This document shows positions 1 through 40,662 of a stretch of DNA of 40,662 nucleotides, piece after piece (position 1 is the stretch's first letter; every line of letters starts with the position of its first letter). A program made the position numbers and the translations under genes. A model generated the notes under the pieces. The model saw nothing but the letters and a program-made list of their open reading frames with translations. It did no database searches and was not told where the DNA came from. The stretch comes from an uncultured Pelagibacteraceae bacterium (lineage in GTDB: Bacteria > Pseudomonadota > Alphaproteobacteria > Pelagibacterales > Pelagibacteraceae): positions 1 through 40,662 of the forward strand of contig CACCLK010000007.1 of NCBI GenBank assembly GCA_902546795.1. Direction: 5' to 3'.

Positions 1-267
1 ATTTCCTTTTGCCGGCATAGGCATAAGATTTATTTCAGCCAATATTCTTTGAACTCTTAATGTTGGTTTAGCGCCTTTGCTCACCCAATGTTTTACTCTT
101 TCTGACTCTACTTTTATTCTTTCTTTCTTTTCTTTCGGAAGAAGAGGATTAAAAGAACCTAATTTTTCTACAAACCTGCCATCTCTTGGAAACCTACTGT
201 CTGCAACAACAATTTTATATATTGGTCTTTTTCTAACACCTCCGATTGATAACCTTATTCTTAGCAT
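1..267 (-). CDS. rpsP: 30S ribosomal protein S16, 3' end cut by the window edge
   Basis: Small-subunit ribosomal protein S16. It is absent from the ORF track because its stop codon lies outside the window; the track's plus ORF at 77-286 is its shadow. Reading the minus strand from the ATG at 267 gives MLRIRLSIGGVRKRPIYKIV, followed by DSRFPRDGRFVEKLG and a region ending MPMPAKG, the classic S16 pattern. It starts 10 bases after the ffh stop, so ffh-rpsP is the beginning of the widespread ffh-rpsP-rimM-trmD-rplS arrangement; the later genes would lie outside the window. About 89 codons are visible, and most of an S16 core is present. Confidence 0.95.
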   Translation of the reverse strand, partial: MLRIRLSIGGVRKRPIYKIVVADSRFPRDGRFVEKLGSFNPLLPKEKKERIKVESERVKHWVSKGAKPTLRVQRILAEINLMPMPAKGN

Positions 268-277
268 ACTTATCCTT

Positions 278-1630
278 TCATTTTAGTTGGTTCATTATTT
301 CATCAGGTAAAACTCCTGATGGAATTTTTTTTCCTTTAGACATCTTTTTCATCATGTCTGACATCATTTTGAATTGTTTGATTAATTTGTTTATTTTAGC
401 AACATCTACACCAGCACCTTGGGAAATTCTTTTTCTTCTAGAGCCACTAATAATTTTTGGGTCTTCTCTCTCTTTTTTTGTCATTGAAAGAATTATAGCT
501 TCATTATCTGTTAACATTTTTTCATCGATTGATGAATTTTCCATTTGTTTTTTTATCTTATTTGCTCCAGGCAATAATGACATTACACTATTCATACCTC
601 CCATTTTTTTCATCTGTCTTAATTGGGAAAGATAACTATCCATTGTAAAAATTCCATCTTTGATCTGTTCTTCTGTTTCCTTTATCTTTTTTTCACTTAA
701 ATCTTTTGATGCTTTTTCGACTAAGGAAACTATATCTCCCATACCAAGAATACGTTTGGCAATTCTCTCGGGATGAAATACATCTAGATCATCAATTTTT
801 TCACCCATACCTATAAATTTGATTGGTTTTCCTGTCACTTCTTTCATACTAAGCGCAGCTCCACCTCTCCCATCTCCGTCTACTCTGGTTAAAATAATAC
901 TGGAAATATTAATTGCATTATTAAATTCACCAGCCACGTTGACCGCTATTTGACCTGTCAAAGAGTCAGCAACTAAAATTGTTTCAGTAGGTTTCACTAA
1001 ACTTTTGATTTGTTTGATCTCGGTCATCATATTTAGATCGATTTGAGTTCTTCCTGCTGTATCAAATATAATTACATCCGCTCCATTTATTTTTGCTGCA
1101 TTAATAGCTCTACTTGCAATTTCAGTAGGTTTTTGGTTTTGAACTATCGGTAAATTTAAAATATTATTTGCGTCAGCTAAAATTTTTAATTGCTCCTGTG
1201 CGGCTGGTCTATAGACGTCTAAACTTACAAGCATACATTTTTTTTTATATTTACGCTCAATAAAATAAGCAATTTTGGCTGAAGTAGTTGTTTTTCCTGA
1301 TCCTTGCAAACCTAACATAAGCAACGAGATCGGGCTCGATGCTTTCAAATTAATGTCTTCTTGTTTTTTTCCTAATAATTCAATGAGTTGATCATTAACG
1401 ATTTTAACAACCATCTGGCCCGGAGAAGTAGACTCGATTATTTCTTGTCCTATTGCCTTTGGTTTTACTTTTTCTATAAAATTTTTAGCAACTTGAAGTG
1501 AAACATCAGCCTCTAGTAAAGCTTTACGTATTTCCACTAATCCTGAGTCTACCTGATCCTTCGTTAACGAAGGAGCCTGTTTTAATTTAGAAAAAATACT
1601 TTCTAATCTATTTGTTAAATTCTCAAACAT
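278..1630 (-). CDS. ffh: Signal recognition particle protein Ffh (SRP54)
   Basis: GTPase of the signal recognition particle. It binds 4.5S RNA and signal sequences of nascent membrane proteins and delivers ribosomes to FtsY, which is also in this window. The 450-aa length is normal. An N-terminal helical bundle (about 1-85) is followed by the G domain with P-loop GLQGSGKTT (107-115), DVYRPAAQEQL, DTAGRTQ and TRVDGDGRGGAA. A methionine-rich M domain follows from about residue 325 (QMKKMGGMNSVMSLLPG, then SRRKRISQGAG, the RNA-binding helix-turn-helix). The ATG at 1630 follows a structured leader at 1640-1740. rpsP lies immediately downstream. Confidence 0.98.
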   Translation of the reverse strand: MFENLTNRLESIFSKLKQAPSLTKDQVDSGLVEIRKALLEADVSLQVAKNFIEKVKPKAIGQEIIESTSPGQMVVKIVNDQLIELLGKKQEDINLKASSPISLLMLGLQGSGKTTTSAKIAYFIERKYKKKCMLVSLDVYRPAAQEQLKILADANNILNLPIVQNQKPTEIASRAINAAKINGADVIIFDTAGRTQIDLNMMTEIKQIKSLVKPTETILVADSLTGQIAVNVAGEFNNAINISSIILTRVDGDGRGGAALSMKEVTGKPIKFIGMGEKIDDLDVFHPERIAKRILGMGDIVSLVEKASKDLSEKKIKETEEQIKDGIFTMDSYLSQLRQMKKMGGMNSVMSLLPGANKIKKQMENSSIDEKMLTDNEAIILSMTKKEREDPKIISGSRRKRISQGAGVDVAKINKLIKQFKMMSDMMKKMSKGKKIPSGVLPDEIMNQLK

Positions 1631-1639
1631 TTTTAATCA

Positions 1640-1740
1640 TCCAACACCAATTGCACCAGTGGGCGAACCTTCGCTGACTGGTGTCGATCCTCTTATTTCT
1701 AAGAGCACCGCAAAAACACTTGTATTTGCGGAAAGTGGCT
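1640..1740 (-). ncRNA. Structured RNA candidate, probable 5' leader of ffh
   Basis: The intergenic region between divergent ffh and dapF holds three hairpins. The first pairs CACCAGT (1654-1660) with ACTGGTG (1677-1683) and has an inner stem GCGA/TCGC (1663-1674). The second pairs CTCTTA (1690-1695) with TAAGAG (1700-1705). The third pairs CCGCAAA (1708-1714) with TTTGCGG (1725-1731), and its loop CACTT (1717-1721) can pair with AAGTG (1733-1737) as a pseudoknot. On the minus strand the middle hairpin is closed by a GAAA tetraloop, which favours that strand and so an ffh leader. It is not the SRP RNA: the conserved GGAAGGAAGCAG core is absent. Function unknown. Confidence 0.55.
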
Positions 1741-1792
1741 GAAGTTACAATTAGGGGTTTTAAAAGTCAATGAATAATTATACTAATCAATT

Positions 1793-2611
1793 ATGGCAAC
1801 TATAAACGCTTATAGAATGGATGGTTTAGGAAATGATTTTATTATCATAGATAGAAGAGAAAATTCTATTGAGATAAGTAAGAATAAAATCATTGAACTT
1901 GGAAATAGAGACAATATTGGTTTCGATCAAATCATATTGATAGAAAAAAAACAAAAAAATGTTTTTCCAATTACGATTTACAATTCTGATGGAGGAGAAG
2001 TGAGCGCATGCGGAAATGGTGCTAGATGTGTTGCTTATCTATTAAGTGAAAAATTAAGTTCTAAAAATATTGAGCTAAAAACAAATAACAGAATACTTAA
2101 TGCAAAAGTAGTTGAAGATTTTTTAGTAGAACTTGAAATGGGAAAACCTTTGTTCGGTTCCAAAGAGATACCACTTTCAAAGACAGTTGATCCTAGCAAT
2201 ATTAGTTTAGAAATTGATAACAAAATTTTTAATAGTGGATTTTGCGTTAACGTTGGAAATCCACACATAGTTTTTTTTGTAAAGGATTGCTTTGAAAATA
2301 ATCTTAAAGTAATTGGTCCAAAGATTGAAAATCATGAACTATTTCCAGATAGAATTAATGTTACATTTGCCCAGATGATTGATAGAGAAAATATCCTGGT
2401 TAATGTTTGGGAACGTGGTGCTGGACTTACTAAAGCTTGTGGCACAGCAGCATGTGCAACTGCAGTAGCAGCACTTAAAAATAAAATTTCAGAAAGAAGA
2501 GTAGATATTAAATTCAAAGAAGGTTTTTTAAGTATAGAAATTGATAAAGATGAAAATATATTTATGACAGGGCCAGTTTCTAAGGTAAAAAATATTAATA
2601 TTGAGGTTTAA
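1793..2611 (+). CDS. dapF: Diaminopimelate epimerase
   Basis: Converts LL- to meso-diaminopimelate in lysine and peptidoglycan precursor synthesis; cytoplasmic and cofactor-independent. The two catalytic cysteines are visible in their motifs: SACGNGARC (Cys73) and AGLTKACGTAAC (Cys216). The N-terminal motif MDGLGNDFIIID and the motif GNPHIVFFV are also typical. The length of 272 aa is normal. The stop at 2609-2611 is one base before the ftsY ATG, so the two genes are cotranscribed. Confidence 0.97.
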   Translation: MATINAYRMDGLGNDFIIIDRRENSIEISKNKIIELGNRDNIGFDQIILIEKKQKNVFPITIYNSDGGEVSACGNGARCVAYLLSEKLSSKNIELKTNNRILNAKVVEDFLVELEMGKPLFGSKEIPLSKTVDPSNISLEIDNKIFNSGFCVNVGNPHIVFFVKDCFENNLKVIGPKIENHELFPDRINVTFAQMIDRENILVNVWERGAGLTKACGTAACATAVAALKNKISERRVDIKFKEGFLSIEIDKDENIFMTGPVSKVKNINIEV

Positions 2612-2612
2612 A

Positions 2613-3533
2613 ATGAACTTGTTTGATAAATTTAAAGTTGGCCTTGTAAAAAGTTCATCTGGTTTAACTCAAGGATTTGAAAACATCTTTTCAAAAAAAA
2701 AAATTAACAATGAAGTCCTGGATGAGTTTGAGGAGTTGATAATCTCCTCAGATGCAGGCGTGAACGTAGCAGCTGAACTGAGAAAAGACTTTGAAAGCTT
2801 TAGGGTCGATAAAAAAATAAATGATCACAAAGAGATCTTAAAACTTTTAGCTGATAAGATGGCTATTGAACTTCTCAAATACGAAAAAGATTTAAGTTTA
2901 ATGGGAAACGCAAAAACTTCGGCTATTGTGATATCTGGGGTTAATGGAGTTGGTAAAACTACAAGTATTGGTAAATTAGGAAAGTATTTTAAAGAAAACA
3001 ACAGGTCAGTGGTTTTTGGGGCCGCAGACACTTTCAGAGCAGCAGCGATTGACCAATTGCAAATTTGGGCAGCAAAAGTCAAAGTAGATATTATTAAATC
3101 GGAGGTTAATAGTGATCCAGCATCAGTAGCTTATAAAACTGCGGAGTTTGCAAAAAAAAACCAGATTGATATTGCTTTAATCGATACCGCAGGAAGACTT
3201 CAAAATAAAAAAAATTTAATGGAAGAGTATAAAAAGATTATCAATGTTCTGAAAAAAATTGACGAAACATTCCCTAATGAGATAATTTTAGTTTTAGACG
3301 CTACAACTGGTCAAAATGCTTTAAACCAGGTGGAGGAATTTAGCAAAATTCATAATTTAACTGGGTTAATTATTACCAAACTTGATAGCACAGCTAAGGG
3401 TGGTGTAGTTCTTGCAATATGCAAAAAATATAAATTACCAATTGTTGCAATAGGTATGGGGGAAAAAGAGGACGACTTACAGCCTTTTAAAGCTGAATAC
3501 TTTTCGAAGGCATTATTGGGCGTTGAAACTTAA
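2613..3533 (+). CDS. ftsY: Signal recognition particle receptor FtsY
   Basis: SRP receptor GTPase that docks Ffh-bound ribosomes at the inner membrane. I place the start at the ATG at 2613 (306 aa), not the track's upstream TTG at 2601, because the dapF stop is at 2609-2611 and GAGG lies just before the ATG. The NG domain shows GVNGVGKTT, DTFRAAAIDQL, DTAGRLQNKKNLM and TKLDSTAKGG. The long acidic A domain of enterobacterial FtsY is missing, giving a short receptor as in many alphaproteobacteria. The 3' end overlaps the convergent hydrolase gene by 21 bases. Confidence 0.97.
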   Translation: MNLFDKFKVGLVKSSSGLTQGFENIFSKKKINNEVLDEFEELIISSDAGVNVAAELRKDFESFRVDKKINDHKEILKLLADKMAIELLKYEKDLSLMGNAKTSAIVISGVNGVGKTTSIGKLGKYFKENNRSVVFGAADTFRAAAIDQLQIWAAKVKVDIIKSEVNSDPASVAYKTAEFAKKNQIDIALIDTAGRLQNKKNLMEEYKKIINVLKKIDETFPNEIILVLDATTGQNALNQVEEFSKIHNLTGLIITKLDSTAKGGVVLAICKKYKLPIVAIGMGEKEDDLQPFKAEYFSKALLGVET

Positions 3534-4316
3534 AAAATCTTTTATTGAATTAATTAAATTTTCATCAAATTTCATCATGTGATCGTCGTCTTTAGTAAAA
3601 TACGAAAATTTAGGCTCATTAGCCAGATCGTATAATTTCTTTCCCATATGAAATGGAACTATTGTATCCTTTTCCCCGTGTAAGATTAAAATTGGGCTTT
3701 TAATTTCTTTAATTTTTCGCTCTGAATTATATTTATCTTTAAGTAAGTATTTTACTGGTAACCATGGATAAATGTTTTTCGCTGCATTTTCCATTGAAGT
3801 AAAAGGCGACTCTAAGATTATTCCCCTGAAATTATTTGTCTGACCTAATTCTACAGCAATCCCTGTTCCTAGCGATTCTCCATATAGAATGATATTATCA
3901 TTTTTAACACCTTTTGAGTTAAGCCATTCTATAGTTTTATGGGCATCATTATATAAATTTTGCTCAGTAGGCTCACCATTATTACCACTAAAACTTCTCC
4001 AGGCTAAAATTAATATATTAAGATCCAGTTTGCTCATTTGATTTAGTTTGTAGGTGCGATTAGAAAGATTTCCCGCATTGCCGTGGAAAAATACCAATGT
4101 TTTTTTATTTTTTAAATCGTTTTCAATTAACCACGATTTAAGTTTAAGACCCTTCTCGACTTCTATAAAAACTTCTTCAAATTTAAATTCTATCGGATCA
4201 TCTAAATAATTATTTTCACTAGGTAAATATAGGAGTTTTCTTTGATTAAAATACATGAAAGCAACAATTATAAAATAGACTAATACAATAGAAAAAAATA
4301 AAGTTGACACTTTCAT
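3513..4316 (-). CDS. Membrane-anchored alpha/beta hydrolase (BEM46/YfhR-like)
   Basis: Serine hydrolase of the alpha/beta fold with unknown substrate. One N-terminal hydrophobic helix (about 4-23) should anchor it to the inner membrane. The oxyanion motif FFHGNAGN is at about 77-83, the nucleophile elbow YGESLGTG puts Ser148 as nucleophile, Asp217 is in GEKDTIVP, and His246 is in DDDHMMKF. The length of 267 aa suits the BEM46/YfhR group. It is the last gene of the minus-strand run; its start codon shares one base with the stop of the DMT transporter, so the two are translationally coupled. Class is confident, substrate is not. Confidence 0.85.
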   Translation of the reverse strand: MKVSTLFFSIVLVYFIIVAFMYFNQRKLLYLPSENNYLDDPIEFKFEEVFIEVEKGLKLKSWLIENDLKNKKTLVFFHGNAGNLSNRTYKLNQMSKLDLNILILAWRSFSGNNGEPTEQNLYNDAHKTIEWLNSKGVKNDNIILYGESLGTGIAVELGQTNNFRGIILESPFTSMENAAKNIYPWLPVKYLLKDKYNSERKIKEIKSPILILHGEKDTIVPFHMGKKLYDLANEPKFSYFTKDDDHMMKFDENLINSIKDFLSFNAQ

Positions 4317-5221
4317 TATTTAACTGCCTTTCTTGCCAAGTAAATACCAAAAAAGACAAAGGCTGCACCGAAATAGTGAAAGTCCATTAATGCCTCGTCG
4401 AAAAGAATTATTCCGTAAATAGCGGAATAAACTGAAAAAATATAAAGAGTAAAGCCGGCTAAAGATGCGCCGACATATTTTTGAACTTTTGTGTATAAAG
4501 TGAATGCAATTATACCTGGTAAAATAGCAGCAAATGAAACCCAGAAAATAAAATCACTATTAAACTTGGTATTAAAAAAGTATATTTCTTCTAAAAGATA
4601 GAATGGAAATAATGAAATTGATCCAAAAAAAGCAATCAGTGTAAACCTACCCATGAGACTAAAGTTACTTTTCCAGTTTAATAAATAAATTGAATAAACA
4701 GCCCATCCAATTGCAGCTCCAACCATCCACAAATCACCTGAGGTAAATTTAAAATTTAACAAAAGTTCAATTTTTCCTTTACTTATAATTGTAAAAACGC
4801 CTATTAAGCAAATTATTAAGCCAGCTATTCTCGATAAATTTATTTTATCTTGAAAAAACATAACAGACAAAATAATTATAAAAATAGGCGAAGAAGTATA
4901 AATTATACCCATATTAGCCATTGTAGTTGACATTCCTGCGATAAAAGGGAAGGCGCCACACACTCCACATCCCATTGAGCCTAAAAAGAATAATTTCCAA
5001 AATTCTTTTTTAAGTCTCTTTTTTTTGCTTAAAATTTCATTAATAAAAAATGGGCATAAAATTAAAAAAACAGTCAACCATCTCCAAAAAGCTAACGATA
5101 CTGGAGGTACATATTCCACGCCACCTCTTGCAACAATGATATTTGTTGCCATAAAAACAGGTTGAACAAATAGCAGCAAATACGGAAAGTAAGAATTATT
5201 TTTTGTCAATGAAGGCTTCAT
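4316..5221 (-). CDS. DMT-superfamily (EamA) inner-membrane transporter
   Basis: Drug/metabolite transporter of the EamA type, with about ten hydrophobic helices in 301 aa arranged as two repeats of five. The N-terminal repeat carries PVSLAFWRWLTVF and the central part has LSRIAGLIICLIGV, both typical of EamA repeats. Substrates of this group range from amino acids to metabolites and cannot be read from the sequence. It starts inside the 3' end of the 58-aa membrane gene (26-base overlap) and ends on the start codon of the hydrolase, giving an amidase / small protein / EamA / hydrolase operon. Confidence 0.88.
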   Translation of the reverse strand: MKPSLTKNNSYFPYLLLFVQPVFMATNIIVARGGVEYVPPVSLAFWRWLTVFLILCPFFINEILSKKKRLKKEFWKLFFLGSMGCGVCGAFPFIAGMSTTMANMGIIYTSSPIFIIILSVMFFQDKINLSRIAGLIICLIGVFTIISKGKIELLLNFKFTSGDLWMVGAAIGWAVYSIYLLNWKSNFSLMGRFTLIAFFGSISLFPFYLLEEIYFFNTKFNSDFIFWVSFAAILPGIIAFTLYTKVQKYVGASLAGFTLYIFSVYSAIYGIILFDEALMDFHYFGAAFVFFGIYLARKAVK

Positions 5222-5372
5222 ACAACATCATGACTATTACTAAACCCATCAGAATATAAACTGGTAAAACATCCTTAAAACCTATCATAGAAGAACGAGT
5301 TAGTGTTGTTGCTAAGCCAACTAAAAAAGCTATTGCTATACCACATCCTACGATCGTTGTTATTTTGTTCAT
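5196..5372 (-). CDS. 58-aa two-helix membrane protein (not in ORF track)
   Basis: Short gene missed by the ORF track. Reading from the ATG at 5372 gives MNKITTIVGCGIAIAFLVGL, then LTRSSMIGFKDVL, a second hydrophobic stretch YILMGLVIVMMLYEAF, and the end IDKK. Two transmembrane helices are predicted by eye. The start overlaps the amidase stop by four bases (ATGA) and the 3' end overlaps the EamA start, which is the pattern of a translated operon gene. I do not recognise a family; it may be an accessory subunit of the transporter, which is inference from position alone. Confidence 0.75.
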   Translation of the reverse strand: MNKITTIVGCGIAIAFLVGLATTLTRSSMIGFKDVLPVYILMGLVIVMMLYEAFIDKK

Positions 5373-6700
5373 TTGTCCTTACAGTTTTTTTCTAACCAGT
5401 TTGCGGTTCCAAGAAACCTTAGATCATCAAGTTTATCGCCAACTAATTGAACTCCTAATGGTAGATTATTTTCTCCTGTTAGTAAAGGTAATGAGATTGA
5501 TGGTAATCCCATATAAGTCCATACAGTACAGAATTCTGGGCTACCAGTAGATTTAAGACCTTTATCAGCAACTCCAGTTGAACAAGGTGAAATAACGCCA
5601 TGGTAATCTTCAAAAACTTCACTATAGGATCTATAACTTTGCTCCATAAAATCAACGGCTTCAGTGTATTGATTGGCAGAATATTTCATTCCCCTTTCAA
5701 TTGCTTCGATTAATTTTTTTCCAAGTTTTTTTTTTGAATTTTTATAAAATTTTTGAAAACTGTTAGCCATATCTGTCTCATGAATTATCTGATGATAAGA
5801 ATGTATATCTTTGAAGTATGAGGGTTCGTCAAAAACTTCTATGTTCTTTTTAAGTTTTTTAATAAGAAATTCAAAAGCCTTTTGAGATACTTTATCAATA
5901 TTTTTCCAATTCTTTGTTTTGTAAAAAATGAATTTTGGTTCAAAGTGGGGTCCTTTTTTACACTCTTCAACCATATTGTCTGCTGAATAATGAATTGTAT
6001 CTTTATCATATAAATCTTTTTTAATTAAAGATTTCGCTAGTAGAGCAACGTCCATGACATTTTTTCCAAAAACACCTATATGATCAAGCTTTGATGATTG
6101 TTTCAAAACACCGTTCCTAGATATCAAACCAAAAGAAGGCTTATAACCAACAACACCACAATAAGATGCGGGTCTAATTATTGAGCCTTTAGTTTGAGAT
6201 CCTAAAGTTAGTGGGGACATGAAAGAAGCGACTGCAGCCGCTGACCCACTAGAGGAGCCGCCTGGTGTCCTAGATTTATCATGAGGATTTGTGGTTTTAC
6301 CCGGATCAAAATACGCAAGTTCTGTTGTAACAGTTTTTCCCATAACTATTGCGCCTGCAATTTTAAGAAGGTTTACTACTTCAGCATCTGAGCTTTCTGA
6401 AACACCTTTTCTTAAAACTGTTCCACATTCAGTTGGCATATCTTCTGTTCCAATAATATCTTTTATCCCGATAGGAAGCCCATGAAGTGGGCCCAACGGT
6501 TTTCCAGATTTTCGATACTCATCTTTTTCTTTTGCTTTTTCTAAAATAGTTTTTTTGTCAATATAGGCCCAAGCTTTGACATCTTTCTCAAATTTACTTA
6601 CTCTCTCCAGATAAGCTTTGCAAACTTCTTCTGATGATAATTCACCTAGTTTTAATTTTGAAACTAGCTCAATAGCTGAAAGAGAAATAATATTATTCAT
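5369..6700 (-). CDS. Amidase signature family amidohydrolase
   Basis: Hydrolyses an amide bond through a Ser-cisSer-Lys triad; relative of GatA but probably a stand-alone catabolic amidase, since no gatB or gatC is nearby. Visible parts are the catalytic lysine in GLPIGIKD (Lys80), the glycine/serine loop GGSSSGSAAAV (about 148-157, cis-Ser) and the nucleophile region GSQTKGSIIRPAS (Ser173). The usual GSDTGGS is GSQTKGS here. The 443-aa length is slightly short. It follows the TRAP permease on the same strand (12-base gap), which may link it to uptake of an organic nitrogen compound (inference). Confidence 0.88.
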   Translation of the reverse strand: MNNIISLSAIELVSKLKLGELSSEEVCKAYLERVSKFEKDVKAWAYIDKKTILEKAKEKDEYRKSGKPLGPLHGLPIGIKDIIGTEDMPTECGTVLRKGVSESSDAEVVNLLKIAGAIVMGKTVTTELAYFDPGKTTNPHDKSRTPGGSSSGSAAAVASFMSPLTLGSQTKGSIIRPASYCGVVGYKPSFGLISRNGVLKQSSKLDHIGVFGKNVMDVALLAKSLIKKDLYDKDTIHYSADNMVEECKKGPHFEPKFIFYKTKNWKNIDKVSQKAFEFLIKKLKKNIEVFDEPSYFKDIHSYHQIIHETDMANSFQKFYKNSKKKLGKKLIEAIERGMKYSANQYTEAVDFMEQSYRSYSEVFEDYHGVISPCSTGVADKGLKSTGSPEFCTVWTYMGLPSISLPLLTGENNLPLGVQLVGDKLDDLRFLGTANWLEKNCKDK

Positions 6701-6712
6701 GACCTTTAAAAA

Positions 6713-8074
6713 TTACGAAGCAAATAATGTTTCTGGAAGCCACAAAGCTATACCTGGAAATAAATACATTAAAACCATTGCTAAAATTACAATTAATAAG
6801 AACGGCATAATTCCTCTAAAAATTTCCATTAATTCTACATTTTTTGTTTGAACACCTTTTAAATAGTAGGCCGACATTGCCATGGGTGGTGTTAAGAAAG
6901 AGGTTTGCAAATTTAGAGCTATTAACATAGCGAAGAAATAAGGGTTTACTCCAAAAAACTCAACAAGTGGTAAAAATATCGGAACAAAAATAATTAGTAT
7001 CTCGGTCCATTCAAGAGGCCACCCAAGTAAAAATATGATTAGCTGTGTTATTACTAAAAACTGCCATGGAGCTATATTCATAGATTTAAAGAAATGTTCA
7101 AATACCTCATGGCCTCCCAGATAAGAGAAAACGGACGCAAAAGTCCATGATCCAATAAACAACCACATTATCATTGCTGTTGTTTTTGCAGTTAGAAACA
7201 CGGACTCCTTAAAATTTTTCCATTTTAAAGTTTTATAAAAATAAGACAAAACTAAAGATCCAAATGCACCAACGGCCGCAGCTTCAGCTGGTGTAGCTAG
7301 TCCTCCAAGTATTGTTCCTAAAACTAAAATTATTAAAGAAAAAAGAGGAAGGAATGATACTAAAACTTCTTTCATTATTACTGCTGTGGGAGGTATTTCC
7401 TCTGCTGGTGGCTTTGGCGCAATAGACGGATTTAGATAAGCTCGAGTTATAGCGTAAGCTATATAAAGACCAGCTAAAAGCAGACCAGGAAAAATCGCAG
7501 CAGCAAACAGTCTCAATGGTGATAACTGAGCAATAACAGAATAAACAATTAACATAATACTCGGAGGTATTAAAATTCCTAAACAACCCCCAGAACAAAT
7601 TACTCCTGATGCAAATTTTTTATCATAACCCGCCTTTACCATAGCCGGCCATGCTAATAACCCCATTAGCGTAACAACCGCACCTATTATTCCCGTAGCC
7701 GTCGAAAATAACGCACAAGTTATCAAAGCAGCAACTGCCATCGACGCAGGCAGTCTATGTGAAGCTAATCTAATTGCAAAAAATAACCTTGAAACTATTC
7801 CAGCTCTTTCTACCAAGTAACCCATAAATAAGAATAAGGGGACTGCTGTCAAAACTGTATTGTCCATCACTGTATAAGTATTTTGAACAAATAATTGAAA
7901 AATTCTGTTATCAAGCAAGTGTTCCATTCTTGTGGGATCATAATAAGCGTAGTAACCAAATCCAACGCCCATTGCCATTAATGTGAATGCGATAGGGAAA
8001 CCTAATAAAACTGCGAATAAAAAGATTGCCATCATAAAAATTGCAATTTCTGGATTTGTTAGGTTAAATAACAT
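6713..8074 (-). CDS. dctM: TRAP transporter large permease subunit DctM
   Basis: Sodium-driven TRAP uptake channel of the inner membrane, about 12 hydrophobic helices in 453 aa. Features of the DctM family include an N-terminal MAIFLFAVLLGFPIAFTLM, the loop GGCLGILIPPSIMLIVY, and the C-terminal FLTPPMAMSAYYLKGV. It overlaps dctQ by 11 bases and completes a full TRAP system with dctP. The ORF track's 104-aa minus ORF at 7284-7598 is a shadow of this gene. Confidence 0.96.
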   Translation of the reverse strand: MLFNLTNPEIAIFMMAIFLFAVLLGFPIAFTLMAMGVGFGYYAYYDPTRMEHLLDNRIFQLFVQNTYTVMDNTVLTAVPLFLFMGYLVERAGIVSRLFFAIRLASHRLPASMAVAALITCALFSTATGIIGAVVTLMGLLAWPAMVKAGYDKKFASGVICSGGCLGILIPPSIMLIVYSVIAQLSPLRLFAAAIFPGLLLAGLYIAYAITRAYLNPSIAPKPPAEEIPPTAVIMKEVLVSFLPLFSLIILVLGTILGGLATPAEAAAVGAFGSLVLSYFYKTLKWKNFKESVFLTAKTTAMIMWLFIGSWTFASVFSYLGGHEVFEHFFKSMNIAPWQFLVITQLIIFLLGWPLEWTEILIIFVPIFLPLVEFFGVNPYFFAMLIALNLQTSFLTPPMAMSAYYLKGVQTKNVELMEIFRGIMPFLLIVILAMVLMYLFPGIALWLPETLFAS

Positions 8075-8651
8075 CTTTTTGATCCTCGTCTTGTGAAGTT
8101 CTCATTAGAATTTTTTCGGTTTCTTCGGCTACAACCATCCTCGCTGGCCAATGGCCAGTCTTAATACAAATAATTGATCTAAAAACTTCACTAATGCCTT
8201 GGATTACTAACAGAACTCCCGCAGCCGGAATTAAAGCTTTTGCCATATAAATCTGAATTTGGGCCGGACTATTCCAGCTTGTTTCTTTTATCTTCCAAGC
8301 AAGTGAGGCGTATTCGTATCCATAAAAAGCAAGAGCAAGCACGCCTGGGAAAAAAAATATAAAATATAAAACCAGGTCAATGTAACCCTGTGTTTTTGGT
8401 TTAAACAATCGATATATTACATCTCCTCTCACGTGTGCCTCGGTAGATAGAGTATATGCACCAGCCATCATAAAAATCGCTCCGTACATTTGTAAACTAA
8501 AGTCAAAGTTCCATAGCGTGGGAGCATTAAAAACTTTTGCCATAAAAACTTCATAACAAGTCCCTCCCATTAAAATTACAATTAACCAGGAAAAAGCTTT
8601 TCCAACTGAAGTACTTAGATGGTCTGCAAAATAGATAAATTCCCTCATCAT
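8064..8651 (-). CDS. dctQ: TRAP transporter small permease subunit DctQ
   Basis: Four-helix membrane subunit that partners DctM and receives the loaded DctP protein. The 195-aa protein shows hydrophobic segments near 18-35, 50-75, 90-115 and 145-165, and the family motif WNFDFSLQMYGAIFMMAGAYTLSTEAHVRGDV. A TRAP DctQ almost always carries a similar G.Y.L....HVR.D stretch. It lies downstream of dctP across an intrinsic hairpin terminator, so it should be made at lower level than the binding protein. Confidence 0.95.
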   Translation of the reverse strand: MMREFIYFADHLSTSVGKAFSWLIVILMGGTCYEVFMAKVFNAPTLWNFDFSLQMYGAIFMMAGAYTLSTEAHVRGDVIYRLFKPKTQGYIDLVLYFIFFFPGVLALAFYGYEYASLAWKIKETSWNSPAQIQIYMAKALIPAAGVLLVIQGISEVFRSIICIKTGHWPARMVVAEETEKILMRTSQDEDQKDVI

Positions 8652-8684
8652 ATAAAACTATAATAAATAAATAATAATTGCCAT

Positions 8685-8711
8685 AAAAAAAGGGGGCATA
8701 AAGCCCCCTTT
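8685..8711 (-). terminator. Intrinsic terminator/attenuator between dctP and dctQ
   Basis: A perfect 9-bp stem AAAGGGGGC (8689-8697) / GCCCCCTTT (8703-8711) with a five-base loop. Read on the minus strand, the stem runs directly into seven Ts. It lies inside the TRAP operon, so it probably ends most transcripts after dctP and lets a fraction continue into dctQM, giving an excess of periplasmic binding protein over permease. This reading is inference; the hairpin and T tract are seen. Confidence 0.85.
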
Positions 8712-8732
8712 AATTTTGTATTAAAATTTATA

Positions 8733-9887
8733 TTAAATTTTTACTTTTGCTAAGCTTCCGAATTCATTTTCGTAAGCCAATCTGTAATTAGGCTGATTCA
8801 TAAGCAAGTATTTCATCACTCTTTTAGCGTAAGCCTTTTGTGAATCAACTATCTTTTTGAAGAAAGGATCTTTTTTGTTAAAGTCACCTATAACTTTATC
8901 CCATCCCTTAAGTTGCTCACCTAAGATCGCGTCAGAAGTTTGATAAACATTTACTTTATGCTGATTCATCAACTTAGATAAATCTGCAGAGTATCTTACC
9001 AAAGCCTTAAAGTAGTTGTCTGAGTTAGCAGCGTAAGCAGCATTTTTCAAAATTGCTTGATGCTTAGGCTCTAGACCACCGTAAGTTTTCTTATTTATCG
9101 GTATCTCAAACATCTCTTGTGATTGGTGGAAACTTCCCAAGTGGTAGTGCTTAGAAACGTCTTGCATACCAAACTGAGAGTCAGAAGTTGGGTTGTTAAA
9201 CTCAGCAGCTTCAATCAAACCAGTTTTCATAGCTGGCTGAATTTCACCACCTGGTAGCTGTCTTACTACCATTCCCATTGCTGTAAGAACGTTTGTCGCT
9301 AATCCTACAGTTCTGTATTTCATTCCTTTAACATCAGACACTTTAGTTACGTTCTTTTTAAACCAACCAAATGGCTGAGCAGGCATAGGCATGTGAAAGA
9401 AACCAATATAATTGAATCCAACTTTTGATAAAGTTTCTTCATACAGTTTTCTACCTCCACCATACTCTATCCATCCCATAACTTCTTGAGATGAAAGACC
9501 GTACGAAGGTCCAGTACCAAATAGAGAGGCAGCTGCATTTTTTCCATACCAATAAGCAGTTACCCAGTGTCCCATATCTAGAACACCTGAACTTACCGCT
9601 TGCCCGATTTCTGAAGTTTTAACTACTGCACCAACTGGCTGTAAATCAATTTTTAATTCACCGCCTGACATAGCTTCTACCATTTTAGCGTAGTCTCCCG
9701 CCATTTCGAAGAATATGTTAGCACCAGAAGGCCAAGCCGCTTGCATCTTTAAAGTTTTCGGAGCACCGAATGCAATGTTTGGCATTGCAACCGTAGCTGC
9801 CGCTGCTGCACCAGTAACCGCAGCTGCTTTAAAGAACTTACGTCTTGATGGAGTCTTAACTCCTTTTTTTCTTTTTATATTAGACAT
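8733..9887 (-). CDS. dctP: TRAP transporter substrate-binding protein DctP (TakP-like)
   Basis: Periplasmic solute-binding subunit of the TRAP transporter. The N terminus carries a twin-arginine signal, SRRKFFKAAA (14-23), followed by an alanine-rich hydrophobic stretch ending near ...IAFGA. The segments GPSYGLSSQEVMGWIEYGGG and VVRQLPGGEI, and the conserved KGMKYRTVG, resemble the 2-oxoacid-binding TakP branch rather than the classic C4-dicarboxylate DctP. The ligand is not determined, but adjacent glycolate/hydroxyacid oxidation genes fit a small 2-oxo or 2-hydroxy acid (inference). Start is well supported by AAGGGGGACAT before the ATG. The 94-base AT-rich gap upstream (9888-9981) probably holds its own promoter. 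Confidence 0.93.
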   Translation of the reverse strand: MSNIKRKKGVKTPSRRKFFKAAAVTGAAAAATVAMPNIAFGAPKTLKMQAAWPSGANIFFEMAGDYAKMVEAMSGGELKIDLQPVGAVVKTSEIGQAVSSGVLDMGHWVTAYWYGKNAAASLFGTGPSYGLSSQEVMGWIEYGGGRKLYEETLSKVGFNYIGFFHMPMPAQPFGWFKKNVTKVSDVKGMKYRTVGLATNVLTAMGMVVRQLPGGEIQPAMKTGLIEAAEFNNPTSDSQFGMQDVSKHYHLGSFHQSQEMFEIPINKKTYGGLEPKHQAILKNAAYAANSDNYFKALVRYSADLSKLMNQHKVNVYQTSDAILGEQLKGWDKVIGDFNKKDPFFKKIVDSQKAYAKRVMKYLLMNQPNYRLAYENEFGSLAKVKI

Positions 9888-9981
9888 ATGTCCCCCTTGA
9901 TTATTAATTAATAATTATTTAAGCACAAAGTTGATTTAGAGTCTGCAAATAATTAAATTATTATTGCAATCTACAATTGTA

Positions 9982-10935
9982 TTAATTTACTAAATCTTTG
10001 GGTTTTTCGCCATTAAAAAACATTTCAAGATTTTTTGTCGCCCGATATAACATATCCCATCTTGTTCTTTTTGTTGCGCTGCCCAAATGAGGTAAGAGAA
10101 ATATATTTTTTAACTTAAGATATTCAGGGTGAATTTTTGGTTCCCCATTATAAACGTCCAAACCATATGCAAAAACTTTTTTTGACTTAAGTGCTTTTAT
10201 CATCGCTTCATCATCAACTATATCTCCTCTTGCTGAATTTGCGACAACACAATTTGGCAATAAATGTTTAAGAGTATCCTCATTCACAATTTTGGTTGTT
10301 TCAGAATTTGCTGGGCAATTTATTGATAAAAATTCACTATTAGCAAACAATGATTTTACATCTTTATGGAACACCGCTCCCTCCTCTAAATCATTGGGTA
10401 ATTTTTTTCTATTATGATAATGAATTTGCATATTAAAACCTCTTGCTCTTTTAGCTACCGCTCTACCTATTCTACCCATGCCCAATATTCCTAATGTTTT
10501 ATTAGACATTTGCTTACCTAACAAAAAGTCAAAAGACCATTTCCAATTTTGATTTTCTGCAGCTATTCTACCTTCTAAAGCTCTTCGAGATGCCCCGAGT
10601 AAAAGGAGAATCGCAATATCTGCCGTTGCGTCTGTGAGAACGTCTGGTGTATTTGTTACAGCTATCCCTTTTTGTTTTGCTGCATCGATATCAATATTAC
10701 CAAAACCTACAGCACCATTGGCTATTATCTTAATTTTCGCTGAAAGTTTTGAAATAGTGTCTTTATTTATTTGATCGGAAACTGAACTTAAAATTCCGTC
10801 ACAATCCTTAGATTTTTTAATAAGTTCCTCTTGAGAATAGATTTTATCATCAGGATTAAGTATGACTTCAAATAATTCTTTAAGTTTTTCTTCGTTTTCT
10901 TTGAGCAACTTTCTCGTGATCAATATTTTTTTCAT
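9982..10935 (-). CDS. D-isomer-specific 2-hydroxyacid dehydrogenase (glyoxylate/hydroxypyruvate reductase type)
   Basis: NAD(P)H-dependent reductase of small 2-oxo acids. The 317-aa protein has the nucleotide-binding motif ILGMGRIGRAV (GxGxxG at 152-157), catalytic Arg236 in ANSARGDIVD, Glu265 in VYNGEP and His283 in LLPHLGSATKRTR, the full catalytic set. The start overlaps the stop of glcF by four bases, so it is cotranscribed with glycolate oxidase. A glyoxylate reductase role is likely from context: it could return glyoxylate to glycolate or act on hydroxypyruvate. Exact substrate is not visible from the sequence. Confidence 0.9.
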   Translation of the reverse strand: MKKILITRKLLKENEEKLKELFEVILNPDDKIYSQEELIKKSKDCDGILSSVSDQINKDTISKLSAKIKIIANGAVGFGNIDIDAAKQKGIAVTNTPDVLTDATADIAILLLLGASRRALEGRIAAENQNWKWSFDFLLGKQMSNKTLGILGMGRIGRAVAKRARGFNMQIHYHNRKKLPNDLEEGAVFHKDVKSLFANSEFLSINCPANSETTKIVNEDTLKHLLPNCVVANSARGDIVDDEAMIKALKSKKVFAYGLDVYNGEPKIHPEYLKLKNIFLLPHLGSATKRTRWDMLYRATKNLEMFFNGEKPKDLVN

Positions 10936-12227
10936 AAGCTCTCAATATTAGGTGGTTTTTCACCTCCCGTCAGCCAATTTATAATTTCTACAGTGTGAAC
11001 TATGGGAATATTAGTTCCTGAAGAAATTTGAGTTATGCAACCAATATTTCCAGTCGAAATAAAGTCCGGTGAAACTTTTTTAATATTAGATACTTTTTCA
11101 TTTAATAATTTTTTTGCAATATCTTGATGAATAATATTGTATGTTCCGGCTGAGCCACAGCAAAGATGCCCCTCTGGAATTTCTACTATAATATTTCCTG
11201 TTTTTTTAAGAAGTTCTATAGGCTGATTGTGAACTTTTTGTCCGTGCTGCATTGAGCAAGCCGAATGATAGGCAATTTTATATTTTTTTTCATTTTTAAC
11301 ATAATTTAATTTTAAATTATTGAAAAGGAACTCAGTTACATCCATAGAAAGTTCGGAAATTTTTTTTGCCTTTTTTTTCATTTCAGAGTCATTTCTAAAT
11401 ATAAAGCCATAATCTTTCAAAGTAGTACCGCAACCTGAAGTATTGCTTATAATTGCATCTAATCCATAATTTAAATATTCGTCATACCAATAATTAATAT
11501 TGTTTACAAAAGACTTATGAGCTTTTGCTTCTTTACCCAAATGATGATTGAGAGAACCACAGCAATCAATCTCCTCAAGGACTACAACCTCAACAGAATG
11601 TCTATTTAAAATTTTGATTGTTGCTTCATTTATCTCAGGTGATAAAACTCTCTGAACACATCCAGTTAGTAATGCAACTCTTGAAACAGTTTTATCAGTT
11701 GAGGACTTAAAAATTTTTTTATCTTCAATGTTATTTTTATGAATTTTTTTTGGCATTAAAGCTAGTGAATTTTTAAAAAATTTTGGAAGTAAAAATTTAA
11801 AAGGGATTACAAATTTTATGAAAAAAGAAAAAATTTTAAATAATTTTGGATTTGGTAACAAAATTGAGAGCATATTTCTAAAAGTTCTTTGAAAAAAAGG
11901 CCTCTTATAAGTTCTCTCAACGTGATTTCTTCCATGATCAATTAAATGCATGTAATTCACACCGGATGGACAAGTAGTCATGCAGGCATAACATGATAAG
12001 CATCTATCGATATGCTTAACAACTTTTTCGTTAGCTGGTTTATTATTTTCTAGCATATCCTTAATTAAATAAATTCTACCACGTGGCCCATCAAGCTCAT
12101 CACCTAGGATATTATAGGTTGGGCAAGTAGCATTGCACATCCCGCAGTGCACGCACTTTCTAATTATTTTTTCACTTGATTTGTTTTCATGATCATCAAG
12201 CTGTTTATTATCAAAAGAAGTTTGCAT
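10932..12227 (-). CDS. glcF: Glycolate oxidase iron-sulfur subunit GlcF
   Basis: Electron-transfer subunit of membrane-associated glycolate oxidase, passing electrons from the FAD subunits to the respiratory chain. Two 4Fe-4S motifs are complete: CVHCGMCNATCP (Cys25, 28, 31, 35) and CLSCYACMTTCP (Cys76, 79, 82, 86). Two CCG-type motifs follow (IDCCGSLNHHLG and HLCCGSAGTYN), as in the heterodisulfide-reductase-like domain. The 431-aa length is normal. It overlaps glcE by one base and the reductase by four. Confidence 0.95.
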   Translation of the reverse strand: MQTSFDNKQLDDHENKSSEKIIRKCVHCGMCNATCPTYNILGDELDGPRGRIYLIKDMLENNKPANEKVVKHIDRCLSCYACMTTCPSGVNYMHLIDHGRNHVERTYKRPFFQRTFRNMLSILLPNPKLFKIFSFFIKFVIPFKFLLPKFFKNSLALMPKKIHKNNIEDKKIFKSSTDKTVSRVALLTGCVQRVLSPEINEATIKILNRHSVEVVVLEEIDCCGSLNHHLGKEAKAHKSFVNNINYWYDEYLNYGLDAIISNTSGCGTTLKDYGFIFRNDSEMKKKAKKISELSMDVTEFLFNNLKLNYVKNEKKYKIAYHSACSMQHGQKVHNQPIELLKKTGNIIVEIPEGHLCCGSAGTYNIIHQDIAKKLLNEKVSNIKKVSPDFISTGNIGCITQISSGTNIPIVHTVEIINWLTGGEKPPNIESL

Positions 12228-13489
12228 TATATTCCACTATACATTTTACCTGGGTTTAAAATCCTCTTAGGGTCAAAACTATTTTTTAGGTTTTGACTTA
12301 TTTTATATTTTATCGAATTTATTTTAAACACGTCAATACCTGCTTTCAAGCCGTCATCTAATTTAACAATAATGTAATATCCCCCAACATTGTCAATGAC
12401 TTCTTCAATTTCTCTCAAGATTTCCGAGTTTAACTTATCTATTTCCATCCAGATTAAATTGCCTCCCCAATCGATAAAATATCGTGTTAAATGCTTTTTC
12501 AAGTTATTTATAGTTTTTACTGCTTTTGAAGGGGGTATTACAACTTTAATTAAATTTTTCTCAGACTTTTCAAAAGCTTTTAGATTTTGAGTAAATTTCC
12601 AAAATATTTTTGATTGTTCGTCATCAAGATAATTGATTTCATCATCGAGTAATCCAAGTTCTTTTTTCAAATTTTCAAGCCTTTTTTCTATTGATGAGGT
12701 CGCTCCCTCTATCCTAATTGCGGTGATAGGTCCTTTATTTGTTAGATCATTTAAAAAAAATTGATTACTAAAATATTCTGGATAAAAAACCCCTCCAGAT
12801 ACATCAGAGGAAGAAGAAAGAGATATTCCCAAATACTCCAATGATTTTTTTAATTGAGCGTTGTGAATTACGAGTGTCTTGATTGACGGAGGTTTTGGTA
12901 AAACTTTAAGTGAAATCTCCGATATTACAGCTAAGGTGCCATAAGAACCAGTAATTATTTTTGAAAGGTCATACCCAGTAACGTTTTTTACAACTGTGCC
13001 TCCAGATTTTACTATTTCTCCACGACCATTAACTACTTTTATTCCTAACACGTGGTCTCTGGCGCTTCCTACTTTAAATCTTCTAGACCCAGAAAAATTT
13101 GTTGAAATAGCACCGCCTATTGTACCTAAATTTTTTACACCAGTGAATAAATAACCAAAGCTTTGTGGCTCAAAAGCCAGATGTTGACCATTTTTATCCA
13201 GCGCTTGATTAATTTCATTTATCGTTGTGCCAGACTTTACTTTTATATAAAGTTCTTCAGGTTCATATTTTATAATACCAGCGTAATTAGATAAATTTAA
13301 TTTTTTTTCAGATTGAAAGTTTCTTCCTATCTTTAATTTTGATCCAGAACCCTCCACTTCTATTGGGATATTTTTTGAATAACAAAATTTGACGAATTCA
13401 GAAATTTCCTTTTCTGACTTGGGTTTAAATTCTGATATTTTACTAAAATCTTGGGATGTCTGGGAATTTTGTTTTTCCTTTATGGACAT
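12227..13489 (-). CDS. glcE: Glycolate oxidase FAD-binding subunit GlcE
   Basis: Second flavin-type subunit of glycolate oxidase, FAD_binding_4 fold. I use the ATG at 13489 (420 aa) instead of the track start at 13564, because the extra 25 residues would lie within glcD and because GGGGAGA sits just before this ATG. The PCMH-like domain shows KNLGTIGGAISTNFSGSRRF and GTVVKNVTGYDLSKIITGSYGTLAVISEI, both characteristic of GlcE. It overlaps glcD by 47 bases. The C-terminal part ends NPGKMYSGI, the family end motif. Confidence 0.93.
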   Translation of the reverse strand: MSIKEKQNSQTSQDFSKISEFKPKSEKEISEFVKFCYSKNIPIEVEGSGSKLKIGRNFQSEKKLNLSNYAGIIKYEPEELYIKVKSGTTINEINQALDKNGQHLAFEPQSFGYLFTGVKNLGTIGGAISTNFSGSRRFKVGSARDHVLGIKVVNGRGEIVKSGGTVVKNVTGYDLSKIITGSYGTLAVISEISLKVLPKPPSIKTLVIHNAQLKKSLEYLGISLSSSSDVSGGVFYPEYFSNQFFLNDLTNKGPITAIRIEGATSSIEKRLENLKKELGLLDDEINYLDDEQSKIFWKFTQNLKAFEKSEKNLIKVVIPPSKAVKTINNLKKHLTRYFIDWGGNLIWMEIDKLNSEILREIEEVIDNVGGYYIIVKLDDGLKAGIDVFKINSIKYKISQNLKNSFDPKRILNPGKMYSGI

Positions 13490-14942
13490 GAACTCTCCCC
13501 TCCTCAGCGCATTTTCGTAAAATAGGATAAACCTTTCCTGGGTTAAGAAGAGAATAAGGGTCAAGCGAAAGTTTTATCTTAAGTTGTTGCTGAATATCCA
13601 CATCATTAAAAGCTTCACACATTAATTCTCTTTTTTCTATACCTACACCATGCTCTCCCGTTAAAGCGCCACCAACTTTGACACAATATTTCAAAATTTC
13701 TGCACCAAATTCCTCAGTTTTTCTTAAAGACTCTTCGTCATTAGCATCAAACATTATAAGTGGATGAAGGTTTCCATCGCCAGCATGAAATGCGTTAGCA
13801 ACTGGAAGATCGTATTTTTTTGATAGTCTATTAATCTCTTTTAGAACTTCAGACAATTTGCTTCTTGGGATAGAACCATCCATACATAAATAATCGGGCG
13901 CTAAAACTCCGCAAGCTGGAAATGCAGCTTTTCTTCCCGCCCAAAAACGTTTACGGTCTTCTTCAGACTCGCTAATTTTAAAGCTTGACGAATTGTTTTT
14001 TTGACAAATTGATTTTACTATTTCCATATACTCATTAACTTCACTTTCTGTTCCATCAAACTCAACGATCATCATCGCCTCGGCATCTGTCGGGTAACCT
14101 GCTTTAACATGATCATCAGTAGCTTTTGTAAGCGCTTTATCCATTATTTCCATTCCAGCAGGGATACATCCGCCAGAAATAATTTGTGAAACGCTGTTTC
14201 CTGCATCATCAATAGAACTAAAGCCGATTAATGCTGTTTTTACTGTTTCAGGCTTTTTTAAAATTTTAACAGTTACTTGAGTTATCACTCCTAATAAACC
14301 CTCCGAGCCTGTCATTAAACCCATAAAATCATAGCCTTCGCTGTCCATGGTTTTTCCGCCGAAAGAAACTATCGTTCCATCCATTAAAACCACTTCAATA
14401 CCAAGTATATTATTTGTTGTTGCCCCATACTTTAATGAATGGACACCTCCAGAGTTTTCGGCAACGTTTCCACCAATTGAACACGCCATTTGACTAGACG
14501 GGTCAGGCGCATAATAAAAGCCTTTATCTTGAACAGCATGCGTAATTGATAAATTCGTAACGCAAGGCTGAGCCTTAACGCATCTGTTTTCATAATCCAC
14601 CTCGATAATTTTGTTAAATTTGCTCATACTCATCAAAACACAATCTTTTAGTGGTAATGATCCCCCAGATAAGCCAGTTCCTGCACCTCTTGGAACAACT
14701 TTAATCTTATTTTGATTACAAAATTTTAGAATTGAGCTCACCTGTTCAACTGTTTCGGGCAAAACAACAATCATTGGCATTTGTCTATATGCAGTTAAAG
14801 CATCGGTTTCATAAGGTTTGATTTCATCACTATGTGATAAGACGTTTTCTTTTTTAATTAAAATTTTCTGTAATTCAGAAACGTATAGCTCTCTTTTTTC
14901 TAAAGCCTGATTATCAACTTTTGGCATTTGTAGTTGTGTCAT
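13443..14942 (-). CDS. glcD: Glycolate oxidase catalytic subunit GlcD
   Basis: FAD-dependent subunit oxidising glycolate (and often D-lactate) to glyoxylate. The 499-aa protein shows the FAD-binding motif VVPRGAGTGLSGGSLP, the pyrophosphate region NVAENSGGVHSLKYGATTNNILG, and the C-terminal GDGNLHPLIMFD and GEHGVGIEKRELM, a strong FAD_oxidase_C signature. It is first in a glcD-glcE-glcF operon. In marine SAR11 glycolate released by phytoplankton is a known carbon source, which fits this set. Preceded by the PLP aminotransferase on the same strand with a 47-base gap. Confidence 0.96.
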   Translation of the reverse strand: MTQLQMPKVDNQALEKRELYVSELQKILIKKENVLSHSDEIKPYETDALTAYRQMPMIVVLPETVEQVSSILKFCNQNKIKVVPRGAGTGLSGGSLPLKDCVLMSMSKFNKIIEVDYENRCVKAQPCVTNLSITHAVQDKGFYYAPDPSSQMACSIGGNVAENSGGVHSLKYGATTNNILGIEVVLMDGTIVSFGGKTMDSEGYDFMGLMTGSEGLLGVITQVTVKILKKPETVKTALIGFSSIDDAGNSVSQIISGGCIPAGMEIMDKALTKATDDHVKAGYPTDAEAMMIVEFDGTESEVNEYMEIVKSICQKNNSSSFKISESEEDRKRFWAGRKAAFPACGVLAPDYLCMDGSIPRSKLSEVLKEINRLSKKYDLPVANAFHAGDGNLHPLIMFDANDEESLRKTEEFGAEILKYCVKVGGALTGEHGVGIEKRELMCEAFNDVDIQQQLKIKLSLDPYSLLNPGKVYPILRKCAEEGRVHVHKGKTKFPDIPRF

Positions 14943-14989
14943 AATTACTTTCTGCTATTAATTAGTTTTAGTCCCATAATATCTATACC

Positions 14990-16153
14990 TTATCCAAGCA
15001 TTTTTTTAATTTTTTCTAATGCTTTACTAATATTATCTTGTGATGCGGCAAAGCTAAATCGAACAAAATCAGTTGATGTTTTACCAAAAGCAGTTCCAGG
15101 CACTATTGCAACACCAGCTTCATGCATACACTTTTTTGAAAATTCAGACCCACTCATCCCTGTTCCGCTCACATTTGGAAAAGCGTAAAAGGCACCCCCT
15201 GGCATACTACATTTTACTCCAGGTAAATCATTCAAACCTTTGTAAATTAATTTTCTCCTTTGATCGAATTTTTTCATCATGTGATGAATAGAGTCATCAG
15301 GGCCATCAAGCGCTGCAATGCCTGCGAACTGTGAAGGGGCGTTTACGCAAGAGAAACTATTTATTGCTAACTTTGTAACGTGGGGAATCAATTTTTCTGG
15401 CCACACACTCCAACCCATTCTCCAACCAGTCATCGAGTAAGCTTTGCTCCATCCATCCAGTACTATTAATCTATCTTGTAGATCAGGGTAATTAAAAAAA
15501 GTTGGCATTTCTTTTCCATCAAAAATTTGTCTGCTGTAAATTTCATCACTAAGTATAACCACATGGGGATGTTTTTTTAAACCTTCAGCAAGAAAGTCTA
15601 TTGCTGGTTTCTCAACAAAGCTTCCAGTAGGGTTATTAGGATTTATTAAAACAAGTAATCTTGTTTTATCAGTAATTAAGGACAAAATTTTTTCAGGATC
15701 AAACTTTAAGTCTTTTTCTTTTGTAAGATCATAAGGCACTGACTTAGCACCAGTGTAATTTATCATTGACTCGTAAATTGGAAATCCAGGTGTTGGATGA
15801 ATTATCTCCGAGCCAGGCTCGCCAATCATTGCAATCGCAAAATACATTGTCGGTTTTCCCCCTGGCATGATCATGATTCTGTCAGGACTGACATCTTTTT
15901 TATACAAGCTTTTGATTTTTCTTGAAACTGCTTGTCTGCATTCAAGAATTCCATTTGCTAAAACATATCCATGGTGACCGTCATCGATAGCTTTTTTAGC
16001 GGCATCCATTATATGTTTAGGAGTCATAAAATCAGGTTGGCCTAAACCAAGATGGATCATTTCTTTTCCTTGAGCTTCAAGCTTCTTAGCTTCAGCAAGA
16101 ACACTAAAAGCCGTTTCAGTTCCTAATCGATTTAAATTTTCAGCAAGTTTCAT
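14990..16153 (-). CDS. Class I/II PLP-dependent aminotransferase (AspC family)
   Basis: Pyridoxal-phosphate aminotransferase of the aspartate-type fold I. The 387-aa sequence has the substrate segment GLGQPDFMTP, the NPNNPTG motif, DEIYSRQIFDG, and the PLP lysine in GWSKAYSMTGWRMGW. Family members handle aspartate, alanine, aromatic amino acids and similar donors. Placement between an LldD-type hydroxyacid dehydrogenase and glcDEF suggests transamination of glyoxylate or pyruvate made by those enzymes, but this is inference; the fold and cofactor are seen. Confidence 0.9.
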   Translation of the reverse strand: MKLAENLNRLGTETAFSVLAEAKKLEAQGKEMIHLGLGQPDFMTPKHIMDAAKKAIDDGHHGYVLANGILECRQAVSRKIKSLYKKDVSPDRIMIMPGGKPTMYFAIAMIGEPGSEIIHPTPGFPIYESMINYTGAKSVPYDLTKEKDLKFDPEKILSLITDKTRLLVLINPNNPTGSFVEKPAIDFLAEGLKKHPHVVILSDEIYSRQIFDGKEMPTFFNYPDLQDRLIVLDGWSKAYSMTGWRMGWSVWPEKLIPHVTKLAINSFSCVNAPSQFAGIAALDGPDDSIHHMMKKFDQRRKLIYKGLNDLPGVKCSMPGGAFYAFPNVSGTGMSGSEFSKKCMHEAGVAIVPGTAFGKTSTDFVRFSFAASQDNISKALEKIKKMLG

Positions 16154-16180
16154 AAATTTTATATATATTATATTAATTTA

Positions 16181-17329
16181 TTATCTATAGGCAATATTGG
16201 TATGATTTAGATCAGAAATCTTCTTTTTTCCGAGTAAAATCATATCCCTAGTTATCTCATCCTTCATAATTTTAAGTATTTTTTCAACACCAGCTTGCCC
16301 GCCAGCACCTAGAGCAAAAAGAAAACCTTTTCCAAAACTGCATGCTGTAGCTCCCATAGATAATGCTTTTAAAACGTGAGTACCTCTTCTGATACCACCA
16401 TCAATAATAATTTCAATTTTTCCTCCCACTGCTTCAGCAATTTTGGGTAATTGATCAAAAGGTGCTCTAGAACCATCAAGTTGTCTGCCTCCGTGATTAG
16501 ATAACATTATCGCTGAAGCTCCGATATCGACAGCTCTTTTTGCATCTTCAACAGACATTACTCCTTTCAAAGCAAATGGACCACCCCAACGTTTCACACA
16601 ATACTCTGCGTCTTTCCAGCTCATAGCAGGATCGTATTGTTCATTAATGTATTCCATAACTCCTTTTGCAATAGAGGAACCTTTTTTTGTAAAATGTGAG
16701 ACATTTGCTAATTCAAACTTTTCATTCAATAAATAATTTATTGCCCATTTAGGATGCGTAGCAAAACTTAATAAACTTTTTAATGTAAGTTTTGGTGGAG
16801 TTGTAAAACCCCATCTGTGATCCCTTTCCCTATTTCCTGCAACGACTGTGTCTACTGTTAAACATAAAGCTTTGAATCCTGAGCTTTTGCATCTATCTAT
16901 TAAATTATCAGTCAAGGATTGATCTTTGTGTATGTACAATTGAAATAACTTTGGGCCACTAGAGACGTTGGAGATTTGTTCAATTGATGAGGTCGCCATT
17001 GTTGACATGCTATAAAAAGTTCCAAACTTTTCAGCTGCTCTTGCTGAAGCTTTATCTCCTTCATGATGATACAATCTCTGCATCGCAGTAGGAGATAAGA
17101 ATAGCGGCATGTCAATTTTTGTTCCTAGCACAGTTGTTGATAGATCTGGTTGACCCACACTCGCTAAAATATTTGGAACTAAATCACAATTAAGAAAAGA
17201 GTCCGTATTTCTTCTTAAAGTAGTCTCGTCATCAGCACCACCATCAATATAATGAAATATTGGTGCAGGTAATTTTTTTTTTGCTAGTTTTCTAAAATCG
17301 TCAAAATTATAACAATTATTTAAGGACAT
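16181..17329 (-). CDS. FMN-dependent alpha-hydroxyacid dehydrogenase (L-lactate dehydrogenase LldD-like)
   Basis: Oxidises a 2-hydroxy acid, typically L-lactate to pyruvate, using FMN in a TIM barrel. The protein begins NNCYNFDDFRKLAKKKLP with IFHYIDGGADDETT, and contains PLFLSPTAMQRL, the active-site LSNHGGRQLDG (catalytic His) and IIDGGIRRGTHVLKALSMGA for FMN phosphate binding. The 382-aa length is normal. It directly follows the PagL-like gene (two-base gap). With glcDEF this gives two routes for oxidising hydroxy acids. Substrate may be L-lactate or a related acid. Confidence 0.92.
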   Translation of the reverse strand: MSLNNCYNFDDFRKLAKKKLPAPIFHYIDGGADDETTLRRNTDSFLNCDLVPNILASVGQPDLSTTVLGTKIDMPLFLSPTAMQRLYHHEGDKASARAAEKFGTFYSMSTMATSSIEQISNVSSGPKLFQLYIHKDQSLTDNLIDRCKSSGFKALCLTVDTVVAGNRERDHRWGFTTPPKLTLKSLLSFATHPKWAINYLLNEKFELANVSHFTKKGSSIAKGVMEYINEQYDPAMSWKDAEYCVKRWGGPFALKGVMSVEDAKRAVDIGASAIMLSNHGGRQLDGSRAPFDQLPKIAEAVGGKIEIIIDGGIRRGTHVLKALSMGATACSFGKGFLFALGAGGQAGVEKILKIMKDEITRDMILLGKKKISDLNHTNIAYR

Positions 17330-17331
17330 TG

Positions 17332-17829
17332 TTAAAACTTTTGAGAAAAAGTTATTACTTGATTGTCTACACCAGGGTTTACGTCTCCCCAGTCGTTGTT
17401 AGAGATATGGCTATAGCTGTAACCTAGTTTAGAATTTTTAAAAATATCGAAATCAATTTTTATTTCGCTTTTAAATTCTAATGCGGAACCTAATTTTTTA
17501 CCATCTCCTTTTTCGTAATATCCTGGTGTAAAACTTGGTTTTATGCTGACAGGTCCTAAATTATAGTCTGCTTGGATCCCTGTATACAAATACATTGAGT
17601 TCTTGTCTGTCAAGAAAGCTCCCGTGATCGGAGATATTTTCCCCAAAAAAGTTTTTCTAAATAAGTTGGTGTTTTTATGCTCTAAGCCAAATAAATTTGA
17701 TTTGTCGTCTCCCTCATCATCAATGGTGTCGAATATACCTGAGTAAAAAGATAATTCAGTATTATTCTCTTCAGCGTTAGCATTAACACTGAAGACTAAT
17801 ACTATCAAAGATACAAAAAACAATTTCAT
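17332..17829 (-). CDS. PagL-like lipid A 3-O-deacylase (acyloxyacyl hydrolase family)
   Basis: Probable outer-membrane beta-barrel enzyme removing a lipid A acyl chain. A signal peptide spans about residues 1-19 (VFSVNANA then EENN). The PagL active-site region is recognisable: YSYSHISNNDWGDVNPGVDN, with His141 and Ser143 as the catalytic pair and the following Asn-Pro-Gly. The chain ends in phenylalanine, as outer membrane proteins do. The 165-aa length suits PagL. It sits two bases from the LldD-like gene, an unexpected partner. Assignment rests on the motif and topology only. Confidence 0.75.
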   Translation of the reverse strand: MKLFFVSLIVLVFSVNANAEENNTELSFYSGIFDTIDDEGDDKSNLFGLEHKNTNLFRKTFLGKISPITGAFLTDKNSMYLYTGIQADYNLGPVSIKPSFTPGYYEKGDGKKLGSALEFKSEIKIDFDIFKNSKLGYSYSHISNNDWGDVNPGVDNQVITFSQKF

Positions 17830-17873
17830 TGTTTGAAGTTACTATTTTCAATTAAAAAAGTATAGTTTTATTG

Positions 17874-18239
17874 TTAATTTTTTCTTTTGCGTAAAAATTT
17901 ATAAATCAAAATTCCCCCCAAAATTAAAGATAAATAAGGAAGCAACCATAAAATTGAATTTCTATAATTAAACTTTGGTTTATAAATTATCCATTCACCA
18001 AATTTATTGCTGAGAAAATCATAAATCTCTTTCTCGTTTTTGCCTTCTTTTATCTGATCACGTACGACTATTTTTATTGTTTGTGCAAATTCAGAATTTG
18101 AGTCAGCTATAGACTGGCCTTGACACACTAGACATCTTATATTTTTAAAGATTTTTGCTTCATCAAAAACACTTTCTGAGAATGCATTTGAGCTTAAGAA
18201 AAGCAAAATTAAAGATAATTTAGTTATATTTTTTATCAT
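17874..18239 (-). CDS. ccmH: Cytochrome c maturation protein CcmH
   Basis: Periplasmic thiol reductase subunit of the system I cytochrome c maturation machinery, which keeps the apocytochrome CxxCH cysteines reduced. A signal peptide precedes the motif RCLVCQGQSI (Cys36, Cys39), followed by a helical domain and one C-terminal membrane helix (LWLLPYLSLILGGILIYKFL). The 121-aa form is the short CcmH without the TPR-containing CcmI extension. Its start overlaps ccmG by 20 bases. Confidence 0.93.
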   Translation of the reverse strand: MIKNITKLSLILLFLSSNAFSESVFDEAKIFKNIRCLVCQGQSIADSNSEFAQTIKIVVRDQIKEGKNEKEIYDFLSNKFGEWIIYKPKFNYRNSILWLLPYLSLILGGILIYKFLRKRKN

Positions 18240-18750
18240 TTTTAATTATTTCAAAAATTTTTTTGTAATCATCTTTATCTATTGGACCTATAAATTTTGC
18301 AAGAATTTTTAATTCTTTATCAATTAATATGCTTTCAGGAATGCCATAAATTCCAAAGTGAATAGAATATGTACCATTGTTATCTGTGACAATTAAATCG
18401 TATGGATTTCCTAAAGTGTTTAAAAAATTTTGAGCATTTCTTTTTTTATCTTTAAAATTCACTCCAATTAATTTTACCTTTTTTGTTTTTGATAATGAAA
18501 TTAAAAAAGGATGTTCAACTCTACAGGGTGAGCACCATGAAGCCCAAAAATTTATTAAAGTGAAGTTGTTTTCTTGCAGATTTTTCTCAGTCACAATTTC
18601 ATTGTTTTCAAAAGAAATTATTTCGAACGGTTCAATTTTTTGTCCTATTAGATTTTTTGTATTGTAAATATTTGATTTTTTTAAAGCAAAGAAAAACACT
18701 ACTAAAATAAAAAAAACTATTGTGAAAAAAACAATTCTTTTAAATTTCAT
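18220..18750 (-). CDS. ccmG: Thiol:disulfide interchange protein CcmG/DsbE
   Basis: Membrane-tethered periplasmic thioredoxin that hands reducing power to CcmH and the apocytochrome. An N-terminal anchor (about 6-22) is followed by a thioredoxin fold with active site WASWCSPC (Cys73, Cys76) and the cis-proline region YGIPESILID. The 176-aa length is normal. The ATG overlaps the ccmF stop by four bases. Confidence 0.94.
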   Translation of the reverse strand: MKFKRIVFFTIVFFILVVFFFALKKSNIYNTKNLIGQKIEPFEIISFENNEIVTEKNLQENNFTLINFWASWCSPCRVEHPFLISLSKTKKVKLIGVNFKDKKRNAQNFLNTLGNPYDLIVTDNNGTYSIHFGIYGIPESILIDKELKILAKFIGPIDKDDYKKIFEIIKNDKKYN

Positions 18751-20624
18751 TTTTTAAAAATAAATAATCTTTGAATTCCACCCAATGAAATAATTATAGC
18801 AGAGATCCAAATCCAAATCATAAATGGTTTGTTCTGAAATTTGATATTGTAAAAATCTGATCTATCTATATTACTCATAGTTAAATAGTAATCTCTGAAT
18901 ATGTTCGTTCTGATAGAAGCTTCGTAGGTCAACGTTTCAGGATCATTATAAATTCTTATTTCCGGTTGTAAATTTCTTACTATGCCACTCTTCCTGTCTT
19001 TAAAAATAAAATCTCCGATCAAAGCATTATAATTTTCTCTCTTATCTAATCTTAATTTCGAAAAAGTTATTTCATAACTCTCAAATTTTTCTGTTTCACC
19101 AACTTTTAAATTTGCGTCTTTTTCAAAAGAAAAATTATGATTTATAATAATAAACATCATTAATAATCCAAACCCTAAATGTGATACTGCTCTAGAAATG
19201 TTTAAGTGTTTTTTTTCTTTTGCTGAAAAAATAAAATCTAAAATACTATAAATAATCAAAAATAAAGAAGAAATAATAATTAAATTACTTAATGTGGAAA
19301 GGCCACCAAAAAACTTTATCATGGCCAAATTTACTATTATTGATAAAAATAAAACTATAACAAATTTTTTTTTGTCAAAACTTTTAAATTTTATCCAGCT
19401 TGAGTTTGGTCCTAATGCCATAAAAAAAAGAAAAGGAATGATAATTGGTGCAATTACTAAATTATAAAATGGTGGTCCGACTGATATTTTGTTGTTTAAA
19501 AGAACCTCTGTAAAAATAGGATATACTGTTCCAATAAAAACAGTAATCAGATAAAAAGCCATAAACCAATTATTTGATAATATAAAAACTTCCTTGGAAA
19601 AATTTTCAAAAATATAGGTTTCTTTCTTCGTTTTTGTAAAAAAAATAGCAAATGAAATTACAACCATTAAAAAAAGTAAAACCAGAATGTAAAGACCTCT
19701 AGAAGGATCGTTTGCAAAAGTATGAACTGAATTTAAAATACCAGATCTTACAAGAAATGTGCCGGTCACACTTAAAATAAAAGTGAGTAAGCATAAAATT
19801 ATCACCCACGAGTACAAGCTTTCTCTCCTTTCTAAAATTATTAATGAATGAATTAAAGCTGTCATTGCAAACCACGGCATCAAGGAAGCATTTTCTACTG
19901 GATCCCAGAACCAAAAACCTCCCCAACCCAATTCGTAGTAAGCCCAAATAGATCCAACAATAATTCCAAGGGACTGAAAAAACCAAGTAACTTTAACCCA
20001 GGGTTTGATTTGAATTGCAAAATTTTTATTATTATATCCGGTTATCAAAGAAGATAGTGCTGCAGAAAAATAAATAGATGATCCAACAAACCCAATGTAA
20101 AGAAGCGGGGGGTGAATTGCTAATGCTGGGTCTTGTAAAATAGGATTGAGGCCAAGACCATCAGGTGGGATTGGTAGAATTTTTGAAAACGGGTTGGAGT
20201 TAATAAGTGAAAAAAATAAAAATGCTAGAATTAAAAAGTTTTGGCATACAGTTGTTATTAATAAAGAATTACTATTACTTTTTTCGTTAATTATTAAATA
20301 AAGAAAAGAAAATATTGACATAATACTTATCCATAAAAGTAAACTTCCTTCATGATTGCCCCAGGCTCCAGAAATTTTATAAAATAATGGTTTAGCAGAA
20401 TGTGAATTCTCGTATACAGTTATTAATGAAAAATCTGAAATGATAAATGCAGCAATTAATGTTGCAAAAGTCATAATTGCAAAAGTTGACTGCAAAATAC
20501 TTAGTTTAACTATCTTTGCTAAATTGTATTTTTTATCTCTGACCGAATGATAACAAAAATAGATTATAGAAATAGTGACTAAGATGTTTAGTATAAAAAA
20601 AATATTTCCAATATTACTTAACAT
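18747..20624 (-). CDS. ccmF: Haem lyase subunit CcmF
   Basis: Integral membrane core of the cytochrome c haem lyase; takes haem from CcmE and attaches it to apocytochrome. The 625-aa protein has about 15 hydrophobic segments and the tryptophan-rich haem-handling motif WGGFWFWDPVENASLMPW. It also has HPPLLYIGFVG and a large periplasmic segment near the C terminus. One base separates it from ccmE. The 95-aa minus ORF at 19699-19986 is a shadow. Confidence 0.96.
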   Translation of the reverse strand: MLSNIGNIFFILNILVTISIIYFCYHSVRDKKYNLAKIVKLSILQSTFAIMTFATLIAAFIISDFSLITVYENSHSAKPLFYKISGAWGNHEGSLLLWISIMSIFSFLYLIINEKSNSNSLLITTVCQNFLILAFLFFSLINSNPFSKILPIPPDGLGLNPILQDPALAIHPPLLYIGFVGSSIYFSAALSSLITGYNNKNFAIQIKPWVKVTWFFQSLGIIVGSIWAYYELGWGGFWFWDPVENASLMPWFAMTALIHSLIILERRESLYSWVIILCLLTFILSVTGTFLVRSGILNSVHTFANDPSRGLYILVLLFLMVVISFAIFFTKTKKETYIFENFSKEVFILSNNWFMAFYLITVFIGTVYPIFTEVLLNNKISVGPPFYNLVIAPIIIPFLFFMALGPNSSWIKFKSFDKKKFVIVLFLSIIVNLAMIKFFGGLSTLSNLIIISSLFLIIYSILDFIFSAKEKKHLNISRAVSHLGFGLLMMFIIINHNFSFEKDANLKVGETEKFESYEITFSKLRLDKRENYNALIGDFIFKDRKSGIVRNLQPEIRIYNDPETLTYEASIRTNIFRDYYLTMSNIDRSDFYNIKFQNKPFMIWIWISAIIISLGGIQRLFIFKK

Positions 20625-21044
20625 TTATTTTTTATCTAATTGGTTCTCTGATGGAGGCTTATAATTCTCATCATGTTTTGCTAGGACACGGTTAGCGATA
20701 AAAAATTTTTTATCTTTTAATTTACCTTCGGCTATCACGCCTTTTTCCTCTAAAAATAAATTTGGAACTGTTCCTTTATAACTTACTAAAATTTCTTTCT
20801 TTAAATCTGTAATAATAAATTGAATTTCCCTCTTATTAACTTTAATTGAATTTTTTTTTACCATGCCGCCCAATCTGATTTCTTTACTTAAATCCAGATT
20901 CTGGTCATCAAATATTTCGCTAGGTGTTTTAAAATATAATAAACTTTGATTTAAAGTTTTTATTACATAAAAAAAACATAAAAATAGAGTGAAGCAAAAA
21001 ATACCTAGATAAATTATTCTTCTCTTTACTTTAAATGTAAGCAT
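20625..21044 (-). CDS. ccmE: Cytochrome c-type haem chaperone CcmE
   Basis: Periplasmic haem chaperone that binds haem covalently through a histidine. One N-terminal membrane anchor (about 9-28) precedes an OB-fold beta domain. The haem-binding histidine is His124 in NRVLAKHDENYKPP, the diagnostic motif. The 139-aa length is typical. It starts 10 bases after the ccmD stop. Confidence 0.95.
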   Translation of the reverse strand: MLTFKVKRRIIYLGIFCFTLFLCFFYVIKTLNQSLLYFKTPSEIFDDQNLDLSKEIRLGGMVKKNSIKVNKREIQFIITDLKKEILVSYKGTVPNLFLEEKGVIAEGKLKDKKFFIANRVLAKHDENYKPPSENQLDKK

Positions 21045-21054
21045 TAAGAATGCT

Positions 21055-21288
21055 TTATATTATTTTTTTTTGAGACTTTAAAACTTGGGTAAAGATTTTT
21101 GATCTTGTTTGCAAAACTTTCTTCTCTTCCTTATTTAATTCCTGAATTTCTTTAATGAAGTTTTTTTCATATTTTTTAAGTTTATTATAAGTTCTAATAA
21201 AGAGGATTAAGCAAGAAATAAACACAATGCCAAACGATGCCCAAACATAAGCACCGTAACCATTCATTAAAAAAAGTTTTTCTATCAT
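21055..21288 (-). CDS. ccmD: Haem exporter accessory protein CcmD
   Basis: Small one-helix membrane protein that helps release holo-CcmE from the CcmABCD complex. The N terminus NGYGAYVWASFGIVF followed by one transmembrane helix is the CcmD pattern. At 77 aa it is rather long: after the membrane helix comes a lysine/glutamate-rich, probably coiled C-terminal tail of about 40 residues. The start overlaps ccmC by four bases. Confidence 0.88.
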   Translation of the reverse strand: MIEKLFLMNGYGAYVWASFGIVFISCLILFIRTYNKLKKYEKNFIKEIQELNKEEKKVLQTRSKIFTQVLKSQKKII

Positions 21289-21995
21289 AATCTTTTAACT
21301 CCAGACCTTTTTACTTTAATGATTTCTGTCTTATATTTCATTAGAAAAATTAACGCAGAGTAAAGCAATAAAATCAATAACATCAACATTAATGGCATGA
21401 GCATACTGCTATGAATTGAAGTTTCCCCAGTTATTTTTATACTTGCAGGTTGATGTAAAGTATTCCACCATTCCACTGAGTATTTAATAATCGGAATATT
21501 TATTGCACCAATTATCGAAATTATAGATGTGAACATTAACGACCTATTTTTAGGTTTAATGTGCTTTTGTGAATAAATGATCATTACATAAAAAAACATC
21601 AAAACAATCATTGAAGTTAAACGTGCATCCCACGCCCACCAAGTACCCCATGTTGGCTCAGCCCAAATAGAGCCAGTAATAATTGCTAAGCAAGTAAATA
21701 GCAAACCGATCGGGGCAATACATAAATTTACTATTTCTAAAATTTTAATCTTAAAGATAAAATTTATAATTGATAAAACAGTTAATGTAGAAAATGTTCC
21801 AAGAGCAATCCAAGCTGAAGGAACATGTACATACATTATTCTTACAACATCTCCTTGAAGATAGTCCGGTGGAGATAAAACTAAAGCAAAAGTCAAGCCT
21901 AAAATTAATAGGACAGGAAAAACTGATTTAATAAAAGTTAAAGTTTTTTCTGAAAATATATAAATTTTATTTAAAGAAAATAAATTTCTCATCAT
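21285..21995 (-). CDS. ccmC: Haem exporter permease/haem-handling protein CcmC
   Basis: Six-helix membrane protein that presents haem to CcmE. It has the WWD motif WGTWWAWDARLTSMIVLMF and conserved histidines in YVHVPSAW and LHQPASI. The 236-aa length is normal. First gene of ccmC-D-E-F-G-H. The ABC subunits ccmA and ccmB, often adjacent to ccmC, are not in the window. Its leader contains a perfect pseudoknot-forming sequence (22045-22123), and I see no clear Shine-Dalgarno site. Confidence 0.95.
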   Translation of the reverse strand: MMRNLFSLNKIYIFSEKTLTFIKSVFPVLLILGLTFALVLSPPDYLQGDVVRIMYVHVPSAWIALGTFSTLTVLSIINFIFKIKILEIVNLCIAPIGLLFTCLAIITGSIWAEPTWGTWWAWDARLTSMIVLMFFYVMIIYSQKHIKPKNRSLMFTSIISIIGAINIPIIKYSVEWWNTLHQPASIKITGETSIHSSMLMPLMLMLLILLLYSALIFLMKYKTEIIKVKRSGVKRL

Positions 21996-22044
21996 GTTTT
22001 TTTACTACAGTATTTTTTTTGTGTGAAGATGATATTTTGGCCTA

Positions 22045-22123
22045 ATTGGGAACTGAGAGGGAGTAAGAAGTATGAGTAGTTCCCAATCAAGCTTTAAACA
22101 TTAAAAACTTATGCATACTTCTT
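22045..22123 (-). ncRNA. H-type pseudoknot RNA element between hspQ and ccmC
   Basis: Two perfect 10-bp helices are interleaved. ATTGGGAACT (22045-22054) pairs with AGTTCCCAAT (22078-22087). AAGAAGTATG (22065-22074), which lies in the loop of the first helix, pairs with CATACTTCTT (22114-22123). Loops are 10, 3 and 26 bases. No T tract follows on either strand, so it is not a plain terminator. Strand is uncertain; on the minus strand it lies in the ccmC leader 50 bases from the start codon, where a riboswitch or translational regulator is plausible. I do not recognise a known class; the SAM-II core sequence is absent. Confidence 0.6.
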
Positions 22124-22177
22124 GGCATAGTTTTGAACCAATATTGTTGAATTTAAGGCGATATTACTTAAATCAGA

Positions 22178-22498
22178 TTAATTTGATGTTTTAAAATACG
22201 TTGAACCCTTTTTTCCCTCAAAAATTTCCTCTACTAAAGGGTGCTTGATTGGTTCATTGGATTTATCAATTAATAGATTTTGCTCAGATACATAAGCTTC
22301 GTATGTAACGTCATTGCTTTCAGCAAGTAGATGGTAGAAAGGTTGATCCTTCCTCGGTCTCACGTTTTTAGGTATTGATTGATACCATTCCTCAGAATTA
22401 TTGAATTCAAAATCCACATCGTAAATAACCCCTCTAAAATCGAAATGCCGATGTTTTACAACTGCGCCGATGGAAAATTTAGCTTTATTAATTGACAT
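22178..22498 (-). CDS. hspQ: Heat shock protein HspQ (YccV family)
   Basis: Small haemimethylated-DNA-binding/HspQ family protein, known in Enterobacteria as a Lon-related specificity factor. The pattern AKFSIGAVVKHRHFDFRGVIYDVD and RPRKDQPFYHLLAE, then AYVSEQNLL, is diagnostic. The track start at 22546 adds 16 residues not found in the family; I use ATG 22498 (MSINKAKF), with ATG 22510 as an alternative. It shares a divergent promoter region with yciB. A weak hairpin (22151-22173) follows its stop. Confidence 0.9.
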   Translation of the reverse strand: MSINKAKFSIGAVVKHRHFDFRGVIYDVDFEFNNSEEWYQSIPKNVRPRKDQPFYHLLAESNDVTYEAYVSEQNLLIDKSNEPIKHPLVEEIFEGKKGSTYFKTSN

Positions 22499-22551
22499 AT
22501 AATTCAACATATTAAATTTCACACCAAATGCAATATATAATTTCAACTTAA

Positions 22552-22574
22552 AATAATTTTGTGTTAAAATTATT
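22552..22574. promoter_or_regulatory. Inverted repeat in the divergent hspQ/yciB promoter region
   Basis: AATAATTTT (22552-22560) and AAAATTATT (22566-22574) form a perfect 9-base inverted repeat with a five-base spacer, immediately before the yciB GTG start. It could be an operator or a leader hairpin. In such AT-rich DNA an AT-only repeat of this size may also be chance, so confidence is low. Confidence 0.3.
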
Positions 22575-22576
22575 AT

Positions 22577-23122
22577 GTGAATAAGTCATTGTTAAAATTT
22601 CTCACCGACCTCGGACCTTTAATAATTTTTTTTGTTGTTTATAAAAAAAGCGGCAACAATCTTAGTTCTGCTATACCACCTCTGATAATTGCGACTATAA
22701 TAGCTGTTAGTATTGTTTATTTCGTTGAAAAAAAAATTCCTTATGTTCCGTTATTAGGTGCCGTAATTATAACTTTTTTTGGTGGGTTAACCCTTTACTT
22801 TAACAACCCATTGTTTATTTATCTGAAACCTACAATTATTAATTTATTATTTGCTGCCTTTTTATTGTTAGGGAAAAATTTTTTTAACAGAAATTTTATA
22901 AAACAATTTCTCGGAAAAACATTAAGCATTTCAGATGAAGGTTGGGATAAGCTAAATAACAGATGGGCATTTTTTTTTATCTTTTTAGCTTTGCTAAATG
23001 AGATAATTTGGAGAACTCAAAGTGAACAAGTTTGGGTAAATTTTAAAGTATGGGGTATTCTTCCATTAACATTTTTATTTACTGTTTGGCAAATTTTAAT
23101 AATTAATAAATACAAAATATGA
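22577..23122 (+). CDS. yciB: Inner membrane-spanning protein YciB / septation protein A (IspZ)
   Basis: Five-helix inner-membrane protein of the YciB/IspZ family, linked to septation and cell-envelope synthesis. The start MNKSLLKFLTDLGPLIIFFVVY and the C-terminal segment LNNRWAFFFIFLALLNEIIWR are family hallmarks. The start codon is GTG. The 181-aa length is normal. Its stop overlaps the DUF2794 gene by four bases. The location beside cytochrome maturation genes is similar to some other alphaproteobacteria (from memory, not checked). Confidence 0.93.
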   Translation: MNKSLLKFLTDLGPLIIFFVVYKKSGNNLSSAIPPLIIATIIAVSIVYFVEKKIPYVPLLGAVIITFFGGLTLYFNNPLFIYLKPTIINLLFAAFLLLGKNFFNRNFIKQFLGKTLSISDEGWDKLNNRWAFFFIFLALLNEIIWRTQSEQVWVNFKVWGILPLTFLFTVWQILIINKYKI

Positions 23123-23460
23123 CAAAATTAAAATTAGTAGTTAATAATATTTACGTTGGGAAAGAAAAAGAAATCTTTTTTATAAAAAAAGAACTTAATT
23201 CAATTTTAAACTTATATGCAAGAATGGTGTCGAACGGCACTTGGAGAGACTACAGCTTTTCAAGAAGTAAGCTGGATGTATCTTTTAATATTTATCAAAG
23301 GACATCCGATAGGCCGATTTTAAAAATTTTGAAAAATTTCAAACCAAAAAATAAAAATGAAAAGTTTCAAGTAAAAGACAAGAATGGAATGACGCTTGAA
23401 AAATCAGAAGAGCTCAAAAGCATAATTGGAAAAATAAACAAAGATATAGAAAAATTTTAA
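23119..23460 (+). CDS. DUF2794 domain protein
   Basis: Conserved alphaproteobacterial protein of unknown function. The family signature is seen in FFIKKELNSILNLYARMVSNGTWRDYSFSR and in IYQRTSDRPILKILK. It is 113 aa, soluble and lysine-rich, with no catalytic motif recognisable. It is translationally coupled to yciB through a four-base overlap and converges on the BAX inhibitor gene with two bases between the stops. Confidence 0.82.
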   Translation: MTKLKLVVNNIYVGKEKEIFFIKKELNSILNLYARMVSNGTWRDYSFSRSKLDVSFNIYQRTSDRPILKILKNFKPKNKNEKFQVKDKNGMTLEKSEELKSIIGKINKDIEKF

Positions 23461-23462
23461 AA

Positions 23463-24215
23463 TTATCTTCTTTGACCAAATAATCTTAACAACATTATGA
23501 AAAGATTTATAAAATCTAGGTAAAGAGTTAAAGCGCCCATTACAGCTTTTTTGCCGATCAATTCTCCACTGTCACTAGCTAGATACATATTTTTGATTTT
23601 TTGAGTATCATAAGCAGTTAATCCTACAAAAACTAAAACTCCTATAATGGAAATAACAAAATACATCATGCTTGATTTAAGAAAAATATTTACTAACGAT
23701 GCTATAATTATTCCAATCAAACCCATAAATAAAAAAGAACCAAGTTTAGTTAAATCTCTTTTTGTTGTGTAGCCGTAAATACTCATAGCTCCAAAAGTTC
23801 CAGCCGTTATGAAAAAGACTCTTGTTATACTCGTTCCAGTGTAAGCTAAAAAAATAGAGGAAAGTGATGCGCCCATTAAAGCAGCAAAAATCCAAAATAC
23901 AGTTTGAGCTTTAGATGCGCTCATCTTAGCGATGCCAAAACTCATATAAAAAACTACTCCAAGAGGAGCAAGCATAATTACCCAGGCTAATCCCGAGTTA
24001 TAAATAGAATTTCCTAAGCCTGTAAGACCTAATATTTCACCGCTTGGTCCAGTTACAACAGACATTTTAAAAATTATCAAGGCAACAACACCGGTCAATA
24101 AAACTCCTGATGCCATATAGTTATAGACTTTGAGCATGTAAGCTCGTAAACCTTGATCTATAATTGCTTCAGAAACCGATGATCTTAAAGTTGTTTTTTG
24201 CTTATTAATTTCCAT
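23463..24215 (-). CDS. BAX inhibitor-1/YccA family membrane protein
   Basis: Seven-helix inner-membrane protein of the BI-1 family, which includes pH-sensitive calcium leak channels and the FtsH modulator YccA. The N terminus (SEAIIDQGLRAYMLKVYNYMASGVLL) matches the alphaproteobacterial group. The C-terminal part has VGLTAYDTQKIKNMY and ALTLYLDFINLFIMLLRLFG, containing the acidic residues of the di-aspartyl sensor. The 250-aa length is normal. It is transcribed alone, divergently from the aldo/keto reductase. Confidence 0.93.
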   Translation of the reverse strand: MEINKQKTTLRSSVSEAIIDQGLRAYMLKVYNYMASGVLLTGVVALIIFKMSVVTGPSGEILGLTGLGNSIYNSGLAWVIMLAPLGVVFYMSFGIAKMSASKAQTVFWIFAALMGASLSSIFLAYTGTSITRVFFITAGTFGAMSIYGYTTKRDLTKLGSFLFMGLIGIIIASLVNIFLKSSMMYFVISIIGVLVFVGLTAYDTQKIKNMYLASDSGELIGKKAVMGALTLYLDFINLFIMLLRLFGQRR

Positions 24216-24282
24216 AAGGTCAATATAATAATTTTTTGTATCTTTTCAAGTTTGAATTTTTTAAACTACAATTTAATTTATT

Positions 24283-25320
24283 ATGAAATACAAAAAGTTA
24301 GGTACTACGAACATAAATGTAAGTTTAATTTGTCTAGGAACGATGACCTGGGGCACACAAAATAGCCAGAGTGACGCATTTGAACAAATGGATTATGCGC
24401 TTGAAAAAGGGGTAAATTTTTTTGATACAGCAGAACTCTACTCGGTTCCTCCTAATGCGGAGTCATACGGTAAAACTGAGAAGATGATTGGTAATTGGTT
24501 CACTGAAAAAAAAAATAGGAATAAAATAATTTTAGCAACAAAAATCGCAGGGCCAAGATGTAGTTGGATTAGAGAGGGAAAAAACTGTTATAATGAGTCT
24601 GATTTAGAAAAAGCTATTGATGGAAGTTTAAAAAGACTCAAGACTGATTACATCGATCTTTATCAACTTCATTGGCCAGAAAGATCTGTAAATAATTTTG
24701 GACAGATTGGTTATGTCCATAAAGATAAAGAGGGGAAGTGGCACGACTTTGAAACTATTTTGTTAGCTTTAGCAAAATTTATAAAAAAAGGTAAAATTAA
24801 ATATGTGGGCGTTTCTAACGAAAGTCCTTATGGTTTATCAAAATATTTAGGACTTTCTGAGAATAAAAATTTACCAAGAATGATGTCCATACAAAATCCA
24901 TATAACTTGACGAATAGAACATATGAGGTTGGTTTATCTGAAATATCAATTAGAGATAAGTGTGGTTTACTAGCTTATTATCCTTTAGCAACTGGATACC
25001 TCTCTGGGAAGTTTAGAAATAATAAAATGCCAAAAAATTCAAGACATGCATTATTTAAAGGATGGGAAAGATTTAGTAATCCAAAAGCTTTGAAAGCTTA
25101 TGAAAAATATTTTAAACTTGCAGAGGAGAGTGGACTAACACCTACACAACTCGCACAAGCTTTTGTTAATTCCAGGCCTTTTGTTACAAGTAACATTATA
25201 GGCGCAACCACAATGGATCAGCTTAAAGAGAACATCGAAAGTGTCAATGTCAATTTAAGTGAAGAAATAATTGATAAAATTAATTTAATTCATAACGATA
25301 ATCCAAACCCAGCTCCATAA
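24283..25320 (+). CDS. Aldo/keto reductase (Tas-like)
   Basis: NADPH-dependent reductase in a TIM barrel. The catalytic tetrad is seen: Asp and Tyr in FFDTAELY, Lys in LATKIAG and His in YQLHWPERS. The start KYKKLGTTNINVSLICLGTMTWGTQNS and the GNWF...KIILATK region match the E. coli Tas type, which is longer (345 aa here) than generic members. Substrate unknown. It begins a plus-strand set followed by the IalB-like gene after a 45-base gap. Confidence 0.9.
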   Translation: MKYKKLGTTNINVSLICLGTMTWGTQNSQSDAFEQMDYALEKGVNFFDTAELYSVPPNAESYGKTEKMIGNWFTEKKNRNKIILATKIAGPRCSWIREGKNCYNESDLEKAIDGSLKRLKTDYIDLYQLHWPERSVNNFGQIGYVHKDKEGKWHDFETILLALAKFIKKGKIKYVGVSNESPYGLSKYLGLSENKNLPRMMSIQNPYNLTNRTYEVGLSEISIRDKCGLLAYYPLATGYLSGKFRNNKMPKNSRHALFKGWERFSNPKALKAYEKYFKLAEESGLTPTQLAQAFVNSRPFVTSNIIGATTMDQLKENIESVNVNLSEEIIDKINLIHNDNPNPAP

Positions 25321-25365
25321 CTCAAGGCATTGAATTAAATAATTTTTAGTATATTAAATGATATT

Positions 25366-25866
25366 ATGTGTTTAAAAAAAATTATAATAATAGTTTTTGC
25401 ATTATCGTGTACTATTAATGTATACGCATCAAATCCTAAATCTACTGGAAAATATAAAAATTGGGAAAGTTTTAAGATAGACACTGATAAAGGTAAAATT
25501 TGTTTTGCACAAACTAAACCAGTTAAAAGAGCACCTGGCGCGATCAAAAGAGGCGAGTCTAGACTTTTTGTAACCTTTAGACCAAATGAGAATATAAGGG
25601 ATGAGGTAAGCGTAACAAGTGGGCATGTTTATAAGTCGTCTTCTGTTACTGCTAAGTCGGGTAAAAATAATTTTTCTTTATTTTCACAAAGTAATTTTGC
25701 TTGGCTTCTTGATGAAAAAGAAGAGCAGAAATTTATTAAAGTTATGAAAAGGGCTACAAATCTTATGATTATTGGCGGAACAAAAGATGGTGCTCAAACG
25801 ACTGATCACTATTCAATGATGGGTTTCACAAAAGCATACAACACCGCCAAAAAAACTTGCGGATAA
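25366..25866 (+). CDS. Exported IalB-like protein (invasion associated locus B family)
   Basis: Probable periplasmic protein of 166 aa. A signal peptide covers about residues 1-21 (LSCTINVYA then SNPKS). The remainder matches the IalB-like pattern: WESFKIDTDKGKICFAQTKP, RLFVTFRPNENIRDEVSV, FAWLLDEKEEQKFIKVMKRA and a C-terminal cysteine. The two mature cysteines could form a disulfide. The role outside pathogens is not known. The stop shares one base with the argG start (TAATG), so it is translationally coupled to argG, an odd pairing. Confidence 0.72.
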   Translation: MCLKKIIIIVFALSCTINVYASNPKSTGKYKNWESFKIDTDKGKICFAQTKPVKRAPGAIKRGESRLFVTFRPNENIRDEVSVTSGHVYKSSSVTAKSGKNNFSLFSQSNFAWLLDEKEEQKFIKVMKRATNLMIIGGTKDGAQTTDHYSMMGFTKAYNTAKKTCG

Positions 25867-27047
25867 TGAAAAAAATAGTTCTTGCTTATTCTGGTGGACT
25901 AGACACGTCAATAATTCTCAAATGGTTACAAAAAAACTTTAAAGCAGAAGTGATAGCTTACACGGCTGACATTGGTCAAAAAATAAATAGAAAAAAAATT
26001 ATTCAGAATGCAAAAAAACTTGGTGTAAAAAAAATAATAATCGAGAATTTAAAAAACACCTTTGTAAAAGAGTATATTTTTCCAATGCTTAGAGCGCATG
26101 CTATGTATGAGGGAAAATATTTGCTTGGAACTTCGATAGCGAGACCTTTAATAGGAAAAAGACAAATTGCTGTAGCAAAAAAATTTAAAGCTTTTGCAGT
26201 GTCACACGGATCTACAGGCAAAGGAAACGATCAAATTAGATTTGAATTAGCTTACTCTTTTTTTGGAAAAAAAATTAAGATAATCTCACCATGGAGAATA
26301 TGGAAATTGCAGTCTAGAACAGATTTAATAAAATATGCAAAGGACAACAAAATACCTATTCCTAAAGATAAAAAAGGATCACCGCCTTTTTCAGTGGACG
26401 ATAATATCTTTCACACATCAACTGAGGGAAAGATTTTGGAAAACCCAAGAAATAAAGCTCCAGAGCATATTTTTCAAAGAACAGTTTCATTAGAGAGAGC
26501 TCCATCAAAGCCTACAATTGTGAAAATTGGTTTTAAGAATGGTGACCCGATCTCAATAAATAATAAACAACTTAATCCCGAAAAGCTTTTGGAAAAACTT
26601 AATCTTATAGGTGGGAAAAATGGAGTAGGTAGAGTTGACTTAGTAGAAAATAGATTTCTTGGGATTAAATCTAGAGGCGTTTACGAAACGCCTGGAGGTG
26701 AAATTTTATACTTTGCACATAGAGCCATGGAGTCCGTAACATTAGATAAAGAGACTATGCACCAAAAAGAGAGAATTATGCCTATTTACTCCGAACTTGT
26801 TTATAACGGATATTGGTTTTCAAAAAAAAGACTGAAGCTTCAAAAGATAGTAGATAAAAAAAGAAACTTGGTGACGGGACAAGTTGTCCTAAAAATTTTT
26901 AAGGGTAATGTGATAATTTTGTCTAGAATTACAAACAATAAAGCTTATTCTATGAAAAAAGTATCATTTGAGGAAAACAAAACTTTTAAGAAAAGAAAAG
27001 TAGAAAATTTTATAAGATTTCACTCTAAACAGTTAAATAAAAGCTAA
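25866..27047 (+). CDS. argG: Argininosuccinate synthase
   Basis: Joins citrulline and aspartate using ATP in arginine synthesis; cytoplasmic. The ATP pyrophosphatase loop is AYSGGLDTSIILKWL near the N terminus, with SHGSTGKGNDQIRFE in the citrulline/aspartate site and ENRFLGIKSRGVYETPGG. I start at the ATG at 25866 (393 aa) instead of the track's TTG at 25857, because of the TAATG junction with the upstream gene. Length is normal. Confidence 0.96.
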   Translation: MKKIVLAYSGGLDTSIILKWLQKNFKAEVIAYTADIGQKINRKKIIQNAKKLGVKKIIIENLKNTFVKEYIFPMLRAHAMYEGKYLLGTSIARPLIGKRQIAVAKKFKAFAVSHGSTGKGNDQIRFELAYSFFGKKIKIISPWRIWKLQSRTDLIKYAKDNKIPIPKDKKGSPPFSVDDNIFHTSTEGKILENPRNKAPEHIFQRTVSLERAPSKPTIVKIGFKNGDPISINNKQLNPEKLLEKLNLIGGKNGVGRVDLVENRFLGIKSRGVYETPGGEILYFAHRAMESVTLDKETMHQKERIMPIYSELVYNGYWFSKKRLKLQKIVDKKRNLVTGQVVLKIFKGNVIILSRITNNKAYSMKKVSFEENKTFKKRKVENFIRFHSKQLNKS

Positions 27048-27069
27048 ATTTTTGGTAGATTAAAAATAG

Positions 27070-27456
27070 ATGAATAGTTCGATTCGAAATATACAGTTGG
27101 TTGCAGTAGTTGTAGTGCTGGTATCAACTATTATAGCATTCTTTCTTGAGATGAAAGAAATGTACGAGAACAAAGACATCACTTTAGCCGATTTGCTTTT
27201 AATGTTCATTTACATCGAGGTTATTGGTTTAGTGCGATCATATTGGGAAACTCAATCTGTAAGAATAACATATCCTTTGATAATTGCGATAACCGCTTTA
27301 GCGCGATTTATAATCTTGCAAGACAAAGAGAGTGATCCTGCTAATTTAATTTATATTTCTCTTGCGATTTTGATAGTTGCTATAGCCACTGTAATTATAA
27401 GATTTAGAAATAGTAAATTTTTAAAGTTAGATGGCAAAAAATCTAATGACATATAA
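27070..27456 (+). CDS. PsiE-family membrane protein
   Basis: Small four-helix inner-membrane protein of the phosphate-starvation-inducible PsiE family. Signature segments are DLLLMFIYIEVIGLVRSYW and YPLIIAITALARFIIL. Length 128 aa is typical. The molecular function of PsiE is not known, and no Pho-box-like repeat was noticed upstream in the 22-base gap after argG, so phosphate control is unproven here. Confidence 0.85.
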   Translation: MNSSIRNIQLVAVVVVLVSTIIAFFLEMKEMYENKDITLADLLLMFIYIEVIGLVRSYWETQSVRITYPLIIAITALARFIILQDKESDPANLIYISLAILIVAIATVIIRFRNSKFLKLDGKKSNDI

Positions 27457-27466
27457 TTGTTAAAAA

Positions 27467-28183
27467 ATGAGCAAAAAAATTTTAATTATTGGAGCAACTG
27501 GATCAGTTGGAAGCGCATTGTCCGGACTTCTTAAACAAGATGGAATTGATGCTCACTTGGTGGCAAAGAATAAAGATGAAGTTTCCAAACTATCAGATAA
27601 ATATGGCTTCAGCCACACATCGACAAGCGTACTGGACTCTGATTTTCTTGAAAAAATACATTCAGATCTAAATGATGTCGATATTCAAGGTCTAGCTTAT
27701 TGCGTTGGTTCGATTGATCTTAAACCTTTTAACTTAGTTACAAAAAAAGACTATCTTAATTGCTTTGATTTAAATTTTTTTCCTGTGATAGACCTTATAA
27801 AAAAATTTCAGGAAAACCTAAAAAAAAATAAATCTTCAATTGTTCTTTTTTCTACAATTGCAGTTAAACAAGGTTTTCCAAATCATAGTATCATATCACC
27901 AGTAAAAGCCTCTTTAGAAGGTTTAACTATATCTTTAGCATCAGAACTTGCACCCAACGTAAGAGTAAACTGTATTGCTCCAAGTTTAAGTAAATCTAAG
28001 ATGGCAGATAAAATGTTTAAAAATCCTAAAATCACAGAGGCTATAGCAAAGCAGCATCCTTTAAAAAGACTTGGTCAAGGGAAAGACTCTGCTGAGTTAG
28101 CTAAGTTCCTTTTATCGGATCACAGCTCCTGGATTACAGGTCAAGTAATTGGTGTTGATGGTGGTAGATCCTCTATAGGATAA
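27467..28183 (+). CDS. Short-chain dehydrogenase/reductase-like protein without catalytic tyrosine
   Basis: Rossmann-fold SDR protein of 238 aa. The nucleotide motif is IIGATGSVGSAL at the N terminus; LAYCVGSI replaces the NNAG stretch; the C-terminal VRVNCIAPSLSKSKM and WITGQVIGVDGG are classic SDR. The YxxxK active site reads ISPVK: the lysine is present but the tyrosine position is isoleucine, with Ser in the preceding beta strand (LFSTIA). It is thus either catalytically altered or uses another residue. Redox role and substrate are unknown. Confidence 0.85.
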   Translation: MSKKILIIGATGSVGSALSGLLKQDGIDAHLVAKNKDEVSKLSDKYGFSHTSTSVLDSDFLEKIHSDLNDVDIQGLAYCVGSIDLKPFNLVTKKDYLNCFDLNFFPVIDLIKKFQENLKKNKSSIVLFSTIAVKQGFPNHSIISPVKASLEGLTISLASELAPNVRVNCIAPSLSKSKMADKMFKNPKITEAIAKQHPLKRLGQGKDSAELAKFLLSDHSSWITGQVIGVDGGRSSIG

Positions 28184-28194
28184 TCAGGAAAGTT

Positions 28195-28383
28195 TTATTT
28201 TTTGACAACCCAGGCTCTATGGTAAAAATCATCTATATTTTTTTGAATTAAACCTTTAGCAATTTCATTAGCCTTTTTTTCATTATAAGGACCATAAATC
28301 TTTTTTGATTTTTCAACTAAAGTGTCAAACTTGTTAGGGTTTTTATGTGTGCCTTCTATGACAATATACTTATTTCTAATCAC
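28195..28383 (-). CDS. 62-aa conserved-looking small protein, unknown function
   Basis: A compact ORF filling the space between the SDR gene and msrA. The sequence has a beta strand KYIVIEGTHK, helical segments (FDTLVEKSKKIYG, EKKANEIAKGLIQKN) and an end FYHRAWVVKK, resembling small alphaproteobacterial proteins of the DUF4170 style, but I cannot confirm a family. The start is 20 bases from the divergent msrA start, so they share a promoter region. Confidence 0.6.
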   Translation of the reverse strand: MIRNKYIVIEGTHKNPNKFDTLVEKSKKIYGPYNEKKANEIAKGLIQKNIDDFYHRAWVVKK

Positions 28384-28403
28384 GTAATATACTTACAATA
28401 TAC

Positions 28404-28982
28404 ATGAAAAAAATTTTTATTATTATTGTCGCATCCTTTATTCTAAGTAAGGCCAGTTCAAACGAAGCGTACGAAAAAGCTTATTTTGCTGGTGGTTGTT
28501 TTTGGTGCGTTGAAGAATATTTTGATAAAGTTGAAGGCGTTGTTAAAACTATTTCAGGTTATTCTGGAGGACACACAAGAAATCCTACTTACCAAGAAGT
28601 AGTTAAAAATCAAACTGGTCACGTTGAGGTTGTTGAGGTAACCTATGATGCGACTAAAGTAAATTACTCTGAATTAGTTAAAGTTCATTTAAATAATATT
28701 GATCCTTTTGATAATGGTGGTCAGTTTTGTGATCGAGGAGAAAGTTACAAAGCAGTTATTTTCTTTAAAAACAATAAAGAGAGAACGATCATAGAAAAAT
28801 CTCTCAATAATATAGAGAAAAGATTTAAACGAAAAACTTATGTTCAAACAAAAAAATTTTCAATGTTTTATGGAGGTGAAGAATATCACCAAGATTATTA
28901 TCAAAGAAACTTTATAAATTATCTTATTTATAAAGCTAACTGTGGTAGAGAAAAAAAATTAGAAACAATATGGGAACAATAA
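28404..28982 (+). CDS. msrA: Peptide methionine sulfoxide reductase MsrA, exported form
   Basis: Reduces methionine S-sulfoxide in oxidised proteins. An N-terminal signal peptide (about 1-19, FIIIVASFILSKASS) indicates a periplasmic enzyme. The catalytic motif is AGGCFWCVEEYF with Cys32; Cys35 replaces the usual glycine of GCFWG. Also seen are ISGYSGG, GHVEVVEVTYD and EYHQDYYQ. C-terminal Cys near the end (ANCGREKK) could be a resolving residue. It overlaps the next gene by 13 bases. It belongs to a run of genes concerned with light or oxidative damage. Confidence 0.93.
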   Translation: MKKIFIIIVASFILSKASSNEAYEKAYFAGGCFWCVEEYFDKVEGVVKTISGYSGGHTRNPTYQEVVKNQTGHVEVVEVTYDATKVNYSELVKVHLNNIDPFDNGGQFCDRGESYKAVIFFKNNKERTIIEKSLNNIEKRFKRKTYVQTKKFSMFYGGEEYHQDYYQRNFINYLIYKANCGREKKLETIWEQ

Positions 28983-29428
28983 ATAGAATATTGATTTTTT
29001 TTGTTTTTATATGCCTACCAGTTAAGGCAGAGATGATTTTGCCAAATAAAGATTTTAAACCAATTGATGTAATAAAGATTCAACTTAATGCTCTTAAAAA
29101 AAACGATAGCCCAAAAAAAGATGCGGGTATTGAACAAACTTGGATTTTTGCTCATCCAATTAATAAAATGTACACAGGTCCATTAGAAAGATTTAAGATC
29201 ATGCTGAAAAGTGATGACTATAAATATTTAATAAATCACGTTTCTCACGAGATAAAACTTTTAAGAAATGAAAAAAATAAACATATGTTTAATGTATTGG
29301 TCTTATCAAATAAAAAAACTATTTACTCTTTTAACTGGTCCCTAGAAAAGGGAGATGAAAATAATTGTTTAGATTGTTGGTTTACTTCATCGGTTTCCAG
29401 ACCAATAAATATGGGGAACTCGATTTGA
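28970..29428 (+). CDS. Exported DUF4864-like protein
   Basis: 152-aa protein with an N-terminal signal peptide (ILIFFVFICLPVKA). The mature part contains DVIKIQLNALKKND and WIFAHPINKMYTGPLERFKIML, reminiscent of the DUF4864 pattern of a small NTF2-like/cystatin-like fold. Two cysteines near the C terminus (NNCLDCW) form a CxxC. Function unknown. It overlaps msrA and is followed by a gene starting within its stop codon, so all three are cotranscribed. Confidence 0.65.
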   Translation: MGTINRILIFFVFICLPVKAEMILPNKDFKPIDVIKIQLNALKKNDSPKKDAGIEQTWIFAHPINKMYTGPLERFKIMLKSDDYKYLINHVSHEIKLLRNEKNKHMFNVLVLSNKKTIYSFNWSLEKGDENNCLDCWFTSSVSRPINMGNSI

Positions 29429-29625
29429 AAAAACCACCATGGATATATCGGTATCTTATCATAGCGGCGATTTTAGTTTTGCCTCCATTTTTAAGTGCGC
29501 ATATAGGATCGATTTATCTTGGAACAGATAATGGAATTTTACTAGGTTTTTGTGTTGGTATCCCATGCGTGACTTTCGCAGCATGGAAACTTTATATAGA
29601 CGGATGGAGAGATGATGAGGATTAA
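29425..29625 (+). CDS. 66-aa two-helix membrane protein
   Basis: Small inner-membrane protein with helices around IIAAILVLPPFLSAHIG and ILLGFCVGIPCVTFAAW and an acidic tail DGWRDDED. No ATG start exists; the track start (29365) is itself a TTG lying inside the upstream gene. I favour TTG at 29425, which overlaps the preceding stop as TTGA. The stop overlaps the photolyase-like gene start by one base (TAATG). No family recognised. Confidence 0.65.
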   Translation: MKKPPWIYRYLIIAAILVLPPFLSAHIGSIYLGTDNGILLGFCVGIPCVTFAAWKLYIDGWRDDED

Positions 29626-30758
29626 TGAAATTTAAAATTACAAGAGAGGGAGCTGTAAAAGAACTTGATAATTTTATAGAGACAAATCTCAAAGATTACA
29701 GTTTTAAAAGAAACTTCGATTTTGGACCTAATGATAAGTCGAATGTATCCTGCTTATCTCCTTATATAACACACAGACTAATCACAGAATTTGAAGTAGC
29801 TAAAAAAGTCTTAGGAAAATATTCTTTTCAAAAAGTAGAAAAATTTATCCAAGAAATATTTTGGAGAGTTTACTGGAAGGGTTGGTTAGAACTAAGACCG
29901 CAAGTCTGGACAGATTTTATTGGGGACTTAAAGGATATTAAAGATGATAAAAATTATATGAAAGCTATAAATGGAGAAACGGAAATAAATTGTTTCAACG
30001 ATTGGGTAAGAGAACTTAAAGAAAATAATTATTTACATAATCATACCAGAATGTGGTTTGCTAGTATTTGGATATTTACGTTGAACTTACCTTGGCAAAA
30101 AGGTGCAGAATTCTTTATGAAGCATTTATTTGATGGTGATGCCGCATCTAACACATTAAGTTGGAGATGGGTTGCTGGCCTTCAAACTAAAGGAAAGCAC
30201 TATGTTGCTCAATCATGGAATATAAGCAAGTTCACTAACAATAAATATAATAATGTAAAACTAAATGAAAACGCTTTGCCTATAATAGATAAAAGAGAAT
30301 ATAAATTAAATCCACTTAATTTTGTTACAGAAGATAATTCAAATGAAAATTTATTAGTTTTTGAGAATGAATTAAACTTAGAAAATAAAAATTTAAAAAA
30401 ATATAAAAATATTTATTTGGTTTTACTAAGTAATGATGTTCGGAAGCTAAAACTTGAGCAGAAAGTGCTAGACTATAAATCACAGCTAGCTAATGATCAA
30501 AAAAAGAGATTAGATCAAATACAAATAATCGATGAAGCTGAATTCCAACCTGTAGTAGAAAAAATAAAATCTTTTGATGTAATTTACCCTTGTATTGGAG
30601 AAAATAATTCTTATCTAAATAGTATGAGAAAAAAACAAAATTTAAATTTAAACTTTGTTTTAAAAGATGAAGATAAATTCTCTTGGCAATTTTCAAATAA
30701 AGGTTATTTCAATTTTAAAAACAATATTCCTAAAATATTAAGTAAGCTAAATGTTTGA
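29625..30758 (+). CDS. Photolyase/cryptochrome-like FAD-domain protein lacking the N-terminal antenna domain
   Basis: The N-terminal 210 residues match the FAD-binding helical domain of DNA photolyases: SCLSPYITHRLIT (42-54), IQEIFWRVYWKGWLELRP (75-91), HNHTRMWFASIWIF, and DGDAASNTLSWRWVAGLQ (170-187). A normal photolyase has an alpha/beta antenna domain of about 130 residues before this; here the FAD domain begins at residue 1. The C-terminal part (about 240-377) has alternating strands and helices ending WQFSNKGYFNFKNNIPKIL, which might be a displaced Rossmann domain. Repair or sensor role is unknown. It overlaps the next gene by eight bases. Confidence 0.8.
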   Translation: MKFKITREGAVKELDNFIETNLKDYSFKRNFDFGPNDKSNVSCLSPYITHRLITEFEVAKKVLGKYSFQKVEKFIQEIFWRVYWKGWLELRPQVWTDFIGDLKDIKDDKNYMKAINGETEINCFNDWVRELKENNYLHNHTRMWFASIWIFTLNLPWQKGAEFFMKHLFDGDAASNTLSWRWVAGLQTKGKHYVAQSWNISKFTNNKYNNVKLNENALPIIDKREYKLNPLNFVTEDNSNENLLVFENELNLENKNLKKYKNIYLVLLSNDVRKLKLEQKVLDYKSQLANDQKKRLDQIQIIDEAEFQPVVEKIKSFDVIYPCIGENNSYLNSMRKKQNLNLNFVLKDEDKFSWQFSNKGYFNFKNNIPKILSKLNV

Positions 30759-31653
30759 AAACATATTAAAAAATCAAGATAAGATAGATCAAAAAAAATT
30801 TCATGCTTTTTTTATAGACTACTTATCGCAAAATAAAATTACTTTGACAAATTTTTGGGATCCAAAAGACTATGATTTAAAAAATTGTAAGCCATATATA
30901 TATTTCAACAAATTGAAGCAAAACAAAGCATCTAAAAGTAATTTGAGCATTATATTAAGCAAAATATATGAGCGGTATTTAGAATTTTTAGAAAATAATA
31001 AAATTATTAAACCAGACGATAAAAAAATTGAAAATGTTTTTATAAGCCGAGTTGATGAATTAGACCGAATTAAGTCATTTGATGCACTCTGGTTTCAATT
31101 TGCAACAGATCCTAATAAAACTTTAAAAGATGAAATTGAATGGGAATATTATTATTCAGATTTAAGACACAATATCCTTAAAATTTGTAATAAAAAAAAT
31201 TGGGATGAATTCAGTACAATTACCTTTCAGCCTCATATTCATAGAATCTTTCTTGCTGATTATTATGATATTGATAAAAAAAGTGACATTGAATCATTCG
31301 CACAAATATGTACACAAATTGATCACCTTTTGAACATTGATGGAAAGAAGTTCAAGGATACTGGAGATGCTATAAAGGGTAAATTTAAAGCTCAAACCGA
31401 ATTTGAAAAAATAAAGTCAAATATTTATTTAAAACAATCATTCTTAACACCTGTTTACCAACAAATTCCACAAACGAAAATTATCAGAATTATTATTTAT
31501 GTAGTCTACAGACTTTTTCTAGGAAGAAAAAGAAAGCTAAAAGATTATGTATTAGAAAATGAGAATAAAGCTTTAGATAATTTGGATATTGATCCTAAAA
31601 GCAAAACAAAATTTATCAAACAGTTTTTAAAATCAACTAATTTTACTATCTAA
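30751..31653 (+). CDS. Unknown 300-aa protein coupled to the photolyase-like gene
   Basis: I do not recognise this protein. It is soluble, very lysine/asparagine-rich and mainly helical, with a hydrophobic patch near residues 245-260 (IIRIIIYVVYRLFLG) that may be one membrane-associated helix. Notable segments are SFDALWFQFATDPNK and ITFQPHIHRIFLADYYDI. The start overlaps the photolyase-like gene by eight bases, so the two are translationally coupled and probably share a process. Codon use resembles its upstream neighbours. Confidence 0.7.
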   Translation: MFENILKNQDKIDQKKFHAFFIDYLSQNKITLTNFWDPKDYDLKNCKPYIYFNKLKQNKASKSNLSIILSKIYERYLEFLENNKIIKPDDKKIENVFISRVDELDRIKSFDALWFQFATDPNKTLKDEIEWEYYYSDLRHNILKICNKKNWDEFSTITFQPHIHRIFLADYYDIDKKSDIESFAQICTQIDHLLNIDGKKFKDTGDAIKGKFKAQTEFEKIKSNIYLKQSFLTPVYQQIPQTKIIRIIIYVVYRLFLGRKRKLKDYVLENENKALDNLDIDPKSKTKFIKQFLKSTNFTI

Positions 31654-31692
31654 GATTCACTTAATTTTTCGATTAAGTCTAATTCAGTCCTG

Positions 31693-31719
31693 ATTAAGAT
31701 AAATTAAGATAATTAAGAT
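31693..31719 (+). repeat. Three direct ATTAAGAT repeats upstream of the nuclease cassette
   Basis: ATTAAGAT occurs at 31693-31700, 31703-31710 and 31712-31719, spaced 10 and 9 bases apart, about one helix turn. A related ATTAAGTC at 31672 forms the right arm of a small hairpin (ACTTAAT 31659-31665 / ATTAAGT 31672-31678). Regular spacing suggests a protein-binding array or operator for the downstream genes; a chance AT-rich repeat is possible. Confidence 0.45.
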
Positions 31720-31756
31720 TTTTTACTCTCAAAACTCTGATTTAGTTTTTCCAATA

Positions 31757-31796
31757 CTTGATTTCTATAAATTTATAGAAATGTCAGGTTTTTTTT
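31757..31796 (+). terminator. Intrinsic terminator after the photolyase-like operon
   Basis: A perfect 20-base palindrome TTTCTATAAATTTATAGAAA (31762-31781) is extended by CTTGA (31757-31761) pairing with TCAGG (31784-31788, one G-T pair, TG bulge) and followed by eight Ts (31789-31796). This is a strong rho-independent terminator on the plus strand and separates the photolyase operon from the nuclease cassette. Confidence 0.7.
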
Positions 31797-31820
31797 AAAA
31801 ACTAATAAAAGGAGTTATTT

Positions 31821-32147
31821 ATGAAAAACATAAATACTACTACGGCTAAAAAGCCTCTATTGATTGAAAATAAGAAGAAAATAGAGGAAAAGTTCTTGGA
31901 TGTTTACGCTTGTTCGATAAACGTTTCACCTCAGGAATATAAAGCTGTAGATGAGTGGACACGTAGACTGTTCTTAAAAGCAGAGAAGTGTTTCACTCTT
32001 AAAAAGGGGTTGAATGCTATGGCAAATGTAGCTTTAACACCACCGCTAGTTATAGAGAAACAGGGTGATATTAAAAAATCATACCAGATCTATGTAATTG
32101 GTGTTTACGTCGAAGAAGTCATAAAACGGGAGGTGTTCAATGCCTAA
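31821..32147 (+). CDS. Unknown 108-aa protein, first gene of the nuclease cassette
   Basis: Small soluble protein of unrecognised family. The first 25 residues are lysine/threonine-rich; the rest looks like a helical region (EYKAVDEWTRRLFLKAEKCF, LKKGLNAMANVAL) followed by beta/helix KSYQIYVIGVYVEEVIKREV. A good ribosome-binding site (AAAGGAG) precedes the ATG by seven bases. Its stop overlaps the next gene's start by eight bases. It may be a DNA-binding or regulatory partner of the nucleases, which is only a guess from position. Confidence 0.75.
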   Translation: MKNINTTTAKKPLLIENKKKIEEKFLDVYACSINVSPQEYKAVDEWTRRLFLKAEKCFTLKKGLNAMANVALTPPLVIEKQGDIKKSYQIYVIGVYVEEVIKREVFNA

Positions 32148-32865
32148 AGATAATTGGACCTCTTGGTGTAGGTCTTCACACTTTCGTTTAGGTCATGCAA
32201 GTGTAACAATTCATAAAGATGGTATTTCTCTAAATGCCTCTTTAAATAAAATTGTTGATGTTGCTAAGTACCAAAACGTAAGAATTGATCTTAATCATCC
32301 TGATCCAGATTTAGCTACTAAAATAAAGTGTGAGCTAAACAATGATGAGGAGGATAAAAATAACTTCAAGATTATAAGAGCGCGTCATGTAGAAGATAAA
32401 AGACGCGGCTTTATTGCTTGTAGGAATTTGATTGATGGTCAACCCAAGTTGAAAAAGATCGGTCAAAAATTAAGGTCAGCAAGAAGAATAGAAGTAAAAG
32501 AATACGGAAAGGATAAATCATCTTTTACTTTTGATTTGCAGCCTGTCTGTGAATTATCAGTTGCTAATGCAGCTGATCTACCAGCTAAAGGTGGAATTTA
32601 CAGATACGTAGATAAATCAGAAATTGTTTACTACGGTAGAGCAAAGAATATCAAACTAAGGGCGAGAGACTCAATTAGGGATAATTGGGTTTACGACAAA
32701 ATTGAATATTCTTTGATCGATAGTGAGAGTGAGCAGGTTTTTTGGGAGTCTAAATTTTTAGATGAGTTTAAAGCCTCAAACAATCGTTTGCCTAGATACA
32801 ATCAATTATCTGGAACATCTATCATAAAACTTGAAAGTAGGAGGTCGGATGAGTCAGTTATTTAA
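32140..32865 (+). CDS. GIY-YIG domain nuclease with unknown N-terminal domain
   Basis: The C-terminal part (about 147-225) is a GIY-YIG nuclease: GIY at 152-154, YYG at 164-166, arginines in KLRAR (174, 176), the metal-binding Glu203 in FWESKF, and Asn221 in PRYNQLSG. The first 145 residues form an unrecognised domain with likely beta strands (HASVTIHKDGISLN, RIEVKEY, SFTFDLQP), perhaps for nucleic-acid binding. GGGAGGT precedes the ATG. The 3' end overlaps the PD-(D/E)XK gene by 17 bases. Arginine is often CGN here, while the neighbours use mainly AGA. Confidence 0.8.
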   Translation: MPKDNWTSWCRSSHFRLGHASVTIHKDGISLNASLNKIVDVAKYQNVRIDLNHPDPDLATKIKCELNNDEEDKNNFKIIRARHVEDKRRGFIACRNLIDGQPKLKKIGQKLRSARRIEVKEYGKDKSSFTFDLQPVCELSVANAADLPAKGGIYRYVDKSEIVYYGRAKNIKLRARDSIRDNWVYDKIEYSLIDSESEQVFWESKFLDEFKASNNRLPRYNQLSGTSIIKLESRRSDESVI

Positions 32866-33553
32866 ACTTGGACCATCAGACTTTGCTTTTTTGTGGAGTG
32901 AGTGTAAACGTTGCTTCTACTTGAAGGTAAAGCATAACCACCAACGTCCTCGAAGTATTATGCCTAAGATTTTCATCTCTATTGATGGTCTTATGAAAGA
33001 TTACTTCGAGCAAAAGTCACCAAAGGATATAGACAATAGTCTAAATGACGGTCATGTTGAATTTGGTGACAGGTGGATACAATCTAAACCTTACTTAGAT
33101 AAAAAAACTGGAAACAGATGTTTTATAAAAGGTAAAACAGATACTGTTCTTAGCTTTAACGATAACAGTTATGGTATTGTTGATTTTAAGACATCAAGTG
33201 TTAAAGATGACAATGTAGCAAAATATTCAAGACAACTACATGCATATACCTTAGCACTTGAAAATGCAGCACCTGGTAAACCTTCATTAAAACCAATTTC
33301 AAAGTTAGGTTTATTTATTGTTGAGCCAAAAAAACTCATCAAAAGTGAGAAAGATATTTACTCATTTGAGAATGAAGTTAGTTGGCAGGAAATTCAAAGA
33401 GATGACGAAGCATTTTTTGAATTCCTAAGAGAGGTAATGGCGGTGTTGTCTAGTGACAAGACACCTGCAGCTAATCCTTTCTGTTCACACTGTGATTATC
33501 TGAAGAGAAGTCAGGTAGATTTTGATAACATAAAAAATAGGATTGCATCCTAA
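32849..33553 (+). CDS. Cas4/RecB-like PD-(D/E)XK nuclease with four cysteines
   Basis: Start at the ATG at 32849 (234 aa), preceded by AGGAGG; the track start at 32831 is not supported. Nuclease motifs are GKTD (Asp98), VDFKTSS (Asp112, Lys114) and the RecB-type QxxxY in RQLHAY (Gln129, Tyr133). Cysteines come as CKRC (19, 22) and CSHC (212, 215), enclosing the nuclease core as in iron-sulfur Cas4/AddB proteins, though with a 2+2 rather than 1+3 spacing. No CRISPR array or cas1/cas2 is present, so a phage-type or repair exonuclease is more likely. Confidence 0.82.
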   Translation: MSQLFKLGPSDFAFLWSECKRCFYLKVKHNHQRPRSIMPKIFISIDGLMKDYFEQKSPKDIDNSLNDGHVEFGDRWIQSKPYLDKKTGNRCFIKGKTDTVLSFNDNSYGIVDFKTSSVKDDNVAKYSRQLHAYTLALENAAPGKPSLKPISKLGLFIVEPKKLIKSEKDIYSFENEVSWQEIQRDDEAFFEFLREVMAVLSSDKTPAANPFCSHCDYLKRSQVDFDNIKNRIAS

Positions 33554-33557
33554 ATTT

Positions 33558-33579
33558 TTGGGGCGCGAAAGCGCCCCAA
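33558..33579. terminator. GC-rich GAAA-tetraloop hairpin between convergent genes
   Basis: TTGGGGCGC (33558-33566) pairs perfectly with GCGCCCCAA (33571-33579) around a GAAA loop, between the stop of the nuclease gene (33553) and the stop of the DUF2256 gene (33584). Few stems this GC-rich occur elsewhere in the window. There is no T tract after the stem on the plus strand, and an A tract follows on the minus strand, so it is not a canonical intrinsic terminator; it may stabilise 3' ends or act with another factor. The GAAA loop favours the plus strand. Confidence 0.55.
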
Positions 33580-33583
33580 CTAA

Positions 33584-33709
33584 TCATTTAGAGGAACACC
33601 TCTTAGAACAATATTTTACTTTATCCCAATTTAGTCTCCATTTTTTTCTCCAACTAAAAGGCTTATTGCAAACTGGACAAGTTTTTTTTGGCAAATCAGT
33701 TTTTTTCAT
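33584..33709 (-). CDS. 41-aa DUF2256 zinc-ribbon protein (not in ORF track)
   Basis: Missed by the ORF track; the track's plus ORF at 33543-33773 is its shadow. From the ATG at 33709 it reads MKKTDLPKKTCPVCNKPFSW, then RKKWRLNWDKVKYCSKRC, ending SSK. Four cysteines (CPVC and CSKRC) make a small zinc ribbon; the PFSWRKKW...W..VKYCS pattern is the DUF2256 signature. DUF2256 genes are often beside cryptochrome/photolyase genes, as here. It overlaps the DCC-protein gene by 14 bases. Confidence 0.88.
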   Translation of the reverse strand: MKKTDLPKKTCPVCNKPFSWRKKWRLNWDKVKYCSKRCSSK

Positions 33710-34055
33710 TGTTCAGAAGGTGTTTATTTTTTATAAACAGGAAATACGCTGCAATCTCATAAAAAATATTTAATATGAGAAACAGAGGTTTAATTTTAAA
33801 TATCTTATATAAAAAATTATATTTAGGAACATTCTTCCAAATTATTAAAAAAGACTCCGCCCCATCAATTACCTTACCATCTTGTATGACATGCATTCTT
33901 CTAAGAAGTTCTTTGTATGATTTTGAAGTAATTTTTTGAGCTTCTTCATTATTGGTTACGTCTATCCACTCAACAGTGTTATCACTATGTTTTTTGTAAT
34001 GATTGATCTCAGCTCTGCAAATATTACATGAATTATTAAAAAAAACTTTAACCAT
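33696..34055 (-). CDS. DCC-family thiol-disulfide oxidoreductase-like protein (DUF393)
   Basis: 119-aa thioredoxin-like protein. The motif FFNNSCNICRAEINHYKKH contains the family CxxC (Cys10, Cys13), and RMHVIQDGKVIDGAESFLIIW follows. A hydrophobic C-terminal region (FLILNIFYEIAAYFLFI) may associate with membrane. The family is often near photolyase and DUF2256 genes. It overlaps the cryptochrome gene by eight bases, which suggests one transcript cryptochrome / DCC / DUF2256. Confidence 0.86.
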   Translation of the reverse strand: MVKVFFNNSCNICRAEINHYKKHSDNTVEWIDVTNNEEAQKITSKSYKELLRRMHVIQDGKVIDGAESFLIIWKNVPKYNFLYKIFKIKPLFLILNIFYEIAAYFLFIKNKHLLNNEKN

Positions 34056-35529
34056 TAGTATTTTCTTTTATAAAATTATTTGCAGCTTTGAAAATTCTTG
34101 TTTTTCTCTCTTTATTCATTTTTTCAGAAACTCTTACCATCATTGCAAGACGAGGATTTTTTAAAAAAAACTTTTTGTGCCGATCTATAAATTTCCAATA
34201 TAATCCATCCATAACATCACACCATGGACCTTTCTTAAAGTGCATCATCTTTAAAAAATAACTTGAACCACAGATATAAGGTTTTGTGGCAAATATTCCA
34301 CCATCACTAAATAATCCCATTCCATAAACATTTGGTGCCATTACCCAGTCAGATGAGTCTACAAACATTTCCATGAACCATTTGTAAACTTGTTTAGGAT
34401 TTATCTCACAAAGATTCATTATATTAGCCAATATCATCAATCTCTCAATGTGATGAGACCATCCGTAATTTTTAGCATTATTAATTGCATGATCAAGAGG
34501 ATCTAACCCTGTGGTGCCCTCATACCAAGATTTTTTCATCTTTCGATTATGATTAAAAAAATTTGTTTTTTCTAATCTTTGATCGTAGTTTTGATAGATG
34601 CCTCTCATAAATTCTCTCCAACCAATAATTTGTCTTATGTAACCTTCTAAAGAATTTAAAGGTACCTTGTTTTCAATTTTTTTTAACTTAGAAATAATTT
34701 CTTCAGGCGTAATCAATCCTAGGTTTATGAGTGGGCTTAGAGCGCTGTGAAAAACAGTGTTGGATTTATCAGTCACAGCATCTTCGTAATCCCCAAATAA
34801 TTTTATTCTCTCTTTTAAAAATTCATCTAACCATTTATTTGCATCTTTCCTATTTGTTGGGAACCAAAATTTGTCTGTGTTTCCTGGGTGATCTTTAAAG
34901 TTAGAATTTATAAATTTTTTTAAAACAGAAGTGTCTTTTGTATCTTTTACTTTAGATATTTGAGGAATTTTAATTGAATTGGGAAGTTTTTTTCTATTTT
35001 CCTCATCAAAACTCCATTTATTTCCTTTAGGGGTTCCATTTTTACTCATAAGTAAATTCATTTTTATTCGGACTATTTTATAAAAGTTAGCCATAAAAGG
35101 TCTTTTATTTTTTGATAGATAGTTTTTAAACTCTTCTCTATCCATTAAAAACATTGGAGATTTAATTTGATTTATTTTTAAAGAATTCTTTTTACAAAAA
35201 CTCAATATTTTTTTTTCAAATAACTTATCTTCTATTTCAAAAAAAGAAACTTCTTTTACCTTTTTTTCTTTAATAATTTTTGAGAGTTTTTTTTCATAAG
35301 GAATTTTAAAATCTTTATTTACATCTTTATAAATTAAATTAAAATTTTTAGATTTCAGCTCATCTCTGAAAGATCTCATAGAAGAGAGAAAAAGAAGTAT
35401 CTTTAATTTATGATGTTTCTCAAAAGTGCAAAGATCAAAATCCTCTGCCATAAAGAAAATATGATCCTTATATTTGTTAAAATATGTAGGATTAAATAAC
35501 TGATTTCCTAAAATTAAAAAAAGTTTCAT
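34048..35529 (-). CDS. Cryptochrome/photolyase-related protein (CryPro/FeS-BCP type) lacking CxxC cluster ligands
   Basis: 493-aa member of the bacterial FeS-BCP group, whose relatives such as Agrobacterium PhrB repair (6-4) photoproducts. Seen are the N-terminal LILGNQLF, LEGYIRQIIGWREFMRGIY, the WSHHIERLMILANIMNLCEI helix, and DWVMAPNVYGMGLFSDGG with KPYICGSSYFLKM. PhrB uses four cysteines for a 4Fe-4S cluster; here the first (Cys374) and a late one (Cys437) are present, but the YC..C pair is replaced by HFKKG in a shortened loop. Cys420 is nearby. Cluster loss or rearrangement is likely. Confidence 0.9.
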   Translation of the reverse strand: MKLFLILGNQLFNPTYFNKYKDHIFFMAEDFDLCTFEKHHKLKILLFLSSMRSFRDELKSKNFNLIYKDVNKDFKIPYEKKLSKIIKEKKVKEVSFFEIEDKLFEKKILSFCKKNSLKINQIKSPMFLMDREEFKNYLSKNKRPFMANFYKIVRIKMNLLMSKNGTPKGNKWSFDEENRKKLPNSIKIPQISKVKDTKDTSVLKKFINSNFKDHPGNTDKFWFPTNRKDANKWLDEFLKERIKLFGDYEDAVTDKSNTVFHSALSPLINLGLITPEEIISKLKKIENKVPLNSLEGYIRQIIGWREFMRGIYQNYDQRLEKTNFFNHNRKMKKSWYEGTTGLDPLDHAINNAKNYGWSHHIERLMILANIMNLCEINPKQVYKWFMEMFVDSSDWVMAPNVYGMGLFSDGGIFATKPYICGSSYFLKMMHFKKGPWCDVMDGLYWKFIDRHKKFFLKNPRLAMMVRVSEKMNKERKTRIFKAANNFIKENTNG

Positions 35530-35548
35530 TGGATACTTATATTTGAAG

Positions 35549-36397
35549 TTATCTATTAATCGAATTTGATCTTTTGAAGCATTTGATTGTATTTTTTAGT
35601 AAACAAGCAATTGTCATTGGGCCTACGCCACCTGGAACCGGTGTAATGGCTTTCGCCACCTTTTTAACATCATCAAAATCAACATCTCCGGTTATTTTAT
35701 CGTTCTTTTTATTAATCCCCACATCTATGACGATGGCACCTTTTTTAACCCAGTCACCCTTCACCATTTCACATATTCCTGCAGCTGAAATTAAGATATC
35801 TGCACGTTTACACTCGGATTTTAAGTCTTTTGATTTAGAGTGTAAGATTGTTACAGTGCAATCTTCTTTAAGTAATAATTGAGCCATCGGCTTTCCATTC
35901 AAATTTGACCTTCCAATAATTACTGCATGTTTACCACTTAAATCTTTAACAACATTCTTAACAAGAGATAAACATCCTAAGGGAGTGCAAGGTACAATTG
36001 CCTCATTTCCAGAAGCGAGATTTCCGACATTTTGAGGATGAAAACCATCGACATCTTTGTTTGGGTCTATCGAATTAATTACTTTTTCCTTTTTAATGTG
36101 TGTTGGAATCGGAAGTTGTACTAAAATTCCAGAAACATCTGGATTTTTATTTAGCTCGTTAATTTTATTTAATAAATCTTTTTCATTTATTTCTTTTGGG
36201 AATTTTATCACCTCCGATTCAATATTTACCTCTCGAGCTTTTTTTTGTTTATTCTTTACATAAATTTGGCTTGGTAGAAAATCACCAATTAATATAACGG
36301 AAAGTTTTAGCTTGAATCCTTTTTTTTGGATGAGAGATACCTCATTCTTTATTTCGCTTATGAGTTCAGCAGCAATTTTTTTTCCATCAATTATCAT
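35549..36397 (-). CDS. folD: Methylenetetrahydrofolate dehydrogenase/cyclohydrolase FolD
   Basis: Bifunctional enzyme interconverting methylene-, methenyl- and formyl-tetrahydrofolate. The 282-aa protein shows SQIYVKNKQKKARE with the active-site lysine (Lys50), GILVQLPIPTHI, KDVDGFHPQNVGNL, the Rossmann motif IIGRSNLNGKPMAQLL and TPVPGGVGPMTIACLL. It starts next to the yggT stop. It provides one-carbon units, a central issue in SAR11 metabolism. Confidence 0.97.
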   Translation of the reverse strand: MIIDGKKIAAELISEIKNEVSLIQKKGFKLKLSVILIGDFLPSQIYVKNKQKKAREVNIESEVIKFPKEINEKDLLNKINELNKNPDVSGILVQLPIPTHIKKEKVINSIDPNKDVDGFHPQNVGNLASGNEAIVPCTPLGCLSLVKNVVKDLSGKHAVIIGRSNLNGKPMAQLLLKEDCTVTILHSKSKDLKSECKRADILISAAGICEMVKGDWVKKGAIVIDVGINKKNDKITGDVDFDDVKKVAKAITPVPGGVGPMTIACLLKNTIKCFKRSNSINR

Positions 36398-36688
36398 TTA
36401 AAACATAGCGGGTGCAAAAAATTCAAATATTAAGTTTCTTATAAAAATTATCAATAAAATCAAAACTATTGGGGATATATCAATTGACCCAAGATTTGGT
36501 AAAAAATTTCTTATCGGCCTTAATAGAGGATCGGTCAGCCTGTAAGTTACATCAAGTATAGAATAAACTAAACGGTTTGAAGTATTTAAGATATTGAAAG
36601 CCACAAGCCAACTAAGCATTACGTTTATCACTAATATCCAAAGATAGATATTAACTGCGCTATCAATCAGTATTAATACAGATTTCAT
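36398..36688 (-). CDS. YggT family membrane protein
   Basis: 96-aa inner-membrane protein with two hydrophobic segments (about 8-35 and 70-92) and the family motif YRLTDPLLRPIRNFLPNLGSIDISPIVLILLI. In many bacteria YggT is linked to cell division or osmotic tolerance; here it overlaps the mechanosensitive channel gene by four bases. Exact function unknown. Confidence 0.92.
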   Translation of the reverse strand: MKSVLILIDSAVNIYLWILVINVMLSWLVAFNILNTSNRLVYSILDVTYRLTDPLLRPIRNFLPNLGSIDISPIVLILLIIFIRNLIFEFFAPAMF

Positions 36689-37779
36689 AAGTTTTTCTCC
36701 ACATAAATTGATTGGCTTGGAAACGCAAAAGAGGATCCATTTTTTTCTACTATTCTTTTAATTTCTAAAACTAATCTATCTTTAATTTCAAGCCATTCTA
36801 AAAAATACTTCGTACTAGTAAAACATAAAACTCTTATATCAATTGAGCTTGCTGAAAATTGATCAACTTTAATTGATATAAAGGTCTCTTTATCTTTTGA
36901 AAAATCTTTACTACCATTAATATGTTTTTCAATCTCATCTCTAATTTTTGTCAATTGCTCCACAGAGGTTTTATACTCAAGACCTATCAACCAATCTATT
37001 TTTCTATGGGTAATTTGAGAGTTGTTAATTACAGCTTTTTCTGCAAATTGAAAATTCGGAATAGTAGCCAAAGATTTGTCAAATCTTCTAACGACAGTCG
37101 ATCTAAATCCAATATTTTCTACCGAGCCTTCAATTACTCCCTCGACATAAATCCAATCTCCTACTCTAAACCTTCTCTCTACCAAAACTAAAATTCCCGA
37201 TATTAAATTTTTAAACAAATCTTGCGCACCTAAAGCAACTGCAACACCGAATAAACCTAGTCCAGCTATAATTGGTCCAATTTTTATTCCCCATAGCTCA
37301 AGAACTGCTGCAGCACCAAGAATTAAAATCAATATTTTTATAGATTTAATTATCCAGTTGAGTAAATCTCTTGAGAGCAAATCTCCAAATGATTTAACAA
37401 CTGCAGAGAGTGGGCCAATGAGTTGATGAATTGTCCAAAATATAATAATTGTTATTAAAGTCCTATTGGCATTATCAAAAAAGTCCTGGGTTCCATCTCC
37501 TAAAGTTACATAACTAGTAGCTACAAAAAAACCAATTACTATTGGAAAAAATTTTGTTGGACCTATCAGAGCTGAAACAAGAGAATTATCAAAATTATTA
37601 GTTGTTCTGGCTACATATTTTTCAAGACGTCTTACAACAAATTTTGTGAAAATACCTCTTAACAATAAAAACAAAAAGAATATTAAGATTGCGATAATTA
37701 TCTCAGATATGTTTACACCCGAGATTCCGTTCTTCCAAACCTCGATGAATAAACTTGTAAATTTTTCTAATATTTCCAT
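36685..37779 (-). CDS. Mechanosensitive ion channel, MscS family
   Basis: 364-aa membrane protein with about four to five N-terminal helices. The pore helix is GLGLFGVAVALGAQDLFKNLISGILVLVE, followed by the beta domain FRVGDWIYVEGVIEGSVENIGFRSTVVRRFD, both diagnostic of MscS. It should open on membrane tension to release solutes during osmotic downshock. The stop overlaps the yggT start; the hemD stop lies five bases upstream. Confidence 0.94.
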   Translation of the reverse strand: MEILEKFTSLFIEVWKNGISGVNISEIIIAILIFFLFLLLRGIFTKFVVRRLEKYVARTTNNFDNSLVSALIGPTKFFPIVIGFFVATSYVTLGDGTQDFFDNANRTLITIIIFWTIHQLIGPLSAVVKSFGDLLSRDLLNWIIKSIKILILILGAAAVLELWGIKIGPIIAGLGLFGVAVALGAQDLFKNLISGILVLVERRFRVGDWIYVEGVIEGSVENIGFRSTVVRRFDKSLATIPNFQFAEKAVINNSQITHRKIDWLIGLEYKTSVEQLTKIRDEIEKHINGSKDFSKDKETFISIKVDQFSASSIDIRVLCFTSTKYFLEWLEIKDRLVLEIKRIVEKNGSSFAFPSQSIYVEKNL

Positions 37780-37783
37780 TGGT

Positions 37784-38488
37784 TCAATTTTCTATTTTTT
37801 TAAATTCTTCGCCTGGAATAAAAACATCTACTTTTTTCCAGTTTTTGGAATTTAAGAATTCTTTAATTTTTTTACTTATACACATAACTTTACATTGTGT
37901 CATTAGTTCGGTTAGAGAGTATTTTTTACTAATTTCATTAAAGCTTTCTGCGCTCCTCATTGAGTAAATAAGTGCTATATCAGGGGGGTAGTTTTTTATC
38001 AAAGCTAAGTTTTCTTTATTGATCTCAAAAATTTGTGATGATTTATAATTTTCGAATTTAACTACATCTATCCCCTCTGATCTTAATTCTTTATCTAGCT
38101 CGTATGAAGTTACATCACCACACAAATATGCTAATTTTCTTTTTTCTTTTTTTGAAACCTTTTCAGAGTTTAAAATAAGATTTTTTAAAGCATTAACAGT
38201 TCCTGATGCTGCAAAAGTATTATTAAATCCTTTTTGCCTTAAGGATTTCTCGGTAATACTTCCAACGCAATAACATTTAATTTTTTTATCTAAATTCTTT
38301 AATTTTAAAAATCTTACCGCATTGGCGCTAGTAAAAATTAAACCGCTAAAATCATTTGTATCTATTGGCATCATATCATTAGAGGAAATTTTAAGCGTAG
38401 GCACATGGATAATTTTATGTCCAGATGAAAAAAATTTCTTCAAAAGATCCTCGGCCTCAATTAATGGTCTAGTAAAAATAATATTCAT
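37784..38488 (-). CDS. hemD: Uroporphyrinogen-III synthase
   Basis: Closes and rearranges hydroxymethylbilane to uroporphyrinogen III in haem synthesis. The 234-aa sequence is divergent, as usual for HemD, but starts MNIIFTRPLIEAEDLLKKFF and has GLIFTSANAVRFL, CYCVGSITEKSLRQKGF and ALIYSMRSAESF, all HemD-like. The overlap of four bases with hemC confirms the assignment. Confidence 0.9.
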   Translation of the reverse strand: MNIIFTRPLIEAEDLLKKFFSSGHKIIHVPTLKISSNDMMPIDTNDFSGLIFTSANAVRFLKLKNLDKKIKCYCVGSITEKSLRQKGFNNTFAASGTVNALKNLILNSEKVSKKEKRKLAYLCGDVTSYELDKELRSEGIDVVKFENYKSSQIFEINKENLALIKNYPPDIALIYSMRSAESFNEISKKYSLTELMTQCKVMCISKKIKEFLNSKNWKKVDVFIPGEEFKKIEN

Positions 38489-39405
38489 CTCTTTTTTATA
38501 AAATTTCCTTTAGATATTTTTAATATCTCTTTCGCTACATCCTTTCCAAGTTTTTTAGGTTTATTTTTATTCCCAATCCTTTTTAACTCAAAAAATTTTT
38601 CTTCATCGTCAGAAAAAAGTTGAACTTCTAATTTAATTCTATTTTTCGATAATTTAGCATAACATCCTACTGCTGTATCGCAATCACCTCCTATATTTTT
38701 TAAGAAACTTCTTTCTGCAATGGCACAGATTTGGGTATTTTTGTGATTTATTTTATTAAGTAACTCTCTAATTTTTCTGTCCTTAGTCCTAGATTGAACA
38801 GCTATAATACCCTGACCTGCACATGGTAAAAAAAACTTTGTGGGAAAAATTTCTTTTACATAAGAGTCATATTTTAAAGTTTTGACCCCAGCTAGTGCCA
38901 AAATAATTCCATCGAATTGTCCACTTTTAATTTTTTTTATTCTTGTGTCAATATTCCCTCTCATTTCCTTTACTAAAATATTTCTATTAAAAAGTTTCGA
39001 TTGTAACTCCCTTCGTTTAGAGCTTGAACCTACTATATTTTTTTTTAATTTTGAAAAATTTTTAAAATTTTTTGATAGAAAACAATCTCTTGGATCGTTT
39101 CTTTTTATAAAAGCTTGAATTGATAATCCTTTTGTTTCTATTGAGTCTAAATCTTTAAGAGAATGTACAGCAATATTAATTTTTTTTTGTATCAGCTTAT
39201 TTTCTATCTCTTTGCAAAATAAGTTTTTTCCACCTATTTCAGATATTTTTTTATTCTTGTTACGATCTCCAGATGTTTTTATTGTAACTATTTCTGCTCG
39301 TAATATTTTTTTTTTATCATTTGAAAGAATGAGATTTTTAACTTTGTTAGCGTAAGCTAAAGAAAGTTTGCTTCCACGACAACCAATTTTGATTTTTTTT
39401 ATCAT
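38485..39405 (-). CDS. hemC: Porphobilinogen deaminase (hydroxymethylbilane synthase)
   Basis: Polymerises four porphobilinogens into hydroxymethylbilane. The 306-aa protein shows IGCRGSKLSLAYA, TIKTSGD, AVHSLKDLDS (catalytic Asp), GSSSKRRELQ, EMRGNIDTRI and PCAGQGIIAVQ. The dipyrromethane cofactor would attach to Cys242 in NIGGDCDTAVG, a variant of the usual GGC/GSC motif. It is divergent from tsaD, with 38 bases between their starts. Confidence 0.96.
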   Translation of the reverse strand: MIKKIKIGCRGSKLSLAYANKVKNLILSNDKKKILRAEIVTIKTSGDRNKNKKISEIGGKNLFCKEIENKLIQKKINIAVHSLKDLDSIETKGLSIQAFIKRNDPRDCFLSKNFKNFSKLKKNIVGSSSKRRELQSKLFNRNILVKEMRGNIDTRIKKIKSGQFDGIILALAGVKTLKYDSYVKEIFPTKFFLPCAGQGIIAVQSRTKDRKIRELLNKINHKNTQICAIAERSFLKNIGGDCDTAVGCYAKLSKNRIKLEVQLFSDDEEKFFELKRIGNKNKPKKLGKDVAKEILKISKGNFIKKR

Positions 39406-39443
39406 TTGTAAAATAAATTTAATATTTTATACTAACTTATCTT

Positions 39444-40520
39444 ATGAGAAAAAAGCTTACTTTTTTAGGAATTGAGACAAGTTGTGACGAAACAGCAGCT
39501 TCAATAGTACAGGAAAAACAAGATGGTACAGGAAAGATTTTATCTAATGTGATTTCAAGTCAAGTTGATAATCACAATAAATTCGGAGGTGTTGTGCCTG
39601 AGCTAGCCGCAAGGTCACACCTAGAAAATATAGAATTTATTATAAATAAATCTCTAAAAGTAAGTAAATTAAAATTATCTGATATCGATGGAATTGCAGC
39701 AACTGCTGGACCCGGCCTTGTAGTTTGCTTAACAGTAGGTTTGAACATTGGAAAAGCGATAGCTGGTTTTCTTAAAAAACCTTTTATTGCTGTTAATCAT
39801 CTTGAGGGGCATGCTTTAAGTCCAGGCTTAGAAAAAAAATTAGACTTTCCATTTCTTCTATTGCTTATATCAGGTGGTCACTCACAATTTCTTATTGTAA
39901 ATGACATAAATGATTATAGGCAACTTGGCACTACGATTGATGATGCCTTAGGAGAAACTTTTGATAAAACTTCAAAAATGTTAGGTCTTAGTTATCCTGG
40001 TGGTCCGGTGATAGAAAAACTGGCAAAAAAAGGCAATGGAGATAAATTTAAATTGCCTTTACCTATAATTAATAAAGCTGGATGTAATTTATCATTCGCT
40101 GGACTAAAAACTGCAATTTTAAGAGAGGTGGAAAAAAATAAAATTGATAACAATTTTAAAAATAATTTAGCTGCTTCATTTCAAAAAACCATTATAAAAA
40201 TTTTAAAAAAGAAAACAAAAGTTGCAATTGACGAATTTAAGAAAATTTCAAATAATAATTTTAATCATTTTGTTGTTGCAGGCGGTGTGGCCGTAAACAA
40301 AGATATTAGAAAAAACTTGAAACTTATAGCTGAGCAGTCGGGTTTGAAGATACTTTTTCCTGATCCAAAGATTTGCGGTGATAACGCTGCAATGATTGCA
40401 TGGGCTGGTATTAATAGGTACAAAAAAAAATTATTAAATGACTTAAGTGTGCCACCAAAATCAAGATGGCAACTTGATGAAAGGGCTCCTTTCATGAAAG
40501 GACCTGGATTAAAATTGTAA
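39444..40520 (+). CDS. tsaD: tRNA N6-adenosine threonylcarbamoyltransferase TsaD
   Basis: Transfers threonylcarbamoyl to A37 of ANN-decoding tRNAs; ASKHA fold. The start LTFLGIETSCDETAASIV, metal-binding histidines in NHLEGHAL, SGGHSQFLIV, LGETFDKTSKMLGLSYPGGP, VAGGVAVNKDIR and FPDPKICGDNAAMIAWAG are all present. The 358-aa length is normal. The EVE-domain gene starts on the next base after the stop. Confidence 0.97.
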   Translation: MRKKLTFLGIETSCDETAASIVQEKQDGTGKILSNVISSQVDNHNKFGGVVPELAARSHLENIEFIINKSLKVSKLKLSDIDGIAATAGPGLVVCLTVGLNIGKAIAGFLKKPFIAVNHLEGHALSPGLEKKLDFPFLLLLISGGHSQFLIVNDINDYRQLGTTIDDALGETFDKTSKMLGLSYPGGPVIEKLAKKGNGDKFKLPLPIINKAGCNLSFAGLKTAILREVEKNKIDNNFKNNLAASFQKTIIKILKKKTKVAIDEFKKISNNNFNHFVVAGGVAVNKDIRKNLKLIAEQSGLKILFPDPKICGDNAAMIAWAGINRYKKKLLNDLSVPPKSRWQLDERAPFMKGPGLKL

Positions 40521-40662
40521 ATGAATTATTGGCTCCTAAAGTCAGAACCAGATGTCTGGTCTATAGATCAACAAATGCAGGCTGGTGTGAGAGGCGCAAC
40601 TTGGGACGGTGTTAGAAATTATCAGGCTGCAAATTTTTTGAAAGCGATGAAAGTTGGCGATT
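40521..40662 (+). CDS. EVE domain protein, 5' part cut by the window edge
   Basis: Starts directly after the tsaD stop. The 47 visible codons read MNYWLLKSEPDVWSIDQQM, then GVRGATWDGVRNYQAANFLK, the typical N terminus of EVE-domain proteins (thymocyte nuclear protein 1-like), a PUA-related fold proposed to bind modified nucleic acid bases. It is not in the ORF track because it lacks a stop in the window. Confidence 0.9.
   Translation, partial: MNYWLLKSEPDVWSIDQQMQAGVRGATWDGVRNYQAANFLKAMKVGD

Follow-up and report, generated by a model that had tools for sequence, protein, structure and literature searches.

Abundant pelagiphages infect SAR11 bacteria, which count among the ocean's commonest cells and have very small genomes. 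In Type I restriction-modification, nuclease machinery that stays constant works with a specificity subunit that can be exchanged, and the seg genes of phage T4 are free-standing homing endonuclease genes of the GIY-YIG type. Here, we analysed a contig of an uncultured Pelagibacteraceae bacterium (40,662 nucleotides, the whole of which we call the window), in which an initial annotation had noted a unit of three overlapping plus-strand genes encoding a 108-aa protein (S), a GIY-YIG nuclease (GIY) and a Cas4-like PD-(D/E)XK nuclease (PDX). We found that these genes are the constant part of a four-gene cassette, which in addition contains a first gene (X) and a leader between X and S, and our main finding is the exchange of X against a background of constant nucleases. 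The cassette has the appearance of a nuclease system that has not been described before and is possibly directed against viruses; the titles and abstracts of the literature on SAR11 with GIY-YIG nucleases, homing endonucleases or anti-phage islands contained nothing describing it.

The cassette lies on the plus strand and begins with X (30751..31653), a hypervariable orphan of 300 amino acids. The start of X overlaps the stop codon of the upstream photolyase/cryptochrome-family gene phr (29625..30758, plus strand; PF03441, E=2e-16), and X has no Shine-Dalgarno (SD) sequence and a GC content of 0.247. After the intergenic leader (31654..31820), which has an AT-rich fold and a 22-bp palindrome (31761-31782), come the three genes originally noted, which do overlap: S (31821..32147), GIY (32140..32865, 241 aa, with the C-terminal catalytic domain at residues ~144-226) and PDX (32849..33553 from its ATG, 234 aa, PF12705). 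Their strong SD sequences (AAAGGAG, GGGAGG and AGGAGG, respectively) are as described, and any SD-like core is present in only 5 of the 45 open reading frames of the window. The claim of unusual composition held for codon adaptation, which is the lowest of all window genes in S and in the 7th and 5th percentiles in GIY and PDX, and for GC, which is raised in the trio (0.34-0.36 vs 0.31), but the CGN arginine codons were only mildly enriched (9/33 vs 46/362, a modest excess). As had been proposed, a GC-rich hairpin with a 9-bp stem and a GAAA loop (33558..33579, plus strand; -19 kcal/mol, z -5.3) closes the cassette. It is terminator- or stability-like and has no U-tract after it; it is identical in the related cassette L169 described below, and a hairpin of different sequence occupies the same position in L170-L172 and L175-L177. 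A terminator that had been placed upstream of the trio was unsupported, and the gap there is the structured leader. To the right, a reading frame on the minus strand (33584..33709) encodes a 41-aa small protein which we take to be DUF2256-like, and beyond it lie, by the Pfam matches of the neighbours, DCC1-like and DPRP photolyase-related genes (33696-35529, minus strand).

Comparison with congeners defined the insert. The phr and DUF2256 genes are convergent and ~20 bp apart in 26 of 29 congener loci, and the site is likewise empty in 17 of 18 further loci (L084 and L085 excluded), making 43 congeners altogether. In the window, the stretch from 30746 to ~33580 lies between these two genes. 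Since the flanks are ~20 bp apart in 43 congeners, the whole 2.8 kb, X included, is the insert. The three-gene unit was rejected on this empty-site comparison: the trio is real, but X, which had been missed, is also inside the insert. Precise insertion at a conserved site that is empty in relatives was found here and at the mnmE-mnmG site described below. In L169 (AG-914-O19, Pelagibacteraceae), the cassette occupies the identical phr-DUF2256 site, and the flanking DNA is 95% identical to that of the window just left of the junction and 86-91% identical to the right; since the cassette stands at the identical site with similar flanks, an assembly chimera is unlikely. No integrase or methyltransferase is encoded within the insert. 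Two congeners, G044 (L084 2495-5107) and G089 (L085 3254-5863), carry an ~870-aa gene at the same point, which shows that the junction takes other inserts too; the L084 protein has GDSL lipase, acyltransferase and weak cNMP-binding domains.

A scan with a PDX alignment identified nine further Pelagibacteraceae records (L169-L177) with the gene order X-S-GIY-PDX. All nine cassettes lie in the vicinity of photolyase genes: between phr and DUF2256, next to DPRP, or between phr and a 394-aa gene. Two further four-gene cassettes, in G813 and G817, lie beside or near the counterpart of a 396-aa gene (25857-27047 in the window), with no photolyase gene within the stretches read; the G817 contig begins inside the cassette, and the full X is missing from it. 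The four-gene order (type B) therefore recurs in no fewer than 10 other Pelagibacteraceae genomes, in most cases close to photolyase genes, and an X counterpart precedes S-GIY-PDX in every other type-B cassette whose contig extends far enough. A three-gene version, X-S-GIY (type A), occupies other sites: the mnmE-mnmG gap in six genomes, the gap that separates recA from an outer-membrane efflux gene (OEP), and the vicinity of an SDR gene. The mnmE-mnmG site is otherwise empty, with a gap of 46-69 bp, in 29 of 30 loci. The distribution is patchy, since GIY was detected at E<=1e-10 in 21 of 397 genomes of the family; X and S had no homologue in 150 relatives, and a search of 60 genomes with an X profile found no copy of X outside a cassette. 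The trio is thus neither a set of core genes everywhere nor a combination confined to one locus, and the empty site in 43 congeners, the recurrence, the unusual codons and SD sequences and the intact nucleases bear out the original proposal of a transferred nuclease module.

Some relatives of GIY occur in other settings. A lone 220-aa GIY-YIG variant lacking S and X is present between the SDR gene and a 690-aa gene in L164 (7612-8274) and L165 (7988-8650), the same site at which L154 carries X-S-GIY. In L047 (7655-8431, genome G030), a GIY-YIG relative lies directly beside rmuC without S. No plasmid carriage was found with a GIY query. The phage origin that had been considered possible found no support in the records searched: the trio had no tblastn match in 50,697 phage records, scans of IMG/VR with S, GIY or the type-B PDX returned no relative, and PHROGs gave no match for GIY or S. 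Only one distant PDX relative, with 30% identity and without the N-terminal CxxC cysteines, turned up, on a 316-kb jumbo-phage viral contig (IMGVR_UViG_3300032245_001860, L082 5986-6672).

We compared the proteins between closely related cassettes. The identities of X, S, GIY and PDX were 28, 67, 99 and 99% between the window and L169, 25, 97, 99 and 100% between L173 and L174, 25, 81, 99 and 98% between L171 and L172, and 27, 54, 98 and 99% between L176 and L177. The converse pattern was seen between L170 and L172 (96, 80, 77 and 98%), and between the three-gene cassettes L156 and L157 GIY is 100% identical, S 26% and X 27%. At the DNA level, sequences that are otherwise 92-100% identical drop to ~40% identity across X, or across X, the leader and part of S, and then recover. 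The dN/dS ratio was 0.07-0.26 for S and 0.16 for X in the sole pair in which X could be compared. A block of low identity within near-identical DNA, together with these ratios, means that X was replaced wholesale and is not merely fast-mutating. Taken together, these results show that an unrelated allele takes the place of X, and in some cases of S as well. The cassettes also mix in another way: L175, at the site between the 394-aa gene and phr, has a GIY that is 83-84% identical to those of the DPRP-side cassettes and a PDX that is 85% identical to that of L176, and judging by these identities it is a recombinant.

The constant partners have intact predicted active sites. None of the GIY catalytic residues (Y154, G166, R174, E203 and N221) varies among 23 homologues, and the GIY and YxG motifs together with the catalytic Arg, Glu and Asn place the protein in the GIY-YIG superfamily. 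Its nearest solved relatives by profile are T4 EndoII (E=3e-4) and UvrC (E=6e-4), and its N-terminal ~140 residues form a domain of no known family. PDX matches PF12705 (E=4e-11, 43.7 bits vs a cut-off of 22), and its motif residues D98, D112, K114, Q129 and Y133 (D, DxK, QxxxY) are invariant, as expected of a PD-(D/E)XK nuclease; four cysteines are conserved, two near each end. Against L169, dN/dS was 0.05 for GIY and 0.02 for PDX, and across close pairs it was 0.02-0.10 for both, with GIY reaching 0.13 in L173/L176. Both predicted nucleases have thus kept their catalytic residues and are under strong purifying selection. PDX also matched the PADLOC Cas4 models at E~4e-6. Its identification as a CRISPR Cas4 was rejected: it scored 22.6 bits against an equivalog cut-off of 65, and none of the adjacent genes (photolyase-family, DUF2256, DCC1-like, X, S and GIY) is a cas gene. 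Solitary PDX homologues with 40-50% identity are found in many Anaerolineae/Chloroflexi (L178-L195), which suggests either that such a lineage donated the gene or that the family is old and shared. Many congeners also encode a more distant PD-(D/E)XK protein with ~25-35% identity to PDX, which in L049 (6728-7495) adjoins a glutamyl/glutaminyl-tRNA synthetase gene; the genome of the window has such a distant paralogue on contig C15 (G000:C15:17081-17737, L038).

S and X resemble no described family in the searches performed. S homologues in type-B cassettes share 28-67% identity, and searches of PHROGs, PADLOC and NCBIfam with S were negative, while Pfam gave nothing above the cut-off. Its AlphaFold2 model has a beta-alpha-beta-beta-beta-alpha fold (pLDDT 80.5, with the core above 90), for which Foldseek against the PDB gave only non-significant matches to small domains. 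We regard S as a candidate adaptor or nucleic-acid-binding subunit. The S proteins of type-A and type-B cassettes show the same pattern by eye, but homology between them was rejected because a profile comparison was not significant. X had no Pfam match, and its relatives, like S, had none in PADLOC. An AlphaFold2 model of the L174 protein shows helices in the N-terminal part and, starting near residue 110, a confidently predicted C-terminal alpha/beta domain, and Foldseek found nothing significant for it in the PDB or in a viral library. The X of one three-gene cassette has a weak helix-turn-helix match (E=0.011).

The gap between X and S is ~95-204 bp across cassettes and is structured. In the three-gene cassettes, the loop of a hairpin pairs with a strand immediately before the start codon of S, forming a covarying pseudoknot. 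Eight type-A leaders form 51 of 64 stem cells, with all eight positions changed on both sides; in 5000 permutations of the stem arms none did as well, and the loop-tail complementarity was 219.5 compared to 138.5 ± 13.6 with permuted partners (0/5000). Because the helices were defined by hand, this partner-permutation control, and not automatic prediction, is the evidence for them. RNAalifold on an automatic alignment of the leaders gave no structure, since MAFFT had misaligned the loops. A covariance model found the leader element once per genome and only at cassettes, in 7 of 17 genomes searched. Among the four-gene cassettes, L170-L172 and L175 have 12-13-bp hairpins of differing sequence whose loops pair upstream, ~5-7 s.d. 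above shuffles. Across five families of four-gene leaders the native pairing came out at 41/5000, which is at the limit of the permutation's reach. A single-sequence pseudoknot score reached significance in L170-L172 and L175, was suggestive in L158, L169 and L174, and was not significant for most type-A gaps, L176, L177, L221 and the window. In the window, the AT-rich leader has a fold z of -2.1 (6/200 shuffles as good) with the SD sequence of S in a predicted stem. The pseudoknotted RNA is therefore shown for relatives and not for the window copy. Rfam 15 had no relevant match at the leader, which makes the covarying pseudoknot a candidate for a regulatory RNA outside Rfam, and a viral scan with the leader consensus found nothing. 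The SAR11_0636 sRNA (RF01827) lies ~3.2 kb from GIY at two recA-site cassettes (L156 5042-5131 and L160 4666-4755).

A defence module would account for the patchy presence at hotspots, the intact nucleases under purifying selection, the exchanged partner and the structured leader. We see about an even chance that the cassette is mobile and directs its nucleases against phages, with X as an exchangeable protein for recognition or control, and we consider such an anti-phage role a plausible inference. A system of this kind would move between SAR11 lineages, entering a small number of intergenic hotspots, and its nucleases would defend the cell against incoming DNA, in all likelihood that of phages. 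S, GIY and PDX would form a constant executioner, possibly as a complex, in which S may bridge the nucleases or load them on nucleic acid, GIY would nick or cut, and PDX would degrade from the cut. X would be the exchangeable recognition or control protein that recombination replaces as its putative targets change. The structured mRNA leader before S could occlude the strong ribosome-binding site and so keep the nucleases silent until needed. Since there is no methyltransferase to protect self DNA, conditional activation is expected, and the leader and X could gate it. Possible, though less probable, is a wider form of this proposal: an undescribed class of immunity, here seen only in SAR11, in which a leader RNA controls a constant S-GIY(-PDX) core with a swappable sensor X at core-gene hotspots (recA, mnmE/mnmG and photolyase genes). 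Fixed nucleases with a partner replaced wholesale between near-identical loci are the trace that a phage arms race would leave, which makes the cassette a testable candidate system. Against defence, X and S fit none of the defence-system models, no domain or fold could be recognised in X, the insert contains neither an integrase nor a methyltransferase gene, no known defence genes were identified in the neighbourhood, and PADLOC 2.0 gave generic nuclease-core matches and no known anti-phage system with all its components. In addition, the GIY tree tracks the insertion site, as a homing endonuclease would also give.

The strongest rival to the defence reading, unlikely as we judge it, is a selfish element of the homing type, in which GIY, helped by PDX, would cut the cassette-free site or a rival allele and repair would copy the cassette across; X and S would be cargo or regulators, and X would diverge by co-conversion or to escape cleavage. 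GIY-YIG is a classic homing endonuclease fold, and the insertions are intergenic and clean compared to the empty alleles. The GIY phylogeny follows the site with 5 changes (minimum 4, shuffled mean 14.6; recA-site clade support 99/98), and the nuclease genes of the window and L169 (92-100% DNA identity) are more alike than the genes to their right (86-91%). However, site and genus are confounded in this tree, and several divergent GIY groups share one site, two of them at mnmE-mnmG, so that strictly one clade per site is not quite what is seen in spite of strong clustering; in the S tree, L157 from the recA site groups with the mnmE-site proteins, with weak support (81/99). The mixture of GIY and PDX from different cassette groups in L175 also speaks against homing, and a second nuclease, a hypervariable long open reading frame and a regulated leader are atypical of homing genes. 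If it is a homing element instead, the cassette would be an unusual multi-gene mobile module shaping core loci such as recA and mnmE/mnmG.

A conditional toxin-like or inter-strain conflict cassette, in which the nucleases harm the cell or a competitor and X, with S or the leader RNA, is the allele-specific antidote, would account for a hypervariable partner of a constant nuclease, for the structured RNA next to the nuclease genes and for the joint exchange of X and S in some pairs. We regard it as improbable, since in L173/L174 X is exchanged alone while the other three proteins are 97-100% identical, which means that a cognate X-nuclease pair is not needed, and the family searches run found no toxin family. 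Least probable is a repair or recombination module tied to the photolyase cluster, with a UvrC-like GIY-YIG protein and a RecB-like nuclease acting on damaged DNA. UvrC has the same GIY-YIG fold, and the type-B cassettes of the window and L169-L177 lie among photolyase genes, but those of G813 and G817 have none within the stretches read, the type-A relatives lie at mnmE-mnmG, recA-OEP and the SDR gene, most congeners keep their photolyases without the cassette, and a hypervariable X is unexpected of repair genes.

Like T4 endonuclease II and the N-terminal domain of UvrC, GIY has the core catalytic Tyr, Gly, Arg, Glu and Asn; unlike them, it carries its catalytic domain C-terminally behind a ~140-aa domain absent from Pfam and in the cassettes is always encoded beside S, with no excinuclease or phage context. 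PDX shares the D..DxK..QxxxY motifs and four conserved cysteines with Cas4/RecB-type proteins of PF12705, but it differs from Cas4 in falling far below the equivalog cut-off (22.6 vs 65 bits) among neighbours that are not cas genes, in the spacing of its cysteines as CxxC and CxxC at the two ends, and in having solitary Chloroflexi genes (40-50% identity) as its closest relatives outside cassettes. One type-A homologue of GIY matches PADLOC UzuA over a 45-residue GIY-YIG core (E=0.002); only this nuclease core is shared, the GIY of the window does not match, and neither S nor the relatives of X have a PADLOC match. By analogy with the T4 seg genes, the cassette has a GIY-YIG protein in patchily distributed intergenic insertions, but it is a multi-gene operon with a second nuclease, a hypervariable partner and an RNA leader. 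The analogy with Type I restriction-modification lies in the pairing of constant nucleases with an exchangeable subunit; the cassette differs in having no methyltransferase, ATPase or TRD-type HsdS, and its exchangeable protein X matches no Pfam or PADLOC family.
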